In this document: positions 1-40,065 of the stretch, in pieces
Layout: each line of letters opens with the position of its first letter
Numbering within the stretch: the first letter of the stretch is position 1
Source of the DNA: Bacteroidaceae bacterium
Lineage (GTDB): Bacteria > Bacteroidota > Bacteroidia > Bacteroidales > Bacteroidaceae
DNA length: 40,065 bases
Assembly: GCA_017940185.1 (NCBI GenBank)
Contig: JAGAZE010000047.1
Coordinates: 1-40,065 of the forward strand
Direction: 5' to 3'
The notes under the pieces: generated by a model
What the model was told of the DNA's origin: nothing
Database searches by the model: none
The model's input: only the letters and a program-made list of their open reading frames with translations
Program-made: the position numbers and the translations under genes

Positions 1-2
1 CA

Positions 3-137
3 ACAGCCAAAGTGGAAGGAATCAACAATAAAATCAAGGTCCTTAAAAGAGAGGCCTATGGATTCAGGGATGAACGATACTTTAAACTCAGACTATATGA
101 CCTGCATAACAAAGGCATCACGTCATTTCTCGGATGA
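3..137 (+). pseudogene. C-terminal end of an ISL3-like transposase (cut by window edge)
   Basis: The frame from base 3 reads 44 residues to a TGA at 135-137. It contains VEGINNKIKVLKREAYGF followed by YFKLRLYDLH. This matches the end of ISL3-type DDE transposases, where a V/AEGxNxKIxxxKRxAYGF block carries the last catalytic glutamate. Only the tail is visible, so it cannot be told whether the element is intact. No terminal inverted repeat could be defined on this side without the other end. It marks a mobile-element boundary next to xth. Confidence 0.7.
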
Positions 138-195
138 ACCAAAGATTCTCCTGACGAATTGAGTAAGAGGAGGGCTTACTTTGTAGAAAAGACAG

Positions 196-224
196 CCCGA
201 AACCCATTGTTAATGGGCTTCGGG
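196..224. terminator. Hairpin between transposase and xth
   Basis: A 13-base arm at 196-208 pairs with 212-224 across a 3-base loop, with one A/C mismatch. No long T-run follows on either strand. It lies between two genes that converge (transposase plus, xth minus), so a terminator role is plausible. It could instead belong to the right end of the insertion sequence. Confidence 0.45.
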
Positions 225-307
225 AGCAATGTTATGCTGTTTTGATTCTTACCGGACAGTGTATATATTAGCGGGCCTGTTCTCTTCTCGTAATGACTAC
301 ACTAATT

Positions 308-1060
308 TCAGCTGTCAATTGTGAGCATTACCGGGCAATGGTCGGAGCCGAGTATGTCGGTATAGATTTCCGCCGCCTTCACCTGTGGCAGCAGCCGTTG
401 CGACACGAGGAAGTAGTCGATGCGCCAGCCGATGTTTTTGCTTCTTGCCTGAAAGCGGTACGACCACCACGAGAACACCTGCTCGTCGGGGTGCAACTGT
501 CGGAAGGTGTCGGCAAATCCGCTGTCGAGCAGTTGCTGAAACTGACCGCGCTCTTCGTCGGTGAAGCCAGGGTTGTTGTGGTTGGTCTTCGGGTTGCGCA
601 GGTCTATCTCCTGATGTGCCACGTTCATATCGCCGCACACGATGACAGGTTTCTGCCTGTCGAGGTTGAGGAGGTAGTTGCGGAAGTCGCGTTCCCACTT
701 CATGCGGTAGTCGAGTCGCTTCAGTCCGTCCTGCGCATTGGGCGTATAGACATTCACCAGGAAGCAGTCGCCCATGTCGAGCGTCACGATGCGTCCCTCG
801 TGGTCGTGCTCATCAATACCCATGCCGTAGCTGACGCTCAGCGGCTCACGGCGTGTGAAAACGACGGTGCCCGAGTAGCCCTTCTTGTCGGCATAGTTCC
901 AGTACGACCGGTAGCCATCGAATTGCATACTGATTTGTCCTTCCTGCAGTTTTGTCTCCTGCAGGCACACGCAGTCGGCGTCGAGTTGAGCGAAGATATC
1001 GGCAAAACCTTTGCCTGCCACAGCACGCAGACCGTTGACATTCCAGGATACGAGTTTCAT
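308..1060 (-). CDS. xth: Exodeoxyribonuclease III / AP endonuclease
   Basis: 250 residues, the usual length for the Xth/ExoA family. These enzymes cut the backbone 5' of abasic sites and remove 3' blocking groups in base excision repair. Visible family motifs in order are MKLVSWNVNGLRA at the N-terminus (metal-binding Asn), CLQETKLQ (metal-binding Glu), VNVYTPNAQ, CGDMNVAH (catalytic Asp-Asn), GWRIDYFLVS and GSDHCPVML near the C-terminus (catalytic Asp-His). The ATG at 1060 gives the canonical N-terminus. It is the last gene of a minus-strand run, 36 bases behind a lipoprotein gene. The function is secure; co-transcription with the upstream genes is inferred from spacing. Confidence 0.95.
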   Translation of the reverse strand: MKLVSWNVNGLRAVAGKGFADIFAQLDADCVCLQETKLQEGQISMQFDGYRSYWNYADKKGYSGTVVFTRREPLSVSYGMGIDEHDHEGRIVTLDMGDCFLVNVYTPNAQDGLKRLDYRMKWERDFRNYLLNLDRQKPVIVCGDMNVAHQEIDLRNPKTNHNNPGFTDEERGQFQQLLDSGFADTFRQLHPDEQVFSWWSYRFQARSKNIGWRIDYFLVSQRLLPQVKAAEIYTDILGSDHCPVMLTIDS

Positions 1061-1096
1061 AAGACGAACGCAGATTATGAGCTAGGAATCAGGGCA

Positions 1097-1765
1097 TCAA
1101 TACTTTGTTCCCACCAGTCGAGCATAGTCGTTGATGGGGTAGGTCTGGTCGTTGACTGTCATCTTGTCGAGCAGCAGGAAAGCTGACATGCGCTGGAGGC
1201 GTCCGACATTCGTGTTGTATTCCACATGCTCGGAGATAGCAGCGTAATTGGCACTGCCGCTTGTCTCTTGGCGTGAGAGGCTGCTCAGCAGATTGAGGCT
1301 GACGTTGTACTGCACGTCCTCATACTCTGTGGTGAACGACAGCGTGTAGCTCTGCGGCAGGAACGTGCACATGAGCATCGACACCCCTTCTCCCGACTGC
1401 TTCTGCTGTGGCGACAATGTGGCAAGGAAGGGACGGGCTGCAGCCTTGTCGAGGGCCTCCTGCACCTTAGAGCCTTCCACCACATAGTTGGCCAGAAAAG
1501 CCACGGGCAGGTTGTTGGTGCTGAATTCTCCGTAGGTAGAGAGATTCCAGTCGCACGTCAGCGAATCTCTCTTGTCGAGGTGTCGTGGATTGTAGAAGTG
1601 GAGCTTACCCTTGTAGTTGCCGGCTATGTTACCCAGCGCTAGGCGCTTCTCGTGGTCAGACATGTTTTTTGTCTTGTTTTCGTCGTCATCGCCCAGACAG
1701 GCGGTAAAGGCGAACACTACGGCGAAGGCAGCCGCCAACATGCCGAAGAATACTGTCTTTTTCAT
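1097..1765 (-). CDS. Putative lipoprotein, function unknown
   Basis: 222 residues from the ATG at 1765; a TTG three codons upstream is less likely. The start MKKTVFFGMLAAAF gives a hydrophobic signal segment, then FAFTAC with an acidic LGDDDEN after the cysteine. This is a typical Bacteroidetes lipobox and surface-export-like signal. The mature part is predicted rich in beta strands, with no catalytic motif I recognise. It resembles small Bacteroidales lipoproteins such as those grouped as DUF4840, but that assignment is a guess. It sits 45 bases after folE and 36 before xth on the same strand, so it is probably the sixth gene of the tpiA-folE operon. Confidence 0.75.
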   Translation of the reverse strand: MKKTVFFGMLAAAFAVVFAFTACLGDDDENKTKNMSDHEKRLALGNIAGNYKGKLHFYNPRHLDKRDSLTCDWNLSTYGEFSTNNLPVAFLANYVVEGSKVQEALDKAAARPFLATLSPQQKQSGEGVSMLMCTFLPQSYTLSFTTEYEDVQYNVSLNLLSSLSRQETSGSANYAAISEHVEYNTNVGRLQRMSAFLLLDKMTVNDQTYPINDYARLVGTKY

Positions 1766-1810
1766 ATCATTCAATATTAGTGTGATGAAATGTTGAGTGT
1801 GGCCATGTGG

Positions 1811-2392
1811 TTATCCCCCTTGTATGAGGTTCATAAACTCTTGGCGTGTCTTGGCCTGATTGAATGCTCCGCTGAAGTCGCTCGTTGTGGTGATGGCGTT
1901 TTGCTTTTCCACACCTCGCATCTGCATGCACATGTGCTGCGCTTCTATCACCACCATCACGCCTAGCGGATGCAGGGTGTCTTGTATGCAGTCTTTTATC
2001 TGCTGTGTCATGCGCTCCTGCACTTGCAGACGATGGGAGAAGATGTCGACCACACGTGCTATCTTGCTCAGTCCGGTGATGTAGCCGTTGGGGATATACG
2101 CCACGTGAGCCTTGCCGTAGAAGGGTATGAGGTGGTGCTCGCACATGGAGAAGAAGTCGATGTCTTTCACTATCACCATCTGACTGTATTTCTCCTCGAA
2201 GAGTGCATCGGTGAGCACCTTGTGTGGGTCTTGCGTATAGCCTCGGGTGAGTATCTGCATGGCCTTTGCCACGCGCATAGGTGTCTTCAGCAGTCCTTCG
2301 CGCTCAGCATCCTCGCCAAGCAACTTGAGTATCTCTTTATAGTGTACGGCCAACTGGTCGAGGCCGTCGCGGAATTCTGTCTCTGGATTCAT
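1811..2392 (-). CDS. folE: GTP cyclohydrolase I
   Basis: 193 residues from the ATG at 2392 (MNPETEF), the normal FolE length. The frame is open 14 codons further upstream, but that extension has no family similarity. The enzyme converts GTP to 7,8-dihydroneopterin triphosphate, the first step to folate and related pterins. Zinc ligands are visible in [10 protein letters not shown] (Cys and His) and in HMCMQMRGV (second Cys). The segment [13 protein letters not shown] and the C-terminal F.GAF.....REFMNLI are also typical. It follows the SPOR-domain gene by 59 bases; the order tpiA-SPOR-folE is commonly conserved in Bacteroidales. Confidence 0.95.
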
Positions 2393-2451
2393 TATGTGAG
2401 TAATGGGTATGGTGTTGTGTCGGCTATGCTCCATCGCGTCGCTGGGGGCGA

Positions 2452-3249
2452 TTACTGCACGCTGATTTTTCCTTTCACTATCACGGCCTGCTTAAATCCC
2501 AGTGAGCGGATGCGTCGCAGGGCTTGCTCAGCCTCTTTGTATTCTACAAAGTTGCCCACTCGGCACTTCCAGCTGGGCGAGTAGAAGTGCACGTAGATGG
2601 GATAGCTGGGGAAGTGCGACTTTATTCTGTTGCCTGCCTGCTGTGCTTTCTCCCTGTCGGCACGTGTGTTGCCGCCGGCATACACCTGTATACGGTAGCC
2701 CACCACCTTGCGCGAGCCTTTCATCACCTTCTTGCGCGAGTCTGTGGTGCGCGAGGTGGTCTCCGAGTTCGACTTCTCTGTGGTGCGTTCGCGGCGAACA
2801 ATGTTTTTGTTTTCGCTTTCGCTGTTGGTGCGAGGCCGACTGCTGCTCGTCGTGGCGCGGCGCTCTTCGCGGTTGCTTTCCGATGTGGAAGCGTGGTGGT
2901 CGGAGCTGGCCGACGACGATTTGCTGGCTGATGAAGACGACGAAGATGTGGAAGGCTTGCTTGCCGACGTCGACGTGGAAGGTTTGTTTGTCGACGTGGA
3001 AGGTTTGCTTGTCGACGTGGAAGGTTTGCTTGTCGACGTGGAAGGTTTGCTTGTCGATGGTTTGTTGGTCGACGGTTTTCCTGTCGATGCCGAACCGTTG
3101 ATGAGTGCTTCCAGCTCTTTGCTCTGGTTGACGGTGACCTTTCCGGTGCCGTTCTGCTGATTTTGCAGATGCTCGGTGTAGGTCTGTGCCTTTGTAGTGC
3201 CCACTGCCAGGGTGAGGGTGCAGCAGGCGAGGATGGTGCGTAGGGTCAT
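2452..3249 (-). CDS. Secreted SPOR-domain protein with KPSTS repeat linker
   Basis: 265 residues from the ATG at 3249 ([10 protein letters not shown]); the 15 codons upstream do not look like signal peptide. A signal peptide (about 1-21, ending near TKAQ) is followed by a low-complexity Ser/Thr/Lys linker, about residues 55-165. The linker contains heptads of the type KPSTSTS, and then charged RRE/RTTE-rich sequence. The C-terminal 75 residues ([13 protein letters not shown]...VIVKGKI) form a SPOR domain, a fold that binds denuded peptidoglycan glycan at division sites. The protein is thus probably periplasmic and septum-associated (inference). It starts 25 bases after tpiA. The linker DNA has exact 21-bp tandem units, so its length may vary between strains. 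Confidence 0.88.
2969..3052 (-). repeat. Four 21-bp tandem units inside the SPOR gene
   Basis: Units begin at 2969, 2990, 3011 and 3032 on the plus strand with consensus GTCGACGTGGAAGGTTTGYT plus T. They are identical except for one base in the first. Degenerate and partial copies flank them. Each unit encodes seven residues (KPSTSTS type), so copy-number change keeps the frame. Confidence 0.9.
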
Positions 3250-3274
3250 GATGGTGTTGATTTGGGGGTGTCGG

Positions 3275-4045
3275 TTATTGCTTGGCCTTGTCAAGGGCAG
3301 CCACTATCTGCATGAAGTCGTCGGCCTTGAGCGATGCTCCGCCGATGAGACCTCCGTCGATATCAGGCTGCTGGAACAACTGCTCTGCATTCGAGGGTTT
3401 GCAGCTGCCACCATAGAGGATGGTGGTGTCGTCGGCCAGCGGTGCTCCGTAGTGCTGTGCTATGAGCTGGCGTATGTGGGCGTGCATCTCTTGTGCCTGC
3501 TGTGTAGTGGCGGTCTTACCCGTGCCGATAGCCCAGATGGGCTCGTAGGCGATGGTGATGTGTCGCATCTCGTCTTCGCTGAAGTCGAAGAGCGATGCCT
3601 GCAGCTGCTCGGCCACATAGGCGTTTTGCTTTCCTGCCTCGCGCACCTCCAACGGCTCGCCCACGCAGAATATCACTTCCAGCTGCTGTTGCAACGCTTG
3701 TTGCACTTTTTCTTTCAGCTGTTGGTGAGTTTCGCCAAAGTACTGCCGGCGTTCGGAGTGTCCGAGTATCACATATTGTGCTCCCGTGCTCTTCACCATA
3801 TCGGCAGCCACCTCACCTGTGTAGGCACCTGCCGTATGCTCGGAGCAGTTTTGCGCTCCTATGGCCATGTGCTTGGGGGCGGCCACGGCATGCAGGGCTA
3901 CCAGATGGATGAACGGTGCACACACAACGACGGTGTGCGGTGTGGGTTGTTGTTCGAGGGCGTCGTTGATTTCGCTGGCCAGATCAATACCTTCTTGCAG
4001 TGTGAGGTTCATCTTCCAGTTGCCGGCTACAATGTTTTTTCTCAT
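3275..4045 (-). CDS. tpiA: Triosephosphate isomerase
   Basis: 256 residues from the ATG at 4045, the family length. It interconverts dihydroxyacetone phosphate and glyceraldehyde 3-phosphate in glycolysis. Key residues are visible: Asn and Lys in VAGNWKMN at the N-terminus, the catalytic His in ILGHSERR, the catalytic Glu in AYEPIWAIGTGK (start of the flexible loop), and the phosphate-binding YGGS and GGLIGGASL near the end. The open frame extends well upstream, but that part belongs to the overlapping DoxX gene in another frame. Its start codon overlaps the DoxX stop as ATGA (4042-4045), which suggests translational coupling. Confidence 0.97.
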   Translation of the reverse strand: MRKNIVAGNWKMNLTLQEGIDLASEINDALEQQPTPHTVVVCAPFIHLVALHAVAAPKHMAIGAQNCSEHTAGAYTGEVAADMVKSTGAQYVILGHSERRQYFGETHQQLKEKVQQALQQQLEVIFCVGEPLEVREAGKQNAYVAEQLQASLFDFSEDEMRHITIAYEPIWAIGTGKTATTQQAQEMHAHIRQLIAQHYGAPLADDTTILYGGSCKPSNAEQLFQQPDIDGGLIGGASLKADDFMQIVAALDKAKQ

Positions 4046-5289
4046 GATGTATGTTGTTTTTGGTGTTTTCTGATATAGGGTAACGCCAACAGCAGCAGCA
4101 TGGCGAGCAGGTAGGGCAGTATGAGCATTGCCAGTTGTTGTTGCGGTGTGGGTTGTGTGGGATGCGTTGCTTTCAGGTCGCTGGGTTGTGGCAGGTTGTT
4201 GTTGCTCCACTTGGCGAGTACGGTTCCCTGTCGTAGCAGCACCACGCCGAGATTGCTGCGCAGCATGGTCTTCAGCGTCGTGGCGTCGGTGAATGCAAAG
4301 GGATAGGCCGCTGCTGTGGTCTTCCGCCACTGTGCTATCTGCTGCGGTGTGCCTGCTGTGAGTGCGTAGAAGGGCATGTGCTGGTGCTGTGCGGCTTCGT
4401 AGAGGGCATTGAGCTCTCCGTAGTGTGTCTGCGGGGCAGTGGCAAGGTCGCGGATGACGAGCAACACCGTGTTGCCGCTATGGGTGAGCACCTGTTGTGT
4501 GATGTCTTCCTGCGTGTCGGCGAGGGTGAAGCTCAAGTCGTGTATCGGCGGTGTGTAGCCCTCTTCCACCTGACGTGTGCGGCTGTCGACAAACGTCCAC
4601 GTGCTGTCGGGGTAGTTGTCGAGAGTAAACTCCCGCTGCTCGCCGTCTTTTTGCAGGATGAAGGTAGTTTCAAACTTTGGCGGCGTCTCTCCTTCGGGTA
4701 TCTGCATGGCCTGCGGAATGTTGACACCAGCGTGGTAGGGACGGAAGTCGACGAGCGGCAATCGGTAGAGTCCCCATGCGGCGATGGCCAGCACATAAAG
4801 CAGCGACAGATGAGTGGCTATGCGTCGGGCAAAGGGCGACGGGTGTGGCGTGATGCTGTCGGCACGGCGCCACAACAGAAGTGAGGCAGCAAGTAGCAGC
4901 ACGTTTTTCAGTAAGGTCTGTGTATTGCTGAGGCGCACAGCGTCGCCAAAGCATCCGCAGTCGCTCACCGGATTGGCAATGGTGAGCCACAGTGCCACGA
5001 GAGTCATCAGCGCCATGAGTGCCATGGCGAGCGTGGTGGTGAGACGGCGGCACGTGCCAAGCAGCAGCGACAGTCCCAGCATCCACTCGGTGGCAGCCAA
5101 CGCTATGGCAGCTATGGTGAGCAGCGTGGCGCTCAGTGCACTCCCCCACCCTATTGCTGCCGCATATTCCTGCAGCTTGTAGAGCGTGCCCGCCGGGTCG
5201 ATGGCTTTGGTGAACCCCGACACCATGAGCGTGGCTCCCAACAGACCGCGAGCGCAGCCCAGCAACAACGGAAACAGCCTATGGGTCAT
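4042..5289 (-). CDS. DoxX/MauE-type membrane protein with periplasmic C-terminal domain
   Basis: 415 residues from the ATG at 5289, one base after the DUF1599 stop. Residues 1-150 hold four hydrophobic helices of the DoxX/MauE type. A conserved DCGCFG motif carries paired cysteines at about 111 and 113, as in MauE-like proteins linked to disulphide chemistry. A fifth helix near 160-180 precedes a soluble, probably periplasmic domain (about 190-385) that looks thioredoxin-like but lacks CxxC. A last helix (LAMLILPYLLAMLLLLAL) and a basic tail end it. The redox role is inferred from the motif. The position between DUF1599 and tpiA is a recurring Bacteroidales arrangement. Confidence 0.88.
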   Translation of the reverse strand: MTHRLFPLLLGCARGLLGATLMVSGFTKAIDPAGTLYKLQEYAAAIGWGSALSATLLTIAAIALAATEWMLGLSLLLGTCRRLTTTLAMALMALMTLVALWLTIANPVSDCGCFGDAVRLSNTQTLLKNVLLLAASLLLWRRADSITPHPSPFARRIATHLSLLYVLAIAAWGLYRLPLVDFRPYHAGVNIPQAMQIPEGETPPKFETTFILQKDGEQREFTLDNYPDSTWTFVDSRTRQVEEGYTPPIHDLSFTLADTQEDITQQVLTHSGNTVLLVIRDLATAPQTHYGELNALYEAAQHQHMPFYALTAGTPQQIAQWRKTTAAAYPFAFTDATTLKTMLRSNLGVVLLRQGTVLAKWSNNNLPQPSDLKATHPTQPTPQQQLAMLILPYLLAMLLLLALPYIRKHQKQHTS

Positions 5290-5290
5290 A

Positions 5291-5839
5291 TTACTCTGTG
5301 AGGCGTATGATGCCGAAGATGGCATAGTTGATGATGTCCATATAGTTGGCATCAATACCTTCCGACACCTTGGCTTCCTCGGGATTGTCTTCCATCTCTT
5401 TGACGCGCTGCAGCTTGGTAAGTATAAAATCGGTGTAGCTGCTCACGCGCATTTGTCGCCACGCCTCGTCGTAGTCGTGATTCTTCTTCTTCATCAGCTC
5501 GAGGGTATCGGCAGCGAATCCATCGTACAGACTTAGCACCTCGTCGTTGCTCTTGTCCACCTGGTCTGCATAGCCTAACTGCAGCTGTATGAGCCCGATG
5601 ATGCCATAGTTGACGAGTCCTATGAATTCGGGCAGTATGCCCTCGTCTACCATAGCCTCGCTTGTAGTTTCCAATGTGCGTATGCGGCGTGCCTTGATGG
5701 CCATCTGGTCGGTGAGCGATGTGGGTCGCAGCAATCGCCATGAGGGGCCATAGTCGTGCAGCTTGTCGGCAAAGAGTTGCCTACATTGTGCGAAGGCCTG
5801 AGCAAACTGCGCCTCGGTATGTGTATGCTGTGGGGTCAT
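5291..5839 (-). CDS. DUF1599 family protein with internal duplication
   Basis: 182 residues from the ATG at 5839 (MTPQHTH); this start sits behind a -7 element. Two roughly 60-residue halves are clearly related. One begins KLHDYGPSWRLLRPTSLTDQ and ends NYGIIGLIQL; the other begins KNHDYDEAWRQMRVSSYTDF and ends NYAIFGIIRL. This is the DUF1599 arrangement, described as a nucleotide modification-associated family; the substrate is not known to me. All-helical character and the conserved Asp/Glu fit a MazG/dUTPase-like metal-dependent pyrophosphohydrolase, but that is inference. It is the first gene of the operon running down to xth and is divergent from putA. Confidence 0.88.
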   Translation of the reverse strand: MTPQHTHTEAQFAQAFAQCRQLFADKLHDYGPSWRLLRPTSLTDQMAIKARRIRTLETTSEAMVDEGILPEFIGLVNYGIIGLIQLQLGYADQVDKSNDEVLSLYDGFAADTLELMKKKNHDYDEAWRQMRVSSYTDFILTKLQRVKEMEDNPEEAKVSEGIDANYMDIINYAIFGIIRLTE

Positions 5840-5861
5840 ATGATTTTGATATATTGCCCTG

Positions 5862-5869
5862 CAAATGTA
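5862..5869 (-). promoter_or_regulatory. -7 element of the DUF1599-tpiA-folE operon
   Basis: TACATTTG on the minus strand, 23 bases before the DUF1599 ATG, matches the Bacteroidetes housekeeping -7 consensus TAnnTTTG. No good TTTG was found at the -33 distance. Confidence 0.55.
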
Positions 5870-6062
5870 CGGATATTCAACAAACACACCATGTTTTGCC
5901 CACTATTTTGCGCTTTGCACGTTTCTTTCTGTCTGCCACTGGGCTCCACTCATCATGCAAAATCACTGATATTAGCCTGCGACTGTTGTCCGACAGCAGC
6001 CTCGCCGCACACCGATGACATTGTCTTGGGCAACGGCGCTACTACTTTTTTTGCGCAAAGAT

Positions 6063-6092
6063 GTTGGAAGTATTTTTGTTTTGCTATCTTTG
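6063..6092 (+). promoter_or_regulatory. putA promoter (Bacteroidetes type)
   Basis: GTTG at 6063-6066 (-33 element) and TATCTTTG at 6085-6092 (-7 element) are 18 bases apart. They lie about 70 bases before the putA ATG, leaving a leader of roughly 65 bases. The 5840-6164 gap is a divergent promoter region and contains no gene that I can support. Confidence 0.7.
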
Positions 6093-6164
6093 TAAGCGAA
6101 AGCGTGCCGTTGGAACTGGCACAAAAGCGCATCAGCAACTTGTTAAATCCTTATATATAGTATT

Positions 6165-9100
6165 ATGTCAGAACAGAACTTACCCACTATCCAGGAGGTT
6201 TTTTCCTGGATGCGCAAACTCTACGACGAGAGCTATTCAGGGCTCACCAAGGTAGAGAAAGGTGAGCAGCGCATGTATGGCACCATGGTGACCACACCCA
6301 ACGACAAAAAGTTTATGGTGCGCATGCTCGACGAGACCAGTCAGGTGCGCGACCGGCAGAAGCTGGCACGCCGAGTGAAAGACCTTATCGACCAATACGG
6401 CATTCCGCAATTTCTGGGCACCACCGACCATTGCCTGTTCTGGATGTACCAGAAGTTTGCCTATCTCCCATTGTTCAACTGGGTGTCGGTGCCCATCATC
6501 AAATGGCGCCTGCGTCGCGACACCAGTCGCGTAATCATCAACGCCGCACGCCCCAACCTCACCGACCACCTGGCCACGCGCTTCAAGGAAGATATAGGAC
6601 AGAATGTCAATCTGCTTGGCGAAGTCGTAGTGGGCGATGGCGAAGCTGACAAGCGCTATGAGAAATATCTTGAGGCACTCAAAGAACCCGACATCAACTA
6701 TATCTCCGTAAAGATATCTGGCATCTACGCCCAGACCCATGCGCTGAACTATAAGGAGAGTTTTCCCGAACTCATCCACCGCATGTCGACACTCTATCAG
6801 GCAGCTATCGACCATCCCTACACCGATGCCGAAGGCGTGACGAAGCCCAAGTTTATCAACCTCGACATGGAGGAATACAAAGACGCACACCTCACGATGA
6901 AACTCTTCAAGGCCGTGCTGTCGCTGCCACAGTTTAAGAACTACGAGGCGGGCATTGTGGTGCAGTCGTATCTGCCCGACGCATGGAACTTCCAGACCGA
7001 GCTGCTGGAGTTTGCCAAGCAGCGCGTAGCCGAAGGTGGCTCGCCCATCAAGATGCGTATCGTGAAAGGCTGCAACCTCGACATGGAAAACATTGTGAGC
7101 GACATGCGCGGATGGCCCAATCCCGTGCTACCCACTAAGACAGAGGTGGATGCCAACTACCTGCGCATCATCGAGCGCGGACTGAAACCCGAAAACGCTA
7201 AGGCGCTGCACATTGGCATGGCATCGCACAACCTCTTCACCATCTCCTACGCCTACCTGCTCACCGAGCGCTATCAGACACCGAAAGACTGCTTCTGCTT
7301 CGAGATGCTCGAGGGCATGGCCAACCACGTGTGGAGAGCGCAGAAGAAGTTTGGCAACCACGTTATACTCTACACACCCGTGGTGAAGAAGGAACACTTC
7401 CTCAACGCCATCTCCTACCTGGTGCGCCGCATGGACGAAAACACCGCACCCGACAACTTCCTCACACACTCGTTCACCCTAGAACCCGACACGCAGGAAT
7501 GGAAAGAACTGGAGCAGCAGTTTATCGACGCCTACAACATGAAGGACACCGTGTCGACCACGCCCACACGCACACAAGACCGCAACCAACCCTATCAGGG
7601 ACAGGAACCGCAGGACGAGATGATCAACGAGCCCGACACCGACTTCGACCGCGAATGCAATCAGCAGTGGGTGGAGAAAATCTTCGCCAAGTGGAAGAGC
7701 AACGGCCAACTCACCGGCAACAAGTCGGAATGGGGCGACTGGAAGCCCGGCGACGTGCTGCCCACACAGATAGGCGGCGAACTGGTGTACAATGACGACC
7801 ACGCCCGCTACTACGACCGCTCGCAAGACGGCGACGTGCTGGTGTGCGAGATGTCGAGAGCCAACAAGGAGCAGACCGAGCGCATACTCGCCGTCGCTGA
7901 GCAGGATGCCGGCGGATGGCGCAACACGTCGATAGAAGAACGCCACCGCATCATGTACAAGGCCGCCAACATCCTCGGCGCCATGCGCGGCGACCTCAAC
8001 GGTTCCATGTGCGCCATCACGGGAAAAACCGTGGAGGAAGGCGACGTAGAGGTATCGGAAGCCATCGACTACTGCCGCTATTACACCACCACCATGAAGA
8101 AGTATGCCCAGCTGCCCGACATCGAGATGAAAGCCAAGGGCACCGTGCTCGTGCTCTCGCCATGGAACTTCCCCTGCGCCATTCCCTGCGGCGGCGTTGT
8201 GGCAGCCTTGGCATCGGGCAACACCTGCATACTGAAGCCGGCCACCGTGGCAGCACCCGTGGCATGGCTCTTCGCCAAAGCCTTCTGGGAGGCAGGCGTA
8301 CCGAAAGAAGCACTGCAAGTGGTCATCACCGACCGCGAAGCCACACCACTGCTCACCTCATCACCCATAGTGAAACATATCATCCTCACAGGCGGCACAG
8401 AAACAGCACAAAACATTGCACACACCAACCCGCGCAAACCGCTCTCGGCAGAGACGGGAGGAAAGAATGTGATGATACTCTCTGCCATGGGCGACCGCGA
8501 CCACGCCATCATGAACGCCTGCCGCTCGGCCTTCGGCAACGCCGGACAGAAGTGCTCGGCATGCTCGCTGCTGCTGGTGGAGCGCTCGGTGTACAACCAA
8601 CCCGACTTCCTCGAGAAACTGAAGGACTGCGCCTCATCGCTGAAGGTGGGCGGAGTGTGGAACGCCGGCAACATCGTAGGACCCATGATCGACAACCACA
8701 ACGACAAGCTGCAACAAGCCATGACGTTGGAGCCTGGCGAGAAATGGCTCATCGAGCCCGAGTTCATCGACGAAAAGAAATACATACTCAAGCCCTGCAT
8801 AAAGTACGACGTGAAACCCGGCTCATTCACCTTCCGCACCGAGCTGTTTGCACCGCTGCTCGCCGTAGCACCATACGACACACTGGAAGAAGCCGTGGCA
8901 CTGGTAAACGGACTCGACTATGGCTTGACCTCCGGACTGCAATCGCTCGACGAACAGGAGCAGAAGTATTGGAAGGCGCACATACAGGCAGGCAATCTCT
9001 ACATCAACCGCGGCATCACCGGCGCTATCGTCAACCGCCAGCCCTTCGGCGGCATGAAGCTCTCAGCCTTCGGACCCGGACTGAAAGCAGGAGGACCCAA

Positions 9101-9641
9101 CTACTGCGGACAACTGATGACTATCACCGACAAGGCCGGCTCCGACACCGACTACAAGAAATCGTATGCCGAGTGGTATGAGAAGGAATTTAAGCACGCA
9201 CGCAACATACAACCCAACATTCGCGGCGAGCAGAACGTGTTCCGCTATCTGCCCTTGCAGCAGGGCATGGTGCTCCGTCTCTTCGGTGAAGAGACCCTTG
9301 AACAGGTACAGATGGTGCAACTGGCAGCACAGACGGTGGGCACACCACTCACCATCTCGGCCGATGCCGACCATCCGCTGGCAACACAGATAAGCGGAAT
9401 GAAGCAAGAAAGCCTGGAAGCCTTCTGCGCCGGCATGAAATACTATGAGCGCGTGCGCACTATTGCCGCCAATGTGCCCGATGAAGTGTATGAGGCTGCA
9501 GCACAATGCGACATGTATATCGCTCAGGCAGCACCCGTGAAGAACGGCCGCATCGAACTGGTGCACTACATCAAGGAGCAATCCATAGCCAACGAATACC
9601 ACCGCTATGGCTCGCAGATAGAGGTACCCGAAGTGGAATAG
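6165..9641 (+). CDS. putA: Bifunctional proline dehydrogenase / L-glutamate gamma-semialdehyde dehydrogenase
   Basis: 1158 residues. Proline is oxidised to pyrroline-5-carboxylate by an FAD-dependent barrel, then to glutamate by an aldehyde dehydrogenase domain. The PRODH barrel covers about residues 70-460 (VVGDGEADKRYEKYLEAL, VRRMDENTAPDNF). A linker follows, and the ALDH domain runs about 530-1010. In the ALDH part, VLSPWNFPCAIP is the cofactor-binding segment, the general-base Glu is E763 in SAETGGKN, and the catalytic Cys is C797 in GNAGQKCSA. INRGITGAIVNRQPFGGMKLS closes the ALDH core. About 150 further C-terminal residues are of unclear role. There is no N-terminal DNA-binding domain, so it is not the autoregulatory PutA type. 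It has its own promoter and a terminator hairpin at 9704-9735. Confidence 0.96.
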   Translation: MSEQNLPTIQEVFSWMRKLYDESYSGLTKVEKGEQRMYGTMVTTPNDKKFMVRMLDETSQVRDRQKLARRVKDLIDQYGIPQFLGTTDHCLFWMYQKFAYLPLFNWVSVPIIKWRLRRDTSRVIINAARPNLTDHLATRFKEDIGQNVNLLGEVVVGDGEADKRYEKYLEALKEPDINYISVKISGIYAQTHALNYKESFPELIHRMSTLYQAAIDHPYTDAEGVTKPKFINLDMEEYKDAHLTMKLFKAVLSLPQFKNYEAGIVVQSYLPDAWNFQTELLEFAKQRVAEGGSPIKMRIVKGCNLDMENIVSDMRGWPNPVLPTKTEVDANYLRIIERGLKPENAKALHIGMASHNLFTISYAYLLTERYQTPKDCFCFEMLEGMANHVWRAQKKFGNHVILYTPVVKKEHFLNAISYLVRRMDENTAPDNFLTHSFTLEPDTQEWKELEQQFIDAYNMKDTVSTTPTRTQDRNQPYQGQEPQDEMINEPDTDFDRECNQQWVEKIFAKWKSNGQLTGNKSEWGDWKPGDVLPTQIGGELVYNDDHARYYDRSQDGDVLVCEMSRANKEQTERILAVAEQDAGGWRNTSIEERHRIMYKAANILGAMRGDLNGSMCAITGKTVEEGDVEVSEAIDYCRYYTTTMKKYAQLPDIEMKAKGTVLVLSPWNFPCAIPCGGVVAALASGNTCILKPATVAAPVAWLFAKAFWEAGVPKEALQVVITDREATPLLTSSPIVKHIILTGGTETAQNIAHTNPRKPLSAETGGKNVMILSAMGDRDHAIMNACRSAFGNAGQKCSACSLLLVERSVYNQPDFLEKLKDCASSLKVGGVWNAGNIVGPMIDNHNDKLQQAMTLEPGEKWLIEPEFIDEKKYILKPCIKYDVKPGSFTFRTELFAPLLAVAPYDTLEEAVALVNGLDYGLTSGLQSLDEQEQKYWKAHIQAGNLYINRGITGAIVNRQPFGGMKLSAFGPGLKAGGPNYCGQLMTITDKAGSDTDYKKSYAEWYEKEFKHARNIQPNIRGEQNVFRYLPLQQGMVLRLFGEETLEQVQMVQLAAQTVGTPLTISADADHPLATQISGMKQESLEAFCAGMKYYERVRTIAANVPDEVYEAAAQCDMYIAQAAPVKNGRIELVHYIKEQSIANEYHRYGSQIEVPEVE

Positions 9642-9703
9642 CATCATGCAGCCTGCAAGGCACGGCTAGCAAGAGCATGCCAGCCCGATGCTGATATGAA
9701 AAC

Positions 9704-9735
9704 GACGAACCGTCACTATCACGTGGCGGTTCGTC
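9704..9735. terminator. Bidirectional terminator between putA and a GNAT gene
   Basis: A 13-base arm at 9704-9716 pairs with 9723-9735 (one G.T pair) across a 6-base loop. It is flanked by AAAAC on the left and TTATATTTATAA on the right, so it can serve both convergent genes. Confidence 0.8.
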
Positions 9736-9779
9736 TTATATTTATAATGGTGTAGTGTTTGTGTCACCGAGTGCACATC

Positions 9780-10277
9780 CTATCTCAGTTGCTGATAGGC
9801 CAGGCGCTCATCGCCATTGAGCAGATGAATGATGCCGCAATAGATGAAACCATGACGCAGAATGAGTTGTTGCATAATGCGGTTGTCGCGGTGCGTGTCA
9901 ATACGCAGGTTGGGCGTCTGGCTGAGCGCATAGGCGATGATGTCGGCAAACACTCCGTGGCTTTCGGGAGTGCTCGCTATACGATGTATCACCTTATAGG
10001 GCGTGGTGTCGTCAAGCCACTGCCCGTTGTAGATACGCGAGTAGGTAGGATCGGGCCCATCCATGAGCACAAACATGCCCACGGCGGTGCCAGTAGGCGT
10101 AGTGAGCAGATAAGCCTGCTGCAACTCAATATCGTGGCGGAGCGTGTCGGCGGAGGGATAGCCGTCTGTCCATTGATTGGGATTGCCACTTTGCTTCATG
10201 ATGCCTCGTGCAGCTTTGCACAGGCCGAGCATGCATGTGAGGTCGTTGAGAGTAGCAGGGCGGATGTCGTGGTTCAT
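9780..10277 (-). CDS. GNAT family N-acetyltransferase
   Basis: 165 residues from the ATG at 10277 (MNHDIRPATLNDL); the 19 upstream codons are proline/serine-rich and unlikely to be translated. IRPAT.ND at the N-terminus is the classic GNAT beta1-alpha1 start. A central segment GTAVGMFVLMDGPDP fits strand beta4. HRIASTPESHGVFADII with NLRIDTHRDNRIMQQLILRHGF fits the acetyl-CoA loop and the C-terminal half, which ends IHLLNGDERLAYQQ. The canonical Q/RxxGxG/A pyrophosphate loop is replaced by STPESHGV, as in several Bacteroidetes members. The acceptor is unknown. It lies about 100 bases downstream of feoAB on the same strand. Confidence 0.85.
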   Translation of the reverse strand: MNHDIRPATLNDLTCMLGLCKAARGIMKQSGNPNQWTDGYPSADTLRHDIELQQAYLLTTPTGTAVGMFVLMDGPDPTYSRIYNGQWLDDTTPYKVIHRIASTPESHGVFADIIAYALSQTPNLRIDTHRDNRIMQQLILRHGFIYCGIIHLLNGDERLAYQQLR

Positions 10278-10377
10278 AGTAAGTGGGGAGGGTGAGTTTG
10301 TAGTGGGAGGGTTCAGGGAGGGTCGCGTTGGCAATGCTACATACGGAACGGAGGGAGAGTTAGAGGAATGAGCCAGA

Positions 10378-12819
10378 CTATTGCAGTATGGATCCTATCT
10401 GATAAACCGCCGCCGATACTATCCACGCCAGCACTGTGGTGTAGAGTGCGACAAAGAGTGCCCAGCGCCAGCTGCCCGTCTCCGAACGTATGGCAGCAAT
10501 GGTGGCAATGCATGGGAAGTAGATGAGCACAAAGAGCAGGAAGCAGAATGCTGCCAGCGGCGTGATGCCCTCGCGCGACATCTGTCGGTAGAGACGCGAA
10601 TATTTGTCGTTGTCTTCCTCGCCGAAATCCTCGTCGTCGGCGTAGCTCTCATCGTCGACATAGAGTACACCCATCGTCGATGCCACTATCTCCTTGGCTC
10701 CCACGCCGGAAATGAGTCCCACGTCGAGTTTCCAGTTGAAGCCCTGCGGTCGGAAGATGGGTTCCACGGCCTTTCCAATCCGCCCAATGTAGCTCTGCTC
10801 TTGCTGCTGCTGACGGGGCAGGCTGTCGTCGTGGGGGAAGTATCCCAGCATCCACACTGCCACACTGGCGACGAGGATGATGGTGCCCATCTTCTTCAGA
10901 TACTGCTTTCCCTTCTCCCATGTGTGGCGCACGATGGCTTTGCGTGTGGGCATGCGGTAGGGCGGCAGCTCCATGACAAAGGGAGTGTCGTCGCCCTTCA
11001 CCAAGAAACGGCTGAAGAGACGACTCATCACCACGGCCAGTACGATGCCAATGACATAGAGCGAGATGAGAATGGGTGCACGCATACCAACAGCGAAGAA
11101 TGTGCCCACTATCATGATGTAGATGGGCAGCCGTGCCGAGCAGCTCATCAATGGCAGGATGAGCATGGTCACGAGTCGTGCGCGCCTACTCTCTATGGTG
11201 CGTGTGGCCATGATGGCAGGCACATTGCAGCCAAAGCCCATCACCAATGGGATGAACGACTTGCCGTGCAGGCCCATCTTGTGCATCAGTTTGTCCATGA
11301 TGAATGCTGCTCGCGCCATGTAGCCTGAGTCTTCCATGAAAGAGATGAACGTATAGAGGATGAGTATCTGCGGCAAGAAGACAATAACCGCTCCTACGCC
11401 TGCCACGATGCCATCTACCAGCATATCGCGCAGCGTGCTCGCGGGCATTACGGACTGCAGCCACTCACCCAGCCAACCGAAACCTGCCTCGATCCAATCG
11501 GCGGGATACTGCCCGAGGCGGAAGGTGGCTTCAAACATGAGGAAGAGCAACAAGATAAACACTGGAAATCCCAACCACTTGTGGGTGACAAGTCGGTCGA
11601 GCCAGTGTGTGGTGCGGTAGTGGTCGTCGTTAGAGCCTATGGAATAGCCGCTCTCCTTGAGCGCGCCGCTGATGAAACCATACTTGGCATCCATGATAAC
11701 GGTCTCCGCCGTGGTGTGCATCTCCTCCTCTATTCGCTGGTTGGCCTTCTCCCGTGCCTGCTCCACAGCCTTGGCGCAGGGCAGGGATGCTACCATCTTG
11801 GTCACTTCGCTGTCGCCTTCCAGCACCTTGATGGCCAGAAAGCGTGTGGAGAAGCGTGTACGCAAGTCCGACTCCTGCTTCAACAAATCCTGTATGGCGC
11901 TGATGCCGTCTTCCACTTCATGCCCGTTGTCGATGTGTATGTGCCGATATTCGGGCAATGTATCTTCCTGCTGCTCGTATACCTTTATTATATTACGGAA
12001 CAGTTCCTTCACGCCCTTGCCCTTGGTGAACACCGTTGGCTGCATGGGCACGCCGAAGAGCTGACTGAGCTGCTCCACATTGATGTGGTCGCCTCGTTGC
12101 TCGGCCTCGTCAAACATGTTGAGGGCGCACACCATGCGTAGGTGCATGTCGATGAGTTGAGTGGTGAGGAACAGGTTGCGCTCTATGTTGCCTGTGTCGA
12201 TTACATTGAGCACCACGTCGGGGGTGTGTTCGCTCAGTTCGTGGCGCACGTATCGTTCTTCAGGACTGTAAGCCGAGAGCGAATAGGTGCCGGGCAGGTC
12301 AACGATATTGAACCGATAGCCCTCAAAGTCGGCATGTCCCTGTTTGGCATCGACGGTCACGCCCGAGTAGTTGCCCACACGCTCGTGTGCCCCCGACACA
12401 AAATTGAACAGCGAAGTCTTGCCGCAGTTGGGATTGCCCACCAATGCTACATTGATGGTACGATAGGGCGACGGCTTTCCATGGTCTGTAGTCACCTCGG
12501 CAGATGTGGAAACCATGGCAACCGCCGCATTGTCTGTATTTCTTTCGGTTGCGTGTGCCGCTGCTGCCGTCGACATCGCAGGCTTAGGCTCATGCGCCTC
12601 ATGGGTAACCTCTATCATGGCAGCCTCGCTGCGACGCAACGACACCTCATAGCCCATCACACGATACTTCACAGGATCCTGCAAGGGCGCATTGAGCAGC
12701 ACTTCCACCTGTTGGCCTCGCACAAAGCCCATCTCTACGATGCGCTTGCGGAAACCGCCATGACCAAGCACTTTCACAATATAGGCGTTGCTGCCGGTAT
12801 GTAGTTCGGATAACTTCAT
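10378..12819 (-). CDS. feoB: Fused FeoA-FeoB ferrous iron transporter
   Basis: 813 residues. Residues 1-75 are a FeoA/SH3-like domain (GHGGFRKRIVEMGFVRGQQVEVL). An Ala/Thr-rich linker follows, then the FeoB G domain from about 120: G1 GNPNCGKTS (128-136), G3 DLPGTYS and G4 NMFD. After about residue 410 come the membrane segments with the gate motifs FVSFMED-like FISFMEDSGYMARAAFIMD and MGFGCNVPAIMATRTIES. The C-terminal VGAKEIVASTMGVLY and a last helix complete it. It imports Fe2+ across the inner membrane. Such fusions are usual in Bacteroidales. Two palindromes in its upstream region could be metal-responsive operators. Confidence 0.96.
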   Translation of the reverse strand: MKLSELHTGSNAYIVKVLGHGGFRKRIVEMGFVRGQQVEVLLNAPLQDPVKYRVMGYEVSLRRSEAAMIEVTHEAHEPKPAMSTAAAAHATERNTDNAAVAMVSTSAEVTTDHGKPSPYRTINVALVGNPNCGKTSLFNFVSGAHERVGNYSGVTVDAKQGHADFEGYRFNIVDLPGTYSLSAYSPEERYVRHELSEHTPDVVLNVIDTGNIERNLFLTTQLIDMHLRMVCALNMFDEAEQRGDHINVEQLSQLFGVPMQPTVFTKGKGVKELFRNIIKVYEQQEDTLPEYRHIHIDNGHEVEDGISAIQDLLKQESDLRTRFSTRFLAIKVLEGDSEVTKMVASLPCAKAVEQAREKANQRIEEEMHTTAETVIMDAKYGFISGALKESGYSIGSNDDHYRTTHWLDRLVTHKWLGFPVFILLLFLMFEATFRLGQYPADWIEAGFGWLGEWLQSVMPASTLRDMLVDGIVAGVGAVIVFLPQILILYTFISFMEDSGYMARAAFIMDKLMHKMGLHGKSFIPLVMGFGCNVPAIMATRTIESRRARLVTMLILPLMSCSARLPIYIMIVGTFFAVGMRAPILISLYVIGIVLAVVMSRLFSRFLVKGDDTPFVMELPPYRMPTRKAIVRHTWEKGKQYLKKMGTIILVASVAVWMLGYFPHDDSLPRQQQQEQSYIGRIGKAVEPIFRPQGFNWKLDVGLISGVGAKEIVASTMGVLYVDDESYADDEDFGEEDNDKYSRLYRQMSREGITPLAAFCFLLFVLIYFPCIATIAAIRSETGSWRWALFVALYTTVLAWIVSAAVYQIGSILQ

Positions 12820-12852
12820 TGTTGCACGTCTTCAATAGTCATATAGACGCTG

Positions 12853-12860
12853 CAAATGTA
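12853..12860 (-). promoter_or_regulatory. -7 element of feoAB
   Basis: TACATTTG on the minus strand, 33 bases before the feoAB ATG, matches TAnnTTTG. A 12-bp palindrome begins 8 bases upstream and covers the -33 region, a position suited to repression. Confidence 0.65.
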
Positions 12861-12867
12861 ATCACTT

Positions 12868-12879
12868 TTGCCTAGGCAA
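12868..12879. promoter_or_regulatory. Palindrome TTGCCTAGGCAA over the feoAB promoter
   Basis: This is a perfect 12-bp palindrome between the -33 and -7 positions of feoAB. The location suggests an operator for an iron-responsive regulator of the DtxR/IdeR or Fur type, but the regulator is unknown. Confidence 0.5.
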
Positions 12880-12920
12880 GCATCCAAAAGGCCGAACTTG
12901 TGCAATGGAATGAGTAAAAA

Positions 12921-12936
12921 TACCTAGATATAGGTA
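12921..12936. promoter_or_regulatory. Inverted repeat TACCTA-4-TAGGTA in the feoAB/aquaporin gap
   Basis: Perfect 6-base arms are separated by GATA. It shares the CCTA/TAGG core with the palindrome 42 bases away and lies between the feoAB and aquaporin promoters, so it may be a second operator. Confidence 0.45.
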
Positions 12937-12996
12937 GAGCGTTGCTCGAAGTGAAAGAAAAAAGTTAAGACTTTTTCACTTTTATAAGAAATCGTG

Positions 12997-13004
12997 TACC
13001 TTTG
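12997..13004 (+). promoter_or_regulatory. -7 element of the aquaporin-aldolase pair
   Basis: TACCTTTG, 52 bases before the aquaporin ATG, matches TAnnTTTG. No clear -33 TTTG was seen. Confidence 0.55.
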
Positions 13005-13055
13005 GCATGCTAAACGTGCTATGCTCGATTATTCACCATTCAATCTTCAACCAAT

Positions 13056-13742
13056 ATGAAAAAGTATTTAGCAGAAATGTTCGGCACCATGGTCTTGGTG
13101 CTCATGGGTTGCGGTGCCGCCGTCAGTCTGGGTTGCGACCCCGTCAGCAACATCCCCGCTGTGGTAGGCACTTCGATGGCCTTTGGTCTTGCCGTAGTGG
13201 GCATGGCCTACACCATTGGCGGCGTATCGGGCTGCCACATCAATCCAGCCATCACGCTGGGCGTATGGCTCACAGGACGCATCAGCACGAAAGACTGTGC
13301 CATGTACATGATTTTCCAGGTCATCGGTGCATTCATCGGTTCGCTGCTGCTCTATCTGCTCACCTCGTCGAGCATCGACGGTGCAATCTCGGGCACGGGA
13401 GCCAACGACTTGCAAGAAGGTGTGTCGCTCGTGGGTGGACTGATTGCCGAAATGGTGTTCACCTGCGTCTTCGTGCTTGTAGTGCTCGGCGCTACGCATA
13501 AGACCAACGGCGCTACCAACAACTTCGCCGGTCTGGCCATCGGTCTGACACTTATCCTCGTTCACCTGGTTTGCATCCGCTACACCGGTACATCTGTCAA
13601 CCCCGCCCGGTCCATCGCTCCCGCAGTGTTCCAAGGTGGCACAGCTCTGGCCAACCTTTGGGTGTTCATCGTAGGCCCCTTCGTGGGTGCTTGTGCTGCC
13701 GCACTGGTATGGAAAGCTATCGAACCAGCTGATAAAGACTAA
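13056..13742 (+). CDS. aqpZ: MIP family channel, aquaporin Z-like
   Basis: 228 residues with six hydrophobic helices and the two NPA half-helix motifs: HINPAITLG at residues 63-65 and SVNPARSIAPA at 182-184. The N-terminal AEMFGTMVLVLMGCGAAV and the segment GLTLILVHLVCIRYTGTSVNPARS resemble AqpZ more than GlpF. The position before the second NPA that widens glycerol channels is not glycerol-facilitator-like. The role is passive water (perhaps small solute) flux across the inner membrane. It is followed after 32 bases by the class II aldolase on the same strand and shares its divergent promoter region with feoAB. Confidence 0.92.
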   Translation: MKKYLAEMFGTMVLVLMGCGAAVSLGCDPVSNIPAVVGTSMAFGLAVVGMAYTIGGVSGCHINPAITLGVWLTGRISTKDCAMYMIFQVIGAFIGSLLLYLLTSSSIDGAISGTGANDLQEGVSLVGGLIAEMVFTCVFVLVVLGATHKTNGATNNFAGLAIGLTLILVHLVCIRYTGTSVNPARSIAPAVFQGGTALANLWVFIVGPFVGACAAALVWKAIEPADKD

Positions 13743-13774
13743 CTATTGTAAAGCATAAAAACCATCACAAACTT

Positions 13775-14782
13775 ATGGTAGACTACAAATCATTAGGTCT
13801 CGTCAACACACGCGAGATGTTCAGTCGCGCCATCAACGGCGGCTATGCCATTCCGGCATTCAACTTCAACAACATGGAACAGCTCCAAGCCATTATCAAG
13901 GCTTCGAGCGACCTTCGTTCGCCCGTCATTCTGCAAGTGTCGAAAGGCGCTCGCAACTATGCCAACCAGACACTGCTGCGCTATATGGCACAGGGTGCTG
14001 TGGAGTATGCCAAGGAGTTGGGTTGCCAGCATCCTGAGATTGCCCTCCACCTTGACCATGGCGACAGCTTCGAGATATGCAAGAGTTGCGTCGACTTCGG
14101 TTTCTCGTCGGTGATGATCGATGGCAGTTCTCTGCCCTACGACGAGAATGTGGCTCTGACGAAGCGCGTTGTGGAGTATGCCCATCAGTTCGATGTCACC
14201 GTCGAAGGCGAGCTGGGCGTGCTGGCAGGCGTGGAAGACGAAGTGCAGGCCGAAGAATCGCACTACACCAAGCCCGAAGAGGTGATTGACTTCGTGACTA
14301 AGACGGGCGTCGACTCATTGGCCATCAGCATCGGCACCAGCCACGGCGCTTACAAGTTTAAGCCCGAACAGTGCACGCGCGACCCGCAGACAGGCAAGCT
14401 CGTACCTCCCCCATTGGCCTTCGACGTGCTCGATGCCATCATGGAGAAGTTGCCGGGATTCCCCATCGTGCTCCACGGCAGTTCGTCGGTGCCTCAGGAA
14501 TATGTCGACATGATCAACGAGCACGGCGGCAAGCTGCCCGATGCAGTAGGCATTCCCGAAGAACAGCTGCGCAAGGCTGCCAAGAGCGCCGTGTGCAAAA
14601 TAAACATCGACAGCGACTCGCGTCTGGCATTCACCGCTGCTGTACGCCGTGTGTTCGATGAGAAACCGGGAGAGTTTGACCCGCGCAAATATTGCGGACC
14701 GGCACGCGATGAGATGGAAAAGATGTACAAACACAAAATTACTGATGTACTCGGCTCCGACAACAAGTTAGCACAATGCTGA
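13775..14782 (+). CDS. fba: Class II fructose-bisphosphate aldolase
   Basis: 335 residues. It cleaves fructose 1,6-bisphosphate into the two triose phosphates, the substrates of TpiA encoded at 3275. Zinc and active-site signatures are visible: YAIPAFNFNNMEQLQAII, LHLDHGDSFE (zinc His), MIDGSSLPYDEN, VEGELGVLAGVED with the following Glu-rich segment, ISIGTSHGAYKF (second zinc His), VLHGSSSVP (third zinc His) and INIDSDSRLAFT. The length and GTSHGAYKF are those of the shorter class II subgroup. It is 32 bases behind the aquaporin gene and is followed by a strong intrinsic terminator. Confidence 0.96.
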   Translation: MVDYKSLGLVNTREMFSRAINGGYAIPAFNFNNMEQLQAIIKASSDLRSPVILQVSKGARNYANQTLLRYMAQGAVEYAKELGCQHPEIALHLDHGDSFEICKSCVDFGFSSVMIDGSSLPYDENVALTKRVVEYAHQFDVTVEGELGVLAGVEDEVQAEESHYTKPEEVIDFVTKTGVDSLAISIGTSHGAYKFKPEQCTRDPQTGKLVPPPLAFDVLDAIMEKLPGFPIVLHGSSSVPQEYVDMINEHGGKLPDAVGIPEEQLRKAAKSAVCKINIDSDSRLAFTAAVRRVFDEKPGEFDPRKYCGPARDEMEKMYKHKITDVLGSDNKLAQC

Positions 14783-14791
14783 TAATCTGAC

Positions 14792-14829
14792 AACGCTCCC
14801 TTTCCATTGTACGAAAGGGAGCGTTTTTC
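14792..14829 (+). terminator. Intrinsic terminator of fba
   Basis: A perfect 13-base stem (14792-14804 with 14813-14825) and an 8-base loop are followed by a T-rich run (GTTTTTCT). It lies 10 bases after the fba stop codon. Confidence 0.92.
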
Positions 14830-14881
14830 TACTTTACACACTTATTCTCCACTCCTTGCATCACCTATACCATCGTCCATC

Positions 14882-15457
14882 ATGTATTCGCTTCCACAGC
14901 CGGCACAGCATCACGAAGCCCCTGCCATAGCTGAACTCATCATGCTTGCCATGAACCACGACTGTTGCCAGTGGTTTGCTGGCGAACAACACAGCTTGGA
15001 TGATTTCAGAATCATGCTCATCGAACTCATAGAGCATGAACACTCGCAGTACAGTTATCGCAACACCATTGTCGTGCGTACTGAGTGCGGCAATGTGGCG
15101 GGCATTCTTGTCAGCTACAACGGCGACGACCTGTTGGCATTGCGTCGGACTTTTATCGATGCAGCCCAGCGTCATCTACAACGCGACTTTTCCCTTATGG
15201 ACGCAGAGACACAAGGCGGCGAGCTCTATCTCGACTCTCTTGCCGTGCATCCCGAACACCGTTGTCAAGGCATTGCCACAACACTGTTGCGCGCGGGCAT
15301 AGAACGTGCCCGACAATTGCACCTGCCTGCCGTAGGACTGCTTGTGGATGCAGGCAACCCAGGGGCGGAAAAACTATACAAACGCATCGGGTTCCGACAT
15401 GTGGACGACACATCATGGGGTGGACATCCCATGCACCACCTGCAGTTTGCTCTGTAA
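14882..15457 (+). CDS. GNAT family N-acetyltransferase
   Basis: 191 residues from the ATG at 14882 (MYSLPQPAQ). The open frame extends 25 codons upstream into the fba terminator, which rules out the longer start. The acetyl-CoA binding signature is clear: LYLDSLAVHPEHRCQGIATTLLRAGIE contains the R/QxxGxA loop. GLLVDAGNPGAEKLYKRIGFRHVDD is the typical C-terminal beta5-alpha4 part. The N-terminal half (IAELIMLAMNHDCCQWF) is family-specific. The substrate is unknown. It is a single gene, isolated by hairpins on both sides. Confidence 0.9.
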   Translation: MYSLPQPAQHHEAPAIAELIMLAMNHDCCQWFAGEQHSLDDFRIMLIELIEHEHSQYSYRNTIVVRTECGNVAGILVSYNGDDLLALRRTFIDAAQRHLQRDFSLMDAETQGGELYLDSLAVHPEHRCQGIATTLLRAGIERARQLHLPAVGLLVDAGNPGAEKLYKRIGFRHVDDTSWGGHPMHHLQFAL

Positions 15458-15485
15458 ACTGAAAACAAAGTCTTACTGAAAAAAT

Positions 15486-15519
15486 TAAGATGACTGGTAC
15501 TAATGATGCAGTCATCTTA
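15486..15519. terminator. Hairpin between convergent GNAT and plsC genes
   Basis: A perfect 11-base stem (15486-15496 with 15509-15519) has a 12-base loop and A/T-rich flanks. It lies 29 bases after the GNAT stop and 59 bases after the plsC stop on the other strand. No long T-run is present. Confidence 0.65.
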
Positions 15520-15577
15520 TTGTATATGGTGCTATAGGCTATCACGTACTTCTCCGTTCTATCGTCGGGCAGTGTAC

Positions 15578-16324
15578 TCAGGCTGTCGTCTCGGTATTGT
15601 CGCCTAGATGTTCGACAATGATGTTGCGACTCTGCTGCAATAGGCGTCGTGCATTGTCGTTGCCCTTTTCGTCGCCTACAGGTATGGGTTGGTGTATGGT
15701 GAGTCGCAGGGGGTGCCACGTTGCCCATCGTCCGTCGCGCTGTCGCGGCATTACCTGGTACGAACCTTCAATGGTGAGGGGCACTATGGGCAGGCGTAGT
15801 TCATCGGCCAGCAGAAAGGCACCTCGCTTGAAGGGTTGCAAGTGTCCGTTGCGTGTGCGTGAACCTTCGGGAAAAACCACCAGCGACATACCGTCAGTCA
15901 GGCGATTGCGCGCCGCCTCGTGGCTACGGATGATACTCTCCTTGCTCGACCGGTCGATGAAGATGTGGCGCGCTGCAGCACAGGCGGCTCCCACAAAAGG
16001 CAGACGGCGCAGCGACTGCTTCATCATCCACTTGAAGTTACGATTGAGGTAGCCGTAGATCAGGAAGATGTCGAACGCTCCCTGGTGGTTGGCCACGAAG
16101 ATGTAGGATTGTCCTTTCTGCAGCAGTTCCCGTCCTTCTACGTGTATGGGCAGTAGCAGCAGTCGCACGATACATCTAGCCCATAGGCGTCCGGGATAGT
16201 ATCCCCACACACGTGCTCCGCCCAGTGCGCAGCCCACGATGGTCACCACGGCGGCAAGCACTGTGGCAAGCAGACCTAAAGGCAAAGCGATGCAAAGTTG
16301 GTAGATGCGGTAGAGCCACTTCAT
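15578..16324 (-). CDS. plsC: 1-acyl-sn-glycerol-3-phosphate acyltransferase family (PlsC-like)
   Basis: 248 residues. An N-terminal membrane segment (IALPLGLLATVLAAVVTIV) is followed by the acyltransferase core. The HX4D box lies in VANHQGAFDIF, the substrate-binding FIDRS in the middle, FPEGSRTRNG as motif III, and VPLTIEGSYQV near motif IV. The enzyme acylates lysophosphatidate at the inner membrane to make phosphatidate, although ornithine-lipid or other lysophospholipid acyltransferases share these motifs. It is the last gene of a three-gene minus-strand run, 27 bases after the metallophosphoesterase gene. Confidence 0.9.
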   Translation of the reverse strand: MKWLYRIYQLCIALPLGLLATVLAAVVTIVGCALGGARVWGYYPGRLWARCIVRLLLLPIHVEGRELLQKGQSYIFVANHQGAFDIFLIYGYLNRNFKWMMKQSLRRLPFVGAACAAARHIFIDRSSKESIIRSHEAARNRLTDGMSLVVFPEGSRTRNGHLQPFKRGAFLLADELRLPIVPLTIEGSYQVMPRQRDGRWATWHPLRLTIHQPIPVGDEKGNDNARRLLQQSRNIIVEHLGDNTETTA

Positions 16325-16351
16325 GGTGATAAGGATGAGAATGGGTAAGAG

Positions 16352-17524
16352 TTATTTTTTGCGGTGGAGAGTGATGGTCACTATCTCTGGCGGCACACCG
16401 AAGCGCAATGGAATAAGTCCGCCGATGCCTGATGTCACATATAGGTATCTTCCGTTGTCTTCGTAGAGTCCGTGTATCTCTTTTCGTATCCACTTCAGCG
16501 GTGTGAATCCGAAGAGTGCTATCTGTCCGCCATGGGTGTGTCCGCTGAGTGTGAGTTGCGCGTGCGACTGTGGCAGTATGAGGTCACGCCATGTGGGTGG
16601 CTCATGCTCTACCACGATGGTAAAGGGTGTGCCTTCTATGCCTGTCATGGCTTTTTCGATATCTGCTCGTTTGTGCTCGGTGATATTGCCGTTGTCGTCG
16701 AGTCCCACTACCACTATAGAGTCGTTTTTTCCTCTGTGCAGCACGATATGTTCGTTTTTCAGCAGCTGCCACCCCATCTGTCGCTGCAGGCGTTGTGTCT
16801 CTTGCTCGTTGGCGCGCACTATGTTGCTGTCGGCGTGTATGTATTCGGCGTAGTCGTGGTTGCCCAACACCGACACCACACCATCGGTGGCTTTCAGTGC
16901 TGCCAGCAGGTGGCGATAGGGGTATATCTCTTGCGGCCGCAGGTTTTGCAGGTCTCCGGCGAAGACGATAAGGTTGGCTTTCTGTTGCTGCAGTGTGTGT
17001 AGTGCACGGTCGAGCACTTGTTGTCGGCTACCTCTGTAGCTGCCCACATGCAGGTCGGAGAACAGCGCAATGCGGTATCCGTCGTAGGCTTTCGGCAGGT
17101 CGGCGAAGTAAAGGTCCACCTGTTTCACCTCCAGTTGACGCACGCCGACAGTGAAACCGTAGATGGTGATATACACGCACCCTAGGGCGGCGGGTATTCC
17201 CACCAAGTTGCCATAGTTCCGCCGTCGGTGTGTGAGTCGTCGCAGCACATGTCCGAGGATTGAGCAGAGCGCGTAGACAGCCTTGGGCACTACCACGAGT
17301 CCTATGAGCCACAAGTATACTTCGAGTATATCGGGGTTGTCGGGTTGGAAGTGTGGTTGGAAATAGAGTATTGCCGTGTAGACCAGCATTGCTACCGTGG
17401 GCACACTCATCACCATCCACTTCACCCGTCTGCCTCGGCGTGTACGACGCAGGTAGCGCACGTAGAAATACAGGTCGGGCAGTAGAAGTATGAGCAGAAA
17501 GAAGATGATGTGACGTGCTATCAC
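16352..17524 (-). CDS. Membrane-anchored metallophosphoesterase
   Basis: 390 residues from a GTG at 17524; no ATG is available before residue 37 and the GTG retains the first membrane helix. Three or four N-terminal hydrophobic helices (IIFFLLILLLPDLYFYV, ...VYITIYGFTVGV) precede a calcineurin-like domain from about 150. Its metal motifs are present in order: FSDLHVGSY, FAGDLQN, GNHDY, VVEHEP and LSGHTHGGQ. YkuE-type proteins with this layout act on phospholipid-linked or UDP-linked substrates, but the substrate here is unknown. The following plsC gene points to lipid metabolism (inference). Confidence 0.9.
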   Translation of the reverse strand: MIARHIIFFLLILLLPDLYFYVRYLRRTRRGRRVKWMVMSVPTVAMLVYTAILYFQPHFQPDNPDILEVYLWLIGLVVVPKAVYALCSILGHVLRRLTHRRRNYGNLVGIPAALGCVYITIYGFTVGVRQLEVKQVDLYFADLPKAYDGYRIALFSDLHVGSYRGSRQQVLDRALHTLQQQKANLIVFAGDLQNLRPQEIYPYRHLLAALKATDGVVSVLGNHDYAEYIHADSNIVRANEQETQRLQRQMGWQLLKNEHIVLHRGKNDSIVVVGLDDNGNITEHKRADIEKAMTGIEGTPFTIVVEHEPPTWRDLILPQSHAQLTLSGHTHGGQIALFGFTPLKWIRKEIHGLYEDNGRYLYVTSGIGGLIPLRFGVPPEIVTITLHRKK

Positions 17525-17555
17525 GACGCTTTGCTGATTACGAGTTGTAAGTGTG

Positions 17556-18374
17556 TTATTGTAGTGGGGTGCCTGGTATGGTTTGCTGGCCTATTGCTTC
17601 CGCTTGCTGCTCTGTGGTGGCGGCAGGCTGTGCGGGCGTTGTTGCTGATGCAGAGGGTTGCTGCGGCAGCTCTTCCATTCCGTTCTGAATGTTCTGTATT
17701 CGCTGTGCGTCGTGTATATAGGCTTTCACATAGGGGTCATTCTTAAAATAGGTGGTAGCCTTGCTTATCAGGTCGTCAATCCACGGTGTGAATACAGGAT
17801 AGTCGTACGAGCTTGTCATCATCATAAACACGCCGGGTCCTAACACGTTGTTGAAGTTGTCGCTGATAAATGTTGTAATGAGACTGTCGAGTCGCTGATT
17901 GATGAGCAGGTATTCTTGACTTATCTGTTGTTCTACGACATTCATATCGTTTCCGTCCATAATGGCTTGGTCGTGTTTGCGTATGAGTTCCATCGACTGC
18001 ATCTGCAGTTGGTCGTATCTGCTGAGGAAGTCGTAGAGTTTGTCGTTCATGGGTGTTCCGCTGGCTTGTGCGGCACCCCGGGCCGATATCTGCACTTTAA
18101 TGTCGCCACTCTCTATCACCACGGGCATCATGTTTTCCTGCTCGGTGCTTATCGTCGCCATAGCGGCAGAGTCGACGGTGCCTGCGAAGGTGAACTTGCC
18201 ATGCACTACATCGCAAGAGTCGACATTGTGCGGTGCTTGCTGCTTCACCACTTTCAGGAACAATCGCTGTCCATCGAGTGTGGCCACATCGGAGGTGCCG
18301 CTGATTTGGAAACTGCTGGCACACGAGGTGAGCAACAGTAGGGATAAGAGTAGAAGGAATAGAGAATGCTTCAT
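17556..18374 (-). CDS. DUF4369-type lipoprotein
   Basis: 272 residues. A short hydrophobic signal ends in LLLTSCASS, a lipobox with Cys at 18. Residues 20-110 form a beta-rich domain with GTSDVATLDGQRLFLKV and FAGTVDSAAMATI, the pattern of DUF4369, a domain found at the N-terminus of many Bacteroidetes thiol-disulphide proteins. No thioredoxin domain follows. The rest is helical (about 115-225) and ends in a Gln/Ala/Thr/Pro-rich tail. It is the first gene of the run to plsC, 31 bases before the phosphoesterase gene. The role is unknown. Confidence 0.82.
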   Translation of the reverse strand: MKHSLFLLLLSLLLLTSCASSFQISGTSDVATLDGQRLFLKVVKQQAPHNVDSCDVVHGKFTFAGTVDSAAMATISTEQENMMPVVIESGDIKVQISARGAAQASGTPMNDKLYDFLSRYDQLQMQSMELIRKHDQAIMDGNDMNVVEQQISQEYLLINQRLDSLITTFISDNFNNVLGPGVFMMMTSSYDYPVFTPWIDDLISKATTYFKNDPYVKAYIHDAQRIQNIQNGMEELPQQPSASATTPAQPAATTEQQAEAIGQQTIPGTPLQ

Positions 18375-18463
18375 GACGAAAACAATCTTTTCACACTGTG
18401 CTGATAACTTTGTTTTTCACTATCTGACAGGCCACGTGGTGCTGCCAAGTGCCTTTGGTAGAG

Positions 18464-18471
18464 CAAAAGTA
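18464..18471 (-). promoter_or_regulatory. -7 element upstream of the DUF4369 lipoprotein
   Basis: TACTTTTG on the minus strand, 89 bases before the start codon, fits TAnnTTTG. A small inverted repeat TTACTTA-3-TAAGTAA at 18500-18516 lies 28 bases further upstream. Confidence 0.5.
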
Positions 18472-18605
18472 AAGCCTCTAGGGCAAATGGCGAACTTTTT
18501 TACTTAGTTTAAGTAAGCCACGGTGTTTTTTTACATTTTTTACAATATGGAATGGGGGGCATTGAGAAAAAGGGGAACGTCGGTGCTCTCAACTGGTCTG
18601 CTGGT

Positions 18606-19034
18606 CTACTCGTCTTGTTCTTTGGGTGTATTGTTCTTTCTCAGTTCGTGGTCGATGCGGTGGGTGGTATAAATCTCAAGCAGTGCTGCCACGAGCAGTG
18701 CGATAATCCACTTATTATAGAGCCATGTGTAGTAGTCGTGTGGGTCGGTGAAATACTGTTTCAGGAATCCGTAGCTGCTTTCTATCATCATGAGTGCTGC
18801 CACGATGAAGAGCACATCGGCGAGCAGCATGATGCGGCGCAGTCGGCGCACGACGAAGTTGGCCCCTTCGTACCGTTGGCACATCTGTACGAGACTGAAG
18901 GCCAAGGCACCGGCCAGTGCCACCCAGCAGGCTATCTGCTGATGGAGAAGAAAGACATAGCAGCCTGTACCGGCTACCAACAGCAGGCCGCCGACAAGCA
19001 TGATGATGGTTTGCAAGGGAGAGAGTCGTTGCAT
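18606..19034 (-). CDS. Four-helix membrane protein, function unknown
   Basis: 142 residues with four predicted membrane helices: IIMLVGGLLLVAGTGCYVFL, WVALAGALAFSLVQM, IMLLADVLFIVAALMMI and WIIALLVAALLEIYTT. A basic patch RRLRR lies between helices 2 and 3, and the tail is charged (HRIDHELRKN). I know of no enzymatic motif in it. It starts 22 bases after the FtsB/DivIC-like gene, a pairing I believe recurs in Bacteroidales, so a link to cell division or envelope is possible but unproven. Confidence 0.8.
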   Translation of the reverse strand: MQRLSPLQTIIMLVGGLLLVAGTGCYVFLLHQQIACWVALAGALAFSLVQMCQRYEGANFVVRRLRRIMLLADVLFIVAALMMIESSYGFLKQYFTDPHDYYTWLYNKWIIALLVAALLEIYTTHRIDHELRKNNTPKEQDE

Positions 19035-19056
19035 GGCGTTTGGTCATTTGGGAGTG

Positions 19057-19374
19057 TTATTCTTGCTCGTTGTTGAGGTCGGTGCTGAGCACGAAGATGG
19101 TTTCGTCATCTTGCTTCATGAAGTATTTCTTGCGCGCAATATCGCGTATAGCCTTTGGGTCGGTCTTCAGTTTCACCACCATGGCGGAGTCGGCCCGGAA
19201 CTGTGCAGTAAACTTCTGTATCTCTTCTTTCAGATTTTGGATTTCTGAGCTATAGGCTAAACGTTTCATCATACTATTCTTGTCGATGAACACTACGAGC
19301 AGTATGCCTACCACTATGACGATGCCGTATTTGAAGCGGCTGAGGAAACGAAAGAAGAATTTTACGGGCTTCAT
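19057..19374 (-). CDS. Septum formation initiator (FtsB/DivIC family)
   Basis: 105 residues. A short basic cytoplasmic start (MKPVKFFFRFLSRFKYG), one membrane helix (IVIVVGILLVVFI), then a heptad-like coiled coil (about 40-70, SEIQNLKEEIQKFTAQF) are followed by DPKAIRDIARKKYFMKQDDE. That last segment is the signature of DivIC/FtsB proteins, which form a trimer with FtsL and FtsQ/DivIB at the divisome and control septal peptidoglycan synthesis. The length fits the family. It is followed by the four-helix membrane protein gene. Confidence 0.92.
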   Translation of the reverse strand: MKPVKFFFRFLSRFKYGIVIVVGILLVVFIDKNSMMKRLAYSSEIQNLKEEIQKFTAQFRADSAMVVKLKTDPKAIRDIARKKYFMKQDDETIFVLSTDLNNEQE

Positions 19375-19380
19375 ATTAGT

Positions 19381-19412
19381 CGTTTGGGCGTTTAGTCGTT
19401 TGGGCGTTTAGG
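19381..19412. repeat. 16-bp tandem duplication upstream of the FtsB-like gene
   Basis: CGTTTGGGCGTTTAGT at 19381-19396 is repeated at 19397-19412 with one change at the last base. It lies in the leader of the FtsB-like gene and next to a GTCAACTTG-type repeat. Confidence 0.85.
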
Positions 19413-19423
19413 AGCAATTTGTC

Positions 19424-19457
19424 TACTTGTCAACTCATCTACTTGTCAACTCGTCAA
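19424..19457. repeat. GTCAACTTG-type repeat at the end of the agmatine deiminase gene
   Basis: CTACTTGTCAACTCAT is followed by CTACTTGTCAACTCGTCAAC. It overlaps the TGA of the deiminase gene (19454-19456). Related copies occur at 22498, 35241 and 37214, each directly after a stop codon. Confidence 0.8.
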
Positions 19458-20506
19458 CCATTTGCTTTAGGTGGATAGTATTGCATGGTGAGGCAGTGTA
19501 TTGATCCGTGTTGTCGGATGATGACGGTGCTGTCGATGCCTATCACCTCTCTTTCGGGGAATGCTTGTTGCAGCGTTGCCAAGGCTTGTGCGTCCTTTTC
19601 TGGTTGCCCATAGGTGGGACAGAGCACCGCACCGTTTATCACAAGGTAGTTGGCATAGGTGGCTGGCAGTCGCTCTCCGTCGTACTCAATGGCATCGGGC
19701 AGCGGCAAGGGCAGCAGACGATAGGGCTTGCCGTCAAGGGTACGTAGCTTGCGCAGCTCTTTTTCCATGGCCTTGAGTTCGGCATAGTGTGCGTCTTTGC
19801 TGTCGTCACACGCTATATATATAATGGTGTCGTCGGGTGCGAGGCGGGCGAGCGTGTCGATATGTCCGTCGGTATCGTCGCCTATGAGTTGTCCGTGTTG
19901 CAGCCACACCACTCTCTTTGCTCCCAGCCAGCGTTTCAGCCGGGCTGTTATCTGCCGTTGGGTGAGCGGTTGATTGCGATGGGGTGCCAACAGACATTGG
20001 CTGGTGGTCATCACAGTGCCTTTGCCGTCGCTTTCTATACTACCTCCTTCGAGCACGAAGTCGCCGTGGTCTTCACAGAATCGGAGCAGGTCGGTATCTT
20101 GCTCCAGGTGGAGTGTCACCTTATTGTCTCTTTCGGCGGCAAACTTCCCTCCCCATCCATTGAAGCGGAAGGCGAGTGCCTTTGTGGAGGAGTTGCCGTC
20201 TACCACGGTAACATGTGCGAAGTCGCGTGCCCAGGTGTCATCGGTCGTGTAGGCTGACATGCTGACACGCTGCAGGTGCTTCTTGGGCAGACGCGAGGCG
20301 AGATAGTCATGCAGCCAGGTCGTGTCGGGTGCCACGATGTGCACTGCCTCGTAGGCCGTGATTGCACGTATGAGGTCAACATAGGTGGCTTGTATATCGT
20401 TGAGGTAGGGTCGCCAATCGCTATTCTGGTGTGGCCATGCCAGCAACACTGCTTGCTGCGGTTCCCATTCGGCGGGCATACGGCGTTGTTGATTAATGGT
20501 TGGCAT
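19454..20506 (-). CDS. aguA: Agmatine deiminase (peptidyl-arginine deiminase superfamily)
   Basis: 350 residues from the ATG at 20506 (MPTINQQRRMPAEWEPQ); the 41 upstream codons overlap the promoter. It hydrolyses agmatine to N-carbamoylputrescine and ammonia in polyamine synthesis. Family motifs are MPAEWEPQQAVLLAWPH at the start, DDTWARDF, FNGWGGKF, FVLEGGSIESDGKGT, GDDTDGHIDTLA (catalytic His-Asp) and HGSIHCLTMQ with the catalytic cysteine at 338. The usual partner AguB amidohydrolase is not in the window. A free or peptidyl-arginine deiminase role cannot be excluded, but there is no signal peptide. Confidence 0.92.
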   Translation of the reverse strand: MPTINQQRRMPAEWEPQQAVLLAWPHQNSDWRPYLNDIQATYVDLIRAITAYEAVHIVAPDTTWLHDYLASRLPKKHLQRVSMSAYTTDDTWARDFAHVTVVDGNSSTKALAFRFNGWGGKFAAERDNKVTLHLEQDTDLLRFCEDHGDFVLEGGSIESDGKGTVMTTSQCLLAPHRNQPLTQRQITARLKRWLGAKRVVWLQHGQLIGDDTDGHIDTLARLAPDDTIIYIACDDSKDAHYAELKAMEKELRKLRTLDGKPYRLLPLPLPDAIEYDGERLPATYANYLVINGAVLCPTYGQPEKDAQALATLQQAFPEREVIGIDSTVIIRQHGSIHCLTMQYYPPKANG

Positions 20507-20550
20507 GGCAAATGTTCGAGGAGGAGGGGCTTTGTTGCCACTCCTGGCGG

Positions 20551-20585
20551 CAAATTTACGTACAAAAAGCGAGATGATGCACAAA
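20551..20585 (-). promoter_or_regulatory. Promoter of the agmatine deiminase gene
   Basis: On the minus strand TTTG (20585-20582) and TAAATTTG (20558-20551) are separated by 23 bases, within the Bacteroidetes spacing. The -7 element is 45 bases from the ATG. Confidence 0.7.
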
Positions 20586-20607
20586 GTGCGCGCAAAAACG
20601 CAACTGG

Positions 20608-20642
20608 TTTGTTTTCTTTCTATAAACAAATCACTACTTTTG
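20608..20642 (+). promoter_or_regulatory. Promoter of the DRGH nuclease-ispE pair
   Basis: TTTG at 20608-20611 and TACTTTTG at 20635-20642 are separated by 23 bases, 61 bases before the nuclease ATG. It is divergent from the deiminase promoter, with the two -33 elements 22 bases apart. Confidence 0.75.
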
Positions 20643-20702
20643 CAATCGGCAGCAGCAGTGCTTCACTGCATCTTGCTATCATTATTTTAGAACCGTTCAG
20701 CT

Positions 20703-21578
20703 ATGTTTTCCCGTCATTTTCTCTTTCTTGTCCCTCTCTATGCCTTGCTTCTTGTAAGTTGTCGTGTGGGCAATGGCGACCGGCCTCTCGTCGGTGGCAG
20801 CTATGATGTCTCCGGCAGCATGCGCACCACCTCTTCGACGGAAGACGGGGAGGATGCCTTGGAGGAGGATGCCCTGGATGACGCTGTGTTGGAAGAAGAT
20901 GCCGACCTGCTGCCGGCCCCGCTCACCGACCGTCCTGAGCAGCGCCTGATGCGCAAGGCCTACAGCGTGAGCTACAACTGCACCACACGTCTGCCCAACT
21001 GGGTGCAGTGGACGCTGACGGCCGACCACACCGACGGGCGCTATAGTCGTCGCGGACAGCAGTTTCACGAAGACGAGGAGGTGGCCACGCCGCGCGCTAC
21101 GCACTACGACTACATGCGCTCTGGCTACGACCGTGGCCACATGTGCCCCTCAGGCGACAACAAGTGGGACGCCGAGGCGCAGGAGCAATCATTTCTGCTG
21201 ACCAATGTATGCCCGCAGAACCACGACCTCAACACCGGCGACTGGAACGAACTGGAGATACAATGCCGCCGATGGGCAAAGCGCTATGGAAGGATTTACA
21301 TTGTGTGCGGTCCTGTGCTATATCGCCAGAAGCACAAGACCATAGGTCGCAACCGTGTAGTTGTCCCCGAAGCGTTCTTCAAGGTAGTACTGCGTCTTGG
21401 CGACGAGCCTGCATGTATTGCCTTTATATACCGCAACAAGGAGGGAAACCGTCCCAAGGGCGACTATGTGAATAGCCTGCGAGAGGTGGAACGCATTACG
21501 AAGATACACTTCTTCAGTGGTCTTGACAGTGACATCCGCGCCCTGATAGAAAACGAGGCAGACATCAACGACTGGTGA
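20703..21578 (+). CDS. Secreted DNA/RNA non-specific endonuclease (DRGH family), lipoprotein
   Basis: 291 residues. The signal ends in LLLVSC (lipobox, Cys20). A very acidic stretch (about 48-67, ED-rich) separates it from the nuclease domain, about 85-285. The ββα-metal motif DRGHMCPSGD places the catalytic His at 146. The metal-ligand Asn lies in TNVCPQNHDLNTGDWNELE, and YIVCGPVL is also typical. Such enzymes degrade DNA and RNA outside the cytoplasm for nutrition or biofilm remodelling. The acidic stretch is unusually dense. It starts 61 bases after its promoter and is followed 44 bases later by ispE. Confidence 0.92.
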   Translation: MFSRHFLFLVPLYALLLVSCRVGNGDRPLVGGSYDVSGSMRTTSSTEDGEDALEEDALDDAVLEEDADLLPAPLTDRPEQRLMRKAYSVSYNCTTRLPNWVQWTLTADHTDGRYSRRGQQFHEDEEVATPRATHYDYMRSGYDRGHMCPSGDNKWDAEAQEQSFLLTNVCPQNHDLNTGDWNELEIQCRRWAKRYGRIYIVCGPVLYRQKHKTIGRNRVVVPEAFFKVVLRLGDEPACIAFIYRNKEGNRPKGDYVNSLREVERITKIHFFSGLDSDIRALIENEADINDW

Positions 21579-21622
21579 ACCACTGCCCGTCACACTCACC
21601 TACCTACCCTATTCCCGACACC

Positions 21623-22474
21623 ATGACGACACACATACAACTGCATCCCTGCGCAAAGGTAAACCTCGGACTCAACATCGTCGGCATCCGCCAGGACGGA
21701 TACCACGACATCGAGACGGTGTTCTACCCCATTCCGCTCTGTGACGAGCTTACTGTTGCCTTACAGTCATCGTCCGACGCAGGTATGCCGGCATGCCATC
21801 TCACGATGGAAGGACGTCCCATAGAAGGCAAGACGTCCGACAATCTTGTGGTGCGCGCCTATCATCTGCTGGCTGATGACATGCCTCTGCCGCCCGTCCA
21901 CGTCACCCTCCGCAAGGTAATCCCTACGCAGGCAGGGCTCGGTGGCGGTTCAAGCGATGCCGCCGCCATGCTCAACGCTCTTAACAGCCTGTTCAACCTT
22001 CACCTCAGCCACGACACATTGCAGTGCTATGCTGCACGTCTGGGTGCCGACTGCGCCTTTTTCATCACGAGCGAACCTGCCTTTGCCACAGGCATCGGCG
22101 ATGTGCTGACTCCCATCTCCCTCAACCTGAGTGGCTGGCATCTGCTGCTGGTGAAGCCCGACGATGCTGTGAGCACGCGCGAGGCTTATGCCGGTGTGAG
22201 TAGTGTGCATCCTGCTGTGTGCTGTCGTGATGCTGTGGCTCGGCCTGTTGAAGAATGGCATGCCTGCTTGCGTAATGACTTCGAGTTGTCGGTATTGCCA
22301 CAGCATCCACGCATAGCCGATGTACGTAGACGGATGAAGCAACTCCATGCCAACTACATACAACTGTCAGGCAGTGGCAGCACAATGTTTGCTCTGAGCC
22401 GCCGGTCTTTGAGCGAGGCACATGACTTGTGCCACTTGTTTGGCGACTGCTGGTGGAGAGAACTGGTGTTGTGA
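21623..22474 (+). CDS. ispE: 4-diphosphocytidyl-2-C-methyl-D-erythritol kinase
   Basis: 283 residues from the ATG at 21623 (MTTHIQLHPCAKVNLGLN); the longer frame starts with a GTG inside the end of the nuclease gene. It phosphorylates CDP-methylerythritol in the non-mevalonate isoprenoid pathway. PCAKVNLGLNIVGIRQDGYHDIETV is the N-terminal signature with the Lys-Asn substrate pair. The GHMP ATP loop is PTQAGLGGGSSDAAAML, and LSGSGSTMFAL is the third GHMP motif. It is probably co-transcribed with the nuclease gene. Confidence 0.96.
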   Translation: MTTHIQLHPCAKVNLGLNIVGIRQDGYHDIETVFYPIPLCDELTVALQSSSDAGMPACHLTMEGRPIEGKTSDNLVVRAYHLLADDMPLPPVHVTLRKVIPTQAGLGGGSSDAAAMLNALNSLFNLHLSHDTLQCYAARLGADCAFFITSEPAFATGIGDVLTPISLNLSGWHLLLVKPDDAVSTREAYAGVSSVHPAVCCRDAVARPVEEWHACLRNDFELSVLPQHPRIADVRRRMKQLHANYIQLSGSGSTMFALSRRSLSEAHDLCHLFGDCWWRELVL

Positions 22475-22497
22475 GTATGCCGCTCATGCAAGAGTGT

Positions 22498-22513
22498 CAG
22501 CCTGTCAACTTGT
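22498..22513. repeat. Short GTCAACTTG-type repeat after ispE
   Basis: The core CTGTCAACTTGT lies 25-40 bases after the ispE stop. It is a short copy of the element found after the deiminase, trmB and ptb genes, in the opposite orientation relative to its gene. Confidence 0.5.
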
Positions 22514-22534
22514 AAATCCTTCCTTGAAAAATCG

Positions 22535-22565
22535 TCTGATATTCTTGCACGGATATCAGATTGTT
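22535..22565 (+). terminator. Inverted repeat after ispE that overlaps the rocD promoter
   Basis: TCTGATAT (22535-22542) and ATATCAGA (22553-22560) are perfect arms with a 10-base loop, followed by TTGTTTTTATTA. It can act as the ispE terminator. The rocD -33 element (TTG at 22545-22547) lies in its loop. Confidence 0.6.
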
Positions 22566-22578
22566 TTTATTATCTTTG
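22545..22578 (+). promoter_or_regulatory. rocD promoter
   Basis: TTG at 22545-22547 and TATCTTTG at 22571-22578 are separated by 23 bases. The -7 element is 31 bases before the rocD ATG. Confidence 0.65.
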
Positions 22579-22608
22579 CCCTATATTTATCATCAACCTT
22601 TTAGATCT

Positions 22609-23898
22609 ATGGCAACAAAGACCTCAAAAAAGCCGACGAAGGCTGCTGCCAGCAAGGCGAAGGCACCTGTCGCAACGCAAAACACCAGTAAGAAACTGAT
22701 GGCAATGGAAGAAAAGTACGGCGCCCACAACTACCACCCCCTGCCCGTAGTGCTGCAGAAGGGTAAAGGCATCTACGTGTGGGACGTGGAAGGCAAGAAG
22801 TATTTCGACTTCCTCTCATCCTACTCCGCCGTGAACCAGGGCCACTGCCATCCCAAGATTGTGAAGGCACTGAAGGATCAGGCCGGCAAGCTGTGTCTCA
22901 CCTCGCGCGCCTTCTACAGCGAGGCGTTGTGCGAGTATGAGAAGTTTATGCACCAATACTTCGGCTACGACCGCGTGCTGCCTATGAACACTGGTGCTGA
23001 GGGCGTGGAGACAGCACTGAAACTGGCTCGCCGCTGGGGCGTTGCCAAGAAAGGCATACCCAACGACAAGGTAAAGATTATCTGCTGCAGTGGCAACTTC
23101 CACGGACGCACCGTCACCGTCATCACCATGAGCGACGACCCGAGTAGCTTTGCCGACTATGGTCCGCTTACTCCTGGCTTCATCCGCATACCCTACAACG
23201 ACACCAAGGCATTGGAGAAGGTGCTGAAGAAGCAGGGTGACGAGGTGTGTGCCTTCATCGCCGAACCCATACAGGGTGAAGCAGGCGTGTTTGTGCCCGA
23301 CGAGGGATATCTGAAGAAGTGCTACGACCTGTGCAAGGCGCACAACGTGCTGTTCATCGCCGACGAGGTGCAGACAGGTATCGCCCGCACAGGCAAGATG
23401 CTGTGCTCGCAGCACGACGGCATACGCCCCGACATCGTCATCCTGGGCAAGGCCCTCGGCGGTGGTGTGCTGCCTGTGAGTGCCTGCCTGGCCGATGACG
23501 ATATCATGCTCAACATCAAACCTGGCGAGCATGGTTCTACCTTCGGCGGTTTCCCACTCGCTGCCAAGGTGGCCATGGCTGCCCTTGAGGTGGTGAAGGA
23601 AGAAAAGCTCGTGCAAAACGCAGAGAAGATGGGACGACTGTTCCGCGAGGAGGTCAAAAAGATCAAGTCACCCTTCATCGTACAAGTGCGTGGCCGCGGA
23701 CTGCTCAACGCCATCGTTACCAAGCCCATTGGCAAGAAGACGGCATGGGACATCTGCCTGAAGATGCGCGACAACGGCCTGTTGGCCAAGCCCACGCACG
23801 ACGACATCATACGCTTTGCACCGCCACTCTGCATCAACGAAACAGAGATAAAGAAAGCTGTGGCCATCATCAAGAAGACTTTTGAAGAGATGGCATAG
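22609..23898 (+). CDS. rocD: Ornithine aminotransferase (class III PLP aminotransferase)
   Basis: 429 residues from the ATG at 22609. A Lys/Ala-rich N-terminus ([16 protein letters not shown]) precedes the class III fold. It moves the delta-amino group of ornithine to 2-oxoglutarate, giving glutamate semialdehyde. Landmarks are [64 protein letters not shown] and the PLP lysine at 281 in [24 protein letters not shown] follows. YSAVNQGH and SRAFY favour RocD over acetylornithine transaminase. Its product is also the intermediate of PutA. It has its own promoter and terminator. Confidence 0.93.
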
Positions 23899-23912
23899 TA
23901 TTGATTATTATA

Positions 23913-23960
23913 TCGGGGGGGTAGGAATGGCTGTCGCTCTTTCCTACCCCCCGAGTTTTT
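23913..23960 (+). terminator. Intrinsic terminator of rocD
   Basis: A 14-base-pair stem (23913-23927 with 23941-23954, one bulged G) with a G7/C6 tract is followed by GTTTTT. It lies 14 bases after the rocD stop. Confidence 0.92.
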
Positions 23961-23980
23961 CCGCCCCCAACTTTCACACC

Positions 23981-26257
23981 ATGCGCCGTATAGTTTTTCT
24001 CTTCCTGCTCTGCACTCTGGTAATTGTCCACGCTTCAGCAACGCATAAGCGCTCTCCCGTCGACTATGTGTCGACATTGGTGGGCACGCAGTCGTCGTAT
24101 GCTCTCTCTACAGGCAACACATATCCCGCCGTGGCGCTGCCCTGGGGCATGAACTTCTGGACCCCGCAGACGGGAAAGATGGGCAACGGTTGGTGCTACG
24201 TGTACACTGACAGCAAACTGCGCGGCATGAAGCAGACACACCAGCCCTCGCCGTGGATTAACGACTACGGACAGTTTGCCTTCATGCCTACAACAGGGAC
24301 AACGGTGTTCGACGAAGACAGACGTGCCTCGCACTTCTCGCATAAGGCGGAGACGGCCACTCCCTATTATTATAGGGTGTATCTGGCCGACCACGACGTG
24401 AGCATGGAGCTGTCGCCCACCGAACGCGCTGCCATGGTGCGCCTCACCTATCCCAAGAGCCACTCGGCACGCTTCATCGTCGACGCGCTCGACAAGGGAT
24501 CGAGCATAGAGATTGACCCCGAACGACGCATGATAACAGGTTACACGACGAAGAACAGCGGCGGCGTGACTGCCAATTTCCGCAACTACTTCGTCCTGGT
24601 GTTCGACAAGCCTTTTGCCTTCACTGCCGCAGTGGGCGACGGGCAGATTGACAGCACGTCACTCTCTGCCACATGCAACCACGCCGGAGCCATCGTAGGC
24701 TTCAGCACGCAGCGTGGCGAGCAGGTGTGTGTGCGCATGGCATCGTCGTTTGTGTCGGCAGAGCAGGCACAGCTCAATCTGCGCGAACTGGGCGATGCCG
24801 ACTTCGACGCCATCAGGGACAAGGCACGCCAGCGATGGAACGATGTGCTGGGACGCATAGAGATTGACGATGCCGATGCCGACCATCTGCGCACGTTCTA
24901 CTCGTGCCTCTACCGTGCCCTGCTCTTTCCCCGCATGCTGCACGAGGTGGACGCTCACGGCGACACCATCCACTACAGTCCCTTCAACGGGCGCATAGAG
25001 CGCGGACCGCTCTTCACCGACACGGGCTTCTGGGATACCTTCCGCAGCCTCTTCCCCCTGCTCAACCTGCTCTATCCCTCTATGAGCGCACTGATGCAAG
25101 AGGGGTTGGTCAACACCTATCTTGAGAGTGGTTTTCTGCCTGAGTGGGCCAGTCCGGGACATCGCAACTGCATGGTGGGCAACAACTCTGCCTCGGTGGT
25201 GGCCGATGCTTACCTGAAGGGCATCCGCGGCTACGATGCCGAGATGCTGTGGAAGGCGGTGACGCACGGTGCCAACACGGCGCACCCCACGATAAAGTCG
25301 GTGGGACGCTATGGCGTGGAACACTACAAGCGGCTGGGCTACGTGCCCTACGATGCAGGCATCAACGAGAACGTGGCGCGCACACTGGAGTATGCCTACG
25401 ACGATTGGTGCATCTATCGCTTCGGCAAGGCGCTGGGCAAGAGCGAGAGCGAGCTGCAACAATATAAGCGGCATGCGCTGAACTATCGCAATGTGTTCGA
25501 CAGCACCACATGCCTGATGCGCGGGCGCAACAGCAACGGTACATTCCAGAGCCCGTTCTCGCCCTATAAGTGGGGCGACGCCTACACCGAGGGCAACGCC
25601 TGGCACTATACCTGGTCGGTGTTCCACGACCCGCTGGGACTGATACGCCTGATGGGCGGACGCGACAAGTTCAATGCCATGCTCGACTCGGTGTTTGTCG
25701 TGCCGCCTGTATTCGACGACAGCTACTACGGCAAGACCATTCACGAGATACGCGAGATGCAGATAATGAACATGGGCAACTATGCGCACGGCAACCAGCC
25801 TATACAGCACATGATATATCTCTATGCCTATGGTCTGCAACCGTGGAAGACGCAGTATTGGGTTCGCGAGGTGATGGACCGTCTGTACAGTGCTCATCCC
25901 GACGGCTACTGCGGCGATGAGGACAACGGACAGACATCGGCATGGTATGTGTTCTCTGCCATGGGTTTCTACCCTGTGTGCCCCGGCAGCAACGAGTATG
26001 TACTGGGCACGCCTTACTTCGACCGCATGACGCTGCATCTGGAGAACGGGCGCGACATTGTGATTTCTGCCACAGGCAACAGCCGAGAGAACAGGTATAT
26101 ACAGTCGATGCGGGTCAACGGCAAGGCTTACGACCGCAACTACCTCACACACGAGCAGCTGCTAAGGGGCGCCGACATTGAATATCTGCTTTCCGACCGG
26201 CCCAACCGCCAGCGCGCCACATACGAGAAGGCTGCACCCTATTCGTTCTCAAAATAG
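23981..26257 (+). CDS. GH92 family alpha-mannosidase, secreted
   Basis: 758 residues from the ATG at 23981 (MRRIVFLFLLC); upstream codons lie in the rocD terminator. The signal peptide ends near HASA. The N-terminal beta-sandwich starts with VDYVSTLVGTQ and has GNTYPAVALPWGMNFW. The helical barrel carries FTDTGFWDTFRSLFPLL, GFLPEWASPGHRNCMVGNNSA and, near the end, GDEDNGQTSAWYVFSAMGFYPV. These are hallmark GH92 segments holding the calcium site and catalytic acids. Family members remove alpha-1,2 (also 1,3/1,4/1,6) mannose from host or yeast glycans. No SusC/SusD pair is nearby. No -7 element is seen between the rocD terminator and the start. Confidence 0.93.
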   Translation: MRRIVFLFLLCTLVIVHASATHKRSPVDYVSTLVGTQSSYALSTGNTYPAVALPWGMNFWTPQTGKMGNGWCYVYTDSKLRGMKQTHQPSPWINDYGQFAFMPTTGTTVFDEDRRASHFSHKAETATPYYYRVYLADHDVSMELSPTERAAMVRLTYPKSHSARFIVDALDKGSSIEIDPERRMITGYTTKNSGGVTANFRNYFVLVFDKPFAFTAAVGDGQIDSTSLSATCNHAGAIVGFSTQRGEQVCVRMASSFVSAEQAQLNLRELGDADFDAIRDKARQRWNDVLGRIEIDDADADHLRTFYSCLYRALLFPRMLHEVDAHGDTIHYSPFNGRIERGPLFTDTGFWDTFRSLFPLLNLLYPSMSALMQEGLVNTYLESGFLPEWASPGHRNCMVGNNSASVVADAYLKGIRGYDAEMLWKAVTHGANTAHPTIKSVGRYGVEHYKRLGYVPYDAGINENVARTLEYAYDDWCIYRFGKALGKSESELQQYKRHALNYRNVFDSTTCLMRGRNSNGTFQSPFSPYKWGDAYTEGNAWHYTWSVFHDPLGLIRLMGGRDKFNAMLDSVFVVPPVFDDSYYGKTIHEIREMQIMNMGNYAHGNQPIQHMIYLYAYGLQPWKTQYWVREVMDRLYSAHPDGYCGDEDNGQTSAWYVFSAMGFYPVCPGSNEYVLGTPYFDRMTLHLENGRDIVISATGNSRENRYIQSMRVNGKAYDRNYLTHEQLLRGADIEYLLSDRPNRQRATYEKAAPYSFSK

Positions 26258-26317
26258 TGCACACTTCTATCTGGTAAATACTTGTGGCTGCCTGTAGCTG
26301 ATTAGGCAATTATTCTA

Positions 26318-26325
26318 TATCTTTG
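26318..26325 (+). promoter_or_regulatory. -7 element of the glycosyltransferase pair
   Basis: TATCTTTG, 29 bases before the GT2 ATG, matches TAnnTTTG. No clear -33 TTTG is seen. Confidence 0.6.
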
Positions 26326-26354
26326 CAGCCCTGCACGCACCCATTCCGCACGCT

Positions 26355-27326
26355 ATGACTGTAGAAGCCTCCACCCTTCATACCTCATCGAAGCACGAGC
26401 CTCTGGTGTCGTTCATCATCCCCTGCTACAATGTGGAGCAGGAGGTGCTGCACCGCTGCCTGCAGTCCGTCGTCGACCATGGCATCAGCAGCCTGCCTGT
26501 CGAAGTCATCGTCGTCGACGACGGCTCCGATGTGCCGCCCGTGTGGGTGGAAGAGGTCTACGGCACGGCGGTCACCCTGCTGCAACGGCAGCACGAAGGG
26601 GTGAGCGCAGCACGCAATGCCGGACTCGACCGAGCGCGTGGCACCTACATACAGTTTGTCGATGCCGACGACGTGCTGCTGTACGCATACTGCAATATGC
26701 TGCGACGGGCGGTGACCGACAAATTCGACATTATCCTTGCCCTGCCCTCGCACAATGTGGCTGCCGACAACTGCCAGAAAGGCACCTGCTTCATGCGGTA
26801 CCACAACCTGCATGGTGCGGCGTGGGGCTATCTGTTCAGGCGCACGCTGGCCGAGGGGCTGCGCTTCACACCGGGTGTGGCATATGCTGAAGACGAGGAG
26901 TTCACGGCACGCCTGTTTCTGCGCGCACAGTGTCTGCACATCTTCCCCGAAGCAGTGTACGAATACCGGCAGAATGCGCAGTCGGTCACACGCAACATCT
27001 CGCCCGAAGCCCTGCAGCGACGCTTCAGCGACACCGAAGGGGTGCTCACACGCCTCAAGGAGCTGTGCACCACACTGCCCGACGACGAACGCCATGCGCT
27101 GCAACGACGCGTGGCACAACTCACCACCGACTATATATACAATGTGGTGGCGCTCACCCGCGACCGGCAGGCGTTCCGCCGCTGTCTCGACCGGCTGCAC
27201 CAACTGCACCTGCTGCCCCTACCCAACGGACGCTACACCTGGAAGTATGCCCTCTTCCGCAGCCTATGCAACCGCAAACCACTCCGTGGTGTCCTCTTCT
27301 TCCTGCTCAAACACCTCGCCCACTGA
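26355..27326 (+). CDS. Glycosyltransferase family 2
   Basis: 323 residues. GT-A fold signatures are VSFIIPCYNVEQEVLHRCLQ, VEVIVVDDGSD, EGVSAARNAGLDRARG and YIQFVDADDVL, the last being the metal-binding DxD. The YLFRRTLAEGLRF and YAEDEEFTARLFL segments fit the acceptor part. After about residue 220 there is a helical C-terminal region. The protein is cytoplasmic and transfers a sugar from a nucleotide-sugar donor to a surface glycan; donor and acceptor are unknown. The second glycosyltransferase gene starts 29 bases later. Confidence 0.92.
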   Translation: MTVEASTLHTSSKHEPLVSFIIPCYNVEQEVLHRCLQSVVDHGISSLPVEVIVVDDGSDVPPVWVEEVYGTAVTLLQRQHEGVSAARNAGLDRARGTYIQFVDADDVLLYAYCNMLRRAVTDKFDIILALPSHNVAADNCQKGTCFMRYHNLHGAAWGYLFRRTLAEGLRFTPGVAYAEDEEFTARLFLRAQCLHIFPEAVYEYRQNAQSVTRNISPEALQRRFSDTEGVLTRLKELCTTLPDDERHALQRRVAQLTTDYIYNVVALTRDRQAFRRCLDRLHQLHLLPLPNGRYTWKYALFRSLCNRKPLRGVLFFLLKHLAH

Positions 27327-27355
27327 CTTTCATCATCGCCATTTCAGCCACACTC

Positions 27356-28528
27356 ATGAAAATACTTCTGCTCGGAGAATACAGCAATGTGCACGCCACG
27401 CTTGCCGACGGACTGCGGCAGCTGGGGCACGAGGTGGTGGTGGCCAGCAACGGCGACTTCTGGAAAGACTACCCGCGCGACATCGACCTGGCACGCGACA
27501 CCTCGCGCCGCTGGAGCGGACTGCGACTGCTCGCCAAACTGATGCGCCACCTGCCGCGGATGAGAGGCTACGACATCGTGCAACTCATCAACCCGATGTT
27601 TCTCGAGCTGAAAGCCCAACGCATACTGCCCGTCTATCGCTACCTGCGCCGCCACAACCGCCGCGTGGTGCTCGGAGCATTCGGAATGGACCACTACTGG
27701 GTGAGCACCTGCTCGGCACCCACACCGCCATTCAAATACAGCGACTTCAACATCGGCACGCAACAACGCCACAACATCGAGGCTGAAACGGAACGCCACG
27801 ACTGGATAGGGACACCGAAAGAGAGACTCAATAAACTTATCGCCGCCGATGCCGACGCCATTGTGGCTGGGCTCTACGAATACCACCGCTGCTATCAGCC
27901 CGCCTTTCCCGAGAAGACAACTTACATCCCCCTGCCGATAAAGCGGGAAACAAGCCGCGAGGAAAGGGAAGAAAGTAACACAAGTACGGACTGTAAAGCA
28001 TGTCCGCGTCAGACGCGCATCTCTGCTCTTCCCAAAGCCTCGCCCCTGCACATCTTCATCGGCATACAGCGCACGCGCCATGCCTACAAGGGCACCGACG
28101 TGATGGAGCATGTGGCAGTACAGCTGCTACAGGAGCACCCTACCCTCTTCCGACTGGTGAAAGCCGAAAACGTGCCCTTTGCCGAATACCAGCGCCTGAT
28201 GGACGGCAGCGACATCCTGCTCGACCAGCTCTACAGCTACTCCCCCTCAATGAACACGTTGCTGGCCATGCAGAAAGGGTTGGTGTGCGTGGGCGGCGGC
28301 GAGGAAGAAATCTACGACCTGCTGGGAGAGCCCGCACTGCGCCCCGTAGTCAATGTAGAGCCCACGGCAGACAGCGTGCGACAGGCATTGCTACACCTCA
28401 TCACACACCCCGACGAGGTGCAACGACGCAAGGCAGAGAGCATCGCATTCGTAGCCAAACACCACGACCACCTGCGCGTGGCGCAGCAGTATGCCGAACT
28501 GTATCAGAAATTATTGATTGACAATTGA
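27356..28528 (+). CDS. Glycosyltransferase, GT-B (family 1/4-like)
   Basis: 390 residues from the ATG at 27356 (MKILLLGEYSNVHATLADGL); the open frame upstream is a shadow of the GT2 gene. A GT-B start with GLRQLGHEVVVAS and a central YDIVQLINPMFLELK are visible. The C-terminal half has IFIGIQRTRHAYKGTDVM, MDGSDILLDQLYSYSPSMN, and GGGEEEIYDLLGE in the place of the nucleotide-sugar EGxxxxxxE motif. A polar stretch at about 202-222 (KRETSREEREESNTS) interrupts the domain junction. The substrates are unknown. It is co-transcribed with the GT2 gene. Confidence 0.85.
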   Translation: MKILLLGEYSNVHATLADGLRQLGHEVVVASNGDFWKDYPRDIDLARDTSRRWSGLRLLAKLMRHLPRMRGYDIVQLINPMFLELKAQRILPVYRYLRRHNRRVVLGAFGMDHYWVSTCSAPTPPFKYSDFNIGTQQRHNIEAETERHDWIGTPKERLNKLIAADADAIVAGLYEYHRCYQPAFPEKTTYIPLPIKRETSREEREESNTSTDCKACPRQTRISALPKASPLHIFIGIQRTRHAYKGTDVMEHVAVQLLQEHPTLFRLVKAENVPFAEYQRLMDGSDILLDQLYSYSPSMNTLLAMQKGLVCVGGGEEEIYDLLGEPALRPVVNVEPTADSVRQALLHLITHPDEVQRRKAESIAFVAKHHDHLRVAQQYAELYQKLLIDN

Positions 28529-28544
28529 TGATAGCTGAATGACC

Positions 28545-28591
28545 ATTCGCCCGACACAAGTATTGAGGATTGGAATTGTGTCGGGAAGAAT
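28545..28591. terminator. Hairpin after the glycosyltransferase pair
   Basis: CCCGACACAA (28550-28559) pairs perfectly with 28576-28585 across a 16-base loop, and ATTC/GAAT at the base extends it past a bulge. It starts 17 bases after the stop codon. There is no T-run, so termination is likely but not certain. Confidence 0.6.
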
Positions 28592-28643
28592 ATAAGATAT
28601 TCTCCTCCACAAGTACTCTTGTAATCCATTAAACGGCATCCGT

Positions 28644-28820
28644 TTCCAACTGTTGCCCAATTGCATCGCAACTGTTGCCCGATTGGTCTGTGATTGGGCA
28701 ATACTTGGTCGGTGATTGGGCAACAGTTGCGATGCAATTGGGCAACAGTTGCGATGCAATTGGGCAACAGTTGCGATGCAATTGGGCAACAGTTGCGATG
28801 CAATTGGGCAACAGTTGGAA
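28644..28820. repeat. 22-bp tandem repeat block inside a long perfect inverted repeat
   Basis: Four exact head-to-tail copies of CAACAGTTGCGATGCAATTG plus GG start at 28721, 28743, 28765 and 28787; a partial fifth starts at 28809. One inverted copy lies at 28656-28677, so that 28644-28680 is the exact reverse complement of 28784-28820. ATTGGGCAA also occurs at 28693 and 28714. Each unit holds smaller palindromes (CAACAGTTG, TTGC-3-GCAA, CAATTG). The 28529-28952 gap has no gene I can support; frames through the repeat are open only because 22 is not a multiple of three. Confidence 0.9.
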
Positions 28821-28952
28821 TCCGGGGGTGGCGAAGGTGTGTCTTGAATTGTGCACACGCCCCTGCACACATTGCCATTACCCACTGAAACACATCTGTT
28901 TACAACAGACATGCGACTGCTCTTGTATGCATTGCATCAAACCCGCCATCCA

Positions 28953-28992
28953 CAAAAAAGGAGTGCCGTCAGGAAATTCTCGGCACTCCTTT
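28953..28992 (-). terminator. Intrinsic terminator of the GH3 gene
   Basis: A perfect 12-base stem (28957-28968 with 28981-28992) with a 12-base loop; on the minus strand it ends in a TTTTTT run. It lies 36 bases after the GH3 stop. Confidence 0.9.
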
Positions 28993-29027
28993 GAATACTT
29001 ATGGTCGTTTTCGTTAATTCTTACCGC

Positions 29028-31373
29028 TTACTTCTTCATCACATTGATGTTGTGGTGCGGCTTGAGCACGTCGCTCACTTTCTCGGTATACTTGGACACC
29101 TTGCACGTGGCGACAGCCTTCACGTCGCTGACGTTTTCTGCCACTTGGAAGGTATAAACTCCCGCTTCTGTGAGCCACTGGCTGTTGTCGGTGTCGAAGC
29201 TTGCCAGTTCGCGCACGGGGATAGTCATGGTGAGAGTCTGCTGCTCACCGGGTTTCAGCTCGCGGGTCTTGGCAAAGGCTTTCAGCTCTTTGGCGGGATG
29301 CGGCAGCTTGCCGTCGGGCGCTGTCACATAGATCTGTGCCACCTGCTTGCCCGGGGTGTTGCCGGTGTTCTTCACGATGACACTCACCTCCACCGTCTTT
29401 CCTTTCACCTTGGCTGTGAGCTGCGAGAACTGGAAGGTGGTGTAGCTCAGTCCGTAGCCGAAGGGGTAGCTCACGGGTTTGCCGAATGTGTCGTAGTAGC
29501 GATAGCCCACGTATATGTCTTCTTCGTGATTGGTGTAGTGTATGTCTTTCACGGGTTTGCCCTCGGCGAGTGCTTTCTTATCCTGTGTGCTGTTGTACTC
29601 TCTCTGTGGGAAGTTGCGCGAGGCGGGGTCGTCGTTGTAGTTCATCTCCCACGTCTTGCTGAGTCGTCCCGAGGGGTTTACCTTTCCTGTGAGCACGTCG
29701 GCGACAGAGTTGCCGGCCTCAAGTCCGGGCAGCCATGCCACGAGTATGGCATCAGCCTTGTCGCGCCACGATGCTGTCTCGATGGCGCCGCACACATTGA
29801 GCACCACCACCACTTTCTTTCCTTCTTTGTGGAAGGCTTCGGCGATGCTTGTGAGCTGTCGCTGCTCTTTGTCGGTGAGGTTGAATCCGGTGTTGGCTCT
29901 TCTGTCCATGCCTTCTGTCGACTGTCGGCCGATGGTGATGATGGCGATGTCGGTCTCTTTCACCACTTTGTCGAGGCGTTTCTTGGTTATCTCCACTCCG
30001 GGGAGGTTTCCGTTGATTTCCTCGTCGATGTAGCGGGCGGCGCGGCTGTAGTCTTTATACTGCTTGTTGAGGAAGTCGACATAGCTGGTGTAGAGTTCGC
30101 TGAGGTCGTCGTTGAGTTGGAATCCTGCGTTTTTGAGTCCTTCGTCGAGGTTTACCTGATAGGAGGTGTATACCACCCCGCTGCCATCGCCGCCCACTAT
30201 CATGTCGTAGGCGTTGACTCCGAAGAGTGCCACCTTGCCGTTGTTGGCGGTGGAGAGAGGCAGCGTGTTGTTGTGGTTTTTCAGCAGCACCATTCCCTCG
30301 GTGGCTGCCTGGCGTGTGAGTAGTGCATGGGCCTTGAGGTCGGGTGCCTCCGAGTAGTTGTACTTACGGAATCGCGGTGTCTTCACCACCATCTGCAGTA
30401 TGCGCTTCACATTGCGGTCTACTTCTTTTATGCTTAGTTTGCCATTCTTGACAGCCTCCACAATGTCGTTCACCTGCACTTGCTCACCCGGTTCGAGCAG
30501 GTCGTTGCCTGCATGCACTTGTGCTATGGTGTTGCGTCGGCCTATCCAGTCGCTCATCACCATGCCTTCGTATCCCCAGTCGTTGCGCAGCACGGCAGTG
30601 AGCAGGTCGTGGCTTTCCTGTGCCAGTGTGTCGTTGACGGCATTGTAGCTCGACATCACCGTCCAGGGTTTACCTTCGCGTATGGCGTATTCGAAGTTGC
30701 GCAGATATATTTCTCTTAGTGCGCGCTGGCTCACTCTCTCGTCTACCTGTGTGCGGTTTTCCTCTTGCGAGTTGACGGCGAAGTGCTTGGCACTCGTTCC
30801 CACGCCGTTGCTCTGCACGCCGCGTATGTAGGCCGCAGCCGCCTTGCCTGAGAGCAGCGGATCTTCGGAGTAGTATTCGAAGAGTCGTCCGCAGAGGCTG
30901 TTACGGTGCAGGTTGAGTCCGGGTGCAAGTTGTATGTCGCTGCCATACTCCAGCACTTCGTTACCCAGTGCCGCCGCCACGCGCTCCACGAGCGGCATGT
31001 CCCATGTAGCGGCCATCAGTGTCGACATGGGGAAGCAGGTGGCGTAGAATGTCTTGTCGGTATTGGGGCGTCGGGTGCTGATACGTATGCCGGCAGGGCC
31101 GTCGCTGAGCAGTGTGGCGGGTATGCCCAGGCGCGGTATGGGTGCCGTGATGCCCGCCACGCCGTTGACAAACTGGCGCGGAGCAATGAAGTCGCTGTTG
31201 GTGATTCGCTTGATGGCGCTGCCTCCGACGAGGAGTTGGGCCTTTTCTTCAAGGGTCATCGCTGCAATGACCTTGTCGATGTTGTCGGCGCGCAGCTGGG
31301 GAACCGTCTGCGCACTCGCCACAGTGGCAGTAATAACTATGGCAAAAAGCACACTGAGAATTTGTTTCTTCAT
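29028..31373 (-). CDS. GH3 family beta-glucosidase, secreted
   Basis: 781 residues from the ATG at 31373 (MKKQILSVLF); an in-frame ATG two codons upstream is possible. The signal peptide ends near ASAQ. The TIM-barrel domain (about 25-330) carries LLSDGPAGIR, AKHFAVNSQEENR and the nucleophile Asp in GMVMSDWIG. The second alpha/beta domain follows (about 370-600, VALFGVNAYDMIVGGDGSG). A C-terminal fibronectin-III-like domain (SYPFGYGLSYTTF onward) ends it. It removes terminal beta-glucosyl residues from oligosaccharides, probably in the periplasm. With the GH5 gene upstream it would form an endo/exo pair on beta-glucans (inference). It has its own promoter and terminator. Confidence 0.94.
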   Translation of the reverse strand: MKKQILSVLFAIVITATVASAQTVPQLRADNIDKVIAAMTLEEKAQLLVGGSAIKRITNSDFIAPRQFVNGVAGITAPIPRLGIPATLLSDGPAGIRISTRRPNTDKTFYATCFPMSTLMAATWDMPLVERVAAALGNEVLEYGSDIQLAPGLNLHRNSLCGRLFEYYSEDPLLSGKAAAAYIRGVQSNGVGTSAKHFAVNSQEENRTQVDERVSQRALREIYLRNFEYAIREGKPWTVMSSYNAVNDTLAQESHDLLTAVLRNDWGYEGMVMSDWIGRRNTIAQVHAGNDLLEPGEQVQVNDIVEAVKNGKLSIKEVDRNVKRILQMVVKTPRFRKYNYSEAPDLKAHALLTRQAATEGMVLLKNHNNTLPLSTANNGKVALFGVNAYDMIVGGDGSGVVYTSYQVNLDEGLKNAGFQLNDDLSELYTSYVDFLNKQYKDYSRAARYIDEEINGNLPGVEITKKRLDKVVKETDIAIITIGRQSTEGMDRRANTGFNLTDKEQRQLTSIAEAFHKEGKKVVVVLNVCGAIETASWRDKADAILVAWLPGLEAGNSVADVLTGKVNPSGRLSKTWEMNYNDDPASRNFPQREYNSTQDKKALAEGKPVKDIHYTNHEEDIYVGYRYYDTFGKPVSYPFGYGLSYTTFQFSQLTAKVKGKTVEVSVIVKNTGNTPGKQVAQIYVTAPDGKLPHPAKELKAFAKTRELKPGEQQTLTMTIPVRELASFDTDNSQWLTEAGVYTFQVAENVSDVKAVATCKVSKYTEKVSDVLKPHHNINVMKK

Positions 31374-31496
31374 TATCATTATTATTAAGGTTTGATGAGC
31401 AAGTTACTCTGGGGGAACGGTGCTTTGGCAGCAAACACGGAATGGTCTTGGCATTTCGCGGGGGACAGCTGAAAAATGTGTTTTGTTTAGCTTTGG

Positions 31497-31504
31497 CAAA
31501 TATA
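31497..31504 (-). promoter_or_regulatory. -7 element of the GH3 gene
   Basis: TATATTTG on the minus strand, 124 bases before the start codon, so the leader is long. It directly follows the hairpin that ends the upstream transcript. Confidence 0.5.
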
Positions 31505-31509
31505 ACATA

Positions 31510-31548
31510 AAAACTCTGCCTGAGGTTAGTCAAGGCAGAGTTTTTTTT
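31510..31548 (-). terminator. Terminator after the GH5 / small protein genes
   Basis: A perfect 12-base stem (31510-31521 with 31533-31544) and an 11-base loop. It has T-runs on both strands; the genes it can serve are on the minus strand. Confidence 0.88.
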
Positions 31549-31600
31549 CAGAATGGAGTTGTTTCTGTATGATTATCGGATAATGCGACAGTCTTGCCTG

Positions 31601-31828
31601 TTATTCCCACAAATTACGTAGCTTGATGTAGTCGCGGATATCGAATGGCGGTTGTGTCTCTTCTTCAAAGTGCTCGTCGATGAGTTCGTCTTCATCTGTT
31701 TCATCGAAGTCCCCGTATTTTCCTCCCACATCGCCAGGTCCGGAGGTGAAATTGATGGGAATGCCGTCGCAGAGGTGGTTACCGGCTACGTGGCATACGC
31801 GGGGCGAGAGGTAGGGTTTGCGGTTCAT
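31601..31828 (-). CDS. 75-residue acidic protein, coupled to GH5 gene
   Basis: The ATG at 31828 overlaps the GH5 stop as ATGA (31825-31828), so it is probably made by translational coupling. The frame upstream belongs to a shadow. Sequence features are a basic start MNRKPYLSPRV, then CHVAGNHLCDGIPIN with two cysteines, a Gly/Asp segment SGPGDVGGKYGDFD, a run of acids (DETDEDELIDEHFEEE) and an aromatic end. The pattern (basic K-x-Y-x-x-P start, Cys/Gly middle, acidic tail) recalls many short unannotated Prevotella/Bacteroides proteins. There is no signal peptide or known domain. A terminator follows. The function is unknown. Confidence 0.7.
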   Translation of the reverse strand: MNRKPYLSPRVCHVAGNHLCDGIPINFTSGPGDVGGKYGDFDETDEDELIDEHFEEETQPPFDIRDYIKLRNLWE

Positions 31829-34800
31829 CTCACCACCTCCTTTCTTCCGTTGTGCAGATAGACACCACGCTGCGTAGGACGGCTGTTGAGCCTTCGGCCG
31901 TCGAGGGTAAACCATCCCGTATCGGTGTCTACCGGTTTCTGCAGCCAGGTGTCGTTGATGCCGGTGGCAACGTCGTCGCCGTCGTCGACAACGTACTTTA
32001 TCTGCTTGGCATCGGCCACAAGTGATTTGGGCAGCGACAGATAGGCACGGCCCACGGGTATCACCGTGTTGTTGCACGGATAGAACTGCTGCATGCTGGC
32101 AGAGAAGTAGAAATTGTAGCAGTCGTTGCTCTCCTTCGGTATGGCAGTGCCTGTGCCGACTTTGAAGTAGTTGGTACCCTCATACTTAGCCCTACTGGTG
32201 TGTACGGGCAGGTAGATGATGTCGTCGCCCGTGCCGGTGAAGGCAGGTCCTTTGAGCAGGAATCCCTCGTCGGGAGCTATTCCCATGCGCTTGCCCGACG
32301 TGCTCGGGGCACTGATGGTCACCGTGCCGTCGTTCACCTCTGTGGCAGCATACCACGTGTAGGGGTAGTTGGAGGCATTATATATAGAACTATAGGTGGG
32401 ATTGGTGTAGCACACTTCCTTGCTGAGTGCGTGGTTGAAGTTGTAGTGGTTGGGATAGGTTGTACCCTCGTAGGTGCACGACGCTGCTTCTGAAGTGCTG
32501 GGGATAGTCATGGTAGCGTAGCCGCTGCCTGTCTTGCTGAGCGTGACGGGCGTATAGATTTCATGGTTTATACTTTTGTTGCTCAGCCACTTCGCGATGA
32601 TGAGCGATGCCTTGCCCGGCGGCACTATGAAGCGGTCGAAACGGTTTTGGAAGGAGTAGTCGCCTGCGGGATAGATGACGTGGGCATCGGCAATGTGGTA
32701 GATGGGTTTTCCTCCGCCGCCGAAGCATCGTGTGCCGCTCACGTTGCATGCCATGGAGAGGTAGATGTTTTTCAGCCCCATGAAGGCATTGCGTGCTCCG
32801 CCGTCGCTGAACACATTGTTGCCGCTCACCGCTTCCAGACCATTGAGGTTAAGTGTGGTGAGGGCCGGGAAGCTCTGTGTGCCGTAGAAGTTGTTCGAGC
32901 CCGTGATGGTCTTCAGTGCAGGCAGGTTGAGTGTGGTGAGCGCATTGAAGCTACTATTGGCGCTCAGTACATTGCTGCCCGTGAGTGTGGTAAGGGCGGG
33001 CAGGCTCACGGTGGTGAGTTTGCTGCCAAAGTCGGTCAATGTGGAAAGCAGCACATTGTCGCCGATGGCGGTCACCTTCGGCATATTGATGGTGGTGAGC
33101 TCGCTCAGGTCGACTCCGTCGCCACCCGTGCGCGACAACACGTAGTTGCCTATCGTCGTGGCTTCGGGCAGGTTGATGGTGGTAAGCTTGTCGAAGCGTG
33201 CCGCGCCGGTGCCTCCGGCCACGAACACATGGTTGCCCACGGTCTTCACGTTGGGCAGACTGACGGCGGTGAGGTTGTTGAACTTGTCGCCGGCACTGCC
33301 TTCCACGGCGAAGACATTGTCGCCCACTTCTGTTACGGTGTAGGTTCGGCCGTCCCAGCTAATGGTGTTCAGCGTTATCGTGCCCGAAATATTGGGATTA
33401 TTGCACTTCACCACCTTGGCTGTCAGACTGGTGTTGTCTACGAGGTAGGTGAAGTCGCCTACCGTTGCGTAGTTGTCCTTGCTGCCATCCTTGGGCATAT
33501 ACCGGGTGGTGATGGTCACTTTGTTTTTAACCTTCGGGGTGAGTGTTGCCGTTGCACCCGTGCTGCCATTGACCAGCTGTGCCTTCCGCAGTCGCAGCCG
33601 GCACGATCCGGGACTGCGCCACACAAGCGTGATGCGCCGTATCGGCTTATAGTTGGCCGACACATTGTTGAAGTAGAGCGTCTGGTTGAGGGAAGTGATG
33701 TTGTTAAGATTTGAATATTCGGAGTCGCTCTTGTATACCCTGAACGACAGGTTGCCGCCGTTGGTATTGGGCTGTTGGGCAAGTGTCAGCTCTATGCGGG
33801 TGTATTTGTTGTTGAGTCCACTGGCATCGTAGGCGAGTTCCACCTCACTGTATTGCTGGCTGAATTCTATCTGCTGCTCGCTGTTGTAGTCGGCAGCTAC
33901 GGGCAATGGGGCGGTATGGCTGCTTCCGTGCCATGCCTTCAGCATCCTGTCGGCCAGGTCGGCTTGGTTGAAGGCTGGTATGCCGCGCACGCTGCCGTTG
34001 GTCACGCCCATCCAGAACATGGCTGCCATGTTGTTGGCCTTCACTCGGGAGAGAAACAGGTCGACGAAGTTGAACATGTGGGTTCTGTTGGCGGCATAGT
34101 CGGTGGGATTGGCATCAACATTCGACGTGCCCCACTCGCCGATAATCACCGGTCCGCCCTTACTGACAAGGTTGTTGTTCAGGTTGTTCATGATGACGTC
34201 CATCAGGTCTTCCACCTCGCTCATGGGTCGTTCGGTGCGGTTGCCTTGCTCGTCCACATTTACAATGCGCGGGTAGGCGTGCACGCCGAAGATGATGTGC
34301 CGCTTGTTAGGTTCAGGGTTCTGCAGCTTGCTGGTAGCCTCGCTACTGTAGGCACTGGCATAGGTGTTGAGTATGAGATTGCGTTGTGCGTTTCTTCCAC
34401 CTGTGCTTCGCACTGTTGTGACAAAGTCGCTTGCGTAGTTGTTGATGGCATTGTAGGCAGAGGTGGCTATCGTCTCATCATACCCTTCTGGAGCTTTCGA
34501 CGAAGCATAGTCCCAAGAGTCAATGGGGTCGAGCATCTCGTTGAAACCCTCGAAGAGAAGGCGCTCGCCGTAGTTGATGAAGGTCTCTGCTATCTGTTGC
34601 CATATTTTCTTGAACACCGCTTTGTTGTTCTCATAGTTGGTCATGTCGGCGCGCAACCAGGCTTTGCCTGAGTTGGGGTCGGTCTTGCCTGTGTCGTGGT
34701 GCACATTGATGATGCAGTACATATCTTGTGCCAGCACATAGTCGACCACTTGCTTTACCCTTGCCATCCAGGCGGGGTCGATGTTGCCATTGGCATCAAG

Positions 34801-35073
34801 GTGGGGATACCATGTCACGGGCACGCGCACAGTGCCGAAGCCTGCCTGCTTCAGCATCTCCATGAGTTCGGGTGTGGTCACGGCCTGCCCGCGCATTGTC
34901 TCGGTCTGCGTCACATCGGTCACGCCGAGGGCATGGCTGTCGAGCGTGTTGCCCAAGTTCCAGCCCACGCCCATGTTTCTCACAGCCTGAAACGAGGTCT
35001 CAAAAGTGGGAATCTGCGCACGTAGCGAGAGAGCGATAAGCAACAAAAAGAGAAGTACGGTGTATTTCTTCAT
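31825..35073 (-). CDS. Secreted GH5 endoglucanase with beta-sandwich and LRR-like repeat modules
   Basis: 1082 residues. The signal peptide ends near LRAQ. The GH5 barrel spans about 25-390: MGVGWNLGNTLDSHA, VRVPVTWYPH, the acid/base Glu179 in FEGFNEML and the nucleophile Glu313 in IIGEWGTS. Residues about 394-497 look like a carbohydrate-binding beta-sandwich (QQIEFSQQYSEVEL...RITLVWRSPG). Residues about 598-780 carry BspA-like leucine-rich repeats (LTTINLPEATTIG, LTTVSLPALTTLTGSN, LTTLNLPALKTITGSN). A 300-residue region follows, ending in WFTLDGRRLNSRPTQRGVYL, a tail common in secreted Prevotella proteins. The likely substrate is a beta-1,4-glucan or mixed-linkage/xyloglucan backbone; this is inferred. 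Confidence 0.92.
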   Translation of the reverse strand: MKKYTVLLFLLLIALSLRAQIPTFETSFQAVRNMGVGWNLGNTLDSHALGVTDVTQTETMRGQAVTTPELMEMLKQAGFGTVRVPVTWYPHLDANGNIDPAWMARVKQVVDYVLAQDMYCIINVHHDTGKTDPNSGKAWLRADMTNYENNKAVFKKIWQQIAETFINYGERLLFEGFNEMLDPIDSWDYASSKAPEGYDETIATSAYNAINNYASDFVTTVRSTGGRNAQRNLILNTYASAYSSEATSKLQNPEPNKRHIIFGVHAYPRIVNVDEQGNRTERPMSEVEDLMDVIMNNLNNNLVSKGGPVIIGEWGTSNVDANPTDYAANRTHMFNFVDLFLSRVKANNMAAMFWMGVTNGSVRGIPAFNQADLADRMLKAWHGSSHTAPLPVAADYNSEQQIEFSQQYSEVELAYDASGLNNKYTRIELTLAQQPNTNGGNLSFRVYKSDSEYSNLNNITSLNQTLYFNNVSANYKPIRRITLVWRSPGSCRLRLRKAQLVNGSTGATATLTPKVKNKVTITTRYMPKDGSKDNYATVGDFTYLVDNTSLTAKVVKCNNPNISGTITLNTISWDGRTYTVTEVGDNVFAVEGSAGDKFNNLTAVSLPNVKTVGNHVFVAGGTGAARFDKLTTINLPEATTIGNYVLSRTGGDGVDLSELTTINMPKVTAIGDNVLLSTLTDFGSKLTTVSLPALTTLTGSNVLSANSSFNALTTLNLPALKTITGSNNFYGTQSFPALTTLNLNGLEAVSGNNVFSDGGARNAFMGLKNIYLSMACNVSGTRCFGGGGKPIYHIADAHVIYPAGDYSFQNRFDRFIVPPGKASLIIAKWLSNKSINHEIYTPVTLSKTGSGYATMTIPSTSEAASCTYEGTTYPNHYNFNHALSKEVCYTNPTYSSIYNASNYPYTWYAATEVNDGTVTISAPSTSGKRMGIAPDEGFLLKGPAFTGTGDDIIYLPVHTSRAKYEGTNYFKVGTGTAIPKESNDCYNFYFSASMQQFYPCNNTVIPVGRAYLSLPKSLVADAKQIKYVVDDGDDVATGINDTWLQKPVDTDTGWFTLDGRRLNSRPTQRGVYLHNGRKEVVR

Positions 35074-35137
35074 AGTCGGTATCGGTTGCCCTATATTATA
35101 GTGGGTATATAGTGGTTTGCTTGTTATAATCTATTTG

Positions 35138-35145
35138 CAAATGTA
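35138..35145 (-). promoter_or_regulatory. -7 element of the GH5 gene
   Basis: TACATTTG on the minus strand, 65 bases before the GH5 ATG, matches TAnnTTTG. Confidence 0.6.
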
Positions 35146-35240
35146 AGTACAATTTTCCTTCTGCTCTAATTTATTGTTGAAAAACAGCACATTGCACTTT
35201 TTCCATACGCCTGGGAAATATATGTGAAGACGACATACCC

Positions 35241-35256
35241 GTCAACTTGTCAACTC
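35241..35256. repeat. GTCAACTTG-type repeat after trmB
   Basis: GTCAACTTGTCAACTC directly abuts the trmB stop codon (TAA at 35257-35259 on the minus strand). Confidence 0.75.
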
Positions 35257-36009
35257 TTATCGTGCCGTATCCTTGCTGCTCCGCTTGTTGCGGTGGTAGG
35301 AGCGGTAGTCGTCGAGTGGTATTTCTGCTCCGCTCTCTGTGAGGTCACCCTCTCGAGGCAGTTGCAGGCATAGGTATTTGATGGTGATGCCCCAGCTGAG
35401 CCACTGCTGCTCGTAGTAGGTCTGTATGGGCGGCACGGGCAGGTGGGAAGCATAGAGGTCGTCGGTGAGCATCGGCATGGGCAGGTGGTTGTGCTCCGCC
35501 ATCAGGCGGGTGTAAGTGTAGAGAAAGCGTGAATCGGTCTTCACATGAATCAGTCCGCCGTCGACGAGGAAATGGCGGTAGCGGTTGAGGAAGTAGGTGC
35601 TGGTGAGTCGCTTGCGCGGGTTCTTCATCTGCGGATCGGAGAAGGTGAGCCACAGCTGCTCCACCTCGTCGGCGGCAAAGAAATGCTCCACAAATTCTAT
35701 ATGCGTGCGCAGGAACGCCACGTTGGTAAGCCCCTCGTCGACGGCCTGCTTAGCACCGGTGTACATCCGCGCCCCTTTGATGTCGATGCCGATGAAGTTG
35801 CGGTCGGGATATTGCCGCGCCAGACCCACGGTGTACTCACCCTTACCGCATCCCAGCTCCAGCGTGATAGGGTTGTCGTTGCGGAAATAGTCGGCATGCC
35901 AACGGCCTTTCAGGGGGAAACCCTGTTCCTTCAGCACGGCGAAAGGATATTGGAAGACATTGGGGAACGTCTCCATCTCGGCAAATTTCTGTAGTTTTCC
36001 TTTACTCAT
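35257..36009 (-). CDS. trmB: tRNA (guanine-N7)-methyltransferase
   Basis: 250 residues. It methylates G46 of the tRNA variable loop using S-adenosylmethionine. ITLELGCGKGEYTVGLA is the SAM-binding motif I, RNFIGIDIKGARM motif II, and LWLTFSDPQMKNPRKRLTS the TrmB-specific catalytic segment with Asp and the PxKxxH-like stretch. LVDGGLIHVKTDSRFLYTYT follows. The length is that of the Bacteroidetes members, which carry an extra C-terminal tail (DYRSYHRNKRSSKD). It lies 107 bases after buk on the same strand. No promoter element was recognised. Confidence 0.95.
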   Translation of the reverse strand: MSKGKLQKFAEMETFPNVFQYPFAVLKEQGFPLKGRWHADYFRNDNPITLELGCGKGEYTVGLARQYPDRNFIGIDIKGARMYTGAKQAVDEGLTNVAFLRTHIEFVEHFFAADEVEQLWLTFSDPQMKNPRKRLTSTYFLNRYRHFLVDGGLIHVKTDSRFLYTYTRLMAEHNHLPMPMLTDDLYASHLPVPPIQTYYEQQWLSWGITIKYLCLQLPREGDLTESGAEIPLDDYRSYHRNKRSSKDTAR

Positions 36010-36116
36010 GGTGATTGCTGTGTGGTAGAAAGAAATTCAAGAAAAAAGCCCGGACCGTTGCATGCACCGTGGCGCGCACACACAACTGCCCGAGCTTATC
36101 ATAGGTAGCAATGCTT

Positions 36117-37178
36117 TTATTCAAACACTTTGGCTTCGCGTTCGCCACGCAGCACGGCCAGGGCATTGTCGGCCAGGGCCTGCATCTCGTCTTCGCCGGG
36201 GAAGTTGTAGACAGGAGCCAGATACGACACGCGCTTGCGTATCTCGTCTACCACGTAGGTCCAGTGTGCTATGCCGCCGGTGAGCAGGATGGCGTCGGGC
36301 TGTCCGCAGAACACGGCACCCTTCGAGGCTATCTCCTTAGCGATGTGGTATATCATGGCGTCGACCATAAACTTGGCTTTCTCGTCGCCGTTGTTTACGC
36401 GGTCTTCTATGGCGCGCATGTCGTTGGTGCCGAGGTGCGCAGCCAATCCGGCGTTGCCAGCCACTTGCTTGAGCAGTTCTTCCTGCGTGTACTTGCCACT
36501 GAAGCACAGACGTATGAGTGCGCCTGCCGGCACAGAGCCGCAGCGTTCGGGTGCGAAGGGGCCTTCGCCGTCGAGAGCGTTGCTCACATCAACAGCCTTG
36601 CCGTGCATGTGGGCAGCCACGGAGATACCGCCGCCGAGATGGCAGACGATGAGGTTCAGGTCTTCATACTTCTTGCCTCTACCCTTAGCAAAGCGACGCG
36701 CGATGGCTTTCTGGTTGAGCGCATGCCAGATGCTGATGCGGGGCAGCAGCGGATTGCCGCTCACGCGGGCATAGTCGCACAACTCGTCGACGATGACAGG
36801 GTCGGCGATAAACTTCCGACAGCCCTCTATCTCGTCGGCGATGGCTGCTGCGATGATGCAGCCCAAGTCGCTGGCGTGGCTGTGCTCATTGCTCTTGATG
36901 TCGGCTATCATCGCCTCGTTCACCTCGTAGACACCGCCGTCGAGGGGCTTGGTAAGACCGCCGCGGCCTATCACAGCATCAAACTGCAGAGGTATCTCGG
37001 TGTGCTCCAACTCGGCCAGCACCATCTGCTTGCGGTAGTCGAACTGGTCAATGATGGTGGCAAACTGCTTCAGCTCGTCGGTGGAGTGGGAGATGTTGCG
37101 CTTGTGTATGAGTTCCTTGTCGTGGAAAATGGCTATCTTGGTAGAAGTGGAGCCGGGATTGATGACTAATATGTTCAT
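36117..37178 (-). CDS. buk: Butyrate kinase (acetokinase family)
   Basis: 353 residues. ILVINPGSTSTKIA at the N-terminus is the acetokinase phosphate-binding motif; HLGGGISVAAH and LTGGIAHW are the further ATPase-fold signatures. It converts butyryl phosphate and ADP to butyrate and ATP. Branched-chain acyl phosphates (isobutyrate, isovalerate) are also substrates of the family, so the true product is open. It sits 65 bases downstream of ptb, the usual pairing. Between the two genes is a GTCAACTTG-type repeat. Confidence 0.94.
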   Translation of the reverse strand: MNILVINPGSTSTKIAIFHDKELIHKRNISHSTDELKQFATIIDQFDYRKQMVLAELEHTEIPLQFDAVIGRGGLTKPLDGGVYEVNEAMIADIKSNEHSHASDLGCIIAAAIADEIEGCRKFIADPVIVDELCDYARVSGNPLLPRISIWHALNQKAIARRFAKGRGKKYEDLNLIVCHLGGGISVAAHMHGKAVDVSNALDGEGPFAPERCGSVPAGALIRLCFSGKYTQEELLKQVAGNAGLAAHLGTNDMRAIEDRVNNGDEKAKFMVDAMIYHIAKEIASKGAVFCGQPDAILLTGGIAHWTYVVDEIRKRVSYLAPVYNFPGEDEMQALADNALAVLRGEREAKVFE

Positions 37179-37213
37179 AATTTACGATGCTTCTATATGT
37201 TAAGTTTTCAAAA

Positions 37214-37239
37214 ACTCGTCAACTTGTCAACTCGTCAAC
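37214..37239. repeat. GTCAACTTG-type repeat between ptb and buk
   Basis: ACTCGTCAACTTGTCAACTC continues with GTCAAC. It begins 4 bases after the ptb stop and sits inside a likely operon. Confidence 0.8.
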
Positions 37240-37243
37240 AGTA

Positions 37244-38152
37244 TTAGCAGCTGATGATGGCCAGTGCGAGGCTGTAGAACTTCGACTTCACGCTGTCGCC
37301 TCTCGATGTGAGCACCACGGGTGCGAGGGGGCCCTTCAGCATGGCTGCCATCTCGCTCGGGCAGAAGGTGGTCACGGCCTTGTAGAACACGTTGCCGGCC
37401 TCGATGTCGGGGAAGATGATAGCATCGGCTTCTCCCTGCAGGGGCGAGTCGAGTCCTTTGGTCTGCAGTGCTTCGAGGTTGCACGAGGTCTTCAGGTCGA
37501 GCGGTCCGTCGACGATGCACTTGCCGAACTCGCCGGCAGCGGCTTTCTCCTTTATCTCGGCATAGCCCAGGGTGAAGGGGAAGAACTTCTCATTGGGTTT
37601 CTCCGTGCAGTGGTTGAGAGCGATGCGCGGTTCCTCGATGCCGAAGCTGTGGCACAGCTCGCTCACGTAGCGCACCTGCTCGATACGCTGCTCATGCGTG
37701 GGATAAGGTATCACGGCTGCATCGGTGAAGAAGAGCAGCTTGGGATAAGTCGGAATGTCGGCGGCGGCGATGTGTGTCAGCACGCGGCCCTTGGGCAGTA
37801 TGCCATGCTCCTTATTGAGCACGGCGTGGAGCAGGTTGTCGGTGTTGATGAGTCCTTTCATCAGCACGTCGGCATTGCCCTCGCGCACGATTTCCACTGC
37901 CTTGGCGGCAGCAGCATCCTTATCGGCGGCATCCACTATCTCGATGTGGTCCATGTAGGGGCGCAGATACTCGCTCTGTTCTATCTCCTGACGCGCACCC
38001 ACACAGATGGCGTGCATGAAACCACCCTTCAATGCCATGCTGATGGCTTCCTGGGTGTGGTCGTCACTGGCCCATACCACAGCCACGCGCTTGCGGTCGG
38101 AGCGTTCGGAAAGATGACGAATGAGATCGTCGAAACTCTTAATCTTTTCCAT
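37244..38152 (-). CDS. ptb: Phosphate butyryltransferase
   Basis: 302 residues of the phosphate acetyl/butaryl transferase family. It exchanges CoA for phosphate on butyryl-CoA (or a related short-chain acyl-CoA) to feed Buk. Visible segments are RVAVVWASDDHTQEAI at the N-terminus, LMKGLINTDNLLHAVL, FFTDAAVIPYPT and GPLDLKTSCN. DAIIFPDIEAGNVFYKAVT near the C-terminus is a strong family signature. A promoter element lies 72 bases upstream. Confidence 0.94.
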   Translation of the reverse strand: MEKIKSFDDLIRHLSERSDRKRVAVVWASDDHTQEAISMALKGGFMHAICVGARQEIEQSEYLRPYMDHIEIVDAADKDAAAAKAVEIVREGNADVLMKGLINTDNLLHAVLNKEHGILPKGRVLTHIAAADIPTYPKLLFFTDAAVIPYPTHEQRIEQVRYVSELCHSFGIEEPRIALNHCTEKPNEKFFPFTLGYAEIKEKAAAGEFGKCIVDGPLDLKTSCNLEALQTKGLDSPLQGEADAIIFPDIEAGNVFYKAVTTFCPSEMAAMLKGPLAPVVLTSRGDSVKSKFYSLALAIISC

Positions 38153-38223
38153 TACTTACTAGTTATGATTATTTTGGATGTTTGATTGTTTGCCTATAGG
38201 TTTCTCCCCCTCTACAAGCGCCG

Positions 38224-38231
38224 CAAAGGTA
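38224..38231 (-). promoter_or_regulatory. -7 element of ptb-buk
   Basis: TACCTTTG on the minus strand, 72 bases before the ptb ATG, matches TAnnTTTG. Confidence 0.6.
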
Positions 38232-38300
38232 GACAATAGTTTTTATCCATTGCACACTTTTGGCAAAAAAGTGCAATATTCATCAATCAACTCACATCAC

Positions 38301-38420
38301 CCGCCTACACAAGGCGCACAAAGAAGCACGAAAGTGGTGTAGGCGGTGTAAGCAGTGTAAGCGGCGAAAAATCGCTTACACCGCTACAACACACTGACTG
38401 ACAGAGAGTAATGGCCGTTT
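38301..38420. repeat. Cluster of GTGTAGGC/GTGTAAGC direct and inverted repeats
   Basis: CCGCCTACAC (38301-38310) is the exact reverse complement of 38337-38346. GTGTAAGCG (38355-38363) is the reverse complement of 38373-38381 with a 9-base loop. GGTGTAGGC, GGTGTAAGC and AGTGTAAGC follow one another in tandem at 38336-38362, and GGTGTAGGC recurs at about 38411. No gene is supported in 38153-38580; this cluster, the ptb promoter and the hairpin at 38497 are what the gap holds. Confidence 0.8.
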
Positions 38421-38496
38421 GGTGTAGGCAAATGCAAAAAACGAGAATCTTAGTATTGACGGAAACCACACAACTTTACATCCACTCCACAAATCA

Positions 38497-38528
38497 CATC
38501 GCCCCCCTTCTCACGAAGGAGGACGATG
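38497..38528 (-). other. GUGA-capped RNA hairpin downstream of the reverse transcriptase
   Basis: Fourteen pairs join 38497-38510 and 38515-38528 around a 4-base loop. In the minus-strand RNA the loop is GUGA (GNRA type) and two pairs are G.U. In the plus-strand RNA those two would be C/A mismatches, so the structure belongs to the reverse transcriptase transcript. It lies 53 bases after the stop codon. No T-run follows, so it may be more than a terminator. Confidence 0.65.
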
Positions 38529-38580
38529 CTTAGAAACTAATAAAAAAAACATAAATAGGTGTGTCTGCGCAATGACTGGT

Positions 38581-39828
38581 CTACGCAGCAGTCTGATCGG
38601 GCATAGGCTGCACGTGCAATATCCCTGAGCAAGGATTCCACACCACCTTGCAAGCATTGGCATCTGCCAGCAGGCAGGCGGGTTGTGAGGTATACAGCTG
38701 TTGCTGCACATTCGTTCGCAGCTGCTGTGAGGCACTATGCCGCAGCAGGCCCAGATAGGAGTTGAGCCGTGCCCTGTGTTTCCTCATCGTTTCGTATAGA
38801 GGATGCCTGCAAGCATCAAGCAGATAGGCATTCACTGCCAGGCGCATGTTGTGCGCTATGCGCTTGCCAGGGAGGATAATGCCATGGCGCAATCGCATGC
38901 CCAGCACGTGGATGCCGTAGGTCACTGGTTGCAGCACACGCTTGCGAGGATGCAGGCGCAGGCTGTACTCGCATCTCAGATAGTGCTCCGCGCATCGCAC
39001 CAGGTGCGCCAGTGTATGCCGGCTGCGCCCCACTATCATCATGTCGTCGACATAGCGGCCGTACCATCGCTGGCGGCAGCGTCGCTTCATCCAGTGGTCG
39101 AAGCGGGTGAGGTACACATTGCTGAACAGCTGCGAGGTGAGATTGCCGATAGGCAGGCCGCAACCCTCCTTCGTCCAGAAGAGGCTCTTGTCTTTGGGCA
39201 GGTCGTCCCACTCATGGCGGTTGCCTTTCATCAGGCAGCCGGCAGTGGGGTCGTTCATCACTATTTCTGCAAGCAGATGCTTCACCATGTCGTAGTCGAT
39301 GCACTCTCCCCAGCGGTGTCCTTCTGCATCGCAGGGACGATGTAGGTACCGGTCCATGGTGTCGTCGAGCGTGGCAAGCAGGCGTCGCCGGTCGATGGCC
39401 ATGAAGTAGCCGCTGATGTCAATCTTCAGTATATACGCCTTGCGTGTGAAGTTGCGTGAACAGCTGCGCATGTGGTGCAGTGTGCGGCGGATGCCGTAGA
39501 GCGTGCCTTTGCCCTTGCGGCACGAGTAGCAGTCGTCGATGAACGTGCGCTCCAGCATCGGAGAGAGGTAGTTGTACAGCAGGTGGTGCACCACGCGGTC
39601 GCGGAAGTCGGCAGCAAACACCTCGCGCTTCACGGGCCTGGTGACGATGAAGCACACCGAGCGGCCGGGCTTGTAGCGCCCGTGCTCTATCTCATCGGTC
39701 AGCGCCACAAGGTTGGCTTCAAGATTCATCTCGAAGCGCTGCTGGCTGGCGGTGTTGCGCTTGTGCCGACGGGCATCGTAGTAGGCCCGGAACACGTCGG
39801 AGAGCAGTTGTTCGTGTGTGATGTGCAT
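38581..39828 (-). CDS. Reverse transcriptase of a diversity-generating retroelement
   Basis: 415 residues from the ATG at 39828; a GTG at 39894 would add 22 codons. The RT domain has REVFAADFRDRVVHHLLYNY, the first catalytic Asp in LKIDISGYF (137), LPIGNLTSQLFSN (227-233) and the active centre YGRYVDDMMIVG (259-262). The (I/V/L)GxxxSQ form of motif 4, instead of QGxxxSP, is characteristic of DGR reverse transcriptases. No maturase or HNH domain follows, which argues against a group II intron. It would copy template-repeat RNA with errors at adenines and so diversify a target gene. An AAC-rich template-like segment lies directly upstream. No accessory Avd gene is visible. Confidence 0.88.
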   Translation of the reverse strand: MHITHEQLLSDVFRAYYDARRHKRNTASQQRFEMNLEANLVALTDEIEHGRYKPGRSVCFIVTRPVKREVFAADFRDRVVHHLLYNYLSPMLERTFIDDCYSCRKGKGTLYGIRRTLHHMRSCSRNFTRKAYILKIDISGYFMAIDRRRLLATLDDTMDRYLHRPCDAEGHRWGECIDYDMVKHLLAEIVMNDPTAGCLMKGNRHEWDDLPKDKSLFWTKEGCGLPIGNLTSQLFSNVYLTRFDHWMKRRCRQRWYGRYVDDMMIVGRSRHTLAHLVRCAEHYLRCEYSLRLHPRKRVLQPVTYGIHVLGMRLRHGIILPGKRIAHNMRLAVNAYLLDACRHPLYETMRKHRARLNSYLGLLRHSASQQLRTNVQQQLYTSQPACLLADANACKVVWNPCSGILHVQPMPDQTAA

Positions 39829-39854
39829 CGAGGTGTGTATTGCAGGTTGCGTAG

Positions 39855-40065
39855 TTATCTCTTCCCAATCAGTTTTCGGGGCTGCCTGAACCACTGAGCG
39901 CCACCGGGGCGGCTGCCGGCCACATAGCCGTTGTTGCGGTTGTTGTTGTTGTTGACGTTCACTTCGCCACTGCTGAAGTTCAGGTTGTAGGCGTTGTCGG
40001 TGTTGCCGGCGTTCGGCGACGACGACCAGTAGTAGCCGTTCGTACCTACGTTGTACAACGTACCA
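39855..40065 (-). other. Probable DGR template repeat (or variable 3' end of target), cut by window edge
   Basis: The minus-strand frame is open from the window edge to a stop at 39855-39857. It reads NGYYWSSSPNAGNTDNAYNL, then FSSGEVNVNNNNNRNNGYV. All 15 Asn codons are AAC and none AAT, with seven in the block 39931-39960. This is the hallmark of a DGR template, whose adenines become random bases in the variable copy. GYYWSSSP...NAYNLNF is the C-type-lectin/DUF1566-like fold end seen in Bacteroidetes DGR targets. The position, 30-240 bases upstream of the reverse transcriptase, fits a template repeat. The unmutated AACs favour template over variable region, but without the second copy this is not proved. 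Confidence 0.65.

Follow-up and report, generated by a model that had tools for sequence, protein, structure and literature searches.

In the diversity-generating retroelement (DGR) of phage BPP-1 (AY029185), a template repeat (TR) lies upstream of a reverse transcriptase (RT) that has SQ in motif 4, the target gene lies further upstream, and a stem-loop with a perfect 8-bp stem and a GAAA loop stands just after the one annotated variable region (VR). Passages cited here from two papers make BPP-1 homing dependent on this stem-loop behind the VR (PMC3240598; PMC12875486). Those from Guo et al. report that an IMH and a hairpin suffice to retarget the BPP-1 DGR, give a GRNA consensus for the hairpin loop, and, for phage DGRs, put 4–34 bp between the VR end and the hairpin (PMC3240598). 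DGRs with multiple VRs are known (271/948 in the cited part of PMC6642488), and excerpts on Treponema denticola and Thiohalocapsa describe targets far from the RT locus (PMC4891356; PMC10907252), with degraded loci in Thiohalocapsa as well (PMC10907252). In Bacteroides, DGRs diversify the tip pilins of type V pili (Macadangdang et al., as cited in the portion of PMC12632263 used here).

The DNA analyzed here, the window, is the whole of contig G000:C43 (40,065 bases) from a genome (G000) of 2.09 Mb in 52 contigs that is 89% complete and whose host we infer to be a Prevotella in the GTDB sense. Its right edge is very probably the 3′ half, TR plus RT, of a chromosomal DGR. The preliminary description had called it a partial DGR, and at the level of RT and template this is confirmed: the RT falls in the DGR clade (100/98), the template adenines are conserved, and a sister species (G005) supports the assignment. 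The locus shares with BPP-1 the RT class, the order of target, TR, and RT as completed by the sister, and, if the predicted fold holds, a stem-loop behind VRs, whereas BPP-1 is phage-borne, has one annotated VR, and carries its perfect stem immediately after it. It resembles the Treponema and Thiohalocapsa DGRs in having candidate target sites far from the RT and, like Thiohalocapsa in the cited excerpt (PMC10907252), sites that look degraded; by a comparison of descriptions only, it resembles the Bacteroides pilus-tip DGRs in its Bacteroidales host and its probable surface lipoprotein targets (PMC12632263, in part). It adds a chromosomal Prevotella DGR with several remote TR-like regions, for which the sister offers a complete cassette. 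Between the two genomes, VRs and the stem-loops downstream of them can be compared directly, which bears on how DGR targets are recognized and acquired.

The reverse transcriptase and its template

All features of the element lie on the minus strand. Read 5′ to 3′ from the right edge, they comprise the final 197 nt of the TR (39869..40065), a 40-nt spacer between the TR end and the RT start codon (39829..39868), and an intact RT frame of 415 aa (38581..39828), with its ATG at 39828 and its stop codon ending at 38581. We preferred this ATG because it aligns with the start of the sister protein and leaves the TR upstream. Because the window is an entire contig, the element is truncated by the contig end; by comparison with the sister TR, we estimate that ~30 nt of the TR 5′ end lie beyond it. 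Rfam gave no match at the gathering threshold in 38000–40065.

The two RT motifs reported earlier, IGNLTSQ and YVDD, were located at 39130..39159, where GLPIGNLTSQ represents motif 4 in its DGR version, SQ replacing SP, and at the active site, 39043..39054. The claim that the RT carries neither a maturase nor an endonuclease domain agrees with a Pfam search at E up to 0.01, which returned RVT_1 alone (4e-13). The nearest PDB chain was 8ub7_A (1.9e-30), listed only as Reverse transcriptase, which we take to be the BPP-1 enzyme; the next was the maturase RT 6me0_C (5.6e-6). In a tree of 38 rows (21 DGR-side, 11 retron, and 6 group II), the 21 DGR-side rows, which include the window RT and the BPP-1 brt protein from AY029185, split off at 100/98, so that placing the RT in a phylogeny, as had been suggested, put it with the DGR enzymes and not with group II introns or retrons. 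The window and sister RTs paired at 100/100, the 11 retron rows grouped at 100/100, and the six group II rows were weakly held as one group (48/93). BPP-1 was flagged as one of the long branches and the window RT as a row of unusual composition. Apart from BPP-1, the DGR-side rows had been chosen as relatives of the query, and the test is therefore the exclusion of group II and retron by these rows plus BPP-1. IGxLxSQ was present in 21/21 DGR-side rows of the tree and 0/17 group II and retron rows, and dN/dS between the window and sister RTs was 0.23 over 400 codons. These results place the enzyme in the DGR class and show purifying selection on it.

Relatives of the RT in phage and plasmid records (94 and 55 records, respectively) were all distant, at <60% identity. 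A PF00078 search of the own genome found two other matches, a partial group II-type RT on contig C6 and a fragment on C15, but no second DGR RT. The C6 frame (G000:C6:22415-23221) reached 282 of the 300 bits required by TIGR04416.

The repeat segment upstream of the RT had been described as template-like and restricted to AAC, and 15/15 Asn codons of its readable frame are indeed AAC. Between the window TR and the sister TR, aligned over the 197 nt present in the window, changes fell at 2/51 adenines and 16/143 other bases (Fisher p 0.97 for an adenine excess). These mismatches avoid adenine, where a variable region would show the opposite, and the window copy is therefore the template and not a VR. 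TR-like copies elsewhere in the own genome, the best at E 2e-45 on contig C13, place the segment beyond chance. As a possible sign of a C-type lectin fold at the target end, the TR translation matched Lcl_C at 1.1e-5, under the cut-off.

Remote TR-like regions and the sister cassette

Five remote TR-like regions of the own genome, named here by contig, were compared with the TR. Mismatches were significantly enriched at adenines in C13 (15/45 adenines vs 14/127 other bases; Fisher p 0.0011), C12 (23/45 vs 25/129; p 7.4e-5), and C44 (25/46 vs 24/131; p 6.3e-6), and were not in C33 (8/27 vs 15/72; p 0.25) or C23 (3/8 vs 6/44; p 0.13). The expectation of an adenine-biased near-copy in the genome was thus borne out by three regions, although the changes are not adenine-exclusive and two of the five lack a significant bias. 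Only 33–52% of the mismatches in these regions were at adenines, which makes the regions look old or decayed; the other 48–67% imply that they do not derive recently from the present TR, and non-adenine divergence reached 11–19% in C13, C12, and C44. In the cited part of Roux et al., at least 75% of mismatches at adenines is reported as overwhelming (PMC8144416). The VRs of Thiohalocapsa DGRs 4 and 5, as described in the excerpt of PMC10907252, match a TR at all non-adenine sites, a full match that is used there as an argument for activity in trans, whereas 0/5 of the regions compared here do so. At its 3′ end the TR reads PGGAQWF and the five remote regions PDG(S/T)PWF. At a sixth place, C21, only an IMH-like 24-mer is left. 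Three of the remote regions end open frames: C12 (291 aa), C44 (252 aa), and C23 (361 aa, truncated where its contig stops). The frames at C13 (150 aa) and C33 (60 aa, near a contig end) show no more than the VR end, with no target recognizable by eye in the former. Pfam found no Lcl_C in the C23 and C44 frames, returning only PqqA (1.6e-4) for C23 and nothing for C44.

The sister genome carries the whole cassette in one contig (C38): a target, a second accessory frame, avd, TR, and RT. Its RT is 78% identical to that of the window, the TR–RT order is the same, and it likewise has several remote TR-like regions. Unlike the window, it has an adenine-only VR in cis, in which 22/63 adenines and 0/157 other bases differ from the TR; that VR and TR also agree at the 3′ end, unlike the remote regions and TR of the window genome. 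The 555-aa target frame has a lipoprotein-type signal by eye and matches Lcl_C at 0.015, under the cut-off. Its avd matched NF033474 DivGenRetAVD (1.4e-10) and bAvd (1.3e-9) without reaching the curated cut-off of either model, and avd of another genome of the genus (G003) passed bAvd (43.3 bits vs 40). Four remote regions in the sister showed an adenine excess (p 6.5e-5 to 1.6e-9, with 52–77% of mismatches at adenines), and a fifth (G005:C12), aligned over 38 columns only, differed at 4/8 adenines and 2/30 other bases. The two elements differ in their neighbors, which are genes judged by eye to encode an epimerase and a sigma factor in the sister and butyrate kinase and phosphate butyryltransferase-like genes in the window, so the DGR is not at the same locus in the two species. 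The latter genes adjoin the DGR at 36117–38152; butyrate kinase scores 503 bits to TIGR02707, and the phosphate butyryltransferase-like gene, with 246.6 bits, stays under its cut-off.

In the window genome, a protein search run without a known positive, against an assembly that is 89% complete, gave no match to avd or the second accessory gene, and a cis target adjoining the TR was not found in this assembly, which breaks inside the TR. The earlier prediction of a target to the right on the same strand accordingly stands in part: the sister has its target on the same strand as TR and RT and upstream of both, but an adjoining target was not recovered from the window's own assembly. The most likely explanation is that assembly broke at the repeat and so dropped avd, the second accessory gene, and the cis target, whose place would be immediately past the contig end. 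From established DGR work, TR RNA would be copied by the window RT together with Avd, errors would enter opposite template adenines, and the cDNA would replace the VR in the 3′-terminal part of target genes, which here are probably surface lipoproteins with a lectin-like tip.

Among 83 related loci (80 plus three, with one locus counted twice), 67 had an adenine-biased direct repeat pair (p below 1e-4; best pair per locus), and in 60 of those 67 at least 75% of mismatches were at adenines. Avd is not universal among DGRs. Some loci are too short to hold every gene, and with that limit an Avd-like ORF occurred in 66/80, the second accessory in 32/80, and both in 27/80; a single open frame matched both models in five loci (L088, L111, L134, L135, and L142). 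The second accessory protein stands beside avd at, for example, L042:5345-5929 (-), L043:4934-5473 (-), and L044:4719-5351 (-). Its identity as MSL (MutS-like) was considered and is unsupported: Pfam gave nothing for two of the proteins at E up to 0.05, three had no PHROGs match at 0.1, and two PDB searches returned no MutS chain.

Two alternatives bear on this assignment. That the RT comes from a group II intron, a retron, or a defense RT, with the repeat unrelated, is exceedingly improbable, even though the enzyme matches group_II_RT_mat (79.4 bits vs a cut-off of 300, below the TIGR04416 criterion for a maturase RT), retron_St85 (55.7 bits vs 235), and 73 PADLOC models (best a general RT at 5.4e-34, then mostly DRT-type) from a library that gives no cut-offs. 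Barring an alignment error, the tree contradicts it at 100/98 and leaves the RT outside the 11-row retron clade, the motif 4 form and the PDB ranking disagree with it, and the adenine-biased repeat pairs beside 67 of the related loci speak against it; by tree, motif form, and model cut-offs, all three classes were rejected. A DGR that no longer works, in which RT and TR persist, neither avd nor a cis target exists, and the remote VRs are leftovers diversified by an older template, is a more serious but still unlikely reading. It would account for the accessory genes missing from the assembly, the non-adenine divergence of C13, C12, and C44, the bare 24-mer at C21, and the C13 frame that lacks a recognizable target, and DGRs with a full-length RT but non-adenine VR changes have been described (cited section of PMC3521204). 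Against it stand the intact RT with its dN/dS of 0.23, the conserved TR adenines, the adenine-only cis VR of the sister, and the position of the sister's corresponding genes directly upstream of the TR, which is beyond the contig end here.

Stem-loop elements behind the RT and variable regions

A dispersed stem-loop element lies 3′ of the RT stop codon (38491..38556, minus strand) and consists of a T-tract and, at 38496–38529, a 15-pair stem found by folding, with a GTGA loop and two T-G pairs (DNA fold z −4.55). Its 14-nt core has 10 copies in the own genome, each exact, in a search that allowed up to one mismatch and in which a reversed control pattern gave 4 hits. The left-hand 19-mer, again with up to one mismatch, occurred in 2/299 genomes of the genus, 10 times in G000, once in G005, and in 0/297 others (reversed control, 0), and viral contigs contained no exact copy of a 20-mer of the element. 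Six of the 10 own copies stand behind a VR or IMH remnant (C12, C13, C33, C44, C23, and C21), one stands behind the RT, and three are elsewhere: behind a gene that by eye resembles a cellulase (C27), behind one that resembles a leucine-rich-repeat surface protein (C31), and at a site with no clear gene (C49). At the VRs and the RT, the core lies 61–90 nt after the stop codon. The nominal chance of finding the stem-loops behind VRs, 1e-18, assumes independent placement and is not relied on here because the C12, C13, and C33 copies share a spacer.

The sister mostly uses a different hairpin behind its VRs. Its one copy of the window's element, with a GCGA loop, is behind the VR at C15, and a different element, GTCTCTTTGTTTTTTCTYCGCC, searched with up to two mismatches, was behind VRs in 3/3 sister copies (C15, C38, and C39), that is, at 3/6 sister VR sites, with none in G000 and a single copy, carrying two mismatches, among 118 other genomes. 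The C13 locus of the window genome and the C15 locus of the sister share several aligned blocks in conserved order. Identity is 69% in the VR and 75–77% in other blocks, which makes the VR the fast part. A 2.4-kb block starting from the stem-loop is 94–100% identical in 150-nt steps, with steps of 54–87% beyond; it corresponds to L198 (G005:C15) 1051-3450 against G000:C13, with one edge at the stem-loop, C15:1046. Such near-identity suggests either a recent exchange or cross-contamination of the two draft assemblies, and we therefore draw no rate from this locus.

The stem-loop pattern is the part of this locus worth a second look, one odd extra on an element of a known kind. On the reading that we favor, with some reserve, as the probable one, the stem-loop is a lineage-specific intergenic repeat or an RNA 3′-end structure that rides with duplicated VR-bearing 3′ ends and has no homing role. 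Consistent with it, three of the 10 copies are near neither a VR nor the RT, and a perfect Watson-Crick 8-bp stem was absent at 13/13 tested VR and RT 3′ ends of the own genome and the sister, in a test in which BPP-1 showed its 8-bp GAAA stem-loop. A DNA cruciform is less likely on this result. The window stem is interrupted at its two T-G positions, its GTGA loop falls outside the GRNA consensus, and the spacing of 61–90 nt between stop codon and core at VRs and RT compares with 4–34 bp from the VR end in the phage DGRs of the cited passages (PMC3240598). The seven copies behind VRs, IMH remnants, or the RT, and the separate sister element found only behind VRs in that genome, argue the other way. 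A bolder reading makes a short stem-loop cassette behind the VR, rather than the gene, the mark of a DGR target in this Prevotella lineage: cassette and IMH would be copied together to new 3′ ends, each species would have its own cassette, and the RT copy would be a donor or regulator of the same recognition. We hold this to be a long shot. In the parts of the open-access literature covered, we found no report of a stem-loop common to dispersed targets and an RT.

Two further genes were noted by eye. At G000:C27:107002-107802, a gene with an end like that of the DGR target family lies upstream of the cellulase-like gene and then the stem-loop. A large protein at 31825–35073 of the window appears to be a secreted cellulase, and its C terminus resembles that of the cellulase-like protein on C27.
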